In this document: piece after piece, positions 1-64,000 of the stretch
Position numbering within the stretch: the stretch's first letter is position 1
Layout of the letters: the number at the start of each line of letters is the position of its first letter
Source: Flavobacterium sp. NRK1
GTDB taxonomy: Bacteria > Bacteroidota > Bacteroidia > Flavobacteriales > Flavobacteriaceae
Assembly: GCF_024054175.1 (NCBI RefSeq)
Contig: NZ_JAMXLA010000001.1
Coordinates: 1,533,772-1,597,771, forward strand
Direction: 5' to 3'
Length of the DNA stretch: 64,000 bases
The notes under the pieces: model-generated
Database searches by the model: none
What the model was told of the DNA's origin: nothing
What the model saw: the letters and a program-made list of their open reading frames with translations, nothing else
Made by a program: the position numbers and the translations under genes

Positions 1-3000
1 TCAACTGACGAGATCTGTATCAATGCTAATGATGGTAGTATTACAGTAACCCCAACAGATGGTACAGGCCCTTATGCTGTAAGTCTAAACGGAGGTACAT
101 TTACAACACCGCCATCTGCAGGCCCTATTACGATATCTAATCTTTCGGATACTACTTACACAATTGATGTAAGGGATGCTAACGGATGTACTTATACTTT
201 ACCTGCAGCTATAACAATTGCAGAGGGTGTGGATATTCAGGGTGATTATCAAATTTTCCCGACATGTACTAATAATGTAATTGGTAATATAGTATTCCCT
301 ACAGTTAATCCTAATATTCCTGCTAGTGATTTTGAGTGCGCTTTAGACGGAGGTATTTTTGAGCCTGCTGACAGTACTTTCTATCAGGATCTTAGTGCAG
401 GCTCACATACTATTACTTTCAGATATATAAACGGATGTACACAGGATGTAACTTTTACAGTCCCGGCTCTGTTGCCAATATCAGCTTCGATAGATTCTCA
501 AACTAATGTACTTTGCTTTGGCAATATCACAGGAGAGATCACAGTAATGGCTACAGGCGGTACAGGCACATTAAGCTATGCAATTTCAGATCAGACACCG
601 CCTGTATTTGGTACATATCAAAGCACAGGAGTATTTACAGGCCTTGCAGCAGGAGATTATACAATCAGTATAATGGATGATAATGTTGGATGTGAAACTC
701 AGTTAACAACAACTATTACTGAACCAACAGCAGCATTAACCGCTACAGCGAGTTCAACTAATGAGATCTGTATCAATGCTAACGACGGTACTATTACTGT
801 AGTCCCTGTAGGCGGTACAGCACCATATGAAACAAGCCTTAACGGTTCGGCCTTTGCATCGCAGTTAAGCTACACAGGCCTTGCAGATGCTGCTTACACA
901 ATAAATGTAAGGGATGCTAACGGATGTACTTATACTTTACCGGCAGCTATAACAATTGCAGAGGGTGTGGACATGCAGCCTGTAGCAACGGTAACTCCAA
1001 CGTGTGTATCAAACACACCGGATAACGATGTTACCATTGCCATTAATCCGGCAGTAGCTGTATCTGATGTAACGTACTCAATAGACGGAACGAATTACCA
1101 GGCATCGAACACCTTTACAGGGGTTAATCTTGGCGGAGGTACTTATACCGCTTATGCACAGTATGTAAACGGCTGTATCCAGACCACTACGTTCACGATC
1201 ATCGACAGACTGCCTGTAACAGCTACCGCAGCAGTAACAGCAGATGTGTTGTGTTATGGTACTACAACAGGAGAGATAACGGTAACGGCATCGGGCGGTA
1301 CTACACCACTTGAGTATGCTATCTCTACTGCTACACCACCGGTATTCACAACTTACCAGCCATCAAATGTATTTGCAGGCCTTGCGGCAGGCGATTACAC
1401 GATCAGTGTAAGAGATGCTATAGGCTGTGAGGTTGTAACAACAGTGCTTACGGTAACCCAGCCAACAGCAGCATTAACCGCTACAGCGAGTTCAACTAAT
1501 GAGATCTGTATCAATGCTAATGATGGTACAATAACCATAGTCCCTGTAGGCGGTACAGCACCATATGAAACAAGCCTTAACGGTTCGGCCTTTGCTGCAC
1601 AATTAAGCTACACAGGCCTTGCGGATGCTGCTTACACAATAGATGTAAGGGATGCCAACGGATGTACTTATACTTTACCGGCAGCTATAACAATTGCAGA
1701 GGGTGTGGACATGCAGCCTGTAGCAACGGTAACTCCAACATGTGTATCAAACACACCGGATAACGATGTTATTATTGCCATTAACCCGGCAGTAGCTGCA
1801 TCTGATGTAATGTACTCAATAGACGGAACGAATTACCAGGCATCAAACACCTTTACAGGAGTCAGCCTTGCAGGCGGTACTTATACCGCTTATGCACAGC
1901 ATGTAAACGGCTGTATCCAGACGACCACATTCACGATCATAGACAGACTGCCTGTAACAGCTACCGCAGCAGTAACAGCAGATGTATTGTGTTATGGCAA
2001 TACCACAGGAGAGATCACGGTAACAGCAACCGGCGGTACTACACCACTTGAGTATGCTATCTCTACTGCTACACCACCGGTATTCACTGCTTACCAGCCA
2101 TCGAATGTATTTGCAGGCCTTGCGGCAGGCGATTACACGATCAGTATAAGAGATGCTATTGGCTGTGAGGTTATAACAACAGTGCTTACGGTAACCCAGC
2201 CAACAGCAGCATTAACCGCTACAGCTACTTCAACTAATGAGATCTGTATCAATGCTAATGATGGTACAATCACTATAGTCCCTGCAGGCGGTACAGCACC
2301 ATATGAAACAAGCCTTAACGGTTCAGCTTTTGCAGCACAGTTAAGCTACACAGGCCTTGCAGATGCTGCTTACACAATAGATGTAAGGGATGCTAACGGA
2401 TGTACCTACACTTTACCGGCAGCTATAACAATTGCAGAGGGTGTGGATATGCAGCCTGTAGCAACGGTAACCCCAACGTGTGTATCAAACACACCGGATA
2501 ACGATATTACCATTGCCATTAACCAGGCAGTAGCTGCATCAGATGTAACGTACTCAATAGACGGAACGAATTACCAGGCATCGAACACCTTTACAGGGGT
2601 TAGCCTTGCAGGCGGTACTTATACCGCTTATGCACAGCATGTAAACGGCTGTATCCAGACGACCACATTCACGATCATAGACAGACTGCCTGTAACAGCT
2701 ACCGCAGCAGTAACAGCAGATGTATTGTGTTATGGTACTACAACAGGAGAGATCACAGTAACGGCATCGGGCGGTACTACACCACTTGAGTATGCTATCT
2801 CTACTGCTACACCACCTGTATTTACAACTTACCAGCCATCAAATGTATTTGCAGGCCTTGCGGCAGGTGACTATACGATAAGTGTAAGAGACGCTATAGG
2901 CTGTGAGGTTGTAACAACAGTGCTTACAGTAGCCCAGCCAACAGCAGCGTTAGCAGTTACAGTATCTAAAACAGATGAACAATGTCTTAATGCCAATGAT

Positions 3001-5319
3001 GGTACAATTACTATAGTTGCAACAGGCGGTACAGCACCATATCAATCAAGAATAGATTCGGCTGCAGCCTTTACAGCTCAGATGAATTATACAGCTCTTG
3101 CAGATGGTATATATGATGTAGAAGTAGTAGATGCTAACGGATGTTCTTACACAGAACAGATTACCATTGCAACAGGTATACAAATTCAGCCATCACTGCT
3201 TGTAACACAGCAATGTACTGAAACTACAATTGAAGTAAGTGTTAATCCTGCAGTTGTTACAGATGTAATGTATAGCCTGGATGGTGGAACGCCACAGTCA
3301 TCAAATACTTTTGTAGTAGATGGTCTTGATCCTGCGGTTACACATACAATTACGGTTACGCACATTCAGGGATGTAGTGAAGCGGTAGACTTTAACATAA
3401 ATCCTGTTATTCCGATTGTAATGAGTGCACCAACAGTAACAGATGTTGCCTGTCACGGTAAAGCTGTTGGAGCTATTCAGGTTAATGCAACAGGAGGAAC
3501 CGGACCATTACAGTATGCGATTACCTGGAATATCTGGCCAACACCTATTTATGGGCCGTCAAATAACTTTACCGATCTTTTAGCGGGTCAATATACTCTT
3601 TGGGTAAAAGACGCTATGGGTTGTGTGGTTACTACAACAGTAGATGTTTCAGAACCGGCCGAAGCTTTAACATTATCTGCTGTGGCAACAGCCGAAAGCT
3701 GTATTAATGCACATGATGGTACTATTACTATAACGCCACAAGGCGGAGTAGCGCCATATTCTACAGCGATTGTTTCGGCGGTTAACTTCCAACAGGATGT
3801 ACTAACATATTCAAGCCTGTTTGGTGGTACTTATGATGTGTATGTAAGAGATGCTAATGGCTGTTATGCAAAAACAACTGTTACTATAGAAAAAGGTGTT
3901 AACCTTAACCCTTACATACAAACAACCTTAAGCTGTGATAATAACAATCCGGTAAATACAGTAACTGTACTGCTTAATCCGGTTGTTCAAAACCTGGAGT
4001 ATTCATTAACAGGTGCAACGGGTTCATATACGGCTAATAATGTATTTGATATTGCCCCAGGCTCTTACACAGTATATGTTAAGCACATAAACGGATGTAC
4101 AGCACAATTAGACTTTACAGTTCAGGATCGTCCTGCGGTTGTAGCAACAGCATCGTCTGAAGATGCAACATGTAACGGCGTTAATAACGGAAGTATAACA
4201 GTAACGGCTTCAGGAGGAACAGGAACTCTTAAATATGGTATATCACCAGACTTTGCAATGACCCAGAATCCGGTGTTCAATAATCTGTTGGCAGGCAATT
4301 ATACCATAAGGGTAGAAGATGCTTACGGGTGTTATACAGAAGTTCCTGTGGTGGTAAATGAGCCTACAGCTATAGCTGTAACAGTTGTAGATGTACTGCA
4401 GGAAATATGTGTTAATGATGACAACGGTGTTATAGAAATAGGCATAACAGGAGGTACAGGACCTTATGCTACGAGTCTTACGCCTAATGGTGTTTTCGTA
4501 GAAGATCAGATCTTGTTTGATAATCTTGACGGAGGTGTTACTTATACTATTTATGTTAAAGATACTAATGGATGTACCACAACAATTGATGTTCCGCTTG
4601 ATGCGCCAATGGACATTAATGCAACGTCACAGGTAGTATATAATTGTAATGAAAATACAGTAACTATAGTAACAGATGGTAATATAGATCCTACTGAGCT
4701 TACGTATACTATAGAAGGTCCTAAAGGGAATAATCCTCCACAGACATCTAATGTATTTGCTAATCTTCAGGATGGTACCTATACTGTAGAAGTACTTCAT
4801 ATATCCGGGTGTACTGATACAACTTCATTTACAATCGAAAGTACGGACGAATTAACCCTTTTACTTGCAGAAAGCGGACTGAACCAGTTCAAAGCATCTA
4901 CATCGGGTGGTAAAGGACCTTATACTTACACTTTTGAAGGTAATGATATGGGAACCAAAAACACCTTTGTGTATGACCATAGCGGAACATATGTGGTAAC
5001 TGTAACTGATAGCAGGGGCTGTACTACAGAAGCATCTATAGAAGTTAAGTTTATAGATATTATAATACCGGATGTTATTACTCCTGGTGGAGACGGACAA
5101 AACGATACCTGGTCACCGGGCAATACCCAAAACTATCCTAATATCAATACCGATATATTTGACCGTTACGGTAGAAAAGTGGCAACACTTAGACAAGGTC
5201 AGGTATGGGATGGTAAGTATGAAGGAAATGAACTTCCTACGGGAGATTACTGGTACCTGATTAAGCTGGGAGATGCTGACAACAGGGAATTTGTAGGACA
5301 CTTCACTATTTACAGATAA
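1..5319 (+). CDS. SprB-like repeat adhesin with T9SS type B sorting domain (5' end missing)
   Basis: The reading frame is open from base 1, so this is the C-terminal about 1770 residues of a larger protein. It consists of repeated beta-rich modules with recurrent NGC, DANGC and GG-T-PL/PY motifs, typical of SprB repeats of Flavobacterium gliding adhesins. Each module carries spaced cysteines, which could form disulfides outside the cell. The last about 85 residues (from PDVITPGGDGQND to the end, with DIFDRYGRKV and PTGDYWYLI) are a T9SS type B C-terminal sorting domain, also called the gliding motility-associated C-terminal domain. The protein should be exported by the type IX system and displayed on the cell surface. 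The next gene encodes a PorP/SprF-type partner 76 bp downstream, the usual pairing. Role as motility adhesin versus another surface adhesin is inference. Confidence 0.9.
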   Translation, partial: STDEICINANDGSITVTPTDGTGPYAVSLNGGTFTTPPSAGPITISNLSDTTYTIDVRDANGCTYTLPAAITIAEGVDIQGDYQIFPTCTNNVIGNIVFPTVNPNIPASDFECALDGGIFEPADSTFYQDLSAGSHTITFRYINGCTQDVTFTVPALLPISASIDSQTNVLCFGNITGEITVMATGGTGTLSYAISDQTPPVFGTYQSTGVFTGLAAGDYTISIMDDNVGCETQLTTTITEPTAALTATASSTNEICINANDGTITVVPVGGTAPYETSLNGSAFASQLSYTGLADAAYTINVRDANGCTYTLPAAITIAEGVDMQPVATVTPTCVSNTPDNDVTIAINPAVAVSDVTYSIDGTNYQASNTFTGVNLGGGTYTAYAQYVNGCIQTTTFTIIDRLPVTATAAVTADVLCYGTTTGEITVTASGGTTPLEYAISTATPPVFTTYQPSNVFAGLAAGDYTISVRDAIGCEVVTTVLTVTQPTAALTATASSTNEICINANDGTITIVPVGGTAPYETSLNGSAFAAQLSYTGLADAAYTIDVRDANGCTYTLPAAITIAEGVDMQPVATVTPTCVSNTPDNDVIIAINPAVAASDVMYSIDGTNYQASNTFTGVSLAGGTYTAYAQHVNGCIQTTTFTIIDRLPVTATAAVTADVLCYGNTTGEITVTATGGTTPLEYAISTATPPVFTAYQPSNVFAGLAAGDYTISIRDAIGCEVITTVLTVTQPTAALTATATSTNEICINANDGTITIVPAGGTAPYETSLNGSAFAAQLSYTGLADAAYTIDVRDANGCTYTLPAAITIAEGVDMQPVATVTPTCVSNTPDNDITIAINQAVAASDVTYSIDGTNYQASNTFTGVSLAGGTYTAYAQHVNGCIQTTTFTIIDRLPVTATAAVTADVLCYGTTTGEITVTASGGTTPLEYAISTATPPVFTTYQPSNVFAGLAAGDYTISVRDAIGCEVVTTVLTVAQPTAALAVTVSKTDEQCLNANDGTITIVATGGTAPYQSRIDSAAAFTAQMNYTALADGIYDVEVVDANGCSYTEQITIATGIQIQPSLLVTQQCTETTIEVSVNPAVVTDVMYSLDGGTPQSSNTFVVDGLDPAVTHTITVTHIQGCSEAVDFNINPVIPIVMSAPTVTDVACHGKAVGAIQVNATGGTGPLQYAITWNIWPTPIYGPSNNFTDLLAGQYTLWVKDAMGCVVTTTVDVSEPAEALTLSAVATAESCINAHDGTITITPQGGVAPYSTAIVSAVNFQQDVLTYSSLFGGTYDVYVRDANGCYAKTTVTIEKGVNLNPYIQTTLSCDNNNPVNTVTVLLNPVVQNLEYSLTGATGSYTANNVFDIAPGSYTVYVKHINGCTAQLDFTVQDRPAVVATASSEDATCNGVNNGSITVTASGGTGTLKYGISPDFAMTQNPVFNNLLAGNYTIRVEDAYGCYTEVPVVVNEPTAIAVTVVDVLQEICVNDDNGVIEIGITGGTGPYATSLTPNGVFVEDQILFDNLDGGVTYTIYVKDTNGCTTTIDVPLDAPMDINATSQVVYNCNENTVTIVTDGNIDPTELTYTIEGPKGNNPPQTSNVFANLQDGTYTVEVLHISGCTDTTSFTIESTDELTLLLAESGLNQFKASTSGGKGPYTYTFEGNDMGTKNTFVYDHSGTYVVTVTDSRGCTTEASIEVKFIDIIIPDVITPGGDGQNDTWSPGNTQNYPNINTDIFDRYGRKVATLRQGQVWDGKYEGNELPTGDYWYLIKLGDADNREFVGHFTIYR
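724..2937 (+). repeat. Three tandem near-identical 738-bp modules (246 aa each)
   Basis: Units run 724-1461, 1462-2199 and 2200-2937, each starting at the codons for PTAAL. The spacing is exactly 738 bp each time. By eye, units 1 and 2 differ at about 14 of 246 residues. The fourth unit, from 2938, keeps the same spacing for its first motif but has diverged strongly. The preceding partial unit (motif CINAND at about base 16) is 753 bp before the first, so it is also diverged. Confidence 0.92.
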
Positions 5320-5330
5320 AAATTAATAAC

Positions 5331-5354
5331 GGCCACGCCTGTTAAGGTGTGGCC
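5331..5354 (+). other. Hairpin between adhesin and SprF-like gene
   Basis: A 9-bp stem GGCCACGCC / GGTGTGGCC (one G-U pair) with a 6-nt loop sits 11 bases after the adhesin stop. No T-run follows, so it is not a standard terminator. It may stabilise the adhesin mRNA end or reduce read-through into the partner gene. Confidence 0.45.
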
Positions 5355-5395
5355 TGCATTAAAAAAATCAATTTGGACAAAAACACACGCACAAA

Positions 5396-6340
5396 ATGAA
5401 AAAAATATATACCCTGTTAGTATTAGTTTTAGCTTTTCCATACTTAAATGCGCAGGAGCTTAACATTCCTACATTTACACAATACCTTGCAGATAACCCT
5501 TTTGTTATTTCTCCCGCTTATGCAGGTATCGGAGACCACGTTAAAATAAGGGCTAACGGACTTACGCAGTGGGTAGGAATTAAAGATGCACCTGATAACC
5601 AGTCGCTCGCTGCAGATATGAGAATATCAGCAAATAGCGGTATAGGAGTATTTTTATATAATGATAAAAACGGCTATACAAGGCAGTATGGTGGCAGGCT
5701 ATCTTATGCTCACCATATTATTCTTGATCCTTACTATGATCAGTACCTTTCATTTGGTATATCCTATAACCTTAACCAGTTTAAAATTGATACGGAAGAT
5801 ATACAAACTCCCGATCAGTCTATTACAAATAACAGATATACAGTAAACCATAACTTTGATGTGGCATTGCTTTATCGCTTTGAAGATTTTTATGCCAGCT
5901 TTACGGCGGGTAATATACTAAACAAGAATATAGACCTTTTTGCTACTAATGAACCTAAGCGGCTTAGAAATTACCAGTTATATACAGGTTATGTTTTTAA
6001 AAGCGGTGATGCTCTTGAAATAGAACCGTCGGCTTATGTTCAGTATTTTGAAAGTGACGGAAGGTCCAGTACCGACTTTAATATGAAGTTTCGTTTTCTT
6101 GATGGTGAAAACTATTACTGGGCAGGTATAAACTACCGTTTTCTTAACGACCAGTTTGGAGACCCATTAAATATTGGGCCAATGGTAGGTTTAAAAGTAT
6201 CTAACTTTTATTTTGCTTATTCATATCAAATAACTACTAACGAATTACTGGCTACAAACAGCGGAACCCACATGGTAACGCTTGGTATTGATATATTCCA
6301 GGGTGTAAGTGACTGTCCTTGTACACACGGAGCTCATTAA
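5396..6340 (+). CDS. PorP/SprF family type IX secretion membrane protein
   Basis: This 314-residue protein has an N-terminal signal peptide ending near LNAQ and then the family hallmark of an early segment TQYLADNPFVISPAYAG. The rest is predicted outer-membrane beta-barrel, with alternating aromatic strands ending in GIDIF. PorP/SprF proteins assist T9SS export or anchoring of a particular large adhesin, usually the one encoded just upstream. Here the upstream gene is exactly such an adhesin, with a type B sorting domain. The ATG at 5396 gives a clean signal peptide. It is probably co-transcribed with the adhesin, ending at the hairpin terminator at about 6404. Confidence 0.92.
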   Translation: MKKIYTLLVLVLAFPYLNAQELNIPTFTQYLADNPFVISPAYAGIGDHVKIRANGLTQWVGIKDAPDNQSLAADMRISANSGIGVFLYNDKNGYTRQYGGRLSYAHHIILDPYYDQYLSFGISYNLNQFKIDTEDIQTPDQSITNNRYTVNHNFDVALLYRFEDFYASFTAGNILNKNIDLFATNEPKRLRNYQLYTGYVFKSGDALEIEPSAYVQYFESDGRSSTDFNMKFRFLDGENYYWAGINYRFLNDQFGDPLNIGPMVGLKVSNFYFAYSYQITTNELLATNSGTHMVTLGIDIFQGVSDCPCTHGAH

Positions 6341-6403
6341 GATATTTATGATTCCCCTCTGAGCTTACTAATCTAAGCTCGTCACATTGTTGTGATTGTT
6401 TGT

Positions 6404-6438
6404 AAAAACCCTTAGGATGCCAATACTAAGGGTTTTTT
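6404..6438. terminator. Bidirectional rho-independent terminator
   Basis: A 12-bp stem (AAAAACCCTTAG / CTAAGGGTTTTT) encloses a 10-nt loop, with A-run and T-run flanks. It lies between the convergent SprF-like gene and MFS gene and can serve both. Confidence 0.88.
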
Positions 6439-6464
6439 GTAGATATGTATATTTGAAAAGTTCA

Positions 6465-7631
6465 TTATTTTTCCTTCAGGCCCCAAACGGCAATTGCTAA
6501 ACAGAAGATACCCCATGATAGTAATTGCCAGGTAACAAAATGCCACCCTCCTGCCTGCCAGCATTGTATGCCTACAAATGTACCCAAAGCGCCACCAATA
6601 AAATAACTGGTCATATAAGCTGTGTTAATACGGCTGTGGGCTGTGGCATCAAGCGTATAAATAGTTGCAACATTAGTAACCTGTGTTGCCTGTACACCTA
6701 CATCAAGCAATAATACGGCTACTGCAAAAGCAACAGTAGAAAGCGGATAAATTTGCACCAATACAATGCCAACCAATACAAGTGTTACAGAGAAAACCTG
6801 TGCACGGGCAGGACTGCCTTTATCGGCCAGTTTTCCAAAAAGGGGAGCCAGTAATGCGCCACCAATAGCTAATAAACCGAAAAGGCCAATAACATCTGAG
6901 CCATAGTTAAACGGTTCTCCGCTTAGGTGGAAAGTAAGCGTTGTCCAGAATGAACAGAAGATACCAAAAGCAAGGCCGCCTAAAAGTGCTGTTCGGCGTA
7001 ATAAAGAAAAGCGTCTTAATTGTTGTAATGATGAGCCGAGTAAGCGCAGATAATTACCTTCAAACATTACCTGCTGTTTATCAGGCAATGTAAAATATAA
7101 TAATAGCGAACTTATCATTACCAAGCCTGAAGATATACCATATACATAACGCCAGTTAAACCATTCGGCAATAAGCCCGCTAAAAACCCTTGCGGCCAAT
7201 ATGCCTACCAGTATTCCTGTAAAAATAATGCCCACATTATGCCCGCGTTTTTTACTGTCTAAACTGGCTGCCAATGGCAGTATAACCTGGGCGGCAACAC
7301 TAAGCAGTCCCATAATAAGGCTAAATGTACACATCCAGAAAAAATTCTGAACGAATGTAGTGCCTACAAGGGCCAGTACTAATATTATTTGTAACGCCAA
7401 TATTAATTTCCTGCGGTTTATTTTATCTCCCAAAGGAGTAATAAAAAATAAACCGAGACCATAGCCTGCCTGTGCAAGTACAGATATTATGCCCGCACGG
7501 CTTTCGGTAACGCCAAAATCAAGGGCAATATCTTTAAGTATGGGCTGGTTATAGTAAATGTTGGCAACACAAATTCCGGCAGCTGCCGACATAACGGCTA
7601 TCTGTGTCTTTGTAATAGGGATATCCTGCAT
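6465..7631 (-). CDS. MFS transporter (drug-efflux type)
   Basis: A 388-residue integral membrane protein with about 12 hydrophobic helices. The start of helix 1 contains ICVANIYYNQPIL, a pattern common in the DHA1-like branch of the major facilitator superfamily. The loop between helices 2 and 3 has GDKINRRKLIL, the MFS motif A. A longer reading frame goes back to 7712 but starts with TTG and adds a basic tail not expected for the family, so the ATG at 7631 (MQDIPITKTQ) is preferred. That leaves about 60 bp after cydB, probably the same transcript. Substrate cannot be told from sequence; export of a small hydrophobic compound is the family's usual role. Confidence 0.85.
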   Translation of the reverse strand: MQDIPITKTQIAVMSAAAGICVANIYYNQPILKDIALDFGVTESRAGIISVLAQAGYGLGLFFITPLGDKINRRKLILALQIILVLALVGTTFVQNFFWMCTFSLIMGLLSVAAQVILPLAASLDSKKRGHNVGIIFTGILVGILAARVFSGLIAEWFNWRYVYGISSGLVMISSLLLYFTLPDKQQVMFEGNYLRLLGSSLQQLRRFSLLRRTALLGGLAFGIFCSFWTTLTFHLSGEPFNYGSDVIGLFGLLAIGGALLAPLFGKLADKGSPARAQVFSVTLVLVGIVLVQIYPLSTVAFAVAVLLLDVGVQATQVTNVATIYTLDATAHSRINTAYMTSYFIGGALGTFVGIQCWQAGGWHFVTWQLLSWGIFCLAIAVWGLKEK

Positions 7632-7692
7632 GAATGAGAATGTTTTTGGAAATGTAAATTTCGGAATTATTCTTTTACGCTGATCCAGCTTC

Positions 7693-8721
7693 TTAGTTCC
7701 TTTCGTCCTCAAGAATTTTGATCATTTTAAACGACTTTAATAAATGAAATAACCCGGGTATAATAAGCAATCCGCCAATTATTAATGATATGCCAAGTAC
7801 ATCAATAACACTATCGGGTGCTTTGCCGTCAAGAAGGCTGATAGGGCCATTTTGTGTAATGATAAGATTAGGAAAATGTGTACCTACAGCAGCCCATAAT
7901 ATTAGTATCACCTGTATTCCTGCATATAAGCGACAGGTTATGGTATATCCTTTTTTAATGCTTTGCCAAAGTGGAAATAACAACAATCCGGATAATATTA
8001 CTGATCCGACAGCATAGTAGTTATGCAAAAAATCGTTAATAAATTTCATGTTTTCCACATATCCGGTAATAAGTACTGCCATACCTAATATAACTACTGC
8101 AAATGTGGCTATTCCGGCTTTACGCATATACATACGTTTTTCATATGTTGTAGCCTCGCCAATTAAAAAAGTAGCTGAAAGAAAAACACATAGCGCACTA
8201 AAAAAGCATCCTGCCAAAATAGGGAAGGGCTGTAACCATGTATGAATGTATATGTCGGCAAAACTGGCAGTAGTAAGTTCTTCGGGAATAATGATATTGC
8301 CGCTAATAAGTGTACCAAAGCACATTCCTAAAAAGATGGGGGTTACAAGACAGGAAAATTCGAACATACGATCGTAAAGTAACTGCGATTTATCTTTTAC
8401 AGCATCATAATGTCTAAAAACAAAAGCCACACCGCGCAGGGTAATGCCAAGTAGCACAAGCGTTAAAGGGATATGCAGGTAAATAATGATAATATTATAA
8501 AAGGCAGGAAATGCAATCCATAAAATTACTATTAGAATTATGATCCATATATGATTGGCCTCCCATACGGGTCCCATAACACTATATACTGTTTTCTTGA
8601 TCGATTTTTTATGCTCGGCAGAAGAAAATAACTCCAGTATGCCGGCACCAAAATCGGCACCACCTAGCAGTACATACAGGAAAAATGAAAACACGGTAAA
8701 AAACAATACTACATACAGCAT
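7693..8721 (-). CDS. cydB: Cytochrome bd ubiquinol oxidase subunit II
   Basis: A 342-residue membrane protein of about eight helices. Near the N-terminus GGADFGAGILELF and further on GPVWEANHIW are the conserved CydB signatures. It partners CydA in the bd-type quinol oxidase, which reduces O2 to water at high affinity without pumping protons. Length is normal for the family. It begins 5 bp after the cydA stop, so the two are one operon. The MFS gene follows, possibly co-transcribed. A C-terminal basic tail (KMIKILEDERN) is unremarkable. Confidence 0.97.
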   Translation of the reverse strand: MLYVVLFFTVFSFFLYVLLGGADFGAGILELFSSAEHKKSIKKTVYSVMGPVWEANHIWIIILIVILWIAFPAFYNIIIIYLHIPLTLVLLGITLRGVAFVFRHYDAVKDKSQLLYDRMFEFSCLVTPIFLGMCFGTLISGNIIIPEELTTASFADIYIHTWLQPFPILAGCFFSALCVFLSATFLIGEATTYEKRMYMRKAGIATFAVVILGMAVLITGYVENMKFINDFLHNYYAVGSVILSGLLLFPLWQSIKKGYTITCRLYAGIQVILILWAAVGTHFPNLIITQNGPISLLDGKAPDSVIDVLGISLIIGGLLIIPGLFHLLKSFKMIKILEDERN

Positions 8722-8726
8722 AGGGC

Positions 8727-10028
8727 TTAAATTTTAGTACGGTTAAGCGTTTTTATCTGGCGTACCATAAGCCAAGTTACCGCTATTGAAAGTGTTATAT
8801 AAAGCAAAACATACATATAAAAACTATATACCATTCCGGGCATAGGGGTAACAGCATCTTTAGTACGCATTACATTATATATTATCCAGGGCTGGCGGCC
8901 TACTTCGGTTACAATCCAGCCTGACTCCAATGCGAGGAAACCTACAGGACTTAATAAAGCAAAGTAGAGCCAGAATTTTTTGTTTTCCTGCCAATGCTTC
9001 TTTTTTATGCTTATAAAATATACAATTGCCGAAAACATAAGTAGTGTGCCTAACCCTACCATCATTTGAAAAGCGTAGTGGGTAATTGCTACAGGAGGGC
9101 GGTCTTCTTCAGGAAAATCATTTAGGCCTTTAACTTCAGCATTAAAATCGCCGAAAGAAAGGAAAGAGAGAGCTTTTGGTATTTCTATTTTGTGGGTCAC
9201 TTCTCTTTTTTCTTCGTCAACAATACCTGCTATATAAAGAGGCGCGCCGCGTTCGGTTTTATAATGCGCTTCCAGTGCGGCAAGTTTTGCAGGCTGGCGT
9301 TGTGCAATATCTTTGGCCGATAGGTCACCGCTTAAAGGTTGTAATACGGCTGCAATTGCTCCAAAGAGTATAGCAATTTTAAAAGCCTCTTTATGTAAAG
9401 GTGTATTCCTATTTTTATAAATCTGCCAGGCATGAATTCCTGCTACCGCAAACGATGTGGCTGCAAAAGCAGCAAGTGTCATATGCAAAGCCTGTGTAAA
9501 CCAGGCGGGATTGAGAAATGCTTTTACAGGATCTATATTCAGGAATTCGCCATTTACATAGTCAAAACCGGAAGGTGCATTCATCCAGCTATTGGCTGAA
9601 ACGACTAATATGCCGGATAGTATTCCTGATACTCCAACAATGATTCCTGTTGCAAGGTGAAATTTTTCATTAAGTTTATTCCATCCGTACAGATAAAAAC
9701 CTAATGCTACAGCTTCTATAAAAAAGGCTGCTCCCTCCAACGAAAAAGGCATTCCTATAATAGGGCCGGCATGCAGCATAAACTTTGGCCATAACAATCC
9801 TAGTTCAAATGAAAGTGCCGTGCCCGATACTGCACCCGTAACAAAAAATATGGCTACACCTTTTTGCCAAGATTTAGTAAGCGTTAAAAAAACAGGGTTT
9901 TTGGTTTTGAGCCATTTATAGTGTGATTTTACCATAAAAAAGGGCATTACCATACCTATACAGGCAAATACAATGTGAAAAATAAGGGTGAATGCCATCT
10001 GCATTCGTGCTGCATCTAAATTATCCAT
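8727..10028 (-). CDS. cydA: Cytochrome bd ubiquinol oxidase subunit I
   Basis: A 433-residue subunit binding haems b558, b595 and d. Visible family residues are the early His of FHIVFACIG (residue 18, haem b595 or d ligand equivalent), a second His in QALHMTLAA, and the GRQPWIIY motif near the C-terminus. The Q-loop between helices 6 and 7 is short and lacks the long C-terminal insertion of the E. coli protein; this short form is the usual one outside proteobacteria. Acts in the cytoplasmic membrane as the quinol-oxidising subunit. A Bacteroidota-type -7 element lies 24 bp before the ATG, marking the start of the cydAB transcript. Confidence 0.97.
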   Translation of the reverse strand: MDNLDAARMQMAFTLIFHIVFACIGMVMPFFMVKSHYKWLKTKNPVFLTLTKSWQKGVAIFFVTGAVSGTALSFELGLLWPKFMLHAGPIIGMPFSLEGAAFFIEAVALGFYLYGWNKLNEKFHLATGIIVGVSGILSGILVVSANSWMNAPSGFDYVNGEFLNIDPVKAFLNPAWFTQALHMTLAAFAATSFAVAGIHAWQIYKNRNTPLHKEAFKIAILFGAIAAVLQPLSGDLSAKDIAQRQPAKLAALEAHYKTERGAPLYIAGIVDEEKREVTHKIEIPKALSFLSFGDFNAEVKGLNDFPEEDRPPVAITHYAFQMMVGLGTLLMFSAIVYFISIKKKHWQENKKFWLYFALLSPVGFLALESGWIVTEVGRQPWIIYNVMRTKDAVTPMPGMVYSFYMYVLLYITLSIAVTWLMVRQIKTLNRTKI

Positions 10029-10051
10029 AGTACGGTCGTATTTAGGCCTAT

Positions 10052-10059
10052 CAAAGATA
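10052..10059 (-). promoter_or_regulatory. Probable cydA promoter -7 element
   Basis: On the minus strand this reads TATCTTTG, matching the Bacteroidota -7 consensus TAnnTTTG. There is no good TTTG at the usual -33 spacing, which would fit a promoter needing an activator. That last point is inference. Confidence 0.5.
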
Positions 10060-10145
10060 CTTCACAAACGCCGGATAACCGCATCTATAAGGCTAAAATA
10101 TGAACGGAATATTTTAATATTTCCTGCAGTAAAAACTTTATAAAT

Positions 10146-10598
10146 TTAGCCTATCTTTTTTATTATATAGGTAACAATTGCCCAAATAACAAACTGATTA
10201 TCTTCGGTTACTTTTATTGGATGGTAAGCCGGGTTTTCGGGCATAAGATAAAGGCAGTCAGTTTGCATTTTCAGTCGCTTAACGGTAAACTCACCATCAA
10301 TAAGGCATACAGCGATTTTGCCGTCTGTTGCTTCCAGACTGCGATCTATAACAAGTATATCGCCATCATCAATACCTGCATCGGTCATAGAGTTACCTGC
10401 CACTTTTATATAAAATGTTGCTAAAGGATTTTTTTCGGCAACTACCTTGTTAAGGTCAATTTTATATTCCATAAAGTCCAGTGCCGGCGACGGAAAACCA
10501 GCCTTTACTTCATGTGTAACAAATGGAAGTCCTGTATTGTTATCCAGGTCGGGACTATAAAAAGTAAGGTTTGGCTTATTGTTTTTCTTTACTGGCAT
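10146..10598 (-). CDS. umuD: UmuD-like S24 autoprotease (polymerase V accessory subunit)
   Basis: A 150-residue LexA/UmuD-type S24 peptidase. The cleavage site is A33-G34, followed by FPSPALDF, as in UmuD (Cys-Gly-FPSPA). The catalytic Ser is S70 in AGNSMTDAG and the general-base Lys is K107 in GEFTVKRL, 37 residues apart as in E. coli UmuD. RecA filament-stimulated self-cleavage should activate it as partner of UmuC in error-prone lesion bypass. Its start codon overlaps the end of umuC by about 10 bp, so the two are translationally coupled. No DNA-binding domain is present, so it is not a LexA repressor. Confidence 0.93.
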   Translation of the reverse strand: MPVKKNNKPNLTFYSPDLDNNTGLPFVTHEVKAGFPSPALDFMEYKIDLNKVVAEKNPLATFYIKVAGNSMTDAGIDDGDILVIDRSLEATDGKIAVCLIDGEFTVKRLKMQTDCLYLMPENPAYHPIKVTEDNQFVIWAIVTYIIKKIG

Positions 10599-11860
10599 TG
10601 TACTACAAGTATATCATTAATATCTGTGGTATACCTTGGCGAAAGCATATTCTGGTTCATATCCCATGTTTTTTTTGCCTGTGCCGCCAGGCGTATTTTG
10701 CGTCCGCCCAGCTTTTCATTCATCTTATCCATAGCTTTCATAAGAGCAATATGCTTGGGATTTTCGTCATTAAACAAATTAAATTGTTTAGCATCTTCAG
10801 GAATCAGTTCGGTTACTATTACGCCTGCTTTTTTAAATTTAATGGTATCGGTATCTGCAAGTAATTCTTTAAGCAGCTGTACAGCTGCATTGCTTATGGT
10901 AATAGCAGAATTTGTAGCAAACGGAAGCGTTATGGCTTTGCTGTAGTAATATTTAGGATTGTTTATACTATGCTTATCTGCTACAAGCATTACAATTACA
11001 GTATAACAGCATGATTTTTGTTTTCGCAGTTTTTCGGCACTAACAGTAGCAAATGTAGAAACCCGTTCTCTTAGCAGATCATAACTGGTTAGTTGTTTAG
11101 GGAAACTACGGGTTGTAGCAATACTTTTTTTCTTTTCGGGTACCTGTCCATCGCCTATTGCGGGGCTGCCTTCAAGTTCACATTTTATACGCATGCCTAT
11201 AACACCCATTTCATTTTTAATCCATTGCTCCATATGGGGTTGAATGAAATCATAGGCAGTAACTATATTTCTGGCTTTAAGTTTTTTTACTGTTCTGTAG
11301 CCAATACCCCAAACATCTTCAATTTTTAACCATTTCAGGGCTTTTATACGTTTTTCATCAGTATCCATTACATAGACGCCCTGTGTTTTATCCTGAAATT
11401 TTTTGGCAATACGATTGGCTGCCTTAGCAAGTGTTTTAGTTGGAGCTATACCTACGCATATCGGCATGCTTAACCATTTCCAGGTGCGTTGTTTTATCTC
11501 AAGTCCGTATGCATTATAATCAGGGATGGTTACTCCATTAAAGTCAAGGAAAGCTTCATCTATACTATATTCCTCCACATTAGGAGTATATAATCGCATA
11601 ATGCCCATTACGCGCTGGCTTAAATCGCCATATAGTGAGTAGTTGCTCGAAAATACTTTTACATTTCCTGCTTTTAGCTGTTCCCTTATTTTAAATTCGG
11701 GTACGGCCATACCTATACCTAATGCTTTAGCCTCTTCGCTTCTCGAAATAATACAGCCATCATTATTAGATAAAACCACAACAGGTTTGCCCTGCCATTG
11801 CGGCTGGAATACCCTTTCACAGGATACATAAAAATTGTTGCAGTCAATAAGGGCATACAT
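10589..11860 (-). CDS. umuC: Y-family DNA polymerase, UmuC-like
   Basis: A 423-residue translesion polymerase. The N-terminus MYALIDCNNFYVSCERVF carries the first catalytic Asp (D6), and EEYSIDEAFLDF carries the second acidic pair. A helix-hairpin-helix region (IEDVWGIGYRT) and the UmuC C-terminal extension follow. A longer frame back to 11944 adds a hydrophobic stretch foreign to the family, so the ATG at 11860 is used. The unusual point is gene order: umuC precedes umuD here, reversed from the classic umuDC operon. The -7-like sequence TAATTTTG ends 5 bp before the ATG, so the mRNA may have almost no leader. Confidence 0.94.
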   Translation of the reverse strand: MYALIDCNNFYVSCERVFQPQWQGKPVVVLSNNDGCIISRSEEAKALGIGMAVPEFKIREQLKAGNVKVFSSNYSLYGDLSQRVMGIMRLYTPNVEEYSIDEAFLDFNGVTIPDYNAYGLEIKQRTWKWLSMPICVGIAPTKTLAKAANRIAKKFQDKTQGVYVMDTDEKRIKALKWLKIEDVWGIGYRTVKKLKARNIVTAYDFIQPHMEQWIKNEMGVIGMRIKCELEGSPAIGDGQVPEKKKSIATTRSFPKQLTSYDLLRERVSTFATVSAEKLRKQKSCCYTVIVMLVADKHSINNPKYYYSKAITLPFATNSAITISNAAVQLLKELLADTDTIKFKKAGVIVTELIPEDAKQFNLFNDENPKHIALMKAMDKMNEKLGGRKIRLAAQAKKTWDMNQNMLSPRYTTDINDILVVQCQ

Positions 11861-11942
11861 AAATGCAAAATTAGTTATTATGGAATTATGAAATGATAGT
11901 ATTATGTAAAAAGCTGTAATTAAAGATATACTCCTGAATAAC

Positions 11943-11977
11943 AAAAAAAACCACCGTGATGAGCGGTGGTTTTTTTT
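11943..11977 (-). terminator. Terminator of the nuo operon
   Basis: Stem CCACCG / CGGTGG extended by A-T pairs, flanked by A- and T-runs of about eight. It lies just after the nuoN stop on the minus strand and before umuC. Confidence 0.88.
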
Positions 11978-11989
11978 GTTATTTCTTGT

Positions 11990-13363
11990 TTATCCTAACC
12001 TGCCTAAAACAAAAGAAGGGTAAAGCCCTATAGCAATGTTAAGTAATATGGAAAGTACTGCTACAATGGTATACATAACAGGTACCGATTGTTTTTCACT
12101 TGTATCTTCTTTGGTATACATAGCAAGTATAAGTTTAAAATAGTAGCCTACACTTATAATAGAATTTATTATTGCAATAATTACAATAGCTACGTGGTTT
12201 GTACTTAATACTTCCTGAAACAGGAAGAATTTTCCAAAGAAACCTGAAAATATAGGAATACCTGCCATTGATAAAAGCGAGCAGGTTAATATCGCGGCCA
12301 TTAAAGGATTTTTTTTGCCAAGGCCGTTAAAATTATAAACCTCTTCATTTCCTTTATCTCCGCAAACAGCCAGTATGACAGCGAACGCCGCTATACCTGC
12401 AAGTGCATAGGCTGTGGCATAATATAATAAAGTACCTGCCGTATGCGTAGGGTTAAAGAAAACCATAAGCATAAATCCTGCGTGTGATATACCCGAAAAA
12501 GCAAGCATACGTTTTACATTAGTCTGTACTAAAGCTGTAAGATTACCTACAGTCATAGAAAGAATAGAAACAATACTTATTACAGTAATGTAACTTCCCG
12601 GCACAGTACGGTTAATGCTTACCATAAGTTTAAAGAAGGCTGCTATTGCAGCAACTTTAACAAGTGTACTCATGGTTGCTGTTGTTAATGCAGGAGAACC
12701 TTCATAAACATCAGGAGCCCAAAAATGGAAAGGAACGGCAGCAATTTTAAATAAAAGCCCAATGCTTAGCATTACAATACCTATAAAAAACCATCCCGGC
12801 ACATTAGTGCCTTCAAGAAGGGTTCCATATATAGCATGTGTATCAAATGAGCCAGTAGCTCCGTAAATAAGAGCTATTCCAAACAAAATAAAGCCTGAAG
12901 CAAAAGCCCCCATAAGGAAGTACTTCATACCTGCCTCATTGCTTTTTATATTTTTTGGCTGGCTTGCAGCCAATACATAAAGCGCTATAGATAATATTTC
13001 TATACCAAGAAAAAACATTGCCATGTTGCCAAAAGATATCATAGCAATAGCTCCTGTTAAAAGGAAAAGCTTTATAGCTATAAAGTCTGATATCTTGGCC
13101 TTATGTTCTTTATGAAAATCGCCTGAAAGGGCTACAAGAAAAATAGTAAGCACAATAAACAAGCATGAAAAAGAAACAGAATAATTATCTGTAATTATCA
13201 TGTTGTTATAGTAGGTCTGAACTTTATTATAATCAGCCACAGTAAGCGCCAGTGTACCAAACAACCCTAAAATGGTTACCGGTATAATGGCTTTTCTTAA
13301 ATTAAAAATTTCAGCTATAAGGCATATAATCCCTAATCCTGCAATAGCTATTAATGTATACAT
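11990..13363 (-). CDS. nuoN: NADH-quinone oxidoreductase subunit N
   Basis: A 457-residue antiporter-like membrane subunit of respiratory complex I, with about 14 hydrophobic helices. The conserved proton-pathway core is visible around FFLGIEILSIALYVLAA (glutamate in helix 5) and FKIAAVPFHFWAPDVYEG (lysine and the Pro-His-Trp loop). It is the last gene of the nuoA-N cluster, 12 bp after nuoM, and is followed at once by a strong terminator. It carries part of the proton translocation in the distal membrane arm. Confidence 0.97.
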   Translation of the reverse strand: MYTLIAIAGLGIICLIAEIFNLRKAIIPVTILGLFGTLALTVADYNKVQTYYNNMIITDNYSVSFSCLFIVLTIFLVALSGDFHKEHKAKISDFIAIKLFLLTGAIAMISFGNMAMFFLGIEILSIALYVLAASQPKNIKSNEAGMKYFLMGAFASGFILFGIALIYGATGSFDTHAIYGTLLEGTNVPGWFFIGIVMLSIGLLFKIAAVPFHFWAPDVYEGSPALTTATMSTLVKVAAIAAFFKLMVSINRTVPGSYITVISIVSILSMTVGNLTALVQTNVKRMLAFSGISHAGFMLMVFFNPTHTAGTLLYYATAYALAGIAAFAVILAVCGDKGNEEVYNFNGLGKKNPLMAAILTCSLLSMAGIPIFSGFFGKFFLFQEVLSTNHVAIVIIAIINSIISVGYYFKLILAMYTKEDTSEKQSVPVMYTIVAVLSILLNIAIGLYPSFVLGRLG

Positions 13364-13375
13364 CTTATATCGGGC

Positions 13376-14818
13376 TTAATTAATTCTGTTTATAGAAACT
13401 AAAATTCTCTGTAGTTCCGGAGTAATAAAATCTACTATTGGTTTAGGATATAAACCAAAGAATAGAAGTACCGCTATTATTGTTACAAAAACAAATCCTT
13501 CGCCAAAAGTTACATCGGCAAATGGTTTTGCATTCTGCTCTCCAAGCATTACCTGCTGGAACATTCTTAGCATATAGAAAGCACCCAGTATTATTGTAGT
13601 ACCTGCTATAACTGCAAACCATATACTGGTTTGTGCCATACTATAAAGTAATTCAAATTCTCCAACAAAGTTAAAGGTTGCTGGCAATGCTACAGATGCT
13701 AATACTAGTATCATGAACATTGAAGTAAATTTAGGTGACTGAGATCTGATGCCTCCCATTTCACTTATTTCACCTGTATTATAACGGCGCTCTATTATTT
13801 CAGCAGCATAAAAAAGGCCTACTACTACAAAACCGTGAGCAATCATTTGCAATACTGCACCACGAAGTCCGTCAAGAGTAAGGGTATAAGCACCGGCTGC
13901 TATTAGTCCTACGTGAGCAAGAGATGAATATGCCAGTAATTTTTTAAGGTCAGTTTGTTTTAATGCCAGTATAGATCCGTATATAACGCCGGCAATACAA
14001 AGGCCAACAAATATGTACATAAGGTCTGCAGCCGGTTTTGGCGCTATTGGCAGCTGCCATCTGATTATACTGTATATTGCCATTTTAAGCATTATACCGG
14101 ATAGCAGCATTGTACCTGCCGTTGGCGATTTTTGGTAAACATTAGCCTGCCATGTATGAAATGGTATAATTGGAATTTTTATAGCATATGCCAGGAAAAA
14201 GGCTAAGAATATAAAAAACTGCTCATTAGGCGTTAAAAATGCCCTGTAAAGGTGTATGTTAAGGAAAGATCCTGTTCTTTGATACAGGTAAATAAATGCT
14301 ACAAGCATAAACAGTGAACCTGCAAAAGTGTAAATAAAGAATTTTATAACAGCTTTTTTTCTGCTTTCCCAATCGCCTTTACCCCACACAAGAGATATAA
14401 AGTAAATAGGGATTAGCGAAAGTTCCCAGAAAATATAATACACAAAGCCATCTACACTAATAAAAGTACCTGCCATAGCAAATGCCATGAACATAATAAG
14501 CGCGTAAAAAGCTCTTGAGTTTTTAATAGTATTTTTAAATGTAGAAAGTATAATGATAGGAGTAAGCGCTGTTGTTAGCAATAACATTATCAGCGAGAGC
14601 CCGTCGGCCTGAAAAGCAATTAATACACGTGGTTTTTCTATCCAGGTTTGTATAAAGCTTACAGGTTCTCCCTGACTGAACAGGCAGGTAACATAAATAG
14701 CTGCTGCAAATGCTGCAGTACTAAAAATAAGCGCTGCTTTTGCAGCCCACTTGTTGCCTACAAAGTAAGTGGCTGCTGCCCCGAATAATAAGATAATAAG
14801 TACAAATGATATGTCCAT
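13376..14818 (-). CDS. nuoM: NADH-quinone oxidoreductase subunit M
   Basis: A 480-residue complex I antiporter-like subunit. Family features seen are YYIFWELSLIPIYF (helix 5 glutamate), KIPIIPFHTWQANVYQKSP (helix 7-8 loop), and LLAYSSLAHVGLI. Length is typical. It lies between nuoL and nuoN with about 10-bp gaps, so all three are on one transcript. Function is proton pumping in the membrane arm. Confidence 0.97.
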   Translation of the reverse strand: MDISFVLIILLFGAAATYFVGNKWAAKAALIFSTAAFAAAIYVTCLFSQGEPVSFIQTWIEKPRVLIAFQADGLSLIMLLLTTALTPIIILSTFKNTIKNSRAFYALIMFMAFAMAGTFISVDGFVYYIFWELSLIPIYFISLVWGKGDWESRKKAVIKFFIYTFAGSLFMLVAFIYLYQRTGSFLNIHLYRAFLTPNEQFFIFLAFFLAYAIKIPIIPFHTWQANVYQKSPTAGTMLLSGIMLKMAIYSIIRWQLPIAPKPAADLMYIFVGLCIAGVIYGSILALKQTDLKKLLAYSSLAHVGLIAAGAYTLTLDGLRGAVLQMIAHGFVVVGLFYAAEIIERRYNTGEISEMGGIRSQSPKFTSMFMILVLASVALPATFNFVGEFELLYSMAQTSIWFAVIAGTTIILGAFYMLRMFQQVMLGEQNAKPFADVTFGEGFVFVTIIAVLLFFGLYPKPIVDFITPELQRILVSINRIN

Positions 14819-14828
14819 CAGTTATGAA

Positions 14829-16709
14829 TTATTTTGCCAGAAATATAAAAACAATTATTGAGCAGATACCCAGAACAAAAGCAAACAGGTAAAAGCCTAC
14901 GCTTCCGTTTTGCAGCGTCTTTCCTTCGCTTCCAAGTATATTGGCTACTTTGCCCAAACCAAAAATAAAGCCCGAGAAAGCAGCTTCGGTTACATCTCTA
15001 AAGAAGCTTCCTATAGCATAAATTGGGTTTACAATTATGGCGGTGTAAATCTCGTCTACATAAAATTTGTTATATAATACTTTTGCAAAGCCTGTTATTT
15101 CACTGTCCTGACCCGGTACAGCCGATTGTTTAATGTATTTGTAGTATGCAATACCAATTCCTATTAACGCTCCGGCTACGGCAAGTCCCATAAGCATATA
15201 TGCAGAACCATCTAATGCATGGTGTTCTGCCGGTTTAGCAATAACAGGAGCAAGATAATGGTTTAACCAGTTGCTGCCGGGCAGGTTTATAATACCACCT
15301 ACAAGAGCAAGTAGTGAAAGCACAATAAGCGGGAATGTTATAAGTCCCGGAGACTCATGCAAATGATGTTTTTGCTCTTCTGTTCCTCTAAAATCTTTAT
15401 AGAAAGTAAGGTATAATAGTCTGAACATGTAAAATGCTGTCATTAACGATGCTAATGCTGCAATTGCCCAAAGTGCTTTGTTATGATGGAAAGCAGTCAT
15501 CAGTATTTCATCCTTAGAGAAGAAACCTGAAAATGGCGGAAGTCCTGAAATAGCAAGTGTTGATATAAGGAAAGTGATAAAAGTAACTTTCATTACTTTT
15601 CTAAGTCCGCCCATATTGCGCATATCCTGCTCACCATGCATTGCATGGATGACAGAACCTGATCCTAAGAAAAGACAAGCCTTAAAGAAAGCATGTGTTA
15701 TTACGTGGAAAACAGCAACTTCATAAGTACCAAGACCAAGAGCAAGGAACATTAATCCTAATTGTGATACCGTAGAATATGCAAGCACTTTTTTGATGTC
15801 GTTTTGTACCAGTCCGATAGCTGCCGCTACAAGAGATGTTACTGCGCCAACTATGGCAATTACATTTTGAACATCCGGAGCAAGATTAAACAAAAAGTTC
15901 ATTCTTGTTATCATAAATATACCTGCTGTCACCATGGTAGCAGCGTGTATAAGTGCCGATACAGGCGTTGGTCCTGCCATTGCATCCGGTAACCATGTAT
16001 ATAATGGTATCTGAGCACTTTTACCACAGGCACCTATAAACAGGCACAGTGCAGCGGCGCTTAACCAAACCATGTCAACTTCTGTCCCCGATGCTATTGC
16101 CGAACTGATAGTTGTATAATCTACTGAATGGAATAAATAACCGATGATAAAAATACCTATAAGGAAACCAAGGTCGCCAATACGGTTCATTATAAATGCT
16201 TTTTTTGCTGCATCGTTATAATCCTGATTTTTATACCAAAATCCGATAAGAAGGTAAGAACAAAGACCGACACCTTCCCAACCAATGAACATTATAAGCA
16301 GATTGCTGCCCATAACAAGCGTAATCATAAAGAATACGAAAAGATTCAGATAAGCAAAAAATTTATACAGATTCTCATCATCATGCATATAGCTTATAGA
16401 GTACATATGAATAAGTGTACCTATTCCGGTAACAAACATTAACCATAACAATGAAAGCTGATCCAGCTGAAAGCCAAAGTTTACCTTAAAGTTAGCAAGT
16501 GTAAGCCACTCACCAAGGTCTATCATAACCGGTGTTCCGGTATTAATAACCTGAAGGAAAAAAGTAAGCGTTACCACAAAAGAAGTGGCTACTGCAAGAG
16601 TTCCTAATGTTCCCGATGCACCTTTGCTTAGCTTTTTTCCAAAGAAAACATTAAGCAAAAATCCTGCAAACGGAGCAAATAATAATAGTAAAGCCAAATT
16701 TGTATCCAT
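14829..16709 (-). CDS. nuoL: NADH-quinone oxidoreductase subunit L
   Basis: A 626-residue subunit, the largest membrane protein of complex I, with the long lateral helix expected at its C-terminal part. Motifs seen are FIGWEGVGLCSYLLIGFWY, QIPLYTWLPDAMAGPTPVSA and KVLAYSTVSQLGLMFLALG. Length matches the family (about 610-640). It starts 6 bp after nuoK. The role is proton translocation at the distal end of the membrane arm. Confidence 0.98.
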   Translation of the reverse strand: MDTNLALLLLFAPFAGFLLNVFFGKKLSKGASGTLGTLAVATSFVVTLTFFLQVINTGTPVMIDLGEWLTLANFKVNFGFQLDQLSLLWLMFVTGIGTLIHMYSISYMHDDENLYKFFAYLNLFVFFMITLVMGSNLLIMFIGWEGVGLCSYLLIGFWYKNQDYNDAAKKAFIMNRIGDLGFLIGIFIIGYLFHSVDYTTISSAIASGTEVDMVWLSAAALCLFIGACGKSAQIPLYTWLPDAMAGPTPVSALIHAATMVTAGIFMITRMNFLFNLAPDVQNVIAIVGAVTSLVAAAIGLVQNDIKKVLAYSTVSQLGLMFLALGLGTYEVAVFHVITHAFFKACLFLGSGSVIHAMHGEQDMRNMGGLRKVMKVTFITFLISTLAISGLPPFSGFFSKDEILMTAFHHNKALWAIAALASLMTAFYMFRLLYLTFYKDFRGTEEQKHHLHESPGLITFPLIVLSLLALVGGIINLPGSNWLNHYLAPVIAKPAEHHALDGSAYMLMGLAVAGALIGIGIAYYKYIKQSAVPGQDSEITGFAKVLYNKFYVDEIYTAIIVNPIYAIGSFFRDVTEAAFSGFIFGLGKVANILGSEGKTLQNGSVGFYLFAFVLGICSIIVFIFLAK

Positions 16710-16715
16710 TAGGCG

Positions 16716-17036
16716 CTATCCTTTTAAATTTTTTAAATTATCTATATCAATATTGTTCAGGTTTCTGTAAACCGCTACCAGTATGGCAAGCCCTACTGCA
16801 ACTTCTGCTGCTGCAACCGCCATAGAAAAGAATACGAATACCTGTCCCTGTGCATCCTGATGATATGTTGAAAAAGCCACTAAAAGCAGGTTAACTGCAT
16901 TTAGCATTATTTCTATAGACATGAACATTACAATGGCGTTTCTTCTGTAAAGAACTCCAAATACACCCACACAAAACAATAATGTAGAAAGATAGATGTA
17001 GTTCTCAATACCTATTTGTTGTAATATATTTTCCAT
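16716..17036 (-). CDS. nuoK: NADH-quinone oxidoreductase subunit K
   Basis: A small 106-residue, three-helix subunit of complex I. The conserved glutamates lie in MSIEIMLNAVNLLLVAF and AAEVAVGLAIL. A frame 14 codons longer exists but would overlap nuoJ; the ATG at 17036 (MENILQQIGI) matches the family start and follows the nuoJ stop by one base. Confidence 0.96.
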   Translation of the reverse strand: MENILQQIGIENYIYLSTLLFCVGVFGVLYRRNAIVMFMSIEIMLNAVNLLLVAFSTYHQDAQGQVFVFFSMAVAAAEVAVGLAILVAVYRNLNNIDIDNLKNLKG

Positions 17037-17037
17037 A

Positions 17038-17541
17038 TTAGTTGTTAATGTGTTCTTTTTTAGATAACAATACAGCACCTATCATAGATACTAAAAGCAG
17101 TACCGATGCAAATTCAAACGGAACCATATATTCATTAAGCAATACCTGTCCCAATACTTTGATAGACTGGTAGTCCTGCCCTGAATTTTTATATTCCAAA
17201 AATGCAGGCTGAGCTTTAATAAATGTTGCTAAAAGTACAAATGCTACAAGGCAGAAAGATACTGCTGCTGCCACACGGGTAAGCATAGATTTATTTTTTT
17301 CATCTTCCTTGTTGAGGTTCATGAGCATTATCGTAAAGAGCATTAATATCATAATAGCTCCCGAATAAACGATAATATGTACTATTGCCAGAAACTGGGC
17401 ATTAAACATTAAATAATGGCCGGCAATAGAGAAAAAACATAATACCAGGTAAATAGCACTATGAATAGGGTTTTTGCTCAAAATAGTCAAAAACGCAGTA
17501 GCTAATGTAATGGCCGATAGAATATAGAAAGTTGTAAGCAT
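17038..17541 (-). CDS. nuoJ: NADH-quinone oxidoreductase subunit J
   Basis: A 167-residue, five-helix membrane subunit of complex I. The conserved third-helix region VHIIVYSGAIMILMLFTIML is clear. A longer frame overlapping nuoI is open but its N-terminus is not family-like; the ATG at 17541 (MLTTFYILSAIT) begins just after the nuoI stop. The central helix of NuoJ undergoes a pi-bulge change during coupling in known structures. Confidence 0.96.
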   Translation of the reverse strand: MLTTFYILSAITLATAFLTILSKNPIHSAIYLVLCFFSIAGHYLMFNAQFLAIVHIIVYSGAIMILMLFTIMLMNLNKEDEKNKSMLTRVAAAVSFCLVAFVLLATFIKAQPAFLEYKNSGQDYQSIKVLGQVLLNEYMVPFEFASVLLLVSMIGAVLLSKKEHINN

Positions 17542-17542
17542 C

Positions 17543-18088
17543 TTAGTTCGCCATTTGTGGTTTAGTGTTGTTAATAGCAATATCAAGAGGCATAACAAGT
17601 TTGTCTTTACCAAAAATAAAGTCTTCCCTGTTAGTGTTTGATTTTACCATAACTCTTGATTTAGTAAGGTAAATAGCCTGTTTAGGACAAGCCTCTTCAC
17701 ATAATCCGCAAAAAATACAGCGAAGCATGTTTATTTCATAAATAGAAGCATATTTTTCTTCCCTGTATAAATGCATTTCATCAGGTTTTCTTTCATCAGC
17801 TTTCATAGTAATAGCTTCAGCAGGGCAGGATAAAGCACAAAGTCCGCAGGCAGTACAGCGCTCACGTCCTTCTTCATCGCGCATAAGCATATGCTGTCCT
17901 CTGTAAACCGGGCTAAGCTCCCTTGTCTGCTCAGGATATTTAATGGTTACTTTCCTTGTAAATAAATGTCGGATCGTAATAAACAACCCTTTAAAGATCG
18001 CTACAAGGTAAAGGCTTTCCAAAAAGGTCATCTTTTTATTAGATACCTCCTTTTTCCTTCCCGATAATGATATGGTTTCTATTGACAT
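17543..18088 (-). CDS. nuoI: NADH-quinone oxidoreductase subunit I (two 4Fe-4S clusters)
   Basis: A 181-residue ferredoxin-like subunit connecting the peripheral and membrane arms. Two CxxCxxCxxxCP motifs bind clusters N6a and N6b: cysteines 78, 81, 84, 88 and 124, 127, 130, 134. The N-terminal amphipathic part holds it to the membrane. It sits between nuoH and nuoJ, 39 bp after nuoH. Confidence 0.97.
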   Translation of the reverse strand: MSIETISLSGRKKEVSNKKMTFLESLYLVAIFKGLFITIRHLFTRKVTIKYPEQTRELSPVYRGQHMLMRDEEGRERCTACGLCALSCPAEAITMKADERKPDEMHLYREEKYASIYEINMLRCIFCGLCEEACPKQAIYLTKSRVMVKSNTNREDFIFGKDKLVMPLDIAINNTKPQMAN

Positions 18089-18127
18089 TTTCTATTCGTT
18101 TTGCCTCTTAGGCGTTCTTACTTAAAA

Positions 18128-19168
18128 TTATAGTGTTCCGTCACTTAGCAGTATTACTATACCCGTAATTATAATATTTGCTATTGCAAGAGGGATCAGC
18201 ATTTTCCATCCCAGTTTCATTAGCTGGTCGTAACGGAATCTTGGTATTGTCCAGCGCACCCACATATAGAAGAATATAAAGGCACATATTTTAATAAACA
18301 GGACAAATATACCTATTACATTTGCCACATTTGCACCTGCATTTTCTGCCATCCAGTCCATGCCCGGATAGTTATATGCACCAAAATAAAGCACTGCTAA
18401 AATTGTAGATGATATAAACATACTTGCATATTCTGCAAACAGGTAAAAGCCCATTTTCATTGATGAATATTCAGTGTGGTAACCACCTATAAGTTCTGCT
18501 TCACATTCTGCAAGGTCAAACGGTGTACGATTCGTCTCTGCAAAAGAACATACCAGGAAAATAAGGAAACCCACCGGCTGATAAAATACATTCCAGTTCA
18601 TTCCATGCTGTCCGGCAGCCATTTCGCGTAAGCTTAATGATTCTGTCATCATAATGAGGGCAATAAGGGCAAGACCCATTGCAACCTCATAAGATATCAT
18701 TTGCGATGAAGCACGCATGGCACTCATCAGCGAGAATTTGTTATTAGAAGCCCATCCCCCAATCATGATGCCATATACACCTACAGATAATACACCGAAG
18801 ATGTAAAGCATAGCAACATCAATATCAGTTGCCTGAAGAATAACATCACGGCCAAAAATATGCAGTTTATCTCCCCATGGTATTACGGCACTCGTCATAA
18901 GTGCAGTACTCATAGAAATAGCAGGCCCTGCAATGAAAAGAAATTTGTTTGGGGTGTTAGGAAAAAACTCTTCTTTAGAGAAAAGTTTTAATCCATCTGC
19001 CAATGGCTGAAGAATACCGCCTTTACCCGCACGGTTAGGACCTATACGATCCTGAAGCCAGGCTGCAATTTTACGTTCGGCCAGTGTTTCATACATGGCA
19101 AAAAGCATGGTAATAGCAAAGATTACCACGATAAAAATACCTTTTTCTATTATTATTGCCTGATCCAT
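18128..19168 (-). CDS. nuoH: NADH-quinone oxidoreductase subunit H
   Basis: A 346-residue membrane subunit forming much of the quinone-binding chamber of complex I. Signatures seen are ERKIAAWLQDRIGPNRAG in the first loop and ETNRTPFDLAECEAELIGGY in the conserved acidic loop. Length is typical. The start lies 2 bp after the nuoG stop. Confidence 0.98.
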   Translation of the reverse strand: MDQAIIIEKGIFIVVIFAITMLFAMYETLAERKIAAWLQDRIGPNRAGKGGILQPLADGLKLFSKEEFFPNTPNKFLFIAGPAISMSTALMTSAVIPWGDKLHIFGRDVILQATDIDVAMLYIFGVLSVGVYGIMIGGWASNNKFSLMSAMRASSQMISYEVAMGLALIALIMMTESLSLREMAAGQHGMNWNVFYQPVGFLIFLVCSFAETNRTPFDLAECEAELIGGYHTEYSSMKMGFYLFAEYASMFISSTILAVLYFGAYNYPGMDWMAENAGANVANVIGIFVLFIKICAFIFFYMWVRWTIPRFRYDQLMKLGWKMLIPLAIANIIITGIVILLSDGTL

Positions 19169-19170
19169 AG

Positions 19171-20214
19171 CTATATATTACCGTCTTTAAATACCTCTAT
19201 TTCTTCTTTCTTTAATGGAATAGCAGGCATACTGATTTTTTTCCTGTCCTGCTCACGACCCAGTAATATCTGTTTTTCAGTTTCAATGGTAACAGTATCA
19301 AGTTTTCTTGTATAGTTATTCTGATTGATAACAGAGTCTTTTTCAAATTTCCTTGGTCCTTCAATAACCCAGTCTTTAGGGTCTTTATGGTCGAAGCGGC
19401 ATTCATTGCAAATAAATTCCTCCACTTCGTGGTATTCGTCTTTACGTGCAGTAACCCTTTGTATTTCGTTGCCAAACATCCAAAGTGTGGTTTTACCGCA
19501 GCATTTGTCACAATCTCTATGTGCATTGTAAGGTTTGTTAAACCATACTCTTTGTTTGAAACGGAAAGTTTTATCGGTAAGAGCACCTACAGGACATACA
19601 TCGATCATATTTCCTGAGAACTCATTATCTATAGCTTTAGATATGCAGGTAGAGATTTGTGAATGGTCACCTCTGTTTACCACACCGTGTACACGGTTAT
19701 CAGTAAGCTGGTCTGCAGTCATAACACAACGGTAGCAAAGGATACAGCGGTTCATGTGAAGCTGAATCTTGTCACCAATATTTTCCGGTTCAAAAGTACG
19801 TTTGTCTTCAATAAAACGTGTTTTAGCAGAACCATTCTTAAAGCTAAGATTTTGTAAGTCACACTCACCGGCCTGGTCACATACAGGGCAATCCAGCGGG
19901 TGGTTTATTAAAAGAAATTCTGTAACCGATTTACGGGCATCCACAACTCTTTCCGAAGTGATGCTTTTTACTTCCATACCATCCATAACACCCGTAACGC
20001 ACGATGCCATTAGTTTTGGCATTGGCCTCGGATCGGCTTCACTACCTTTAGAAACCTCTACAAGGCAGCAACGGCATTTACCACCGCTTCCTTTAAGTTT
20101 AGAATAGTAGCACATTGCCGGCGGTACTGATTCACCGCCTATCATTCGCGCAGCCTGCAGGATGGTGGTCCCCGGTTCTACGTGTATCTCCTGTCCGTCT
20201 ATTGTTACTTTCAT
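19171..20214 (-). CDS. nuoG: NADH-quinone oxidoreductase subunit G, short form
   Basis: A 347-residue protein covering only the N-terminal part of the family (E. coli NuoG is about 900). The 2Fe-2S N1b cysteines are C35, C47, C50 and one near residue 73. The N3-type motif HPLDCPVCDQAGEC and the 4Fe-4S set CILCYRC with DVCPVGALT follow. Then comes a cysteine-rich remnant (CDKCCG and CNEC), and the protein stops where the molybdopterin-oxidoreductase-like domain would begin. Short NuoG proteins are known in Bacteroidota, so this is likely functional. It passes electrons from NuoEF to NuoI. The 87-bp gap to nuoF is the second largest in the operon. Confidence 0.93.
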   Translation of the reverse strand: MKVTIDGQEIHVEPGTTILQAARMIGGESVPPAMCYYSKLKGSGGKCRCCLVEVSKGSEADPRPMPKLMASCVTGVMDGMEVKSITSERVVDARKSVTEFLLINHPLDCPVCDQAGECDLQNLSFKNGSAKTRFIEDKRTFEPENIGDKIQLHMNRCILCYRCVMTADQLTDNRVHGVVNRGDHSQISTCISKAIDNEFSGNMIDVCPVGALTDKTFRFKQRVWFNKPYNAHRDCDKCCGKTTLWMFGNEIQRVTARKDEYHEVEEFICNECRFDHKDPKDWVIEGPRKFEKDSVINQNNYTRKLDTVTIETEKQILLGREQDRKKISMPAIPLKKEEIEVFKDGNI

Positions 20215-20301
20215 TATACTATTGTTTGAAAGTTATAAGTTGAATTTTGAATACAAATGTTTTTTCAACTGTTGACTTTCGGCTTTAAACTTTATAACTC
20301 C

Positions 20302-21669
20302 TTACACTACTTGTTTGGCCACTAAATGCTTCACCTTTTCAAAAGGCTCGGCAACAAAGTGATCTCTGTTTTTTACTTTTTCAGGAAAACGAACATGGTA
20401 TTCAAACTCGTCCCTGAAATGGCGTATAGCTGCTGCCACCGGCCATGCTGCCGCATCACCAAGAGGACAGATTGTATTTCCTTCAATTTTACGCTGAATA
20501 TCCCAAAGCAGTTCAATGTCTTCTTCGCGGCCATGGCCGTTTTCTATACGGTGAAGTACTTTTTCCATCCATCCTGTACCTTCGCGGCAAGGGGAACATT
20601 GTCCACAGCTTTCATGGTGATAAAAACGGGAAAAGTTCCAAGTGTTTCTAACGATGCATGTTGTATCATTATACACAATAAAGCCACCTGATCCCAGCAT
20701 AGACCCTGTAGCAAAACCACCTTCAGAAAGTGATTCATAGCTCATTAATCTATCGCCGCCTTCAGCATTTTTGTAAATAAGATGAGCAGGAAGAATTGGC
20801 ACCGAAGAACCTCCCGGAACCAAAGCTTTTAAAGGCCTGTCATCCATCATACCGCCTAAGTATTCATCTGAGTTCATAAACTCATCAACACTAAGGCCTA
20901 ATTCTATTTCATATACACCCGGATTTTTAATATGTCCTGATGCAGATATTAATTTTGTTCCTGTAGATCTTCCAATACCTATTTTAGCGTATTCAGCACC
21001 TGTGTTATTTACAATCCATGGCACAGCAGCAATAGATTCTACATTATTAACCACTGTAGGATTAGCCCAAAGTCCGCTTACAGCAGGGAATGGAGGTTTA
21101 ATCCTTGGATTACCCCTTTTTCCTTCAAGCGACTCAATAAGTGCAGTTTCCTCACCACAAATATATGCACCTGCACCGCAGTGCACATGAAGATCAAGAT
21201 CGTAACCTGTACCAAGTATGTTTTTACCTAACCATCCGGCAGCGTAGGCTTCTTTAATTGCATTCTCCAATATGCGGAAAACCCACATATACTCGCCACG
21301 AATGTAGATATATGACAAATTACAGCCAAGCGCAAAACTGGAAGTGATCATTCCCTCTATCAAAAGGTGAGGAATGTACTCCATAAGGTAGCGGTCTTTA
21401 AACGTTCCCGGCTCAGACTCATCTGCATTGCAAACCAAATGTCTTGGCTTACCTGATTTTTTATCAATAAAACTCCATTTCATACCCGTAGGGAAACCTG
21501 CCCCTCCACGGCCTCTAAGTCCTGAAGTTTTAACCTCTTCCACAATTTCATCCGGGGTCATGCTTTTCAGCGCTTTTTCTACAGAGCGGTAACCACCATT
21601 CTGGCGGTACACTTCATAGGTTTTTATTCCCGGTACGTTTGCGTGTTCTAATAATATTTTCATAGCCAT
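20302..21669 (-). CDS. nuoF: NADH-quinone oxidoreductase subunit F (NADH- and FMN-binding)
   Basis: A 455-residue flavoprotein subunit. GLRGRGGAGFPTGMKW is the NADH-binding glycine-rich loop, NADESEPGTFKDR belongs to the FMN site, and SCGQCSPCREGTGW plus the later Cys in NTICPLGDAAAW ligate cluster N3. Two in-frame ATG codons lie two codons apart (21669 and 21663); either gives a normal N-terminus. It oxidises NADH and starts the electron chain of complex I. Confidence 0.97.
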   Translation of the reverse strand: MAMKILLEHANVPGIKTYEVYRQNGGYRSVEKALKSMTPDEIVEEVKTSGLRGRGGAGFPTGMKWSFIDKKSGKPRHLVCNADESEPGTFKDRYLMEYIPHLLIEGMITSSFALGCNLSYIYIRGEYMWVFRILENAIKEAYAAGWLGKNILGTGYDLDLHVHCGAGAYICGEETALIESLEGKRGNPRIKPPFPAVSGLWANPTVVNNVESIAAVPWIVNNTGAEYAKIGIGRSTGTKLISASGHIKNPGVYEIELGLSVDEFMNSDEYLGGMMDDRPLKALVPGGSSVPILPAHLIYKNAEGGDRLMSYESLSEGGFATGSMLGSGGFIVYNDTTCIVRNTWNFSRFYHHESCGQCSPCREGTGWMEKVLHRIENGHGREEDIELLWDIQRKIEGNTICPLGDAAAWPVAAAIRHFRDEFEYHVRFPEKVKNRDHFVAEPFEKVKHLVAKQVV

Positions 21670-21694
21670 TGTTACTTGGTATAATGGTCTCTAA

Positions 21695-22219
21695 TTAGTG
21701 TAAATTAACCTGCCCGTTTCGGCACTCATCAATAAGAGCGTCTACTTTTTCTTTCGTCAGGTTTTCCCTGTAATAATCGCCTAACTGCAGCATTGGTGCA
21801 TAACCGCACGCGCCCAGGCATTCAACACCAACAACGGTAAACATACCATCAGGTGTAGTTTCACCTTCTTTAATCCCCAGTTTTTCACAGGTATAATCCA
21901 TAAGGTTTTCGGCACCGCGAATAGCACAGCATGAAGTCCTGCAAAACTCAAACATATATTTACCAATAGGTTTTTGGTTAAACATCGTGTAAAACGATAC
22001 TACCTCATATACCTCAATTGGCTTAATGTTTAATATCTCAGCAACCTTGTCCTGTAGTTCTATGCTCAGCCAGTTGTCATGAGCATCCTGTACCTCGTGA
22101 AGCACAGGCAGCAAAGCCGACTTTCTTTTATCTTCAGGATAGTGGCTTATCAGCTCATTAATGCGCTCTGTAAGCTTAGCATCTATATTTATAACCTGTT
22201 TAGCGTGTGAAATTTCCAT
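21695..22219 (-). CDS. nuoE: NADH-quinone oxidoreductase subunit E
   Basis: A 174-residue thioredoxin-fold subunit with a 2Fe-2S cluster (N1a). The cysteines are in FCRTSCCAIRGAE and, about 40 residues later, ECLGACGYAP. EVVSFYTMFNQKPIGKY is the usual helix-strand junction. Works with NuoF as the NADH dehydrogenase module. It follows nuoD by 5 bp. Confidence 0.97.
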   Translation of the reverse strand: MEISHAKQVINIDAKLTERINELISHYPEDKRKSALLPVLHEVQDAHDNWLSIELQDKVAEILNIKPIEVYEVVSFYTMFNQKPIGKYMFEFCRTSCCAIRGAENLMDYTCEKLGIKEGETTPDGMFTVVGVECLGACGYAPMLQLGDYYRENLTKEKVDALIDECRNGQVNLH

Positions 22220-22224
22220 AAATC

Positions 22225-23460
22225 TTAAGCGTCTAATTCGCCTGCAATAACGTTGAGGCTTGATAATGTTGCAATGGCATCAGACAGCATTTGTCCTCTT
22301 ACCATATCGTTAAAGGCCTGGTAGTAAATAAAACATGGCCTGCGGAAGTGCAGCCTGTAAGCAGTACGGCTTCCGTCAGTTATAAGGTAAAAGCCAAGCT
22401 CTCCGTTACCGCCTTCTACCGCATGATACACTTCGGTTTTCGGTACCGGCACTTCGCCCATTACAATTTTAAAATGATATATAAGCGCTTCCATGTTGTG
22501 GTAAACATCTTCTTTTGGAGGAAGGTAATAATCAGGAACATCTGCATGGAAAGGGCCTTCCGGCAGTTTGGCAAGTGCCTGCTTAATGATGCTTAAACTT
22601 TCCCAAACTTCTGCATTACGCACACAGAACCTGTCATAAGTATCACCTGATTTCCCAACAGGAATATTAAATTCAAAATCTTCGTAAGAACTGTATGGCT
22701 GCATAACGCGTACATCATAGTCTATACCTGCTGCACGAAGGTTAGGGCCTGTAAAACCATAGCTCATTGCTTTTTCTGCAGAAATAGGACCTACGTCTAT
22801 AGTACGGTCCATAAAAATCCTGTTACGTGTAAGAAGGTTTTCAAATTCTGTCCAGATAGGAGGGAACTCCTCAAGGAAAGTATTTAATTTTTTAAAGGCT
22901 TCAGGGCTCCAGTCTCTTTCAAAACCGCCAATCCTTCCCATATTAGTGGTAAGGCGTGCACCGCAAATTTCTTCGTATATCTCATATATTTTTTCCCTGT
23001 ACTGAAATACATAAAGGAAACCTGTAAGCGCTCCCGTATCTACACCCAATACCGAGTTGCATATAATATGGTCTGCAATACGCGCCAGTTCCATAACTAT
23101 TACCCTAAGGTACTGCACTCTTTTTGGTACTTCTATATCCAGCGCTTTTTCTAATGTCATCCACCATCCCATATTATTAATAGGGGCGGAGCAGTAATTC
23201 ATCCTGTCTGTAAGCGGTGTAACCTGATAAAAAGGCCTGTTTTCGGCTATTTTTTCAAAAGCGCGATGTATGTATCCTACAGTACCTTCACCATCAAGTA
23301 TTCTTTCACCATCCATAAGCAGGATATTCTGAAAAATACCATGGGTAGCAGGGTGTGTTGGCCCAAGGTTTAGTATTGAAAGCTCGCTGCCATCTTCATT
23401 CTGCTTCTTTTCGATCATCTTGGCATAACGATGCTCCGGTGGTAATAACAAGTCTGACAT
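22225..23460 (-). CDS. nuoD: NADH-quinone oxidoreductase subunit D
   Basis: A 411-residue 49-kDa-type subunit, related to the large subunit of NiFe hydrogenases but without metal. LGPTHPATHGIF holds the quinone-site His, and GYIHRAFEKIAE and TDRMNYCSAPINNMGW are conserved. It is a separate gene from nuoC, not the fused nuoCD of enterobacteria. Forms the quinone-reduction pocket with NuoB. Confidence 0.98.
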   Translation of the reverse strand: MSDLLLPPEHRYAKMIEKKQNEDGSELSILNLGPTHPATHGIFQNILLMDGERILDGEGTVGYIHRAFEKIAENRPFYQVTPLTDRMNYCSAPINNMGWWMTLEKALDIEVPKRVQYLRVIVMELARIADHIICNSVLGVDTGALTGFLYVFQYREKIYEIYEEICGARLTTNMGRIGGFERDWSPEAFKKLNTFLEEFPPIWTEFENLLTRNRIFMDRTIDVGPISAEKAMSYGFTGPNLRAAGIDYDVRVMQPYSSYEDFEFNIPVGKSGDTYDRFCVRNAEVWESLSIIKQALAKLPEGPFHADVPDYYLPPKEDVYHNMEALIYHFKIVMGEVPVPKTEVYHAVEGGNGELGFYLITDGSRTAYRLHFRRPCFIYYQAFNDMVRGQMLSDAIATLSSLNVIAGELDA

Positions 23461-23490
23461 TTTATATAGAAATTTATTCCTTGTTCATTA

Positions 23491-24012
23491 TTAACAATTA
23501 TCGGGTGTACGCCCAAAGAAACGGTCATCTTTATCAGTTCTTCCGCCGTCTTCCAGAGGAAACTCTTTTCGCATTGGGAAAGATACCATCTCATCCATAT
23601 TAAGAATTCTCTTTAATTGAGGATGCCCTTTAAATATAATTCCGTAAAAATCATAAGTTTCGCGTTCCTGCCAGTTAGCACTTAAAAAATGGTCTGTAGC
23701 AGTAGCTATTTCCGGATTATCTCCGTTAAGAAAACATTTAAAGCGAATCCTCACATTATCGTACCAGTTGTGCATATGGTATACTACGGCAAACTGCCTG
23801 TCTTTTTCAGAATCAGGATAATGAACGCCGCAAACATCTGTAAGGAAGTTAAAACGAAGTACTGGGTCATTCTTAAGGTACCCCATTACCTCAGACATAG
23901 CGTAGGGAGCTACTTCAAAAGAGAAGATATCGTGTTGCTGGATAAAACCGCTAACTTTTTCGCCGAATGTATCGGTTAGCTTATTTTGTATTACTGTTGT
24001 TTCTAAAGCCAT
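23491..24012 (-). CDS. nuoC: NADH-quinone oxidoreductase subunit C
   Basis: A 173-residue 30-kDa-type subunit. The family signature ERETYDFYGIIFKGHPQLKR is near the C-terminus, followed by FPLEDGGR. It has no cofactor and supports the NuoB/NuoD interface in the peripheral arm. It starts 7 bp after nuoB. Confidence 0.97.
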   Translation of the reverse strand: MALETTVIQNKLTDTFGEKVSGFIQQHDIFSFEVAPYAMSEVMGYLKNDPVLRFNFLTDVCGVHYPDSEKDRQFAVVYHMHNWYDNVRIRFKCFLNGDNPEIATATDHFLSANWQERETYDFYGIIFKGHPQLKRILNMDEMVSFPMRKEFPLEDGGRTDKDDRFFGRTPDNC

Positions 24013-24019
24013 TTTTAAC

Positions 24020-24571
24020 TTATGAAATATTATAAGAAGCTAATAGTTCTTTGTATTCTTCCGAGCTTCTTCTGCGTACAGATTCTGTTCTTACAATGTC
24101 CTGAAGCTTCATAATGCCATCCAGTATCTGTTCCGGTCTTGGAGGGCATCCCGGTACGTAAACATCTACAGGTATAACTTTATCTATACCCTGTAAAACT
24201 GAATAGGTGTCAAAAATACCTCCTGATGAAGCACAGGCTCCTACTGCAATAACCCAGCGTGGCTCGCTCATCTGCTCATATACCTGGCGTAAAATTGGCG
24301 CCATTTTTTTAGCAATGGTTCCCATTACCAAAAGCATATCTGCCTGACGGGGTGAAAAGCTCATACGTTCTGATCCAAATCGTGCCACATCATAATGTGA
24401 GGCCATAGTAGCCATGAATTCAATACCGCAGCATGAAGTAGCAAAAGGTAAAGGCCAAAGCGAGTTCGCTCGTGCCATACCTACAACTGTATCCAGTTTT
24501 GTTGCAAAAAAGCCTTCTCCTGAATATCCTTCGGGAGCGTCAACTATTTTTATATCTGATGAATTGCTCAT
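24020..24571 (-). CDS. nuoB: NADH-quinone oxidoreductase subunit B (cluster N2)
   Basis: A 183-residue subunit binding the terminal 4Fe-4S cluster N2, which hands electrons to quinone. The adjacent cysteines in ATSCCGIEF (about 47 and 48) are diagnostic, with the others in [10 protein letters not shown] and [10 protein letters not shown]. The 59-bp gap from nuoA is normal. Confidence 0.98.
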
Positions 24572-24630
24572 TGTAATTTAATTTTGATTATCAGGTATTT
24601 AATCTCAAAAATCATACCTGCCTCCTTCAT

Positions 24631-24996
24631 TTATTCCCACTCTAAACCTTTTTTCTTCATTACATAGAAAAAACCTACGATTAGAAGAAGCATAAAGATT
24701 CCCATTTTTATAAGTCCTTCAGTTCCCATTGCACGGAAGTTTACCGCCCACGGATACATGAATATTACCTCAACATCAAATAATACGAATAGAATAGCTA
24801 CAAGGAAATATTTTACCGAAAATGGTATACGGGCATTCCCTACTGATTCTATACCGCATTCAAAGTTTTTGTCTTTATTTACCGAATGCCTTTTAGGCCC
24901 CAATTTGCCTGATACGAATATTGTACCGGCTACAAATCCTACTGCAAGAAGCGTTTGCATTAAAATTGGGAAATAATCTGCCTGAGTTGTATGCAT
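24631..24996 (-). CDS. nuoA: NADH-quinone oxidoreductase subunit A
   Basis: A 121-residue, three-helix membrane subunit and the first gene of the operon. FECGIESVGNARIPFSVKYF is the conserved loop with the quinone-site cysteine, and LFDVEVIFMYPWA lies in helix 2. A Bacteroidota -7 element lies 29 bp upstream, so the operon promoter is here. Confidence 0.97.
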   Translation of the reverse strand: MHTTQADYFPILMQTLLAVGFVAGTIFVSGKLGPKRHSVNKDKNFECGIESVGNARIPFSVKYFLVAILFVLFDVEVIFMYPWAVNFRAMGTEGLIKMGIFMLLLIVGFFYVMKKKGLEWE

Positions 24997-25025
24997 ATCT
25001 TGTGTTTAATTTATAAAACAATTCA

Positions 25026-25033
25026 CAAATATA
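25026..25033 (-). promoter_or_regulatory. Probable nuo operon promoter -7 element
   Basis: The minus strand reads TATATTTG, fitting TAnnTTTG. A TTTG lies 15 bp upstream and a TTGA 20 bp upstream; the second has the usual spacing. Would give a leader of roughly 25 nt for nuoA. Confidence 0.55.
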
Positions 25034-25220
25034 CACGTCACAGCTGAACAAACTCAACGTTTTTTGGAGAGAAAAGGAATAAAACCTTAATTTTTATTGG
25101 TTCTAAATAAAAAGATATTTTATAAAGTTTATAAGAGTATGAATAATTAATATGATAAATTTTTATGCGTTAATAAATTCTTAAAAAAAAGCATAAAAAC
25201 AGATACTAAACACCATTAAA

Positions 25221-25252
25221 TAAAAAAACCGCTCTAAAAATAGAGCGGTTTG
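25221..25252 (-). terminator. Terminator of the cold-shock gene
   Basis: A 10-bp perfect stem (AACCGCTCTA / TAGAGCGGTT) with an AAAA loop, followed on the minus strand by a T-run. It lies about 40 bp after the cold-shock gene stop. Confidence 0.9.
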
Positions 25253-25291
25253 TCCGTTAAGAGGTAATCGATAATATTTATTGTATATATA

Positions 25292-25486
25292 TTATATAGC
25301 TGCTACCTGAGCTGCTACTTTACCTTTTTTGCCTTCTTCTTCTACATAACTTACTTTGTCGCCTTCACGCAGATTTTCTGCGTTTAGACCTGTAGCATGT
25401 ACGAAAATGTCATTTCCTGTTTCGTCGTCAGTTATGAATCCATAACCTTTGGATTCAATAAAAAATTTAACTTTGCCTGTTCGCAT
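25292..25486 (-). CDS. Cold-shock domain protein
   Basis: A 64-residue single cold-shock domain, the usual CspA length. RNP1 appears as KGYGFIT and RNP2 as DIFVHA. Binds single-stranded RNA or DNA and probably melts mRNA structure. Monocistronic: it has its own promoter and its own terminator. The C-terminus EGKKGKVAAQVAAI fits the last beta-strand. Confidence 0.95.
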   Translation of the reverse strand: MRTGKVKFFIESKGYGFITDDETGNDIFVHATGLNAENLREGDKVSYVEEEGKKGKVAAQVAAI

Positions 25487-25516
25487 TCTGTAATAAAAAA
25501 ATAATTAATAATGTTT

Positions 25517-25546
25517 CAAAGATAAACTTTATTATGATATTACAAA
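25517..25546 (-). promoter_or_regulatory. Promoter of the cold-shock gene
   Basis: On the minus strand: TTTG (25543-25546), 18 bp, TATCTTTG (25517-25524). It leaves a leader of about 25-30 nt, rich in A and T. Confidence 0.65.
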
Positions 25547-25681
25547 ATTAAACGTTAAAAATATTCATAAACATAATTGATTACATGAAGGTTATGCTCT
25601 TTTGTTAACAAAATGATTTTTATTTTAAATAAAACTGAAATGTAACTTTTCCCCTTTGTATAACTGAAAATATTACACTCT

Positions 25682-25731
25682 TAATTATAAAAGCAGAGCC
25701 CCACAATTGTGGGGCTCTGCTTTTATAATTA
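25682..25731. terminator. Perfect 50-bp palindrome, terminator of sucB
   Basis: Two 25-base arms meet at a central AA|TT with no spacer (centre between 25706 and 25707). The GC core is GCAGAGCCCCACAA and its complement. It lies 15 bp after the sucB stop. T-richness on both sides of the GC core makes it a bidirectional terminator in form. Confidence 0.85.
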
Positions 25732-25745
25732 TATAGTAAACTGAA

Positions 25746-26984
25746 CTATAGTTCAAGCGCTTTTTTAGGATTATTATCCATAAGCAGTTCTACAGGATTT
25801 TCTAATCCTTCTTTAACTGCTACAAGGAAACCTACAGATTCACGTCCGTCAATAATTCTGTGGTCGTAAGAAAGAGCCACATACATCATTGGATGAATTT
25901 CAACTTTCCCGTTTACGGCAATAGGGCGTTCTATAATATTGTGCATGCCAAGAATACCGGATTGCGGAGGGTTGATGATAGGTGTAGATAACATACTACC
26001 GAATACACCACCATTGGTAATTGTAAACGTACCACCGGTCATATCATCTACAGTTATTTGTCCGTCACGAGCACGAAGTGCAAGGCGCTTAATTTCTGCC
26101 TCAATACCACGGAAAGTAAGTGCTTCGGCATTTCTTACCACAGGAACCATAAGGCCTTTAGGACCTGATACTGCAATAGAAACATCTACAAAATCAAAAG
26201 ATTGCTTATAGTCGCCATCCATCATAGAGTTAACATCAGGATATAGCTGTAATGCTCTTACTACTGCTTTAGTAAAGAATGACATATACCCAAGGCTCAC
26301 ACCACCGTGTTTTGCTTTGAATGCATCCTTGAATTCATTTCTTACATTGTTTATAGGTGTCATGTTTACTTCATTAAATGTAGTAAGCATGGCTGTTTCG
26401 TTTTTAGCTGATACTAAACGTTCTGCTACTTTTCTGCGAAGCATAGAAAGTTTTGTACGCTCAGATCCACGGTTGCCGCCTGTAGGCGTACCCATAGAAG
26501 GTTTTGCGTTGGCATTTACAGCATCATCTTTAGTGATCCTGCCGCCTTTGCCTGTACCTGATACATCTGAAGCATCAATATTTTTCTCGTCTAATATTTT
26601 TCTTGCTGCCGGAGACGGAGTGCCTGTAGCATATGTTTTCTCAGGAGCAGGAGCCGCTTTTGGCTCTTCTTTCTTAGGTTCTTCTGTTTTAGGAGCTTCT
26701 TCTTTTTTCTCCTCTTTAGCAGGAGCAGCAGCACCGTCTGGTTTGGCAGCGCCTGTATCTATAAGGCAAACTACCTGGCCTACCTGAACAGCATCGCCTT
26801 CTTCTGCTTTAAGTGTAATAACACCGCTAGCTTCAGCAGGAAGCTCAAGGGTTGCTTTATCTGAATCAACTTCGGCAATTGCCTGGTCTTTTTCTACATA
26901 ATCTCCGTCTTTTACCAACCAGGTTGCAATTTCAACCTCTGTAATAGACTCCCCCGGTGAAGGGACTTTCATTTCTAAAATCAT
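25746..26984 (-). CDS. sucB: 2-oxoglutarate dehydrogenase E2 (dihydrolipoyl succinyltransferase)
   Basis: A 412-residue E2. The N-terminal lipoyl domain (about 1-78) has the lipoylated lysine in [10 protein letters not shown]. An Ala/Pro/Lys/Glu-rich linker (about 80-120) and an E3-binding segment ([14 protein letters not shown]) follow. The catalytic acyltransferase core ends with [16 protein letters not shown], containing the active-site His and Asp. It forms the 24-mer core of the complex. It lies 56 bp after sucA; a TACTTTTG in that gap (27027-27034) may give it an extra promoter. The ATG at 26984 is used; another lies four codons on. Confidence 0.96.
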
Positions 26985-27040
26985 GTCAGTATAATTTTAT
27001 TGGTGTTGCTATCTTTTTTGAAAAATCAAAAGTACGATAA

Positions 27041-29836
27041 TTAATTAAACAAATTCTTGTCAAAAACCATTGCAATAGCTGCTGCGTGACGTTTTTTAGC
27101 ACGCGTATAACTACCTGCTGCCGGTGCGCTGTAAGCCTTTAATGCGGCTAACCTTAGTTTCACTTCGGTAAAGTTCATAAGCATATAGCTGTATGCTCCC
27201 ATATTTCTTGGCTCTTCCTGTGCCCATACATAATCATCGGCATTAGGGTATTTAGCGATAATTTCTTTTAGCTGATCTACAGGTAAAGGGAATAATTGCT
27301 CTATTCTTACAAATGCTACATCGTCGCGTTTAAGATTTTCTCTTTCGGCAATAAGATCGTAGTAGAATTTACCTGTACAGAATACAAGTGTTTTTACTTT
27401 CTTAGCATCTGCTGCAGGATCATCCAGTACTTCACGGAAACTGCCTTCTGCAAATTCATCTACTGTAGAAACTACAAGTGGATGACGTAATAAACTCTTA
27501 GGGGTAAATACGATAAGCGGCTTGCGGAAAGTTGTTTTCATCTGCCTTCTTAAAAGATGGAAGAAGTTAGCCGGAGTTGTACAGTCTGCAACATACATAT
27601 TGTGGTTTGCACAAAGCTGCAGGTAACGCTCCATACGTGCAGAAGAGTGTTCTGCACCCTGGCCTTCATAACCGTGAGGCAATAGCATTACAAGTCCGTT
27701 TTGATTGTTCCATTTGTCTTCGGCTGCAGAAATGTACTGGTCTATCATTATTTGGGCACCGTTAGAGAAATCTCCAAACTGTGCTTCCCATATTGTTAGT
27801 GTTTTTGGGCTCGCAAGGGCATAGCCATAATCAAAACCTACAACGCCATATTCTGAAAGTAATGAGTTATAAATATGGAATTTGCCTTTTTGATCTTTCA
27901 GGTTGTTCAGTAAAACCACTTCTTCTTCAGAGTCTTCTACTTTAACTACAGCATGGCGGTGAGAGAAAGTACCTCTTTCTACATCCTGTCCTGACATACG
28001 TACATCATAACCTTCGGTAAGTAATGAACCGTAAGCAAGCAATTCAGCCATAGCCCAATCCAGCTTATCGGTTTCAAAAAACATTGACTTCCTGTCGTTT
28101 ATAAGCTTTTGGATTTTTCTTATAAATTTCTTGTCTGACGGAAGTTCAGTGATAACTTTTGCTATATCAGTAAGTATTTCTTTAGAGAATGCTGTGTTTA
28201 CTTTTTGCAGCATTTCCTGTTCGTCGGCCTGTTTAAAGCCTTCCCATTCATTTTGCATGAACGGGGTAATGATTGTAAGCTCTTTTTTTCTTGAAGCCTC
28301 AAGATTTTCCTCAAGTATGGCTTTATACTCAGCTTCAAGCGTACCTACATATTTATCGTCTATAATTCCGTCAGCAATTAATTTATCTGCATAAATATCG
28401 CGCGGATTTCTGTGCTTAGCAATTATTTTATACAGCTTAGGCTGTGTAAAGCTTGGTTCGTCACCTTCATTGTGTCCGTATTTCCTGTATCCTAAAAGGT
28501 CGATAAATACATCACTGCCAAATTCCATTCTATAGTCAAGTGCAAACAGCATAGCATGTACTACAGCTTCTGCATCATCAGCATTTACGTGAAGTACAGG
28601 AGAAAGTGTTACTTTGGCAATATCAGTACAATAGGTAGATGAACGGGCATCTAGGTAGTTTGTAGTAAAACCAACCTGATTATTTACTACAAGATGTATT
28701 GTGCCTCCGGTTTTGTAACCGTCAAGTTTCGCCATCTGAACAATTTCATATACAATACCCTGACCTGCAACTGCGGCATCGCCGTGAAGTGCAATAGGAA
28801 GTACTTTTGAGAAATCGTCGGCATAATGCCTGTCCTGTTTAGCTCTTGCTATACCTTCTATAACTGCACCTACAGTTTCAAGGTGCGAAGGATTTGGCGC
28901 AAGGTTAATGTTTATTTGTTTACCGTTCCTTGTTTTTTTATCAGCCGTAAGGCCAAGGTGGTATTTTACGTCGCCATCAAACAGTGAGTCGTCATCATAA
29001 TCTTTACCGTCAAACTCGCTGAAAATATCTGAAGTTGATTTTCCAAAAACATTAGCAAGTACGTTTAGGCGGCCTCTGTGCGCCATTCCCATTACAAATT
29101 GCTCAACTCCTTTATCTGCAGCAGCTTCAATAAGCGCATCAAGTGCAGGTATAAGTGTTTCTCCTCCTTCAAGTGAGAAACGTTTCTGGCCTACATATTT
29201 TGTATGAAGAAAGTTTTCAAATGAAACGGCTTCATTTAGTTTGCCAAGGATATTCTTTTTCTGTTCAGGGGAAAACTGCGGCTCATTGTTATTAGCAGAC
29301 AGTCTGTTCTGGATCCATTTTCTTACTTCCGGATCACGGATATACATATATTCAATACCGATATGCTGGCAATATACATGTCTTAAATGATCTATTATCT
29401 GGGAAAGTGTAGCATTTTGAAGTCCAACTTCTTTACCTGCGTCAAAAACGGTTGAAAGATCGGCATCAGAAAGCCCGAAATTGTCAAGAGCTAACGAAGG
29501 TGTAAATATTCTTCTGTCTCTTACCGGATTTGTTTTAGTAAAAAGGTGGCCGCGTGTTCGGTAACCTTCAATAAGGTTAAGAACCTTAAATTCTTTTTGA
29601 AGTTTTTCGGGAAGGCCCGAGTAGTCTGATACGGGCTGGCTTGCTGTTGTAGCTGCCTGCCTTGGCACATCAAGAGTTTCGAATCCTGCACCATATTCAG
29701 AACTGGCGCCAAAGTCAAACCCCTGGAAAAAACTTCTCCAGCTTGGTTCTACACTGTCCGGATTCTCTATATATTGATCGTATAAATCTGCAAAAAAAGC
29801 AGTATGTGCTGCGTTTAAAAAGGAAAACCTGTCCAT
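27041..29836 (-). CDS. sucA: 2-oxoglutarate dehydrogenase E1 (thiamine diphosphate-dependent)
   Basis: A 931-residue E1 decarboxylase of the TCA cycle. Visible are the N-terminal segment SVEPSWRSFF, MGMAHRGRLNVLANVFGKS, the thiamine diphosphate region GDAAVAGQGIVYE, and the transketolase-like second half with HGYEGQGAEHSSAR. The frame stays open back to 29887, but the -7 element at 29877-29884 would fall inside that extension, and MDRFSFLNAA is the family-like start. So the ATG at 29836 is chosen. Acts with sucB; no E3 (lpd) gene is in this window. Confidence 0.97.
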   Translation of the reverse strand: MDRFSFLNAAHTAFFADLYDQYIENPDSVEPSWRSFFQGFDFGASSEYGAGFETLDVPRQAATTASQPVSDYSGLPEKLQKEFKVLNLIEGYRTRGHLFTKTNPVRDRRIFTPSLALDNFGLSDADLSTVFDAGKEVGLQNATLSQIIDHLRHVYCQHIGIEYMYIRDPEVRKWIQNRLSANNNEPQFSPEQKKNILGKLNEAVSFENFLHTKYVGQKRFSLEGGETLIPALDALIEAAADKGVEQFVMGMAHRGRLNVLANVFGKSTSDIFSEFDGKDYDDDSLFDGDVKYHLGLTADKKTRNGKQININLAPNPSHLETVGAVIEGIARAKQDRHYADDFSKVLPIALHGDAAVAGQGIVYEIVQMAKLDGYKTGGTIHLVVNNQVGFTTNYLDARSSTYCTDIAKVTLSPVLHVNADDAEAVVHAMLFALDYRMEFGSDVFIDLLGYRKYGHNEGDEPSFTQPKLYKIIAKHRNPRDIYADKLIADGIIDDKYVGTLEAEYKAILEENLEASRKKELTIITPFMQNEWEGFKQADEQEMLQKVNTAFSKEILTDIAKVITELPSDKKFIRKIQKLINDRKSMFFETDKLDWAMAELLAYGSLLTEGYDVRMSGQDVERGTFSHRHAVVKVEDSEEEVVLLNNLKDQKGKFHIYNSLLSEYGVVGFDYGYALASPKTLTIWEAQFGDFSNGAQIMIDQYISAAEDKWNNQNGLVMLLPHGYEGQGAEHSSARMERYLQLCANHNMYVADCTTPANFFHLLRRQMKTTFRKPLIVFTPKSLLRHPLVVSTVDEFAEGSFREVLDDPAADAKKVKTLVFCTGKFYYDLIAERENLKRDDVAFVRIEQLFPLPVDQLKEIIAKYPNADDYVWAQEEPRNMGAYSYMLMNFTEVKLRLAALKAYSAPAAGSYTRAKKRHAAAIAMVFDKNLFN

Positions 29837-29876
29837 ACTTATGTCTTTATGACCTATGTTTTTAAAAAATTTTATG

Positions 29877-29884
29877 CAAAAGTA
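29877..29884 (-). promoter_or_regulatory. Probable sucA promoter -7 element
   Basis: The minus strand reads TACTTTTG, 40 bp before the chosen sucA ATG. No good TTTG lies 19-21 bp upstream (GCTG instead). Confidence 0.5.
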
Positions 29885-29952
29885 CAATAAATGTAATAAT
29901 CTTTCAGCGTTTTTTATACATTTATATTTATAACTATTTACTATTATTCAAC

Positions 29953-30489
29953 ATGAAATCAGGCATCTTCAGTTTTTTAATAAAACGGGCTTTTGTTGCA
30001 TCTTTTTTAATGGTTTTTTCGTTAGCCAATGCACAGGATAGTGATTTTTGGAGCAGGGTACGTTTTGGTGGTGCGCTTGGGCTTGGTTTTGGTAGTGGTT
30101 ATACCAATATTGCCGTAGCTCCGCAGGCTATTTATCAGTTTAACAACTATGTTGCTTTGGGCGCCGGAGTGCAGTTTAGTTATGTTGACCAAAAAAACTG
30201 GTATTCTTCTATGATGTATGGCCCCAATGCTATAGCATTGTTTAATCCGATACCTGAAGTACAGCTTTCGGCAGAAGTTGAGCAATTAAGGGTAAATCTG
30301 GATGTAGATAACGATCCTTATGGAACGGAAAAGGCATACAGCAGGGACTTTTGGAACACGGGTTTATTTTTAGGTGCGGGCTATAGTATGAATAATGTTA
30401 CTATAGGCATACGTTATAATGTACTGTTTAACGATAATGACATGGTTTATAGTGAAGCCTGGATGCCGTTTATAAGGGCTTATTTTTAA
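29953..30489 (+). CDS. Small outer-membrane beta-barrel protein, unknown role
   Basis: A 178-residue protein with a signal peptide cleaved after about residue 27 (LANAQ). The rest is rich in alternating aromatic and glycine residues (FGGALGLGFGSG, ALGAGVQFSYVD, GAGYSMNNVTIGIRY) and ends in the aromatic IRAYF, as expected for an eight-stranded outer-membrane barrel. It is transcribed divergently from sucA with about 115 bp between the ATGs. I know similar small barrel genes next to sucA are sometimes labelled as enzymes in flavobacterial genomes; nothing here supports an enzymatic role. Confidence 0.75.
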   Translation: MKSGIFSFLIKRAFVASFLMVFSLANAQDSDFWSRVRFGGALGLGFGSGYTNIAVAPQAIYQFNNYVALGAGVQFSYVDQKNWYSSMMYGPNAIALFNPIPEVQLSAEVEQLRVNLDVDNDPYGTEKAYSRDFWNTGLFLGAGYSMNNVTIGIRYNVLFNDNDMVYSEAWMPFIRAYF

Positions 30490-30604
30490 GACTTCGTGAG
30501 CATAAAATAGTCAAGCAAAGACGATGATAATTTGACGAGAATAGTTTCATTTAACTGCCATAAGCAACTCAAGTATTTAACATAATTTTCTCATGCAATT
30601 AAAA

Positions 30605-31009
30605 ATGAATAGATGTCTAACTTTTGTAGTGTTTATGGTAATCAATGTAATTATAATAGGATGCAATACAAATGAACCCAAGCCTCTTAAATTATCAAAA
30701 TATAATAGACAAAAGTTACTTAAATCAGGAGAATGGATTAGTAATAAAGACTCAATGTCAGGAATCAGTATCCGAGCAAACAAATTTGTTTTTTTTAATA
30801 AAATGAAATTCTCAACAAAAAATGTTTATGAATATGAAATGATAGATTCCATCTATAAATTTTCGAATAGAGAAGATAAAGTTGGACAGTATATACTGCT
30901 TAGAGGTCTTAAAGACACTATCTATTACAAGATTATTAATAAAACTGACAATAGCCTGATTTTAAAAATCAATAATAAAAATCAAACTTTTAATCTTAAA
31001 ATAAATTAA
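30605..31009 (+). CDS. Putative small lipoprotein, unknown
   Basis: A 134-residue protein starting MNRCLTFVVFM with a hydrophobic signal and a lipobox-like IIIGC (Cys about 20), so probably a lipoprotein. An ATG four codons earlier (30593) is also possible. The mature part is Lys/Asn/Ile-rich with predicted beta-strands. Its base composition is more AT-rich than its neighbours. No family recognised. Confidence 0.55.
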   Translation: MNRCLTFVVFMVINVIIIGCNTNEPKPLKLSKYNRQKLLKSGEWISNKDSMSGISIRANKFVFFNKMKFSTKNVYEYEMIDSIYKFSNREDKVGQYILLRGLKDTIYYKIINKTDNSLILKINNKNQTFNLKIN

Positions 31010-31072
31010 GTACAAAACATAGCCTTATGTTTAATCTTATTTACGATGCAAATAAATAAGCCTAATAAAAGA

Positions 31073-31426
31073 TTAATACCTATTCCTAAACCATACTTTT
31101 TGCCATTCCCTTTTTAAAACAAGAAATGCTACCTGCTCTGCAAGTTCTCCAATATCGTTTCCGTTTAAGGCTTTAATATCTTTCTCGGGTACATCTATTA
31201 TGTAGAGGAGGTTAAGATATTCGGCAAACTTATGCTGAATAAGATTGTAAATTTTATCCTGAATGCCCAGTTTTAAATTAATAGGGGTTATATCGGTTTC
31301 AAAATCTACCGATTCGTTTGCCAGTGTGAAATCTTTATTAAGCTGTTCAACCAGTTTAATATAAAGCTGTTCTTTTTGTGCTTCAGAAAGCAAAAGGTCG
31401 GTGTTAATGGGTGCCGTAAATGTCAT
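31073..31426 (-). CDS. Conserved-looking small protein coupled to polyprenyl synthase
   Basis: A 117-residue soluble, acidic protein of mixed helices, with no signal peptide and no recognised motif. Its ATG overlaps the stop codon of the polyprenyl synthase gene by one base (start at 31426, stop at 31426-31428), so the two are translationally coupled. The tight link suggests a shared or housekeeping-linked role; function is unknown to me. Confidence 0.7.
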   Translation of the reverse strand: MTFTAPINTDLLLSEAQKEQLYIKLVEQLNKDFTLANESVDFETDITPINLKLGIQDKIYNLIQHKFAEYLNLLYIIDVPEKDIKALNGNDIGELAEQVAFLVLKREWQKVWFRNRY

Positions 31427-32400
31427 TATACATTTCTTTGCATAAGGCTTTCGCCAAAGTTTTTCAGTAGTGCTTTTTTATCTTCGCTTATATCCAGTTT
31501 TTCAAGGGTAGCAAAAGCTTTAAAAGTATATTCTTCAATTGCTTTTTTTGTTGCTTCGTCAGCGCTGGTATGTTTAAAAATATTTTTTACGGCTGTAACT
31601 TTATCATCATTATCTTCAGGCTGTACGGAGAACCATTGCAGTAAATTCTCTTTTTCAAACAGGTTGGCTTGTTCAAGGGCTTTAAGATAAAGATACGTTT
31701 TTTTATTTTCAATTATATCGCCGCCTATTTGTTTGCCAAAAGTGGCAGGGTCTCCAAAAGCATCAAGATAATCATCCTGAAGCTGGAACGCAATGCCGAG
31801 ATTAAGCCCGAAATCATAAATAAGCTCACAATTTTTTTCTGATGTCTGCGCTACAATACCTCCCATTTTCATGGCTGCAGCCACAAGTACTGCCGTTTTG
31901 TATTCTATCATTTTAAGGTATTCCGGCAGGGTAACATCTTTACGTTGTTCAAAATCCACATCCCATTGCTGGCCTTCACATACTTCAAGTGCTGTTTTAC
32001 TGAATAATTTTGCTAAAGAGCGGAAAGTAGACGGCTCATATTCCTCAAAATACTGATACGCCAGTATTAACATGGCATCACCGGAAAGAATGCCGGTGTT
32101 TATATCCCATTTTTCATGCACCGTTTGGTTGCCACGTCTTAAAGGGGCATCGTCCATGATATCATCATGTACCAGCGAAAAATTATGAAACATTTCTACC
32201 GCAATGGCAGCGGGCAATGCCTTGCTGCAATCTGCGCCAAAAATATCGGCAGCCATTAGGGTAAGCACCGGCCTCATGCGTTTACCGCTTAATGATAATA
32301 TATATTGTATTGGGCGATAAAGATTTAAAGGTTCTTTTTCTATTGAAGTGTTTGCAAAATATTCTGAAACAATTTGCTGATAGTGCACTATAGACTGCAT
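31426..32400 (-). CDS. Polyprenyl (isoprenyl) diphosphate synthase
   Basis: A 324-residue trans-prenyltransferase. The first aspartate-rich motif is in VHDDIMDDAPLRRG and the second in LQDDYLDAFGD; SGKRMRPVLTLMAADIFG is the conserved helix before them. It condenses isopentenyl diphosphate with allylic primers, making a chain for quinones, carotenoids or farnesyl/geranylgeranyl diphosphate; chain length cannot be set from sequence by eye. The frame is open to 32568, but the extension would start upstream of the promoter at 32415-32446, so the ATG at 32400 is chosen. Confidence 0.93.
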   Translation of the reverse strand: MQSIVHYQQIVSEYFANTSIEKEPLNLYRPIQYILSLSGKRMRPVLTLMAADIFGADCSKALPAAIAVEMFHNFSLVHDDIMDDAPLRRGNQTVHEKWDINTGILSGDAMLILAYQYFEEYEPSTFRSLAKLFSKTALEVCEGQQWDVDFEQRKDVTLPEYLKMIEYKTAVLVAAAMKMGGIVAQTSEKNCELIYDFGLNLGIAFQLQDDYLDAFGDPATFGKQIGGDIIENKKTYLYLKALEQANLFEKENLLQWFSVQPEDNDDKVTAVKNIFKHTSADEATKKAIEEYTFKAFATLEKLDISEDKKALLKNFGESLMQRNV

Positions 32401-32414
32401 GAATAATTTTTTTG

Positions 32415-32446
32415 CTAAAGTACCCCTTTTTCTTTTTTCCTTCAAA
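32415..32446 (-). promoter_or_regulatory. Promoter of the polyprenyl synthase gene
   Basis: On the minus strand: TTTG (32443-32446), exactly 20 bp, TACTTTAG (32415-32422). Near-consensus and about 15 bp before the ATG, so the leader is very short. Confidence 0.68.
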
Positions 32447-32481
32447 AGTTTATCAACCAAAAAATAATAAATAAAAACTTT

Positions 32482-32509
32482 GGAAACTTTTTTGGTTTTA
32501 AAAGTTTCC
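32482..32509. promoter_or_regulatory. Candidate TetR operator (inverted repeat)
   Basis: Ten-base arms GGAAACTTTT and AAAAGTTTCC with an 8-nt spacer. It covers the -33 element of the promoter for the TetR gene at 32540, as expected for autorepression. It is also 36 bp upstream of the -33 of the divergent synthase promoter. Confidence 0.6.
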
Positions 32510-32522
32510 TGTATTACTTTTG
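32491..32522 (+). promoter_or_regulatory. Promoter of TetR gene 1
   Basis: TTTG (32491-32494), 20 bp, TACTTTTG (32515-32522): a perfect Bacteroidota promoter, 18 bp before the ATG at 32540. Confidence 0.72.
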
Positions 32523-32539
32523 CTTCGAAATTTGACTTT

Positions 32540-33139
32540 ATGAAAGAGACTATATTACAGAAAGCCAATGAAATGTATCTTAATTTAGGATATAAAAGTG
32601 TGACTATGGATGATATTGCGGCTGAGCTGGGTATTTCTAAAAAAACTATTTATCAGCATTTTGCCAATAAAAATGAATTGGTAGAGGCAAGTACGCTCGA
32701 TCTTTTTTATAAAATATCTGCGGGCATAGATAGTATTACTGAAATGGGATATGACGCTATTGAAGAGATTTTTATGATTAGAAATTTTTTGAAAAAGAAT
32801 CTCAATAATGAAAGTACTTCGCCTTTTTATCAGCTTCAGAAATTTTTTCCAAAAACCTTTATCTGTTTACGAGCGCGCCAATTTGAAAAAATGCATGGCT
32901 GCATGATTTGTAATTTACATAAGGGTATTGCCGATGGGCTTTACAGGCAGGATATAGATATCGACTTTGTTTCCCGTATTTATTTTACAGGCCTTACAGG
33001 TATAAAAGATTCTGATATATTTCCGTCTGATGCTTATGAAATTAATACGGTTACAAAACAATATCTCGAATATCATATAAGAGCAATTGCAACAAAAAAA
33101 GGTTTGAATATTCTAACTAAATCACTTAGTAAATATTAA
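32540..33139 (+). CDS. TetR family transcriptional regulator 1
   Basis: A 199-residue regulator. The helix-turn-helix is at about residues 20-45 (SVTMDDIAAELGISKKTIYQHF), preceded by the usual first helix. The C-terminal part is a ligand-binding helical domain with a cluster of cysteines (ICLRAR, GCMICNLH). The ATG at 32540 is chosen because a longer frame to 32480 would cross its own promoter. It is divergent from the polyprenyl synthase gene and 80 bp upstream of a second TetR gene. An inverted repeat over its promoter suggests autoregulation. Target genes beyond that are unknown. Confidence 0.88.
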   Translation: MKETILQKANEMYLNLGYKSVTMDDIAAELGISKKTIYQHFANKNELVEASTLDLFYKISAGIDSITEMGYDAIEEIFMIRNFLKKNLNNESTSPFYQLQKFFPKTFICLRARQFEKMHGCMICNLHKGIADGLYRQDIDIDFVSRIYFTGLTGIKDSDIFPSDAYEINTVTKQYLEYHIRAIATKKGLNILTKSLSKY

Positions 33140-33174
33140 CAAAAATTTAACATTAGTGAATTTAATAAAGATGC

Positions 33175-33200
33175 TAAATTTGCATTGACAAAAATGTCAA
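33175..33200 (+). promoter_or_regulatory. Promoter -7 element and TetR operator of the efflux operon
   Basis: The -7 element TAAATTTG (33175-33182) is followed at once by the inverted repeat TTGACA-AAAA-TGTCAA (33185-33200), where transcription would start. No TTTG is found at the -33 spacing. The next gene, 20 bp on, is the TetR that likely binds here. Confidence 0.6.
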
Positions 33201-33219
33201 ACAAAATAGTTAAACAAAT

Positions 33220-33816
33220 ATGTCAGCTAAAGTTACAGATCAGGATACTGAAAAACTGATAAAGGATACAGCCAAAAGAATTTTTTTTGGTGAGGGGCGA
33301 TTTAATGCCACCACGCAGGAAATTGCAGATGCAGCAGGAGTAAACAGAACACTGATAAATTATTATTTCAGGTCAAGGGATAAATTATTTGAAATTGTAT
33401 TTGAAGATGCCCAGAGACAGGAAAATGAATTAACAGAGCAGATTGTTTTTTCTGATTTACCTCTTAAAGAGAAAATAGCCCGCCATTTAGATAGTTTTTT
33501 TGAGCAGTGCAAACAGTATCCTTACTTGGAAATATATATGGTTACACAAATGAACCAGGGCTGCGCCTTTAAGGATATGGATAAAATGAGTTCGCTGCTT
33601 GATAAATTTTACCTTGAAATAGCACTTGAGATGGAAAGAGGTACTATAGAACGAATGAGGCCGGAGCAGTTTGCCTTAAATTTTATATCGCTTATGTCGT
33701 TCCCGGTTTCTATGAGGCCATTATTACAGGAAACTATGGGCTTTACTAAAGAATACTATGATCTGCTTCTGGAAGAGCGTAAAGAAATTATACTTAAAAC
33801 ACTTTTTAAACAATAA
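33220..33816 (+). CDS. TetR family regulator 2, first gene of RND efflux operon
   Basis: A 198-residue TetR repressor. The DNA-binding helix-turn-helix is ATTQEIADAAGVNRTLINYY (about residues 30-49), followed by FRSRDKLFEIVF. The C-terminal ligand domain has no recognised effector motif. It lies 27 bp before the TolC gene and probably represses the whole operon, as do AcrR-like proteins of RND systems. An inverted repeat overlaps its transcription start. Confidence 0.9.
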   Translation: MSAKVTDQDTEKLIKDTAKRIFFGEGRFNATTQEIADAAGVNRTLINYYFRSRDKLFEIVFEDAQRQENELTEQIVFSDLPLKEKIARHLDSFFEQCKQYPYLEIYMVTQMNQGCAFKDMDKMSSLLDKFYLEIALEMERGTIERMRPEQFALNFISLMSFPVSMRPLLQETMGFTKEYYDLLLEERKEIILKTLFKQ

Positions 33817-33843
33817 TCATCAATCAATAAACACAGTTAAACT

Positions 33844-35220
33844 ATGAGAATCATCTTTGATTTTAAAAGCTTTACTGCAAAAGCACCTGCTTTGCTGATG
33901 GTACTTTTGGCAACATTTTCCTTACAGGCACAAACGCCGGCACAGGAAATTACGCTTAAAGATGCTATTAATTATGCACTGCAAAACAAGGCCGATGCAC
34001 AAAAAGCAAGACTTCAGGTGGAGAACAGCCAGTACCAGATAGAAGAGGTGCGCGCCCGGGCTTTACCTACTATTACCGCTAACGGAAGCGTTACTTATAA
34101 TCCTATATTACAGGAAAATGCTATTGATGTAGGTGCTTTTTCAGGCGGCCCGTCTATGGTACAGCTTGTAGCATTAGGTCAGAAATGGAATTCTGTTGCA
34201 GGTGTAAACCTTACGCAGAACCTGTTTGACCAATCGGTTTTTACAGGGCTTAAAGCTGCTAAAACAACACGTGAATTTTATAAGATAAACCAACAGTTAA
34301 CCGAAGAGCAGGTTATAGAGCGGGTGGCTAATAATTATTATCAGGTATATGTTCAGCGCCAGAAACTTGTTGTTATAGACAGCAATTATGTGAACACAAA
34401 AAAAATAAGGGATATTATAAAAGGGCAGTTTGATAACGGCCTTGCCAAAAAGATAGACCTCGACAGGATGAATGTAAACCTTACAAACATCAGTACTCAG
34501 CGTCAAACGCTTATTAACCAGGTGCAGTTGCAGGAAAACACACTTAAATTTTATATGGGTATGCCAATAGAAACTCCTATAGTGCTGCCAAAAAATGATT
34601 TTCAGGTTACGCCGGTGGCTGTTAATGAAGCTGTAGATGTTACACAGCACACACAATATCTTCTGCTTAAAAAACAGGAAGAATTGAACATTTTTAACAA
34701 GAAGGCAAAAATGGCAGAATACTATCCAAAACTTACTCTTACTGCCGGTTATAACTATTTAGGTCAGGGGCCGGAACTCCCATGGTTTAAAAAACCAGCT
34801 GATGATGTGTACTGGACAGATTATTCGGCTATAGGGCTTAACCTTAGTGTACCAATTTTTAATGGATTTGGAACAAGGGCTAAAGTAAGACAGGCTGATG
34901 TAGATATAAGAAAGATACAGGAAGACCTGAAAGATACTAAGCTTTCACTTGACCTGGCATATGAAAATGCTAAAACGCAAATAAACAACAGTATAATCAC
35001 TATTAATAACCAAAAGGAGAATGCCACGCTGGCTCAGGAAGTGCTTGATAATACCCAGAACAATTATCAAAACGGCCTTGCAACACTTACTGATCTTTTG
35101 GATGCGGAGAATGCCTATATTGAAGCACAAAACAATTATACATCTGCCCTGCTTGATTTTAAACTGGCAGAAATACAATTAATAAAAGCTAAAGGAGAAT
35201 TAAAAACCTTAACAAACTAA
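33844..35220 (+). CDS. TolC family outer-membrane efflux channel
   Basis: A 458-residue protein with an N-terminal signal peptide ending near LQAQ. It has the two-fold TolC architecture: long coiled helices (QNKADAQKARLQVENSQ; later VLDNTQNNYQNGLATLTDLL) around short barrel strands (GVNLTQNLFDQSV; IGLNLSVPIFNGFG). It forms the trimeric outer-membrane duct of the tripartite pump encoded by the next two genes, 5 bp downstream. Confidence 0.95.
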   Translation: MRIIFDFKSFTAKAPALLMVLLATFSLQAQTPAQEITLKDAINYALQNKADAQKARLQVENSQYQIEEVRARALPTITANGSVTYNPILQENAIDVGAFSGGPSMVQLVALGQKWNSVAGVNLTQNLFDQSVFTGLKAAKTTREFYKINQQLTEEQVIERVANNYYQVYVQRQKLVVIDSNYVNTKKIRDIIKGQFDNGLAKKIDLDRMNVNLTNISTQRQTLINQVQLQENTLKFYMGMPIETPIVLPKNDFQVTPVAVNEAVDVTQHTQYLLLKKQEELNIFNKKAKMAEYYPKLTLTAGYNYLGQGPELPWFKKPADDVYWTDYSAIGLNLSVPIFNGFGTRAKVRQADVDIRKIQEDLKDTKLSLDLAYENAKTQINNSIITINNQKENATLAQEVLDNTQNNYQNGLATLTDLLDAENAYIEAQNNYTSALLDFKLAEIQLIKAKGELKTLTN

Positions 35221-35225
35221 TTACA

Positions 35226-36284
35226 ATGAAAAAAGTATTATATATAGTAATAGGTGTAGCCGTATTAGGACTTGCATATTTTTTACTTACTAAGAATAAA
35301 GAAAAGAATCAGGCCGAATCTGATATTGTTGCAAAAAAGAACAATTCTGTAGCAGTAAGGGTTGATACAGTTAAAACTGAAGTGCCAAACCTTGATTATG
35401 TTGCTAATGGTAATTTTGCCCCTTCACAGGAGCTTAGCTTCCCTGCAGAAAATTCGGGCAGGGTAGTGAAGGTATTAGTAGATGAAGGAAGCCCTGTGCG
35501 TATTGGGCAGACACTGGCTATTATTAAAGGAGACCAGCTTTCTATTGAGGTATCTAATACTCAGGCTGCATATCAAAATGCGCTTACCAACAGTCAGCGT
35601 TATGAGAATGCTTATAAAACAGGTGGTGTAACCAAACAACAGCTTGACCAGGCAAAACTGGATCTTGTTAATGCAAAAGCTAGGCTTGACCAGGCGAAAA
35701 TTAATTATGGCGACGCTACTATAAAATCAAGTATTAATGGGATTGTAAACAAACGTAATATTGAGCCGGGATCTGTAGTGTCTCCGGGTACGGTGCTGTT
35801 TGAACTTGTAAATGTTAGCACGCTTAAGTTTAAAACTACGGTTGATGAAAACCAGATAGCGTCTTTAAAAGTAGGAAGCCCGATTAAAGTTAAAGCAAGT
35901 GTTTTTCCTGATAAGGAATTTACAGGTAAAATAACTTTTATAGCTCCTAAAGCTGATGCATCATTAAATTTCCCTATAGAAATAGAAATTGCAAATAATC
36001 CTAACGGCGATCTTAAAGCCGGTATGTATGGTTCTGCTATATTTTCTACTGCTACAAATCAAAAACCAATTATGGCTATAGACAGAAATGCCTTTGTAGG
36101 CGGTGTAGGAAATAATCAGGTGTTTGTTGTTAAAGACAGTGTGGCTCATTTAACAAAAATTGTATCAGGACGTATTCTTGGTGAAGAAGTAGAAGTTTTA
36201 GACGGACTTAAAGAAGGTGATATTGTTGTTACCAGTGGACAAATTAATCTTTCTGACGGCGCTAAAGTAGAGCCTATAAAATAA
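35226..36284 (+). CDS. RND efflux periplasmic adaptor (membrane fusion protein)
   Basis: A 352-residue protein with one N-terminal membrane helix (about 3-22). A lipoyl-like half domain comes first (SGRVVKVLVDEGSPVRIGQTLAII), then a coiled hairpin (QAAYQNALTNSQRYENAYKT...), the second lipoyl half (SSINGIVNKRNIEPGSVVSPG), and a beta-barrel and membrane-proximal domain. This is the HlyD/AcrA order. It links the inner-membrane RND pump to the TolC channel. Confidence 0.95.
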   Translation: MKKVLYIVIGVAVLGLAYFLLTKNKEKNQAESDIVAKKNNSVAVRVDTVKTEVPNLDYVANGNFAPSQELSFPAENSGRVVKVLVDEGSPVRIGQTLAIIKGDQLSIEVSNTQAAYQNALTNSQRYENAYKTGGVTKQQLDQAKLDLVNAKARLDQAKINYGDATIKSSINGIVNKRNIEPGSVVSPGTVLFELVNVSTLKFKTTVDENQIASLKVGSPIKVKASVFPDKEFTGKITFIAPKADASLNFPIEIEIANNPNGDLKAGMYGSAIFSTATNQKPIMAIDRNAFVGGVGNNQVFVVKDSVAHLTKIVSGRILGEEVEVLDGLKEGDIVVTSGQINLSDGAKVEPIK

Positions 36285-36346
36285 TTAGGTTAAAGTAGGG
36301 CAGGCAAAGCCTGGACTGGCTTTAAACTTTAAACAAAAGACACAGA

Positions 36347-39300
36347 ATGAAAATAGCAGAAATATCCATAAAACGGCCAACGCTTATTATAGTGTTGTTC
36401 ATAATACTTACGTTAGGAGGGCTTTTTAGTTACAGTAACCTGAGCTATGAACTTATTCCTAAGTTTGAAATGAATGTGGTTACCATATCTACAGTATATC
36501 CGGGAGCTTCTCCTGGTGAGGTAGAAAATACGGTTACCAAAAAAATTGAAGACGCAGTATCATCATTGGAGCTTGTAAAAAAAGTAGAATCTAAATCATA
36601 CGAAAGCCTGTCGCTGGTGATGGTTACGCTGGAGCCGGAGGCCGACGCAGATTACTCACTAAATGATGCTCAGCGTAAAATTAATGCCATAGAGAAGGAT
36701 TTACCTGAAGATGCAGATCCGCCGGCACTGGTAAAGTTCTCATTAAGTGACCTTCCGGTTATTACTATCGGGGCAACTTCTAAAATGGATGAGGTGGCAT
36801 TTTATGACCTTCTTGATAAAAAGATTGAACCTATTCTTGCACGTGTAAACGGTGTTGCCCAGGTAACACTTGTAGGTGGGCAGGAAAGAGAGATACAGGT
36901 TAACCTTGACCAGGATAAACTTAAAGGATATGGTCTTTCCATCCCTGAGATACAGTCTGTAATATTAAGCAGTAACCTTGACTTTCCTACAGGTAGCGTA
37001 AAAACCAGGGAAAACAGTATGCTTGTACGTCTTTCAGGTAAATACCGTACGGTTGAAGAAATGCGTAATCTGGTTATATCATCCAAAAATGGCATACAAA
37101 TACGTCTTGGAGAAATTGCCGACGTTCAGGATTCACAAAAAGAAGCTGAAAAAATATCACGTGTTCAGCGAAAAAGTGCGATTGCGCTTCAGATAACCAA
37201 ACAAACCGATGCAAATGCCGTACAGGTTAGTGAACTTGTGCGTGCTGAAGTAGAAAAGATAGAAAAGAATTATGCTAAGGAAGGCTTAAAGCTGGAAATA
37301 GCTAATGATACTTCTGAATTTACACTTATTGCTGCCGATGCGGTAATACACGATTTATTCATTGCAGTATTCCTTGTAGCCTTTGTAATGCTGTTTTTCC
37401 TTCACAGTATACGTAATGCGTTTATTGTAATGGTATCAATACCTGCATCGCTTATTGCTACATTTATTGGTATCTACCTAATGGGTTATACGCTTAACCT
37501 AATGAGTTTGCTTGGACTATCGCTGGTGGTAGGTATTCTTGTGGATGATGCCATTGTTGTACTTGAAAATATTTACAGGCACATGGAAATGGGTAAAAGC
37601 AGAATACGTGCTGCTTATGATGGTACTGCCGAAATTGGATTTACCGTAACCGCTATTACATTGGTAATTGTTGTGGTGTTCCTTCCAATTGCAATGAGTT
37701 CCGGGCTTGTGTCTAACATTATTACACAGTTTTGTGTTACCGTGGTAATTGCAACATTATTATCATTGCTTTCATCTTTTACACTTATTCCGTGGCTTTC
37801 ATCCCGATTTGGTAAACTGGAGCATGTTACAAACAAATCATTTTTTGGGCGCATTATATTAGGGTTTGAAAAGGGTCTTGATATTTTTACACACTGGGTA
37901 ACAGATATTTTAAAATGGTGTATAGATACTGTTTGGCATAAAGTTATTACGCTTGTAATTGTAATTATATTGTTTATAGGTTCTGCCATGTTCCTTTTTG
38001 GAGGCGGCTATATTGGAGGGGAATTTTTCCCTAAGCTTGACAGGGGGCAGTTTATGGTGCAGTTAGAGCTGCCTAAAGATGCATCTATTGAAAAGACAAA
38101 TGCCCTTACCCAGAAGGCAGAAGATTTTTTAAGCAATAAAGAAGGTGTAAAAAGTATTATTACTACTGTCGGGCAAACCAGTGAAGGTTTTGCCGGGGTG
38201 CAGAGTACAGCATATAAAAGTGAAATTACTGTTACACTTGTAGATGCTGAAGAGCGTGAAGATAACTCGTTTGTATTTGCTGCAAAAACAAAGCGTGAGC
38301 TTGAAAAAATACTGGTGGGTGCCAAAATTAAAACGGTACCGGTAAGTATAATGGGTGGTGCAGATGAAGCCCCACTGGCACTTACTATAACAGCTAATGA
38401 TCTTGACAGTGCACTTGATTTTGCTAATAAAGCTGCGGCTGAACTTGCAAAAATAAATGGAGCAACAGAGATTAAACTAACATCTGAATCGGGTAGCCCT
38501 GAAGTAAATGTTCAGGTAGACAGAGATAAAATGTCTGCCTTAGGATTATCGCTTCAAACCGTTGGTTTAACCATGCAGACGGCATTTAACGGTAATACTG
38601 ATGGTAAATTCCGTGCTGGGCAGTATGAGTATGACATTAATATCCGCTTTGGAGAATACAACCGTTCTAATATTAACGATGTAAAAGATCTTGTATTCAT
38701 AAACGATCAGGGTCAGCAGGTAAAACTTTCCCAATTTGCAACAATCAGCGAAGGCTCCGGTCCAAGTTTGCTTGAAAGACGTGATAAGAGTACATCTGTA
38801 ACAATTCAGGCACAAACTATAGGTCGTCCTGTAGGTGATGTTGCTACTGAATGGGAAGGCATATTCTCTAAAATGAAGCGCCCTGCCACAGTAGATTATG
38901 TTTGGGGTGGTGATATGGAAAATCAGTCAGAAGGCTTTGGTACACTTGGTATTGCATTGCTGGCTGCAATTATATTAGTATATCTTGTAATGGTGGCGCT
39001 TTATAATAGTTTTGTATATCCGTTTGTGGTATTATTCTCAGTACCGCTTTCATTTATCGGAGCATTATGGGCGCTTGCACTTACCAACAATTCAATGAAT
39101 ATTTTTACCATATTAGGTATTATTATGCTTATTGGTCTTGTTTGTAAAAATGCAATTCTATTGGTCGACTTTGCCAACCACAGGAAAGAGCATGGTGAAA
39201 GTACTAACAGTGCACTTGTTCAGGCTAATCACGCACGTTTACGTCCTATTCTTATGACGACAATTGCGATGGTGTTTGGTATGATTCCTATTGCATTGGC

Positions 39301-39526
39301 AAAAGGTGGTGCTGCAGAGATGAACAATGGTCTTGCATGGGTAATTATTGGAGGGCTTATAAGTTCGTTATTCCTTACCCTTGTTATTGTTCCGGTGGTA
39401 TATTCAATATTTGACAGTATTATCAGAAGAGTATCAAAAGGAACACCTGTTGATTATGAAAAAGAGATGGTAGCTGACTATGAACACAGAGAACTTAGTG
39501 AAGATGGCTTTACCACGAAACACTAA
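36347..39526 (+). CDS. RND family inner-membrane efflux transporter
   Basis: A 1059-residue AcrB/HAE1-like pump: 12 predicted helices and two large periplasmic loops. The essential Asp pair in helix 4 is visible in GILVDDAIVVLENIY, and the repeated second-half motif is IMLIGLVCKNAILLVDFAN. Length matches the HAE-1 group, slightly longer than AcrB. It uses the proton gradient to expel small molecules; substrate is unknown. It follows the adaptor by 62 bp and is closed by a terminator. Confidence 0.96.
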   Translation: MKIAEISIKRPTLIIVLFIILTLGGLFSYSNLSYELIPKFEMNVVTISTVYPGASPGEVENTVTKKIEDAVSSLELVKKVESKSYESLSLVMVTLEPEADADYSLNDAQRKINAIEKDLPEDADPPALVKFSLSDLPVITIGATSKMDEVAFYDLLDKKIEPILARVNGVAQVTLVGGQEREIQVNLDQDKLKGYGLSIPEIQSVILSSNLDFPTGSVKTRENSMLVRLSGKYRTVEEMRNLVISSKNGIQIRLGEIADVQDSQKEAEKISRVQRKSAIALQITKQTDANAVQVSELVRAEVEKIEKNYAKEGLKLEIANDTSEFTLIAADAVIHDLFIAVFLVAFVMLFFLHSIRNAFIVMVSIPASLIATFIGIYLMGYTLNLMSLLGLSLVVGILVDDAIVVLENIYRHMEMGKSRIRAAYDGTAEIGFTVTAITLVIVVVFLPIAMSSGLVSNIITQFCVTVVIATLLSLLSSFTLIPWLSSRFGKLEHVTNKSFFGRIILGFEKGLDIFTHWVTDILKWCIDTVWHKVITLVIVIILFIGSAMFLFGGGYIGGEFFPKLDRGQFMVQLELPKDASIEKTNALTQKAEDFLSNKEGVKSIITTVGQTSEGFAGVQSTAYKSEITVTLVDAEEREDNSFVFAAKTKRELEKILVGAKIKTVPVSIMGGADEAPLALTITANDLDSALDFANKAAAELAKINGATEIKLTSESGSPEVNVQVDRDKMSALGLSLQTVGLTMQTAFNGNTDGKFRAGQYEYDINIRFGEYNRSNINDVKDLVFINDQGQQVKLSQFATISEGSGPSLLERRDKSTSVTIQAQTIGRPVGDVATEWEGIFSKMKRPATVDYVWGGDMENQSEGFGTLGIALLAAIILVYLVMVALYNSFVYPFVVLFSVPLSFIGALWALALTNNSMNIFTILGIIMLIGLVCKNAILLVDFANHRKEHGESTNSALVQANHARLRPILMTTIAMVFGMIPIALAKGGAAEMNNGLAWVIIGGLISSLFLTLVIVPVVYSIFDSIIRRVSKGTPVDYEKEMVADYEHRELSEDGFTTKH

Positions 39527-39551
39527 ATTATAGAACTCAATTTTTCTTATT

Positions 39552-39584
39552 AAAGCCCTGCAATTTTATTGCAGGGCTTTTTTT
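39552..39584 (+). terminator. Terminator of the efflux operon
   Basis: A 12-bp perfect stem (AAAGCCCTGCAA / TTGCAGGGCTTT), 5-nt loop and following T-run, 26 bp after the RND gene stop. Confidence 0.92.
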
Positions 39585-39628
39585 GTAAATTTTTTTTGTG
39601 AAATAGTAAAGTACTAATTGCAGTAAAA

Positions 39629-39643
39629 TTAGATAGATTCTAA
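39629..39643. promoter_or_regulatory. Possible iron-regulator (Fur-like) operator
   Basis: TTAGA-TAGAT-TCTAA, a 5-5-5 inverted repeat, about 115 bp upstream of the receptor promoter. TTTAGA-type half-sites are plausible Fur sites in this phylum but I cannot confirm it. A second inverted repeat (TTATT-TAG-AATAA, 39736-39748) lies next to the -33 element. Confidence 0.35.
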
Positions 39644-39758
39644 ATAATGATTAATTGAGATGGCTTAAAATTTTATTATCCTGAAAAAACATCCTAAAAA
39701 TATAGTTATGTATTATTTTTCGGCAAGTATTATATTTATTTAGAATAAGTAAAAATAA

Positions 39759-39790
39759 TTTGCATAGTAAAAAAGTGGCGCTTACTTTTG
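39759..39790 (+). promoter_or_regulatory. Promoter of the TonB-dependent receptor
   Basis: TTTG (39759-39762), 20 bp, TACTTTTG (39783-39790): perfect match to the Bacteroidota form, with a leader of about 20 nt before the ATG at 39817. Confidence 0.75.
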
Positions 39791-39816
39791 CCTCCGAAAA
39801 ATAATCACCAATACAA

Positions 39817-42264
39817 ATGAACACAATTACATTTAAAAAAGTTTTATTCTGCTTAATGTTCTTAAGCTCATTAACAATATGGGCTCAGGAACGTGGCAAA
39901 ATAAATGGTAAAATATCTTTAAGCGGTAATACACCCGCAGAGAATATTTCTGTAGCTCTTAAAGGAACTGCTTATTCTGCAGTAACTAACCAGCAGGGTT
40001 ATTATGAAATAAAAAATATTAAGCCGGGAAATTATACTATGCGTATTTCTGCAATAGGTATTAATCAGGTTGAAAATGCTGTAACTGTTGTTGCAGGAGA
40101 AACTATTACTAAAGATTTTACATTATCTGAAAGCCAGGAACAGCTTAACGAAGTAATGATAGAAGGCAACACTAACAAATTTGCACGTAAACAAAGCGAT
40201 ATTGTTGCTAAGATGCCATTAAAGGATATTGAAAACCCACAGGTTTACAATACGGTAACTGCTGAACTTTTAAAAGAGCAGGTTGTAACCAATTTTGATG
40301 ATGCCCTTAAAAATGTACCTGGTTTAGATAAGCTATGGGAATCTACAGGACGCGGAAGTGATGGAGCAGGTTATTTTACCCTTAGAGGATTTGCTGTACA
40401 GCCTACAATGGTTAACGGACTGCCAAGTTTAACAAATGGAAGCCCTGATCCACAAAATGTAGAAAGGATTGAAGTTATAAAAGGCCCTTCGGGCACTCTT
40501 TTTGGCAGTACAATGACTTCATACGGAGGATTAATAAATATTACTACTAAAAAACCTTACGATGCTTTTAGAGGAAATGTTTCTTATACCGGAGGTACAT
40601 ACGGACTAAACAGATATACTGTTGATATTAACACGCCTCTTGATAAAGACAAAAAATCGGCTATAAGGCTTAATGCTGCTTATCATACCGAAAATAGTTT
40701 TCAGGATGCAGGTTTCAGAAAATCTTTATTTGTAGCTCCATCTGCTTTTTATAAAGTAAATGATAAGCTTACCTTTTACATTAATACTGAATTTTACAAC
40801 AACAGGGGTACAAATACCGCTATGTTATTTGTAGATAGAGGAGCTCCTTTAAGAGTCCATAATATTGATGAGCTTGGCTACAATACGTACCGTTCTTACA
40901 CAGGTAACGATCTTTACATAGATACGCCTACTTTTAGCACGCAGATACAAATGAATTATAAAATATCCGATCAGTGGACATCGCAAACGGTTGTTTCTAA
41001 AAGTTCTGCAAAGTCTGACGGATACTATTCATATCTATATGAAGGAACACAGTATTATCCTGGTGTGACGGAAGGAATCGTTCTTGGGCGTTATATCAGC
41101 AAACAAAATTCTGAAACGTACGGAACCGATATTCAGCAAAATTTTATTGGTGATTTCCAAATTGGTGATTTCAGAAACCGTATTGTAGCAGGTCTTGATT
41201 ATTTCAACAGAAATACTGTAAATAACAGTAGTGCTTATGTTGGTAATGGTGCTGTTTATATTGGTAATAACCTTGATCAGTTTAATCAATTTGTTTTAGG
41301 TGTCACAGACCCTGCACTTTACACAGATGATTCGGGTGTACTTAATCAGGCGGGTGTAGATGCATTAATTTCCGGAACTCCTATAACACCTACTAAAACA
41401 AAAGAAGAAATATACAGTGCCTATGCATCTGATATATTTAATATTACTCCTGCTATTTCTGCAATGGCAAGTTTAAGGGTAGACCGTTTTTCTAATAAAG
41501 GAGATATTACCGTTAGTAGTGACGATTATAATCAGACAACTTTATCTCCAAAGTTTGGTTTAGTTTATCAGCCTGTACTTGATCAGGTATCAATATTTGC
41601 TAACTATATGAATGGCTTTAAAAATGTTGCCCCGATTATAACAGGAGCTAAAACATTTACTTTTGATGCTGAACAGGCTAATCAGTTTGAAATTGGTACT
41701 AAGTTAAACCTGCTTAATAATAAAGTAACTGCTACTTTAAGCTATTATGATATTAAAGTATCTAATACGGTACTACAGGTTGCTCCGGATCTTTATACAC
41801 AGGGAGGAGAGCGTTACAGTAGAGGCTTTGAGGCAAGCTTGGCAGCAAACCCAATTGCAGGCTTAAATATTATTGCAGGTTATAGCTATAATGAAAGCAA
41901 GCTGACAAATGGAGACCCTACCGATACTTCTTTTAATAACAGAAGGCCGGAGAGCTCAGGTCCTCAAAATATGGCTAATTACTGGGCAAGCTACAGGTTT
42001 CAGAATGGCAAGCTTAAAGGTTTTGGTTTAGGCTTTGGTGGAAATACTGCAAGCACCAACAAAATTTTTAGCAGAAACGGAGCAGGTACATTTATACTAC
42101 CTGAATACACAGTGCTTAATGCATCAGCTTTTTATACTGTAGATGCGTTTACCATAACACTAAAATTAGATAACATTACAGATAAGGATTATTATAAAGG
42201 ATGGTCTACAATCAGTGTGCAAAAACCAAGAATTTTTGCAGCGAACCTTACTTATAATTTCTAA
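39817..42264 (+). CDS. TonB-dependent receptor, siderophore type
   Basis: An 815-residue outer-membrane receptor. The signal peptide ends at about residue 24 (IWAQE). A carboxypeptidase-like regulatory domain follows (about 27-110: GKINGKISLSGNTPAENISV, IKNIKPGNYTMRISAIG), then a plug domain (VVTNFDDALKNVPGLDKLW, ERIEVIKGPSGTLFGS) and a 22-strand barrel ending in NLTYNF. The plug motif and the PepSY neighbour fit a siderophore receptor rather than a SusC glycan receptor. It has its own strong promoter and a terminator after it. Confidence 0.93.
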   Translation: MNTITFKKVLFCLMFLSSLTIWAQERGKINGKISLSGNTPAENISVALKGTAYSAVTNQQGYYEIKNIKPGNYTMRISAIGINQVENAVTVVAGETITKDFTLSESQEQLNEVMIEGNTNKFARKQSDIVAKMPLKDIENPQVYNTVTAELLKEQVVTNFDDALKNVPGLDKLWESTGRGSDGAGYFTLRGFAVQPTMVNGLPSLTNGSPDPQNVERIEVIKGPSGTLFGSTMTSYGGLINITTKKPYDAFRGNVSYTGGTYGLNRYTVDINTPLDKDKKSAIRLNAAYHTENSFQDAGFRKSLFVAPSAFYKVNDKLTFYINTEFYNNRGTNTAMLFVDRGAPLRVHNIDELGYNTYRSYTGNDLYIDTPTFSTQIQMNYKISDQWTSQTVVSKSSAKSDGYYSYLYEGTQYYPGVTEGIVLGRYISKQNSETYGTDIQQNFIGDFQIGDFRNRIVAGLDYFNRNTVNNSSAYVGNGAVYIGNNLDQFNQFVLGVTDPALYTDDSGVLNQAGVDALISGTPITPTKTKEEIYSAYASDIFNITPAISAMASLRVDRFSNKGDITVSSDDYNQTTLSPKFGLVYQPVLDQVSIFANYMNGFKNVAPIITGAKTFTFDAEQANQFEIGTKLNLLNNKVTATLSYYDIKVSNTVLQVAPDLYTQGGERYSRGFEASLAANPIAGLNIIAGYSYNESKLTNGDPTDTSFNNRRPESSGPQNMANYWASYRFQNGKLKGFGLGFGGNTASTNKIFSRNGAGTFILPEYTVLNASAFYTVDAFTITLKLDNITDKDYYKGWSTISVQKPRIFAANLTYNF

Positions 42265-42270
42265 AGATAT

Positions 42271-42304
42271 AAAGCATCTCTCTTTTAGGGAGAGATGCTT
42301 TTAT
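42271..42304 (+). terminator. Terminator between receptor and PepSY gene
   Basis: A 12-bp stem (AAAGCATCTCTC / GAGAGATGCTTT), 7-nt loop, short T-run. It lies 6 bp after the receptor stop and may weaken read-through into the next gene. Confidence 0.8.
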
Positions 42305-42358
42305 AATTAAAACGCTACACTTTGCTGTATACACTAAAACCGGGAAATTAGCAGGTTA

Positions 42359-43543
42359 ATGACAAAGACAAAAAAGAAAAAGAAAGGTTTTAAACATTGG
42401 GTAGGTAAAGCTCACCTGTGGCTCGGATTAACTTCCGGGCTTATTGTTTTATTTTTAAGTATCACAGGTTGCATTTATGTTTTTAATCAGGAGATACAGG
42501 ACTGGCAGCGTGCAAATGCTATCTATGTGCCTGAGATTAAAGAAACGCGTGTTCCTTTAAGTGTTATCTGGAAAAACACCAAAATTGCTTTGGGAGATAC
42601 TATTGTAATGAACGATGTACATGTTTATAAAAACCCTGCAAAATCATTAGAATTTCATTGTTACAAAGCCAGCGAAGAGAAAGCTTTTTGGTACCCGGAT
42701 GCTATAGATTATTATTATAAAGTATATGTAGATCCTTACACAGGAAAAGTACTTGCAATATATGACGAGGAGAAAGATTTCTTTAATATTGTAAAAATGC
42801 TGCACTGGAGTTTAATGATAAGCCACCCTATAGGGCAGCAGATAGTTGGATGGGCTACCTTTATTTTTGTAATAATGCTCATTACAGGTATTATTTTATG
42901 GTGGCCTAAAAATAAAGCGGCAAGAAAACAGCGTTTTTCTTTTCAATGGAAAGACTCTACAAAGTGGAGAAGAAAAAATTACGATGTTCATAACATCTTT
43001 GGTTTTTATGTAGCCTCAATAGCAATAATAATGGCTTTTACCGGAATGGTATGGGCCTTTACCTGGTTTCAGGCTGTTGTATATGTTGCAGGAGCACAAA
43101 CCACTACGCCGCCTGTAGCTTTAGCTGAAAAATCTGTAATTTCAAATGGAGGTAGAGATGCCGCTTTTGATAAGGTTTGTGAGTTTGTAAAAGCTAAATA
43201 CAGCGATGCTGATGCCTTTAGTATTGGTAAACCGGCAGATACTGCCAAAACGGGTGTTATTGATGTTTATGTGCAGCAGTACCCGGGTAAATACTATGTT
43301 TATCACAGTGCGCAGTTTGACCAGTACACCGGAAAACTGCTTAAAGAAAGGCTGCATGATGAAAAGAACTTTGGTGAAAAGTTAATTACTGCAAACTATG
43401 ATATACACGTAGGAGCTATATTAGGTATTCCCGGTAAGATAATGGTGTTTATAGCCAGCCTTATTTGCGGTATGCTGCCTGTTACAGGTTTTGTAATATG
43501 GTGGGGGCGCACAAAAAAGAAGAAAATCGGCAAAACAAAATAA
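42359..43543 (+). CDS. PepSY-associated membrane protein (possible ferric-siderophore reductase)
   Basis: A 394-residue inner-membrane protein of the PepSY/PiuB type. A first helix after a basic N-terminus (about 18-45) includes HLWLGLTSGLIVLFLSITG, then comes a periplasmic domain, then helices at about 165-180, 215-240 and near the C-terminus, with paired histidines (KAHLW, VHNIFGFYV) that could bind haem. Genes of this type sit beside TonB-dependent siderophore receptors, here 94 bp downstream. Role in releasing iron from siderophores is inferred. Confidence 0.85.
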   Translation: MTKTKKKKKGFKHWVGKAHLWLGLTSGLIVLFLSITGCIYVFNQEIQDWQRANAIYVPEIKETRVPLSVIWKNTKIALGDTIVMNDVHVYKNPAKSLEFHCYKASEEKAFWYPDAIDYYYKVYVDPYTGKVLAIYDEEKDFFNIVKMLHWSLMISHPIGQQIVGWATFIFVIMLITGIILWWPKNKAARKQRFSFQWKDSTKWRRKNYDVHNIFGFYVASIAIIMAFTGMVWAFTWFQAVVYVAGAQTTTPPVALAEKSVISNGGRDAAFDKVCEFVKAKYSDADAFSIGKPADTAKTGVIDVYVQQYPGKYYVYHSAQFDQYTGKLLKERLHDEKNFGEKLITANYDIHVGAILGIPGKIMVFIASLICGMLPVTGFVIWWGRTKKKKIGKTK

Positions 43544-43574
43544 AAAAGGCTGTAAGTTTATCTTACAGCCTTTT
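43544..43574. terminator. Bidirectional terminator
   Basis: A 13-bp stem (AAAAGGCTGTAAG / CTTACAGCCTTTT) and 5-nt loop between the convergent PepSY gene and the gene ending at 43596. Confidence 0.9.
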
Positions 43575-43595
43575 CCAAAATAAATAATATTGCTA

Positions 43596-43955
43596 TTATT
43601 TATTTACTACAACAGCGTCATGCGACCACTTTTTAACTTCAGCAACTCTGCTGTCGGCAAAATCCACTTCGTTTAGTACTACACCGGTCCAGAAAAACCA
43701 TTTTCCGGTTTTCTTTCCATTCGCATACTCACCCATGGATTGTTTTGTTCCATCTTCGTTATATGCAGTCCAGCTGCCGTGTAGTTTTCCGTCTTTGTAA
43801 AAACCTTCCTGTTTAACGTTTCCGTTATCATAATAATAAGTGGCTTTTACTATATTGTTCTCTACAGAGAAATTATGGTCTTTGGTTGTTTGTGCAGTTT
43901 GAGCAGATAAAACACCTGCTGATAACAGCAATCCGGCAAATAAAATCTTTTTCAT
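43596..43955 (-). CDS. Secreted YwqK/MORN-like repeat protein
   Basis: A 119-residue protein with a signal peptide ending at about residue 18 (LSAQT). It has repeated MORN-like beta-hairpins: YYDNGNVKQEGFYKDGKLHG, then YNEDGTKQSMGEYANGKKTG. In databases such domains are often called YwqK-family antitoxin-like; no toxin gene is adjacent, so that label is not supported here. The ATG at 43955 gives the clean signal peptide; a longer frame is open to 43991. A TATATTTG -7 element lies 46 bp before the ATG. Confidence 0.8.
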   Translation of the reverse strand: MKKILFAGLLLSAGVLSAQTAQTTKDHNFSVENNIVKATYYYDNGNVKQEGFYKDGKLHGSWTAYNEDGTKQSMGEYANGKKTGKWFFWTGVVLNEVDFADSRVAEVKKWSHDAVVVNK

Positions 43956-44206
43956 ATCAGTTTTGTGTTTAGGGGTTGTATTTAGTATCAATCTCTATAA
44001 CAAATATAAAAAATAAATTTACATAAAATATACGTTGACTTAACAATTTGGTAACATTGAGCAAAACTTAACATTGGAAAATATTAAAATATTCGGAATG
44101 CCTATATTTTACTGATACTTTCAGAAAATGTGTAAAAATATAAATTATCAGGAAAAGTGTTAAAAAAGCGTTATATGTATTTTTTAACAAGCAAAACAAT
44201 ATAAAA

Positions 44207-44228
44207 AAACCATGCTTAAGCATGGTTT
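44207..44228 (-). terminator. Palindromic terminator of the TlpA-like gene
   Basis: A 22-bp perfect palindrome (half: AAACCATGCTT) with a T-run on the minus-strand side, 26 bp after the gene stop. Confidence 0.82.
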
Positions 44229-44253
44229 GGTAACATTAAAGTAACATTGAATG

Positions 44254-45243
44254 TTATTTAAGCAGTTTATCAAGCTGAGTTTGTAACTCAGGATCTGAAG
44301 GTCTTTTTGCATTTGCATCTACTACTTTTCCATCAGGGCCAATAAGTATAAATCTTGGTATAGAATTTATATTATACGCCTGAATAAAAGCAGAATTCCA
44401 GTCTTTATCAGCAAATAACTGTAAACCTCCAAGTGATTTATCGGTTACCATTTTTTGCCATTTTTCATGATCTTTTTCCTTGTCAACAGAAATGCTTACA
44501 AATTCTATTTTTTTACCATGGTATTTGTCTTCTATTTTTTGTAGAAAAGGTATTTGCTGACGGCAAGGCCCGCACCAGGTAGCCCATATATCTATATAAA
44601 CATATTTACCTTTAAGTTCGGCTAGGCTGGTTGTACCGCCTTTAAAGTTCTCATAATTAAATTCAGGAGATGGCTGGCCTTTCATTTTTTCGGCTTTAGC
44701 AGCCTGTTCGGCCATCATTGCCATTTGCTGGCGCTGCGCACCAAATTGCTGTGTAAGTATGGTACGGAATCTTTCGTCCATTGCAGGGTCTTTAAGGTCA
44801 TTCTCAAATTTACCCATTAAATCTTCAATAAGTTTGAGTTGTTTTGCCTGGTCGGTTTCTTTAGCTAATTTTTCACCAAACACTTCTTGGTCAAGAGCCA
44901 TTTTGGCAAGAAAGTTATTTTCTTTTTCACCCGTGCCTTTATATTTAATAGTTTCGTCAAACATTTTGGCATCCATAGTTAATGCTAAATCAAAACCATT
45001 TTTTAGGTACAGCGAAGTAGTTTCAGTACCGTCATACAGTTGGTAGAAACCCGGTTCAACTGTAAATTCACTTTTAAAGTTGCCTTTGGGGTCGGCCTTC
45101 ATTACTGTAATTATAGATCTTTGCCCTCTTATAGTAAGAGAGTCGCTATTGCGGTTTTGTATTGCAGCAGTAAATTTAACCTGTTCTGTTTGCCCATATG
45201 TTCCTGCAAAAGCTAACAGAAACAGTAATACTATTTTCTTCAT
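44254..45243 (-). CDS. TlpA-like thiol-disulfide oxidoreductase with N-terminal domain
   Basis: A 329-residue secreted protein: signal peptide to about residue 19 (TYGQT), an N-terminal beta-rich DUF4369-like domain (about 20-110), a helical linker, and a C-terminal thioredoxin fold with the active site WATWCGPCRQ. This layout is common in Bacteroidota, where such proteins act in periplasmic disulfide reduction or cytochrome c maturation. Substrate not known. The cis-proline region (NSIPRFILIG) is present. Confidence 0.9.
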   Translation of the reverse strand: MKKIVLLFLLAFAGTYGQTEQVKFTAAIQNRNSDSLTIRGQRSIITVMKADPKGNFKSEFTVEPGFYQLYDGTETTSLYLKNGFDLALTMDAKMFDETIKYKGTGEKENNFLAKMALDQEVFGEKLAKETDQAKQLKLIEDLMGKFENDLKDPAMDERFRTILTQQFGAQRQQMAMMAEQAAKAEKMKGQPSPEFNYENFKGGTTSLAELKGKYVYIDIWATWCGPCRQQIPFLQKIEDKYHGKKIEFVSISVDKEKDHEKWQKMVTDKSLGGLQLFADKDWNSAFIQAYNINSIPRFILIGPDGKVVDANAKRPSDPELQTQLDKLLK

Positions 45244-45306
45244 AGTTTAAAATATTATTTATCGTAAAAGTAAACTTTTATTCTAAATATTATATATGTA
45301 ACGTTT

Positions 45307-45339
45307 TTTGTGCTTTGTAAACATTAGTTGCTAAATTTG
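45307..45339 (+). promoter_or_regulatory. Promoter of aspS
   Basis: TTTG (45307-45310), 21 bp, TAAATTTG (45332-45339), about 22 bp before the ATG. Confidence 0.6.
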
Positions 45340-45361
45340 CACTCGTAAAATTTATGAAGTA

Positions 45362-47110
45362 ATGTATAGAAGCCATAATTGCGGAGCGCTTAACGCTTCA
45401 CATATCAACCAGGAAGTAACATTAGCAGGATGGGTGCAAAAATCACGTAACAAGGGTTTCCTTATATGGGTAGACCTTAGAGACCGTTATGGCATAACTC
45501 AATTGATTTTTGATGAGGCACGCACACAAAAAGATGTTTTTGAAAAAGCTGCCACTTTAGGAAGAGAATTTGTTATTCAGGTTAAAGGTACTGTTATAGA
45601 GCGTGAATCTAAAAACGCAGCTATGGCCACAGGAGATATAGAAATACTGGTAACAGAACTTACTATACTTAATGCCGCAATTGTTCCGCCGTTTACTATA
45701 GAAGACGAAACCGATGGAGGAGAAGATATACGTATGAAATACCGTTATCTTGATATTCGCCGTAATCCGGTAAAAAACAGCCTTCTTTTCCGTCATAAAG
45801 TAGCAATGGAAGTTAGAAATTATCTTTCTGCTCAGGACTTTGTTGAGGTAGAAACGCCTGTGCTTATAAAATCTACTCCGGAAGGAGCGCGTGACTTTGT
45901 TGTGCCATCAAGAATGAATCCGGGGCAGTTTTATGCATTACCACAGTCACCGCAAACCTTTAAGCAGTTGCTTATGGTAGGAGGTATGGACAAATATTTC
46001 CAGATTGTAAAATGTTTTCGTGATGAAGACCTTCGTGCCGACCGTCAGCCGGAATTTACGCAGATAGACTGTGAAATGGCTTTTGTTGAACAGGAAGATA
46101 TTATAGGTGTGTTTGAAGGGCTTGCCAGCCACCTGCTAAAACAGGTTAAAGGTGTAGAAACAGGCAAATTCCCAAGAATGACCTATGACGAAGCAATGAG
46201 AAAGTATGGTAACGACAAACCGGATATTCGTTTCGGGATGGAGTTTGGAGAACTTAATGAAGTGGCAAAACATAAAGATTTTGCAGTATTCAATAATTCA
46301 GAATTAGTAGTAGGTATTGCTGTGCCGGGTGCTGCTTCTTACACCCGTAAAGAGATAGACGGACTTATTGAGTGGGTTAAACGCCCACAGGTAGGTGCGA
46401 GCGGTATGGTATATGCTAAATATGAAGCTGATGGTTCTATAAAATCATCGGTAGATAAATTTTATGATCAGGAAGATCTTAAAAAATGGGCAGATATAAC
46501 TGCGGCAAAACCGGGCGACCTTATATTGGTGCTTTCGGGAGATGCTCATAAAACACGTACTCGCCTTAGTGCGCTTCGTATGGAATTAGCAACGCGTCTT
46601 GGATTGAGAGATCCGGAAGTATTTGCTCCATTATGGGTTGTAGATTTTCCTCTGTTGGAGTGGGATGAAGAAAGTGAGCGTTTTCATGCTATGCACCACC
46701 CATTCACATCGCCAAAGCCGGAAGATATTCCGTTGTTAGAAACTAATCCGGGAGCCGTAAGAGCTAATGCTTATGACCTTGTATTAAATGGTAACGAAAT
46801 TGGAGGGGGATCTATAAGAATTCATGACAAAGCTACGCAGGCATTAATGTTTAAATATCTTGGTTTTACCGAAGAACAGGCAAAAGCACAGTTTGGTTTC
46901 TTAATGGATGCATTCCAGTTTGGAGCTCCACCACACGGAGGTCTTGCTTTTGGTTTTGACAGGCTTGTGGCTATACTGGGAGGTCAGGAAACAATCAGGG
47001 ACTTTATTGCTTTCCCTAAAAATAATTCAGGGCGTGATGTTATGATCGATGCACCATCAACAATTGATAATGCACAGCTTGATGAATTATCTATAAAGCT
47101 GAAAAATTAA
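45362..47110 (+). CDS. aspS: Aspartyl-tRNA synthetase
   Basis: A 582-residue class II synthetase of the bacterial type. The N-terminal OB-fold anticodon domain starts MYRSHNCG and includes [20 protein letters not shown]. Motif 2 is [18 protein letters not shown]; motif 3 is [16 protein letters not shown]. The bacterial GAD insertion domain is present in the middle (about 290-420). It charges tRNA-Asp (and possibly tRNA-Asn if indirect Asn synthesis is used). Single gene with own promoter and terminator. Confidence 0.98.
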
Positions 47111-47122
47111 ATAAGTATTTAT

Positions 47123-47162
47123 AAAAACAGAAGCCCCGCAATTTTGCGGGGCTCCTGTTTTT
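47123..47162. terminator. Bidirectional terminator after aspS
   Basis: A long stem (AAAAACAG, a mismatch, then AGCCCCGCAA and complement) with a TT loop and T-run. Lies between aspS and a convergent lipoprotein gene. Confidence 0.9.
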
Positions 47163-47175
47163 ACTGAATTTGGTT

Positions 47176-48207
47176 TTATGGTAATGCATCAATTGCCGCT
47201 ATAAGTTCAGCTTTTGTAATACTATCAAGTTCAGCATCTGTAATGGTAATTATCTGGTCTTCTACAATGGTTACTGCTTTAATGGCATAAGTCCATTCAC
47301 CATCCTGTTCAGAAACAAAAATCACATAACATTCCAACCCTATCGGAATTAATCCGTAATGTTCGCTAAAAAGTCCTGTTTCCTCATCATAAGTGTCCAA
47401 CAATGCCAATGCACTTCCTTCGCCTACATAAGCAAGGTAAACAGCACTATTGGTATTGTCATAACCTTCCGGCACATCTACATATATAGTGGTTTTAGGT
47501 CGTGGGTCATTATAAAAACGATCTACATTTGTCCATCCAAAGTGGTTAAAATAGCAATAGTAATTACCACCTTCAGCTCCTACACCGGCTTCCTGTTGCG
47601 GATCTTCATTGTTGTTCTCATCCCATACAATATTGCCGCTCTCATCTATAAGTCCAAACCAGAGTGTCATTGTATTATCTTCGCCACCTGTAAGTGAAGC
47701 AGGTACAGTAAGCTGCATTCCACAATTCATTTCAAGCTGTACACCATCCTGGGTAGCATTAATGTAAAATTCACCACCAGATATAAGCAGGCCTTTATCG
47801 CCATTAGGCATAAGTCCCATAGTTGGCCTGTTTGCAGTAAGCATGTTGCCCCGGTTAAACAGTTCCACATATTCAAGAGTTACCTCGCCTGTAACGGGAT
47901 TTCCGTTTTTTGTAAGGCAGCTTGTGTATAAAGATATTGTTACGCCTTTTTCAGAAACAAAAGTTGCAGTTCCGTCGGCACCATCAAAAGTAAATTGCTG
48001 TTTCAGGTTTTCCAGTGCTGCGGTATGTAGTGCATTAAATTCTGCCTGAGTAGGAGTATCAGGTGTTTCAGGTGTCTCGGGAGTTTCAGGTACTTCCGGT
48101 GTTACCGGGGTGTTATGAACTGGTAATAGTTCCGGTCTTTCATAATCACAGGAAGTAGAAAAAGCAAAAAGCGAAAGAGCAGCTAAGAGTAAAATTCTTC
48201 TTTTCAT
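47176..48207 (-). CDS. Lipoprotein with PET-rich linker, unknown
   Basis: A 343-residue protein with a signal peptide and lipobox STSC (Cys about 20). A proline/glutamate/threonine linker follows (repeats of PETPETP and PDTP, about 38-52). The remainder is a beta-rich domain containing KGVTISLYTSCLTKNGNPVTG and GNMLTANRPTMGLMPNGDKG. I do not recognise its family with certainty; surface-exposed lipoprotein is the best description. It ends next to the aspS terminator. Confidence 0.75.
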   Translation of the reverse strand: MKRRILLLAALSLFAFSTSCDYERPELLPVHNTPVTPEVPETPETPETPDTPTQAEFNALHTAALENLKQQFTFDGADGTATFVSEKGVTISLYTSCLTKNGNPVTGEVTLEYVELFNRGNMLTANRPTMGLMPNGDKGLLISGGEFYINATQDGVQLEMNCGMQLTVPASLTGGEDNTMTLWFGLIDESGNIVWDENNNEDPQQEAGVGAEGGNYYCYFNHFGWTNVDRFYNDPRPKTTIYVDVPEGYDNTNSAVYLAYVGEGSALALLDTYDEETGLFSEHYGLIPIGLECYVIFVSEQDGEWTYAIKAVTIVEDQIITITDAELDSITKAELIAAIDALP

Positions 48208-48517
48208 GTTGTTTCATTAATTAGTGGTTAGTCTAGTTTAGTTTAAGTCTTGTATAAAAAACAATTCAATATCTAAATACCCTACTGAAACAATAAATTT
48301 TAATGCTGTAAAAAAGCAAAATCCTGTAAGGAGAACCAACAGGATTTTTAAATATATAGAGATGCCTTACGGCAGATGTTAATTTTTATAATGTTAAACA
48401 TGTTTGATAATTAGATGTTTAAAATGACAAAAAGGTTGCGTGGGTTATATGAAGAAATTGTAAAAAAAATTCCCTCGTTATGAGGGAATGATTATTGATT
48501 GCAGATGATTTATTATC
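48208..48517. other. Intergenic gap with two hairpin terminators
   Basis: This 310-bp stretch holds no gene. Two hairpins are present: ATTCCCTC / GAGGGAAT at 48469-48489 with a minus-strand T-run, closing the T9SS gene that ends at 48518; and AAAATCCTGT / ACAGGATTTT at 48318-48348, a second weaker one. The rest is AT-rich. Confidence 0.75.
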
Positions 48518-50224
48518 TTATTTCTTAATTATATTAATTGTCTTGCTCTTTTCTCCTGATAATATGGTTACAAAGTACATTCCACTATTCAGGTCAGAAA
48601 GATGTATTACACATTCATTATTATTTACTGTGTTAGTAAATATGGTTTGTCCGAGCGTATTAGTTACTGTTAAGGAATCTATAGTGTTATTATTTTTAAT
48701 GTGCATTACATCAGTTACGGGGTTAGGATAATGAATAAGTCCTTCAAAAGAAGTGTCAGCATTGTTTAAAAGTATACTATATACTTGTACGGCAAGTCTT
48801 TCGGTGCTTTCTATACCATAAAGTGTTTGTGAGGCATAGTATGTTGTTCCATCGATAAGCAATGTATCGTTTGGCAGTGAAGTTTCAGTTTCTCCCGGCG
48901 GTGTCTCGGTGCCGTCAGTAGCATACCAGGTTATATTTTCACCTTCTACAATAAGGTCAGCCAGTGTGCCATCTAATGAATAGCTCTGTATTGATTCTCC
49001 TGTAGGTGGAGTAGTAACATAATCTCCCGGTAATACAAGTATTGTAATACTACCTGTAGTAACACATCCTGTTTCAGTATTTCCTATAGAATAATATACA
49101 TCTGCTGATGTTATTATTACAAAGTCACTTGTCAGAGGTGAATTATTTGCTTCATCACTGTAAAGATTTACTTCAAATTCCGATCCATTATAATCCTCTA
49201 TCATATCCATTAGGTTTGCATATGACATCGTGATAGTTTCATCGTCAGGATTATTATCTTCATCGTCTATTAGATAAAGGTTTGCCAAAGGACTTAATGG
49301 TGAAGGATTAGTGTTGATAGTGAAAGAATTTAAGGCATAGTTATCAGCTTCGTCAATCTTTGTGACTCTGGTATATAATGTTTGGACATTGCTATTTATA
49401 TTTATATAACTAGCCGGATTTGGAATCGCATTTACATTTGCTTCTGCATCTTCCGGAATTTCGTAGTAGGCTACAGTATAATTATTTGAATCTAATCCTT
49501 CTAAAAGTATTTCTGTATTGATCGTTAGATCAAAAGAAGTATAGCCGTCGTTGTTTTCGTCACATATATTCAAGTCATTTGGAGTTCCTGTTTCAAAATC
49601 ATTTACAACAATATTGAATGGTGCAGTGGATGCGCATCCTGTTACTAAACTTTCAGAACGGATATACAATGTTGCTGAAGTGGTTGAATATTCAAAAGGA
49701 TTAGCAATAGGATTACTAGCGGTAAGGGCATCGGCTGCAGTGATGTAATAAGTAATTTGTAAATTGTCTGCAGACTCACCGTTCAGAACTATCTCATCCA
49801 ATTGTGTAAGGTCTATAATAGCAATACCGTCTGAAGGGATATCATTATCAAATACAAATTGTGTTGCTAATAATGGAATCATTGGGCTTGGTTCCACTAT
49901 AAGTATAAAGTCGGCAATTGCATAATTAGATGAATTGTTTAATTCTTCAACCCTTGCAAATACTGTAGTATTTGAAGAATAATAATATTCAGGTGCCGAC
50001 AATGGATTAACTCCGTTTTGGGCATCAGTCAGTGTTTCATGATAAGTTACATTGAAATCGGCCGAATTAAGATTCTGAAGTAAAACAGGAGTGTTAAATG
50101 TAAGGTCAAAATAACCTGAAATACCGGAATTGTCTGAACATACACTTAAACCATCCGGTTCTCCAATATTCGGTTGGGCATAGGTAAATGTGCTAAAAAG
50201 AAATAAAAGTAATAGTTTTTTCAT
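48518..50224 (-). CDS. Secreted repeat protein with T9SS type A sorting domain
   Basis: A 568-residue protein: signal peptide to about residue 16, at least three related beta-modules of about 130 residues (LTFNTPVLLQNLNSADFNV, LDEIVLNGESADNLQI, LTINTEILLEGLDSNNYTV), an Ig-like stretch (NITWYATDGTETPPGE), and a C-terminal T9SS type A signal (LIHYPNPVTDVMHIKN through SGMYFVTILSG). Exported to the cell surface or medium; likely an adhesin or matrix protein, but no enzyme domain is visible. The 127-residue orphan module at 50443 is related in sequence. Confidence 0.85.
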   Translation of the reverse strand: MKKLLLLFLFSTFTYAQPNIGEPDGLSVCSDNSGISGYFDLTFNTPVLLQNLNSADFNVTYHETLTDAQNGVNPLSAPEYYYSSNTTVFARVEELNNSSNYAIADFILIVEPSPMIPLLATQFVFDNDIPSDGIAIIDLTQLDEIVLNGESADNLQITYYITAADALTASNPIANPFEYSTTSATLYIRSESLVTGCASTAPFNIVVNDFETGTPNDLNICDENNDGYTSFDLTINTEILLEGLDSNNYTVAYYEIPEDAEANVNAIPNPASYININSNVQTLYTRVTKIDEADNYALNSFTINTNPSPLSPLANLYLIDDEDNNPDDETITMSYANLMDMIEDYNGSEFEVNLYSDEANNSPLTSDFVIITSADVYYSIGNTETGCVTTGSITILVLPGDYVTTPPTGESIQSYSLDGTLADLIVEGENITWYATDGTETPPGETETSLPNDTLLIDGTTYYASQTLYGIESTERLAVQVYSILLNNADTSFEGLIHYPNPVTDVMHIKNNNTIDSLTVTNTLGQTIFTNTVNNNECVIHLSDLNSGMYFVTILSGEKSKTINIIKK

Positions 50225-50442
50225 GATAATAATTTTAGATTGGTATTTTAAAGATACACAGATTTACAAAAGGTGCGTAATAATTATGCAGTTTTGTAAT
50301 TGTAATCTTTTATAATCTAGTGTAATGAATTCAGATTGGAGATGAACAAGATAAATTTACCAGCCTAAGTTATGCCATTTAGGTTATTTCTTTAAAATAA
50401 CAGGTTAATGGAGAATCCTGAAGAGTATGTTGATTTTAAATT

Positions 50443-50826
50443 TTAAAAAACAAGGTCATATGTGTTCTTTGTTTCTGTAATCGGGTCAGCAATTATCGTA
50501 AAAGATTCTATCACATATTCAGTAGGATTGTTTTTTGAAGTTACCCTAACATAGATAGTTTCTTTTTCAGGTAATATATTGTAATATTTCCAAGGAGTTT
50601 CAAAAGCATTTTTATTAGCTATTGCCAGTTTTTCCGACTCAAAATAGTTTACAGTATATTCTGTAATATTCAAACCTTCAAGTACAGCATCATTATTTAT
50701 AGTAAGGTCAAAAAGTGCTATTCTGTCTTTATCAGGATCTGAAGCTATGATGTTTTTTGGTTTGCTGATATTAAAAGTTGCGGTACAGGTATTTTTGGAG
50801 AAAAGTGATTTTAGTAACTTTTTCAT
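50443..50826 (-). CDS. Orphan single repeat module, no clear signal peptide
   Basis: A 127-residue protein whose core (ALFDLTINNDAVLEGLNITEYTVNYFES, TIYVRVTSKNNPTEYVIESFTI) matches one module of the T9SS protein at 48518. It starts MKKLLKSLFSKNTCTATF, which is not a good signal peptide, and it has no sorting domain. Could be a decayed duplicate of the upstream gene's paralogue, or a short free-standing module. No terminator or promoter stands out. Confidence 0.6.
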   Translation of the reverse strand: MKKLLKSLFSKNTCTATFNISKPKNIIASDPDKDRIALFDLTINNDAVLEGLNITEYTVNYFESEKLAIANKNAFETPWKYYNILPEKETIYVRVTSKNNPTEYVIESFTIIADPITETKNTYDLVF

Positions 50827-50970
50827 TGGGGGTTGAGTAAGATATAGTTGGTAAGATGATTATTTCAGGGATGAACAGGACATCCCGTTATCGATGAACG
50901 GGATTTCTTGCGTTTTAGTATGTTATTTCTTAATTATTTTTTAGTTTAATTTTTATTACTGGGGGTGCTG

Positions 50971-51408
50971 TTATTTTAAATAAACACAATGGTTGTAATA
51001 ATCTATTATTGCTTTGCCTTTCATTAATATATCTGCGCCAATAATGCCATGTACAGGTTTTGCTTTATATTGGCGTAATGCTTCATTAACGTGAGACATA
51101 TCAAATATTACCAAACCGAAGTTTTTGCAATTCCATCTGCCAAGTTTCAGTTTGTTTTTTAAAGAGGTTTGGGTCAGCATACCTGTTCCTCCGGCTCCTG
51201 CAGCTTTAGTGTCAGAATCCGTTGCCGAAAGTTCAAAATGGGCTATGGCTTCAAAACCGACACAACTGTTAGATGCCCCTGTGTCTAAAATAAAGTTGCC
51301 CTCAATACCATTAATCTTTGCTTTAATAAGTAAATGCTGGGTTTTTGATAGCTTGAATTTTATGCGTTTATAACCTTTTTGCTTTAAGGTGTCGTACAGA
51401 TTTTCCAT
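50971..51408 (-). CDS. Retropepsin-like aspartic protease family protein
   Basis: A 145-residue protein with the aspartic active-site motif NFILDTGASNSCVG and the flap-proximal region IIGADILMKGKAIIDY. Monomeric retropepsin-like proteins form homodimers. It has no signal peptide with the ATG at 51408 (MENLYDTLKQ); a longer frame to 51495 adds a mismatched hydrophobic start and would overlap the region in front of the divergent tatD gene. Substrate unknown. Confidence 0.8.
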   Translation of the reverse strand: MENLYDTLKQKGYKRIKFKLSKTQHLLIKAKINGIEGNFILDTGASNSCVGFEAIAHFELSATDSDTKAAGAGGTGMLTQTSLKNKLKLGRWNCKNFGLVIFDMSHVNEALRQYKAKPVHGIIGADILMKGKAIIDYYNHCVYLK

Positions 51409-51506
51409 TTTAGGGATTTGCTTTCCTTCAAAAATACTTAAATTATAACATAATTGAGGTAAAAGCCATATCAACTTTGTAATTTTACACTCCAAAAAAA
51501 TATTTG

Positions 51507-52274
51507 ATGATTCTTACCGATACCCATACCCATTTATATAGTGAAGAATTTGCCGGTGACCGCAATGCCATGATGCAGCGTGCTTTTAATGCAGGTGTTA
51601 GGAGGCTCTTTGTTCCGTCTATAGATTCATCTTACACGCAGCAGATGTATGAAATTGAAAAGGAATATCCGGATAACGTGTTCCTGATGATGGGGCTGCA
51701 TCCTACCTATGTAAAAGAAAATTATAAAGAAGAACTTGAGCATGTTGAAAAGCAACTAGCTAGCAGAAAGTTTTGTGCTGTAGGAGAAATAGGAGTAGAT
51801 CTATATTGGGACAAAACCCGCCTTGCCGAACAGCAGTATGCATTTAAGTACCAAATACAATTGGCGAAAAAATATGGGCTTGCCATAAACATTCATTGCC
51901 GTGATGCTTTTAATGAAGTTTTTGAAGTGCTGGAAAGTGAGAAAGGCGACGACCTGTTTGGTATATTTCATTGCTTTACCGGCGATTTTGAGCAGGCTCA
52001 AAAAGCCATTTCATACAATATGAAATTGGGTATTGGCGGTGTTGCTACCTTTAAAAATGGTAAAATAGACCAGTTTCTTGCTGAGATAGATTTGAAAAAT
52101 ATTGTATTGGAAACAGACTCTCCTTACCTGGCACCGGTGCCGCACAGGGGTAAAAGAAACGAAAGCAGTTTTACTTTACTTGTAGCTGAAAAACTAGCTG
52201 CAATTTATGGCGTAACAGTTGAAGAAATAGCTGCTATAACTACTCAGAATTCTAAAGATATATATGGGATTTAA
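51507..52274 (+). CDS. TatD family metal-dependent hydrolase
   Basis: A 255-residue TIM-barrel hydrolase. Metal-binding residues are seen in LTDTHTHLYS (HxH), GEIGVDLYWD, INIHCRDAF, FHCFTGD and LETDSPYLAP. The ATG at 51507 is used; the codon before it is TTG. TatD proteins are DNases acting on 3' ends or in RNA/DNA quality control. It starts a three-gene cluster with the acyltransferase and asparaginase genes. Confidence 0.94.
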   Translation: MILTDTHTHLYSEEFAGDRNAMMQRAFNAGVRRLFVPSIDSSYTQQMYEIEKEYPDNVFLMMGLHPTYVKENYKEELEHVEKQLASRKFCAVGEIGVDLYWDKTRLAEQQYAFKYQIQLAKKYGLAINIHCRDAFNEVFEVLESEKGDDLFGIFHCFTGDFEQAQKAISYNMKLGIGGVATFKNGKIDQFLAEIDLKNIVLETDSPYLAPVPHRGKRNESSFTLLVAEKLAAIYGVTVEEIAAITTQNSKDIYGI

Positions 52275-52342
52275 AAAAGAAATACGGGTAAATTGATAAA
52301 TTTTTTGTTCTTTTGTGAATTGTTTTAACCATTAAGAAGTAC

Positions 52343-53479
52343 ATGTCGAAATTTGACCATATAAGGCCTTTTTATGATAGTGAGGTTAACGAGGCTATAT
52401 GCAGCGTAGTGCACCACCCTATGATGAAGGCGCTAATGAGCTTCGCATTTCCTGATGTTGAAGAATCTGTTTGGGTTGGGCAACTTGAAAAAACGCACTC
52501 TAAGCGTGATTTTCAGGTTAATTTCATTTATCCGGCAGTACAAAAAGTACTTGAAAAGAGTTCTGACGGACTTACTACTTCAGGTTTCGAAAAGCTGGAC
52601 AAGCATACTCCTTACCTTTATATATCTAACCACAGGGATATTATTTTAGATACATCTTTAATCAATGTATCATTATATGACCACAGACTTATCATGACGG
52701 CATCTGCCATAGGTGATAACCTTGTGCAAAAAGCTTTTTTACATACACTTTCACGCCTTAACAGGAATTTTTTAGTGCAACGAAGCCTAACCCCCAGGGG
52801 TTTGCTGCAAAGCTCTAAACTGATGTCAGAATATATCTGTCAGCTCTTATCGCGCGAAAACCGTTCGGTCTGGATAGCACAGCGTGAAGGACGTACTAAA
52901 GATGGTAATGATATGACCCAGCAAGGTGTGCTGAAAATGCTGGCAATGGCATCTGATGAAGAAAACCTGATGGATTATTTTAAAAAGATCAGGATAGTGC
53001 CGGTATCTATTTCTTATGAATATGACCCTACCGATATGCTAAAAATGCCGCGCCTGGTAGCTGAAGCTAATGATGAGGTGTATATAAAAGAAAAGAATGA
53101 GGACTTTATGACGCTTATCAGTGGGATAATGGGGCAAAAAAAACGTATACACATTCATGTCGGTGATGTGCTTGAAAATGAACTTGATGCTATAAAAGAA
53201 GAGTTTGATAATCAAAACAAGCAAATTCAGGCTTTGGCACAGGTAATTGATGATTCTATACTTACAGGTTATAAATTATGGCCTACCAACTTTATTGCTT
53301 ACGATTTATTGAACAATACTAAACGTTTTGCATCGCATTATACCGAAAAAGAGAAAATGCTGTTTGAAAGAAGGCTTGAAATGCGCATAGATATAGAAAA
53401 CAAAATTGTAAGAGAAGGATTTCTGGCTATGTATGCTAACCCGGTGGTTAATAAAATGAAATACGAGAATGCAGTCTAA
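52343..53479 (+). CDS. 1-acylglycerol-3-phosphate acyltransferase-like protein
   Basis: A 378-residue PlsC-domain protein. The catalytic HX4D motif is in SNHRDIILDTSL (His-Arg-Asp-Ile-Ile-Leu-Asp), and IAQREGRTKDG fits the later conserved glycine/glutamate block. There is no strong membrane anchor at the N-terminus. It should transfer acyl groups in phospholipid or lipid synthesis; exact acceptor unknown. It overlaps the asparaginase gene by 11 bp. Confidence 0.85.
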   Translation: MSKFDHIRPFYDSEVNEAICSVVHHPMMKALMSFAFPDVEESVWVGQLEKTHSKRDFQVNFIYPAVQKVLEKSSDGLTTSGFEKLDKHTPYLYISNHRDIILDTSLINVSLYDHRLIMTASAIGDNLVQKAFLHTLSRLNRNFLVQRSLTPRGLLQSSKLMSEYICQLLSRENRSVWIAQREGRTKDGNDMTQQGVLKMLAMASDEENLMDYFKKIRIVPVSISYEYDPTDMLKMPRLVAEANDEVYIKEKNEDFMTLISGIMGQKKRIHIHVGDVLENELDAIKEEFDNQNKQIQALAQVIDDSILTGYKLWPTNFIAYDLLNNTKRFASHYTEKEKMLFERRLEMRIDIENKIVREGFLAMYANPVVNKMKYENAV

Positions 53480-54497
53480 GCCTAATATTCTACTGGTTTA
53501 TACAGGAGGTACCATTGGTATGGTAAAGAATTTTGAAACAGGAGCCCTTAAGGTATTCGATTTTAAGAAACTCCTGCAACGTATACCCGAATTAAAACTC
53601 CTTGACTGCAATATAGAAACAGTATCTTTTGAAAAACCTATAGATTCGTCTAATATGGACGCTTCTAAATGGGTTAAGATCGCTGCTATTATAGAAGAAA
53701 ACTACGATAATTTTGATGGTTTTGTTATCCTTCACGGATCCGATACCATGTCATATTCAGCATCAGCATTAAGCTTTATGCTTGAGAATTTAAAAAAACC
53801 AGTGGTTTTTACTGGTTCTCAGCTACCTATAGGTGATTTGCGTACCGATGCAAAAGAAAATCTTATTACAGCAATTCAAATAGCTTCACTAAGGCATAAG
53901 CATCTTCCGGTAATACAGGAGGTATGTCTTTATTTTGAATATAAGCTGTACCGTGGTAACCGTACAACAAAAATAAGTGCCGAGCACTTTAATGCCTTTA
54001 CATCGCCTAATTATCCTGCACTTGCAGAATCGGGTGTTCACTTAAAGGTAAGTAATGATTTATTGCTGACCCAAACATCTGAAAATGATTTTAAGGTTAG
54101 CAAACAAATGGATGCTAATGTTGTTATAGTAAAAATGTTTCCCGGTATAAGTGAAGCAGTATTATCTGCTATAGTTGCTATACCCGGTTTAAAAGGTATG
54201 GTACTGGAAACTTATGGTAGCGGCAATGCACCATCTGAAGACTGGTTTATAAATATTCTTAGAAATGCAATTGCTAAGGGTTTACATGTGGTTAATGTAA
54301 CGCAATGTTCCGGCGGCAGCGTAAACATGGGGCATTATGAAACCAGTACAATGCTTAAGGAAATTGGCGTGATTTCGGGAGCAGATATTACTACCGAGGC
54401 TGCCATAACCAAGATGATGCACCTGCTGGGGCAGGAAGTGCCGCATAATGATTTTAAATTATTATTTGAGACTTCACAACGTGGTGAATTGTCTTAA
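53469..54497 (+). CDS. ansA: Type I (cytoplasmic) asparaginase
   Basis: A 342-residue asparaginase. The first active-site loop is YTGGTIGMV (nucleophilic Thr), the second HGSDTMSYSASALSFML (Thr-Asp-Lys site region). It lacks a signal peptide, so it is the cytoplasmic type that hydrolyses asparagine to aspartate and ammonia. It overlaps the upstream acyltransferase gene, so they are co-translated. It ends 53 bp before a tRNA gene. Confidence 0.94.
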   Translation: MQSKPNILLVYTGGTIGMVKNFETGALKVFDFKKLLQRIPELKLLDCNIETVSFEKPIDSSNMDASKWVKIAAIIEENYDNFDGFVILHGSDTMSYSASALSFMLENLKKPVVFTGSQLPIGDLRTDAKENLITAIQIASLRHKHLPVIQEVCLYFEYKLYRGNRTTKISAEHFNAFTSPNYPALAESGVHLKVSNDLLLTQTSENDFKVSKQMDANVVIVKMFPGISEAVLSAIVAIPGLKGMVLETYGSGNAPSEDWFINILRNAIAKGLHVVNVTQCSGGSVNMGHYETSTMLKEIGVISGADITTEAAITKMMHLLGQEVPHNDFKLLFETSQRGELS

Positions 54498-54550
54498 TTA
54501 AATTTTTTTATATCCATTAATAAATCCTATTTTTGCCCGCGCAATAATTT

Positions 54551-54638
54551 AGAGAGGTGGCCGAGTGGTCGAAGGCGCACGCCTGGAAAGTGTGTATGCT
54601 CCAAAAGGGCATCGAGGGTTCGAATCCCTTCCTCTCTG
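54551..54638 (+). tRNA. tRNA-Ser, anticodon GGA
   Basis: An 88-nt class II tRNA. Acceptor AGAGAGG pairs with CCTCTCT and discriminator is G; no CCA is encoded. The anticodon loop CTGGAAA gives GGA. The long variable arm typical of serine tRNA is present (TGCTC-CAAAA-GGGCA). The island genes begin immediately after it. Confidence 0.96.
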
Positions 54639-54697
54639 CTGAAATGATTTTTTTAGCTTTTCAAAACAAAGCAAAATTTTCAAAAAGCTAAGTAAAG

Positions 54698-54728
54698 CCT
54701 GCATAATCAATGATTTGCAGGTTTTTTT
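54698..54728 (+). terminator. Terminator after tRNA-Ser
   Basis: CCTGCA / TGCAGG stem extended by AATC / GATT with one bulge, then a T-run. Probably ends the tRNA transcript. Confidence 0.7.
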
Positions 54729-54772
54729 ATTTTTGATCATTGCTCAAAATTTGCAAAAGTGGACAAATAGTT

Positions 54773-54817
54773 TGTGGCAAATCTGTGGCAATTTTATTTT
54801 CAGAAAAAATTGCCACA
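54773..54817. repeat. TGTGGCA repeats, candidate recombination/att sites
   Basis: TGTGGCA occurs directly at 54773-54779 and 54784-54790 and inverted at 54811-54817. The second and third copies form a 12-bp inverted repeat (TGTGGCAATTTT and complement). It lies between the tRNA-Ser gene and the integrase remnant, the place for integrase-binding sites. Assignment is inference. Confidence 0.5.
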
Positions 54818-54919
54818 AAAACGAGGTTAACTTGTTGATTTAAAACATTTAAAGCTCCTTAACGATTTGAATTGAAGACACTATAATTCGACCTTTATTA
54901 ACTTTAAAATTGTTGAATT

Positions 54920-55370
54920 ATGTTAGAAAACAGTTTTGGATTAACCTTCTTTTTGAAGAAATCCACAAAGAAAAACGAGAAGTATGTTTATTTAAGGATC
55001 ACCGTGGACGGGATTCCCAAGGAGGTTTCAACGAAACACAAGTGGGATCCTGAACGATGGAATCAAAAAACCTAGAGGGCGGTAGGTATCAAAGAAGATG
55101 CAAAGACCCTAAAACTTTTACATTGAGACGCTTCAGGTAAAAATCCAGCAGTTCAAGAATGATTTGATCTTGAATGATGAAATAATCACGTCACAGAAAA
55201 TTATGGATTTTGTGAAAGGTAAGTCCCCTCTACAGCGAAACTGCTCGAGGAATTCCAGAAGCATAATGATGAAATGCTCGCACTAGTTCCAAAAGAATAC
55301 GCAAAAGGTACGCACTGCTCCCACTTACGTCAGGTATAGAATTTGTATCTTTGCAAGTATCAGATATATT
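54920..55370 (+). pseudogene. Decayed tyrosine integrase (N-terminal part)
   Basis: From the ATG at 54920 the frame reads like the arm-binding start of Bacteroidota tyrosine recombinases (KYVYLRITVDGIPKEVSTKH, then KWDPERWNQK) but hits a stop at 55073. The family sequence resumes in another frame at about 55119 (YIETLQVKIQQFKNDLILND) and again shifted from about 55221 (TAKLLEEFQKHNDEMLALVP), ending near YAKGTH. The catalytic domain is gone. The base composition is richer in GC than its surroundings. It marks an integration at the tRNA-Ser gene that can no longer excise by itself. The 3' limit given is approximate. Confidence 0.75.
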
Positions 55371-55895
55371 AGACAACATGAAAGAAACAGCATCAGGATT
55401 GATTAAGAGTCTCCACGGTGGGAGCACCCTTCCAAAGGCAGCATTAATTATATTTCAAACTATTTGCTTAATTGGTATCAATTCTCCCAGCTATTCATAA
55501 ATAGCAGGCGATATTTTATAAAACGTGCACCAATAAATGTTTCGTCATAAAGGCAAAAGAAGATAGGCATAACCTAAGGTTGGCATCTATCTTATCTTTT
55601 GTGGCAGGGGATTGTAAACATTGTAGGGCTCTTGTTGATTTAAGAAATTTCTGTATAACACTTGAATATTATATATTTAAAATAACGTAAATCTTAAATA
55701 ATGTGGTGTAAGAATATTTATTATTAGATTATTTATTGTAGGAAAGTGTTAAATATCCCAAATTAATTAGTGATTTTATTTTTTAAGCGATTTATAACCA
55801 GTAGGTTTGCCCCTCCTGTTAGCGCTAAAGGAAAATCACTGATAGGGAAAAATGTCAAGAAACCCTTTAAATATTTGACTCAATCAAATATCTAA
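55371..55895. other. Gap after the integrase remnant
   Basis: 525 bp with no convincing gene. A 40-codon open frame (55378-55500) preceded by TATCTTTG at 55346-55353 is a possible tiny gene or leftover of the decayed integrase region, but its protein matches nothing I know. A stem with an internal loop (AAGATAG ... CTATCTT, near 55560-55600) is the only other structure seen. The last 100 bp hold no clear promoter for the next gene. Confidence 0.5.
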
Positions 55896-57419
55896 ATGAG
55901 AAAAATCTTTATAACCTGTTTAGCCAGTTTATTTATTTTATCGTGTGCTAAGGATGAATTACCATCTGATTCTGTTAAATCACTAACTACTAAACATCTG
56001 GACGGTAAAAATGATAATTATGAGATAAAAAAACAGTTCGCTTTAGCTTTACATAAAGCATTTGTAGATTATCCAGAACTGAGAAAATTCATTAAAGATG
56101 AGGCGCTTAAAAAATTCGACCTCGACTACGATGTATTGTACAATTTTGTAAAGGATAAGCCAGTTGGAAATACAACTTTCCGAAATATATTATTGGAATA
56201 TTTTGAAGATGAAAAAGATCTACTGAATATTGAAGAATTAATACCTACCTTAACGATTTATGTTCCGAAACTTCCTAAGAATAGTTTTTCTGCTGAAAGT
56301 TGGAATGTAAACTCTGAAGTTCCATTTGTAGCTATACGACTATTGCATACCGATAAAACTCCAATTATAAGCAGTACCGAAAAAAGTTATCTATTACCAG
56401 GTAACGCAATTCCAGGATTTCCTGTTGTACTAATAAAGGAGTGTGAGAGAATAGTTACATCAGATCTACCAAGTTTTGGAAGGATTAAAACAAGACACTA
56501 TACAGCCGGCCGGTTTGATTTCGTATTTAGTGATATTATCTTCGATAATATAAATCCAGTTACTTGGAATAATCCATATGAAGACAATGTTGACGAGCTT
56601 GTAAATGCATGGAACGTTAATGGTCAGGAACAGAATTTAGGTTGGCAACGCGATCATGTATATTATGGTATTAATCCCACTAACCCCAATGGTCCTTTCA
56701 TTAACAATTATCAGGAACAAATAGTTAATTTTAGGATTGCGGGAACTGGTTTAGAAGCCTACGATAATATAGTAGATCCTAGTTCTGTTGATAGTGAATT
56801 TAATGACCCTTCACTTTATTGGTACATAATTACAGATAAAGGAGTACCCAGTGCCGCAAGATTTTGGAGAGATGGTGAATTTGATTTTAAGGTTATTTTA
56901 GACCATGGGGCAAAAAGCGGAAGTAATGTGCTTACTAAGCCGTTTACAGTTAGTCCTGAAAACTTATTTGATCTTGAATTTGATACTCAGTCAGTTGGTC
57001 CATGGCCATGCTATGTACTTACCGATATTATACCAAAAGATTATCAGCCGGATGTTGAACTAGCAACGTGGAGATTAGAAGATTTCAGTAATCAATGGCT
57101 TCTTCATATTTATGAAGTTGATTTGGAGGTTGAAAATCAGGAAACTGTAACAAGTAATGTAAAATATAATTCCAACTTTGAGATTGAAGCATCAGCAGAA
57201 GTTTTAGCAAAAATAGGAATGAAGTATGGATCAAGTGTAGAGGAAAACCAGTCAAAATCCCTTATTAGAAAATGGATGGAACAATCAAACGATTTGGGTG
57301 AATATTTAATTCACTTTGGTGACAATGTAATTATACAAGAAAACAATGAAGATTATATTTATCGTGAATACAATCTGGGTAAATGTATAATCACTACAAG
57401 ACCAGTTAAAGTCCAGTAA
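55896..57419 (+). CDS. Large lipoprotein, unknown function (island cargo)
   Basis: A 507-residue protein with a signal peptide and lipobox ILSCA (Cys about 17). An N-terminal helical part (FALALHKAFVDYPELRKFIKDEALKKF, with the first 20 residues cited only in part) is followed by beta-rich segments (PTLTIYVPKLPKNS, VPFVAIRLLHTDKTPI, GFPVVLIKECERIV). The middle is Asn/Asp/Pro/Trp-rich, and the C-terminal part has alternating polar residues (YNSNFEIEASAEVLAKIG) that could be amphipathic strands. I do not recognise the family. It has a 10-bp gap to a second lipoprotein gene, so they form a two-gene operon within the island. Confidence 0.75.
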   Translation: MRKIFITCLASLFILSCAKDELPSDSVKSLTTKHLDGKNDNYEIKKQFALALHKAFVDYPELRKFIKDEALKKFDLDYDVLYNFVKDKPVGNTTFRNILLEYFEDEKDLLNIEELIPTLTIYVPKLPKNSFSAESWNVNSEVPFVAIRLLHTDKTPIISSTEKSYLLPGNAIPGFPVVLIKECERIVTSDLPSFGRIKTRHYTAGRFDFVFSDIIFDNINPVTWNNPYEDNVDELVNAWNVNGQEQNLGWQRDHVYYGINPTNPNGPFINNYQEQIVNFRIAGTGLEAYDNIVDPSSVDSEFNDPSLYWYIITDKGVPSAARFWRDGEFDFKVILDHGAKSGSNVLTKPFTVSPENLFDLEFDTQSVGPWPCYVLTDIIPKDYQPDVELATWRLEDFSNQWLLHIYEVDLEVENQETVTSNVKYNSNFEIEASAEVLAKIGMKYGSSVEENQSKSLIRKWMEQSNDLGEYLIHFGDNVIIQENNEDYIYREYNLGKCIITTRPVKVQ

Positions 57420-57429
57420 ATTTTTTATT

Positions 57430-57987
57430 ATGAATAAACTTCTTTATATATCTATTATTCTTGTTTTGTTATTCGGTTGTGATAAAAGCGACGATGAAAG
57501 CCATAGTGGCAATGAATTTTTATTACATATGGAAGGTAGGTATATTTTAAAGGAGATGTATTCTGAAGAACCGCTGGATTTAAATTTTGATGACATATAC
57601 AATATCGACCTGTTTGAGGAAATGGATTGCCAGGTTGTATACCCATTACAGTTGTATGATGCTAGTGTAGAATATCATGAAAGTTCAGATAGATTAGAGA
57701 TAATGTTTGAAGTTTCAAATTCACAGGTATATTCTGAGTCAGAGCCGTTTCAACAATGCTTTTTTAACCAAAGCTTATATTATTCTAAGATTATGGTTGA
57801 TGAAAGAACAGGAGATATTAGCGTCATAACAAGCGGTACTCCCGAAAGGGAAGAAGAATTTGGTTATCTAACAGGAGGGCAGTATAATGAAAGAAAACTG
57901 CATTTAAATGTAGATAAGATACTGTTTTCCTCCGAAGGCTGGCAAACTATTCCCATTCATGTTATTTACGAATGGAATAATCCGTAA
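57430..57987 (+). CDS. Small acidic lipoprotein, partner of the upstream lipoprotein
   Basis: A 185-residue protein with a lipobox LLFGC (Cys about 17) followed by an acidic linker (DKSDDES). The mature part is beta-rich and acidic; the pair C-Q near residues 67 and 115 may form a disulfide (EEMDCQVVY and QQCFFNQ). No known domain recognised. Immediate adjacency suggests joint function with the large lipoprotein, for example as carrier and partner or effector and immunity; this is only inference. Confidence 0.7.
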   Translation: MNKLLYISIILVLLFGCDKSDDESHSGNEFLLHMEGRYILKEMYSEEPLDLNFDDIYNIDLFEEMDCQVVYPLQLYDASVEYHESSDRLEIMFEVSNSQVYSESEPFQQCFFNQSLYYSKIMVDERTGDISVITSGTPEREEEFGYLTGGQYNERKLHLNVDKILFSSEGWQTIPIHVIYEWNNP

Positions 57988-58106
57988 AGGATGGTATTGA
58001 TGTGTCTATATGCGTAAAATGTAATTAATGAGATGACATTGGTAAATAGTGATCTTATTACAAATGTTACTGTAGAAGGATTATAGTACAAATGGATTTA
58101 TGATAA

Positions 58107-58325
58107 GTGCAATTCGAATTGAGTGAAATTACAGTTGGAGCTGAAACAGCTAAGAGTATAAAAGGGGGCTGGAGACCCTCCCCAAATAAGTTTAGTAACA
58201 GTTTGATTGAAAGGTATTTCCTAATCAAAAAGTTGTGGTTTTCATTTTTAATGTATTATCTCCGATATTGTATGCATATACTGAAGCTGGTAAAAAGGTT
58301 AATGACAACTCACCAATGTCTTTAG
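58107..58325 (+). CDS. Doubtful short frame with double-glycine-like leader
   Basis: The frame begins with GTG. Its first 20 residues, FELSEITVGAETAKSIKGG and then WRP, resemble a bacteriocin-type leader ending in Gly-Gly. The later part runs antisense to the end of the ATPase gene and looks random, so at most the first about 35 residues could be real. No peptidase-exporter gene is seen in the window. Could equally be chance. Confidence 0.2.
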   Translation: MQFELSEITVGAETAKSIKGGWRPSPNKFSNSLIERYFLIKKLWFSFLMYYLRYCMHILKLVKRLMTTHQCL

Positions 58326-59664
58326 TGCCTAGTTTGTCTATAGAAGTAACTAGTGAACTGGAAAAATTGTTGCTTTTACAGAAATCAATTAGACTTGACA
58401 GTTCTTTTGGTTTCTCAAAATAACGATTACTCCATTTTATTTCAACCCCCCAAACTGGTTTAAACTTTTTATCATCTACCAAGACTAAATCTACTTCACC
58501 ATCTTTCCACCGTGCATAAGTTAAATCTAGGTTTTCACGGTGCATCCATTGTGACAGTATAGCGGTTTCTACCATATTTCCCATCTCGTCATCTGTTCCA
58601 GTTATTGGAGAAAACAAAGCTGTTCTCAGAGATGGATTGGTTAGATACACCTTAAAACTAGTAACACGTTTCATTCTTTTAGCATTAATATCTACTTTAT
58701 TTAAAACCTTTATTAAAAAAGCAGCCTCCAAATACTCTAGGTACTTCTTTAATGTATCTTTTTGTATTCCACTGTCTTTAGACATAGCTTCGTAGGAAAA
58801 TTCATTTCCTGTATTATAAGCTATATACGTAAAGAAACGGTTTAATTCCTGAACATCCCTTATCCCGTATAAACTAGGCAAATCACGTAATAAAACCTTA
58901 TCTACAATATCATTTTTTACGTAGCGCCCCATATCCATTTGAATTTTTTCAGATAACACTACCTCAGGGTATCCTCCAAAATTTAAATATTGTAAAAACT
59001 CTGAGTTTAATTCATCTATATTTAAAGGTAAGCAATAGGATATCTCTTTATTTCCATATTGAATATTTCCTTGTTGAATTAAATGGTTCTTATTTTTTAA
59101 ATGAATAAATTCTTGAAATGTAAGTGGTGGTAACATGAAATCTGTAAATCTTCCGGCACCGCTTTCTGTGCTATGCCATTTTAATGCAGCAGCAGCAGAA
59201 CCTGAAACTATAAATTTCGTATCAGGGTAGATGTCTACTAAGACTTTTAAGTGGCGCTCCCAATCTTTTAAGTATTGGATTTCATCAAAAAAAACATAAC
59301 ACCCTTTCAAGTCTGTCAATTTTAAAGAAGTCATACATAAATCCAAGATGTCCTGTAATCCAAGTTGTACGTAAATAGGATTGTCTATTCCTACAAAAAA
59401 AATACGTTGTGGATTTACGTCATCGTCAATAAGTTTTTCAATAGTATGAAACATCATTACCGTCTTACCAACTCTTCGTGGTCCCATTAATACAACTGCT
59501 CTTCTAACATCAGTTTCTTTTACATATGGATAAAAAAGATCAAAATATAAGCGTTTCGACATATCCTTGTAAAGTGATGAGATTTGTTTCGTAATCCACC
59601 AAGGATTTTCATATTGTAATCGTTCTACAATTTTATCTTCTGGAATAAGCTTTGAAATTTTCAT
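58225..59664 (-). CDS. AAA ATPase with C-terminal DUF4143 domain
   Basis: A 479-residue protein. Walker A is GPRRVGKT (residues 61-68) and Walker B CYVFFDEIQY. The C-terminal part has a nuclease-like block (GEVDLVLVDDKK, GVEIKWSNRYF), the D-x-EIK pattern of PD-(D/E)xK folds. This architecture is a frequent accessory ATPase of unknown role, often scattered in mobile or defence-rich regions. A -7 element TATTTTTG is seen before the ATG at 59664. It is convergent with the lipoprotein genes and is the only minus-strand gene in the island. Confidence 0.88.
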   Translation of the reverse strand: MKISKLIPEDKIVERLQYENPWWITKQISSLYKDMSKRLYFDLFYPYVKETDVRRAVVLMGPRRVGKTVMMFHTIEKLIDDDVNPQRIFFVGIDNPIYVQLGLQDILDLCMTSLKLTDLKGCYVFFDEIQYLKDWERHLKVLVDIYPDTKFIVSGSAAAALKWHSTESGAGRFTDFMLPPLTFQEFIHLKNKNHLIQQGNIQYGNKEISYCLPLNIDELNSEFLQYLNFGGYPEVVLSEKIQMDMGRYVKNDIVDKVLLRDLPSLYGIRDVQELNRFFTYIAYNTGNEFSYEAMSKDSGIQKDTLKKYLEYLEAAFLIKVLNKVDINAKRMKRVTSFKVYLTNPSLRTALFSPITGTDDEMGNMVETAILSQWMHRENLDLTYARWKDGEVDLVLVDDKKFKPVWGVEIKWSNRYFEKPKELSSLIDFCKSNNFSSSLVTSIDKLGTKDIGELSLTFLPASVYAYNIGDNTLKMKTTTF

Positions 59665-60304
59665 ATTAATTCTTATTTATGTAAAAATACAAAAATAAGA
59701 AGTTTTAAATCTATCTATTCGATGTTATTTTTTAATATAAGGCATTTTTCATTAAAAAAATATTTTATTTATTCAATTGCAGTATTAATTCAGTATGTAG
59801 GGTATGTTATTTAAAACAGGTTGTTATAATATATTTCATTGCGGAGGAATAGCAGGTGGATTTGTCTATTCTCAATTAAAGTTAAAAGTACTTTTAATTG
59901 CAAGCTTCTGTCTCTTGCTAGCTTTGCTTTACGACTACATCCCACTTAAATTCTATGTCATCAAAAGAAAGGTGTTGCATAGGCATTGATATCTCTTTTG
60001 ATTGGGTTATTCTCTTCTGATTCTTTTCCACTACGAAACGGAAAAAAAGGCAGCTAAGTTATTGCGGTCACAGCTCATGGTTAAAACAAAAGACTACGGC
60101 ATAATGGCTCGCAGGCTCACCACCCTTCGGGACTTATTCCGTTTCCTTTTGTTTTCCCGCTGCACCGCACTTTTCGGCTGCTTTCTTTTTTACCGTTTTC
60201 TTTTGAAAAACAAATGTGTTTTTAAGGAGGCTGACGGCTAAAAAAGAAAAGTGATGAATTCATCACAGTTAATTTTTTTGTCGAACCCTTAAATCTTAGA
60301 AATC
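59665..60304. other. Gap between ATPase and DUF932 genes
   Basis: 640 bp with no supported gene. Two short open frames (59804-59989 and 60002-60241) read as hydrophobic or low-complexity proteins and I reject them. From about 60050 the composition shifts to higher GC, as if the block came with the mobile element. A 16-bp palindrome lies at 60251-60266, near the DUF932 start. Confidence 0.6.
60251..60266. promoter_or_regulatory. Candidate operator, perfect palindrome
   Basis: GTGATGAATTCATCAC is a perfect 16-bp palindrome 38 bp before the DUF932 gene ATG. It could be a repressor site of the mobile element. No T-run, so not a terminator. Confidence 0.5.
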
Positions 60305-61369
60305 ATGGGACACAATCTTAATTACAACGAAAGGACAGGTCGTTATTCTTTTTTCAGTGTAAAGGAAAAAGCATGGCACAATTTAGGGCAGGTAGTAACC
60401 GACTACCCAACAAGCCAGGAAGCAATTAAACATGCGGGACTGGATTATGAAGTGGTAAAATCGCCACTGTTTACAAACAGTACAGAAACGCTACAGGCTA
60501 CCACAGATTTAACTGCTGGTGAGCCTGCCACAGTACCGAATTATTTTGCCAATGTGCGCAGCGATAACAACACCGTTTTAGGAGTGGTGGGTAAAGATTA
60601 CCACATCGTACAGAATCGTGATGCATTTGCTTTTTTTGATGCCATTGTAGGCGGTGAGGATGGAATTTTATATGAGACAGCAGGAGCTTTAGGAAATGGC
60701 GAACGCATTTTTATTACTGCTAAACTACCTGATTATATCCGTGTGGGTAATGGGGATGATGTAACCGAAAAATATATCTTTCTGACCACTTCACACGATG
60801 GCAGCGGAAGCATTACGGCAGCCTTTACACCCGTACGCATTGTCTGCCAGAATACACTTAACGCATCACTAAAAAACATGACTAATGTAGTACGTATAAA
60901 ACATACCTCGGGAGCAAACCAGCGTTTGGAAAATGCGCACAAAGTCATGGGACTGGCAAACACCCTGAGCAACCAGTTAGAAAACATTTTTAACGAGTGG
61001 GCAACTGTCAGGATTAAAGATGATGAGGTAAAGAAATTAATACAGCTGGCACTATCCCCGAACAAAGAAACCTACGACCTTTTAAAGCAGGGCGCAGAAC
61101 ATGAATTATCGACTGCATTTAAAAATATGATAGAAGATGCTTTTGCCTATGCAATGGTAAATGATACCCAACAAATGGACACTACAAAAGGCACTTTATT
61201 TGGCGCGTACAATGCTGTTACAGGCTACTATCAAAATGTAAGAAAGTATAAAGATGAAGAAGCCAAATTGCAATCCATTGTAATGGGTGGAACCGCACAA
61301 ACAAGAGCGCAAAAAGCCTTTGAATTGTGCAGCGGTTTTGCCAAAAATGGCAACGGAATTTTACCCTGA
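60305..61369 (+). CDS. DUF932 domain protein (phage/plasmid-type)
   Basis: A 354-residue protein of the DUF932 family, also known as the phage/plasmid-like TIGR03299 group. Signatures seen are EKAWHNLGQVV near the start, GKDYHIVQNRDAFAFFD, and LTTSHDGSGSITAAFTPVRI with VCQNTL. Such proteins occur in conjugative and mobilizable elements; their biochemical role is not established. It precedes the mobilization genes in the same direction with about 280 bp between. A weak hairpin (AGGGCAGG / CCTGCCCT, 61399-61422) follows its stop. Confidence 0.9.
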   Translation: MGHNLNYNERTGRYSFFSVKEKAWHNLGQVVTDYPTSQEAIKHAGLDYEVVKSPLFTNSTETLQATTDLTAGEPATVPNYFANVRSDNNTVLGVVGKDYHIVQNRDAFAFFDAIVGGEDGILYETAGALGNGERIFITAKLPDYIRVGNGDDVTEKYIFLTTSHDGSGSITAAFTPVRIVCQNTLNASLKNMTNVVRIKHTSGANQRLENAHKVMGLANTLSNQLENIFNEWATVRIKDDEVKKLIQLALSPNKETYDLLKQGAEHELSTAFKNMIEDAFAYAMVNDTQQMDTTKGTLFGAYNAVTGYYQNVRKYKDEEAKLQSIVMGGTAQTRAQKAFELCSGFAKNGNGILP

Positions 61370-61433
61370 ATTAAACAGGCATTACAGAAAATGAAAACAG
61401 GGCAGGAATAGAAACCTGCCCTAACTTTGTACG

Positions 61434-61458
61434 ATCATAGTCAAAATTTGGCTATGAT
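61434..61458. repeat. Imperfect 25-bp palindrome upstream of mobC
   Basis: Arms ATCATAG and CTATGAT with inner CAAA/TTTG pairs; one mismatched pair. Could be an operator or part of the transfer origin. Confidence 0.45.
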
Positions 61459-61536
61459 TATTTTTATCCTCTCAACTGAATTACATTAGTGGAAAACATA
61501 GAAAAGGCTGCGGGCGATTGCTTGGTCTGCGGCAAT

Positions 61537-61604
61537 GGCAAGATGTCCCGTTGTCGGACAACGGCATCTTGCCGCCCATTCCTCGGAACTCGGGGGCGGG
61601 GGGA
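61537..61604. other. Candidate oriT hairpin and G-run
   Basis: A 9-bp arm GGCAAGATG (61537-61545) and an 8-bp inner arm CCGTTGTC pair with GACAACGG and CATCTTGCC, leaving a one-base loop and a two-base bulge. After it lies a run CGGGGGCGGGGGGAC (61590-61604). It lies 44 bp before mobC on a GC-rich block unlike its surroundings. Inverted repeats next to relaxase genes are typical of transfer origins. Confidence 0.45.
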
Positions 61605-61647
61605 CACTATTATGCATTTCAGCTGTTGAACCAATGAAGAGGATAGT

Positions 61648-62037
61648 ATGGAGACTGGAAACAACAACCGTAAAAGGCGTATCTATGTGCGTCTTACCGA
61701 GAAAGAATTTACTATCCTTGAAAGCCGCTACAAGAACACTACATGCCGCAGTGTAAGCGATTATGTGAGGCACTGCCTTTTTAGCAGGGCAATCAATACC
61801 ATTACAAGGGACGCATCGGCCGATGAAGTAATTATACAAATGAGCTACCTGAACCGTGAGCTAAATGCTATTGGCAACAACTTTAACCAATTGGTAAAGA
61901 AGGTAAACGCGTCATCACAGACTGCCGAAATTAAAGGAATGCTTTTTCTTTTTGATAGTCAAAAGAAAACACTGTTTTCAAAGATTGATGAGGTCAAAGC
62001 ACAACTTCAAAAGCTTGCAGAAAAATGGTTGCAATAA
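61648..62037 (+). CDS. mobC: MobC-like relaxosome protein
   Basis: A 129-residue basic protein. The start RKRRIYVRLTEKEFTILESR suggests a ribbon-helix-helix DNA-binding fold, and the middle motif MSYLNRELNAIGNNFNQLVKK is the MobC family signature. It helps the relaxase bind and nick oriT. Its end overlaps the relaxase gene by 13 bp, so the two are coupled. Confidence 0.92.
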   Translation: METGNNNRKRRIYVRLTEKEFTILESRYKNTTCRSVSDYVRHCLFSRAINTITRDASADEVIIQMSYLNRELNAIGNNFNQLVKKVNASSQTAEIKGMLFLFDSQKKTLFSKIDEVKAQLQKLAEKWLQ

Positions 62038-63275
62038 TCAAGACAGGGCATTCCATTAGGGCGATGTTGAACTACAATGAGAACAAGGTTAAGGAAGGTA
62101 AAGCAGAATGCATTGGCCAGGGAAATTATCCTGTGGATGCCGACAGGTTTACTTATGCCATGAAGCTTAATAGGCTTGAAAAGCAATGTAAACTGAATGA
62201 AAATGTGAAACGCAACACCGTGCACATCTCCCTGAACTTTGACCCAGGTGAGACGAGCCTGCCAAAGGAAAAACTATTGGAGATAGCAGGGAATTATATG
62301 GAAAAGATTAGCTTTGGGAATCAGCCTTACTTAATCTATCAGCATCATGACGCTGGACATCCTCATATTCATATAACAACGATCAATGTGCAGGAAAACG
62401 GAAAACGGATTGCCATGCATAACATTGGTAAGGACAAATCGGAACCGGCACGCAAAGAAATTGAACAGGCTTTTAACCTTGTAAAAGCGGAGAACCAAAA
62501 GAAGAAGGAATACAAGCCGGAGCCTGTTTCGGCAAGAGTCCGATATGGCAAAGCAGAAACAAAAAAGGCAATTGAGAATGTCCTAAACTTTGTTGTCAAT
62601 AATTACAAGTATACCAGCCTGCCCGAACTGAATGCGGTACTAAAGCTGTATAATATTGAAGCTGATAAAGGAACTGAAAATTCAAGAGTTGCAAAGTACA
62701 ATGGATTGGTGCATCATGCACTTGATGAAAAAGGAAATCGTGTCGGAGTTCCCATAAAGGCCAGTCAATTTTATGAAAAGCCTACACTCACAAACTTGGA
62801 AAAGAAATTTACGGCCAATAAGATTAAAAGACAACCTGATAAGTCCAGGATCAAGACTTCGATTGACTCAGCATTTCTAAATGGTAAAGTCATTATCCTG
62901 CCTCAACTAATGAAGCAATTGCAAAAGGAAGGGATTGATACTGTCTTGCGTCAGAATACTGAAAGGGTGGTGTATGGTGTGACGTTTGTGGATCATAAGA
63001 CAAAAAGTGTTTTTAATGGGAGTAAAATAGGAAAGGAATATAGTGCTAAGGGGTTACAGGATAAATTACTATTGAATCAAGAAAAGGTTGGAAGGGAAAT
63101 CGATTACTCGCGAAAAGAATTAACTGATGTTTTGCATGAGCATCGTACGTCTATGGGAATAAGTGAGCTGACTAATTTTTTGGAGGTGCTGATGAAGGTG
63201 GAGAATAATTTTGATTATGCGCCAAGGCAGTTTAAATCTGGCAGAAAGAAAAAAAGAAATAGAAGAAATTTGTAG
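62025..63275 (+). CDS. mobB: Relaxase / mobilization nuclease
   Basis: A 416-residue relaxase of the MobB/MOBP-like group found in Bacteroidota elements. The conserved N-terminus MVAIIKTGHSIRAMLNYNENK contains a candidate nicking tyrosine (Y17). The metal-binding histidines are in YQHHDAGHPHIHITT. A basic, Lys-rich C-terminal tail may bind DNA. It nicks oriT and starts conjugative transfer, which needs a coupling protein and transfer pore supplied in trans; none are visible here. Symbol is by analogy. Confidence 0.93.
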   Translation: MVAIIKTGHSIRAMLNYNENKVKEGKAECIGQGNYPVDADRFTYAMKLNRLEKQCKLNENVKRNTVHISLNFDPGETSLPKEKLLEIAGNYMEKISFGNQPYLIYQHHDAGHPHIHITTINVQENGKRIAMHNIGKDKSEPARKEIEQAFNLVKAENQKKKEYKPEPVSARVRYGKAETKKAIENVLNFVVNNYKYTSLPELNAVLKLYNIEADKGTENSRVAKYNGLVHHALDEKGNRVGVPIKASQFYEKPTLTNLEKKFTANKIKRQPDKSRIKTSIDSAFLNGKVIILPQLMKQLQKEGIDTVLRQNTERVVYGVTFVDHKTKSVFNGSKIGKEYSAKGLQDKLLLNQEKVGREIDYSRKELTDVLHEHRTSMGISELTNFLEVLMKVENNFDYAPRQFKSGRKKKRNRRNL

Positions 63276-63400
63276 TGAATGGTTAACTTCTTAAAACACG
63301 CAACGTGGTGAATATAAGATTGGCATAAAAAGGTATATTTTGCCAAAGTTATATAGTAAAAAAGACCGAGGTTTTTATTTTATTATGTCTAAAGCAGTTA

Positions 63401-63432
63401 TTTGATACAGTAACAGACTGTATCTACATTTG
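63401..63432 (+). promoter_or_regulatory. Promoter of the hsdR gene
   Basis: TTTG (63401-63404), 20 bp, TACATTTG (63425-63432): full match, with a leader of about 35 nt to the ATG at 63474. Confidence 0.68.
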
Positions 63433-63473
63433 TTAAAAATTTATACCTTTAGCAGACCAATAACCAATAACTA

Positions 63474-64000
63474 ATGTCAAATCAAAACCCGGAGCAAATA
63501 GCAAGAGATATTATCGACGAGCACCTTATTGCGTCAGGCTGGATTATCCAGGATAAGGACAAGGTTAATCTGGCTGCTGGAATAGGTATTGCAGTTAGAG
63601 AGTATTTGACCGACGTTGGACCAGCTGATTACGTTCTTTTTGTTGATAAAAAGCCTGTAGGTATAATTGAGGCAAAACGTCCCGAACTAGGAGTAAAACT
63701 TACCACAGTAGAGGAACAATCAGAAGAATATGCCTCTGCTAAACTTAAATATCTTAATAATGATCCACTTCCTTTTGTATATCAAAGTACAGGTGAAGTA
63801 AGTCGGTTTACAGATTATCGTGATCCAAAACCACGATCTAGGGTTGTCTTTACGTTTCACCGACCTGAAACTTATAGAGAATGGATGAGAGACGGCAAGT
63901 CTCTACGCAAGAGGCTACTCGATCTACCACACTTACCTGAGGATCGTTTAAGGGATTGCCAGATAGATGCTATTACTAATCTCGAAAAATCCTTTAAAGA
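63474..64000 (+). CDS. hsdR: Type I restriction enzyme R subunit, N-terminal part (cut by window end)
   Basis: 175 codons are visible before the window ends. The N-terminal nuclease domain is recognisable: GPADYVLFVDKKPVGIIEAKRP carries the Asp and the ExK pair of a PD-(D/E)xK nuclease, and the later QIDAITNLEKSF leads toward the helicase domain of HsdR. It would cut unmethylated foreign DNA together with HsdM and HsdS, expected downstream. It follows the relaxase gene by about 200 bp under its own promoter. Confidence 0.88.
   Translation, partial: MSNQNPEQIARDIIDEHLIASGWIIQDKDKVNLAAGIGIAVREYLTDVGPADYVLFVDKKPVGIIEAKRPELGVKLTTVEEQSEEYASAKLKYLNNDPLPFVYQSTGEVSRFTDYRDPKPRSRVVFTFHRPETYREWMRDGKSLRKRLLDLPHLPEDRLRDCQIDAITNLEKSFK

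Follow-up and report, generated by a model that had tools for sequence, protein, structure and literature searches.

In-frame tandem modules with a mosaic pattern in the probable gliding adhesin SprB of Flavobacterium sp. NRK1

Gliding in the Bacteroidota depends on a giant adhesin that is pulled along the cell. In Flavobacterium johnsoniae, the adhesin SprB is described as a protein of 6497 amino acids (PMC9870892) that SprF holds at the cell surface (PMC9143113), and an operon sprCDBF has been described (PMC5879114). A Cys-Xaa-Cys motif of SprF is reported to be needed in this species for normal attachment to the moving track, via a disulfide to GldK (PMC12635249). Among the literature matches listed (titles and openings of abstracts, with few subscription journals covered), none concerns module or tip exchange in SprB.

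With respect to their repeats, the closest known kind is the Periscope Proteins (SasG, Rib, Sgo_0707 and CdrA), whose highly similar tandem surface domains vary in copy number (PMC8201768, PMC9704523). The main text of PMC8201768 has no word beginning with Bacteroid or Flavobacteri, and that of PMC9704523 none beginning with Bacteroid or SprB. Within the same genus, a gliding-associated protein of F. psychrophilum is reported to have 55 repeat units in the type strain and, in four isolates with assemblies of long and short reads, 35, 69, 87 and 88 (PMC8400371). By annotation it is a protein of a similar kind, and the text covered neither calls it SprB nor states a unit length.

We analysed a window of 64,000 nucleotides from Flavobacterium sp. 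NRK1 (G000:C1:1533772-1597771), whose first base falls within the 3' portion of a giant gene. In an open-frame scan, frame 1 is open from base 1 through the stop codon at 5317-5319. The rest of the gene lies upstream, in the locus L009, with an ATG at L009:6646. It consists, in order, of a 3944-residue piece, a run of 10 N, a 500-residue piece, another run of 10 N immediately before base 1, and the window portion of 1772 residues, giving a protein of at least 6216 amino acids summed over the three pieces. Judged by eye, its N terminus is signal-peptide-like. The window itself contains no N. Both 10-N runs sit inside an array of repeated modules and are taken as gap placeholders, not true lengths, so the assembly does not settle the module number. 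Comparison by eye with sister modules puts the missing DNA at about 48 bp in the first gap and about 87 bp in the second if nothing else is absent, and whole modules could also be missing. A frameshift or broken gene near L009:18525 was considered and rejected, since the frame break coincides with a 10-N placeholder. A scan with a single protein confirmed no named relative. In a set of at least 80 named loci from an alignment scan, none of the 80 listed is titled F. johnsoniae, and the adhesin-like ORF hits a contig end in 16 of them; this class of gene often breaks draft assemblies, and gene lengths of such adhesins in short-read genomes may be unreliable.

The domain content is that of a giant surface adhesin, as the earlier note had claimed. 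SprB repeats (PF13573) are found in all three pieces (E 1.2e-141, 1.8e-34 and 6.4e-95), with 17, 4 and 12 passing stretches, respectively. Towards the C terminus, at 3658-5064 on the plus strand, further diverged SprB-type domains are detected by Pfam in the translation of the whole ORF. The ORF ends with a type B sorting domain of the type 9 secretion system (T9SS) at 5065-5316 on the same strand (TIGR04131 / PF13585), for which TIGR04131 scores 80.6 bits against a cut-off of 35 (E 7e-23). The next gene (5396-6340, plus strand) is sprF-like and encodes a 314-residue PorP/SprF outer-membrane carrier (PF11751, E 4.3e-72). Its C-terminal tail, ...GVSDCPCTHGAH, bears a Cys-Xaa-Cys motif, namely Cys-Pro-Cys (CPC) plus five residues at the end. 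Of the genome's 8 PorP/SprF proteins, 2 have such a tail. It is present in all 11 readable adhesin-neighbour proteins from 15 adhesin loci tried, this genome included; G333, G055, G111 and G362 gave no readout. Directly upstream of the adhesin are a sorting-domain protein and a 649-residue PorP/SprF protein, sprC- and sprD-like by place. The gene order is sorting-domain protein, large PorP/SprF protein, giant adhesin and SprF-like protein.

From its domains, the tail motif and the gene order, the giant gene is very probably sprB, encoding the gliding adhesin. Like SprB of F. johnsoniae, the product is a giant repetitive protein with SprB repeats and a type B T9SS sorting domain, accompanied by an SprF-like carrier with a Cys-Xaa-Cys tail and by sprC/sprD-like genes upstream. 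It differs in its array, as the parts of the SprB literature covered describe no amplification of a whole 246-residue module. The gene might instead encode a different adhesin with SprB repeats and a PorP-like partner, one that the gliding machinery does not move. At least two other sites of the genome match the sorting-domain end (C1:723712-724254 and C1:222444-222839), and a Cys-Xaa-Cys tail, here CNC, is also found on one more of the PorP/SprF proteins that the genome encodes. However, the gene order fits the described operon sprCDBF (PMC5879114), the tail is as reported for SprF (PMC12635249), and the length of at least 6216 residues compares with the 6497 given for F. johnsoniae SprB (PMC9870892). 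We consider such a non-sprB adhesin quite unlikely and refer to the gene as sprB below.

The part of the array inside the window is built of modules of about 246 residues. Six cysteines, two per domain, are invariant in 24 of 24 aligned modules, of which 4 lie in the window and the other 20 come from a set of 23 detected in named loci. An AlphaFold2 model of one module (unit 2, see below), computed on this 24-module alignment, is all beta, with a mean pLDDT of 94.9 and a pTM of 0.75. The module is read from this model as three Ig-like domains, A, B and C, predicted to form beta domains in series with one cysteine pair each. The best PDB matches of the model in Foldseek are GhpA of Aureispira (E 3.8e-06) and SiiE of Salmonella (E 8.3e-06), and further matches include Ig-domain proteins such as NCAM. 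GhpA and SiiE resemble the module model in being chains of Ig-like domains from giant adhesins; the query-normalised TM-scores of 0.41-0.61 and identities of 15-21% indicate a resemblance of fold, not family membership. Compared by sequence with solved structures, unit 1 had one weak match (E 0.012); neither the C-terminal part nor the SprF-like protein gave a match at the cut-offs chosen.

As the earlier note had described, the segment 724-2937 consists of exactly three 738-bp modules in register. Unit 1 (724-1461; 246 residues), unit 2 (1462-2199) and unit 3 (2200-2937), all on the plus strand, align without gaps. In unit 1, the module alignment and the structure model place domain A at 724-963, B at 964-1209 and C at 1210-1461. 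The units differ at 46 (1/2), 44 (1/3) and 47 (2/3) positions per 738 bp, which corresponds to nucleotide identities of 93.8, 94.0 and 93.6%; units 1 and 3 are 94-95% identical to unit 2 in amino acids. Tandem Repeats Finder, with a longest period of 500, lists nothing for the three units. The variable sites comprise 21 unit-1, 24 unit-2 and 22 unit-3 singletons and one three-state site, and third codon positions account for 48 of the 67 two-state sites. Pairwise dS is 0.19-0.21 and dN/dS 0.11-0.14, the latter indicating that the high protein identity of the units stems largely from purifying selection.

A recent origin of the units, which had also been proposed, is not supported by these values. 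The sister species G130 (a single contig) and G384 (a draft), which form a close pair, show a dS of 0.21-0.30 in the array and core of the same gene, 0.39 in the sprC-like and 0.34 in the sprD-like gene, a range of 0.21-0.39 that leaves out the tip, the first module and the signal peptide. Since the silent divergence between units is similar to that between sister-species orthologues, the units would not be very recent copies, unless the rates of the lineages differ. The higher G+C content (0.43-0.44) in the first 4 kb of the window had prompted us to consider biased gene conversion. This was dropped, as G+C at four-fold sites is higher in the arrays than in the non-repeat parts in only 7 of 13 genes.

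The differences between the units form a patchwork. Adjacent variable sites are of like type 36 times, against 21.4 expected (p=2e-4), third positions taken alone give p=0.0013, and a run of 11 consecutive unit-1 singletons has p=3e-4. The strongest conversion-like tract in the alignment is a stretch of 134 bp in unit 2 (1864-1997, plus strand) that is identical to its partner in unit 3 (2602-2735, plus strand), with 11 sites at which unit 1 departs from the other two. The longest perfect identities are 134 bp for units 2/3, 83 bp for 1/2 and 61 bp for 1/3. MaxChi, a recombination test of the kind the earlier note had suggested, places a break in unit 2 between offsets 555 and 558 (p=0.0036) and in unit 3 between offsets 525 and 537 (p=0.010), and finds none in unit 1 (p=0.50; three units tested).

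In residues, unit 3 agrees with unit 2 at module positions 26, 46, 61, 113, 135, 137 and 147 and with unit 1 at 104, 117, 180, 190, 210, 229 and 238, while units 1 and 2 agree at 10, 29, 103, 109 and 245. The pattern quoted earlier, with parts of the first half of unit 3 resembling unit 2 and its second half resembling unit 1, is right in kind and holds roughly at this level but is not clean in nucleotides: past offset 537, unit-2 and unit-3 singletons alternate, with a single unit-1 singleton at 555. Sites polarised with an outgroup module give apparent shared derived states for the pairs 1/2, 1/3 and 2/3 of 7, 6 and 3, with 19 of 48 sites ambiguous. This outgroup is distant (58-59% identical in B, 68-71% in C), and parallel change at such a distance could be behind part of the shared states.

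The patchwork may alternatively have arisen by simple stepwise divergence after one old triplication, through chance and multi-nucleotide changes. The nearly equal, star-like numbers of singletons (21, 24 and 22) would fit such a history, as would the lack of a MaxChi break in unit 1. When same-type sites within 2, 3, 6, 8 or 12 bp are merged, clustering has p=0.0026, 0.057, 0.14, 0.076 and 0.0098, and the values at three of the five distances (0.057, 0.14 and 0.076) are likewise compatible with stepwise divergence. Another merged-site test, shuffled after merging, gave p=0.76; that procedure is biased against clustering and was replaced. The unmerged adjacency, the 11-site run, the third positions and the breaks in units 2 and 3 argue against divergence without conversion, as does the excess of conversion-like sites between the modules of G130 and G384 described below. 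On balance this history is unlikely. The proposal of whole-module duplication with partial conversion is favoured by the clustering (p=2e-4); the effect is modest and weakens once close sites are merged. We regard short-tract conversion among the three units as likely, with a clustering signal that appears real but moderate.

The number of units and their mosaic could also be unreal, if units 1-3 were collapsed or chimeric products of short-read assembly. The array is interrupted by the two 10-N gaps, one of them directly before base 1. As noted above, the ORF meets a contig end in 16 of the 80 named loci listed, and the adhesin gene of G333 contains a 604-N run and that of G111 a contig end. 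However, reads of at least 150 bp would span even the longest stretch of perfect identity between units, at 134 bp. The window has no N, the frame is open throughout, and dN/dS between units is 0.11-0.14. An assembly artefact is very unlikely. We consider it probable that units 1-3 are SprB-type stalk modules copied in frame in tandem, which diverged under purifying selection with occasional short-tract conversion. Unequal crossing-over, or a tandem duplication equivalent to it, would have copied the 246-residue module of three Ig-like domains.

The modules that flank the units are diverged, in agreement with the earlier description. The array reads, 5' to 3', M1 (X), M2 (Z), M3 (X), gap, M4 (X), M5 (X), gap, M6 (Z), M7-M9 (Y, units 1-3) and the diverged M10, where the types X, Y and Z are our own labels, defined by domains B and C. 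M6 (1-723, plus strand) has its 5' end cut by the assembly gap, and the domain matrix places A at 1-225, B at 226-465 and C at 466-723. M10 occupies 2938-3657 on the plus strand, as delimited by the module alignment, and has a counterpart in Flavobacterium sp. AG291. To units 1-3, M6 is 75 (A), 46-48 (B) and 59-61% (C) identical, and M10 67-70 (A), 49-50 (B) and 54-56% (C), far below the 93.6-94.0% between units.

The similarity of M6 to other modules depends on the domain. Its A domain is 94-97% identical to A of M2, M4 and M5, while its B domain is only 48-49% identical to B of M4 and M5; for M5 and M6, the values are 96.0% (A), 49.1% (B) and 58.1% (C). M1 shows the reversed pattern against M3-M5, with 74-78% in A and 93-97% in B and C. 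The A domains common to types X and Z, together with the reversal in M1, show that single domains have been exchanged as well. A tree separates the modules of this genome, as one group, from those of G130 and G384 (support 1.0).

The genus was sampled with 398 genomes, one per species. A query with the C-terminal DNA finds matches in 187 of them, and in genomes other than this one the longest of these show about 66-70% identity. In G130 and G384, the adhesin gene comprises 7265 and 6738 codons including the stop. Over 7289 aligned columns the two proteins are separated by one large indel of exactly 492 residues, which equals two modules, and the remaining indels are of at most 11 residues. The single module G384_07 faces three modules of G130 (07, 08 and 09) at 93.2-93.6% identity, while G130_07-09 are 99.1-99.7% identical to their best sister copy. 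For each of the other 11 among the 12 G384 modules there is a single best G130 partner, at 90-96%. The tree recovers 10 of these 11 single pairs as clades and places G130_07-09 in a clade of their own (0.92) next to G384_07; pair 05 is not a clade, as G384_05 falls with the pair G130_10/G384_08 (0.58). The dS between G130_08 and G130_09 is 0.011, and G130 contains a perfect 815-bp repeat at a lag of 738.

These alignments indicate that one module became three in frame in G130. Given the draft assembly, module 07 of G384 could be a collapsed array, and the triplication in G130 would still be recent in that case. Module copy number differs between the adhesin sequences of the two sister species, the shorter one being from the draft. 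The stretch of module G130_00 is strongly diverged from its counterpart (dS 1.1), as if it had been replaced.

Wholesale concerted evolution in G130 and G384 was rejected, as the modules pair by position. We used a quartet test, in which the pattern shared by paralogues within each species should be about as frequent as the cross pattern if only parallel changes had occurred. The counts were 222 and 122 over 66 module pairs, which are not independent, and 71 and 17 over the 7 pairs with an identity of at least 0.8 in G130, a choice that favours converted pairs. Modules 12/13 gave 20 against 4 (p=0.00077; about 0.05 when corrected for 66 pairs), and modules 05/10 gave no excess (3 against 4). 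A lineage-specific mutation bias could add parallel changes to the excess. The test points to conversion between modules since the two species split, and this conversion would be partial, since the orthologue pattern dominates (10923).

The N-terminal end of the adhesin, which we infer to be the binding tip, appears to have a different history from the core. G130 and G384 are 94.2% identical in core residues 1051-2900, but only 51.8% over residues 26-450 and 54.8% over 26-700. Residues 26-450 of G130 are closer to F. endophyticum (72.4%) and to the genome studied here (68.2%), and the N-terminal end of G384 is closer to F. beibuense F44-8 (78.6%). The two sisters have N-terminal ends of different classes. 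Their divergence fades at about residue 900-1050, most of the remaining gene is about 85-98% identical in residues, and the first 77 bases, encoding the putative signal peptide, are still 96% identical. For seven orthologues, the tip rejects the core tree and the core rejects the tip tree (delta logL 349 and 759; AU test p 2.4e-08 and 0.0014). The simplest reading of these sequences is that the N-terminal end was replaced by recombination. Across this genome (L009:6646 to about 9350, about 900 N-terminal residues) and close relatives, two classes of N-terminal end occur.

Arrays of other units are found in relatives. The counterpart of M10 in Flavobacterium sp. AG291 (G033), at L067:8504-9241, also borders an amplified array: it is preceded by some 13 copies of one domain of 79-80 residues, with a lag of 237-240 bp over about 3.1 kb. 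As AG291 amplifies another unit in the same slot, the amplified unit has turned over between the two lineages. Near-identical tandem modules, defined by 200-bp windows at 90% identity or more, are the exception: within the last 11 kb of the gene they occur in 9 of the 80 named loci listed. The top lags in those loci are 153, 717, 738, 957 or about 1720-1920 bp, the 153-bp lag of L130 not being module-sized. A tenth locus, L068, was dropped as an artefact of N aligned against N.

By analogy with the described gliding systems, the T9SS would export the adhesin, which the SprF-like protein would hold while it moves along the GldK track, and the number of modules would set the distance of the N-terminal end from the cell. 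With the Periscope Proteins it shares tandem, highly similar folded domains whose repeat number, judging from G130 and G384, shifts by whole units, between a presumed functional N-terminal end and a C-terminal anchor. It differs in that the unit is a three-domain module, with a silent divergence between units of about 0.2, and in that the anchor is a T9SS carrier that is probably moving. We tentatively propose that SprB-type adhesins are mobile "periscopes", in which gain and loss of whole modules, exchange of tracts and replacement of the tip might let reach and binding evolve apart from the anchor. If length steps by the module and the tip is exchangeable, natural variants could be used to test leg length and tip chemistry against gliding and choice of surface.

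Further observations concern other genes of this genome and family. At 48518-50224 of the window, on the minus strand, a 568-residue protein carries another T9SS C-terminal sorting domain (PF18962) and no other assignment at E 1e-10. The PorP/SprF protein L152 (G000:C1:756269-757141) has Cys-Asn-Cys near its end and may be the carrier of a further mobile adhesin. Three genes of PorP/SprF type that lie far apart (L149, L150 and L151; G000:C1 near 917 kb, 1487 kb and 1213 kb) have identical C-terminal tails and are 93-96% identical in DNA across about 1-1.3 kb; they are read as dispersed recent duplicates or converted copies. In other Flavobacteriaceae (L093, L101, L084, L126, L144 and G049), the same kind of gene repeats a super-module of about 1.7-1.9 kb, longer than the 738-bp module, in near-identical tandem copies.
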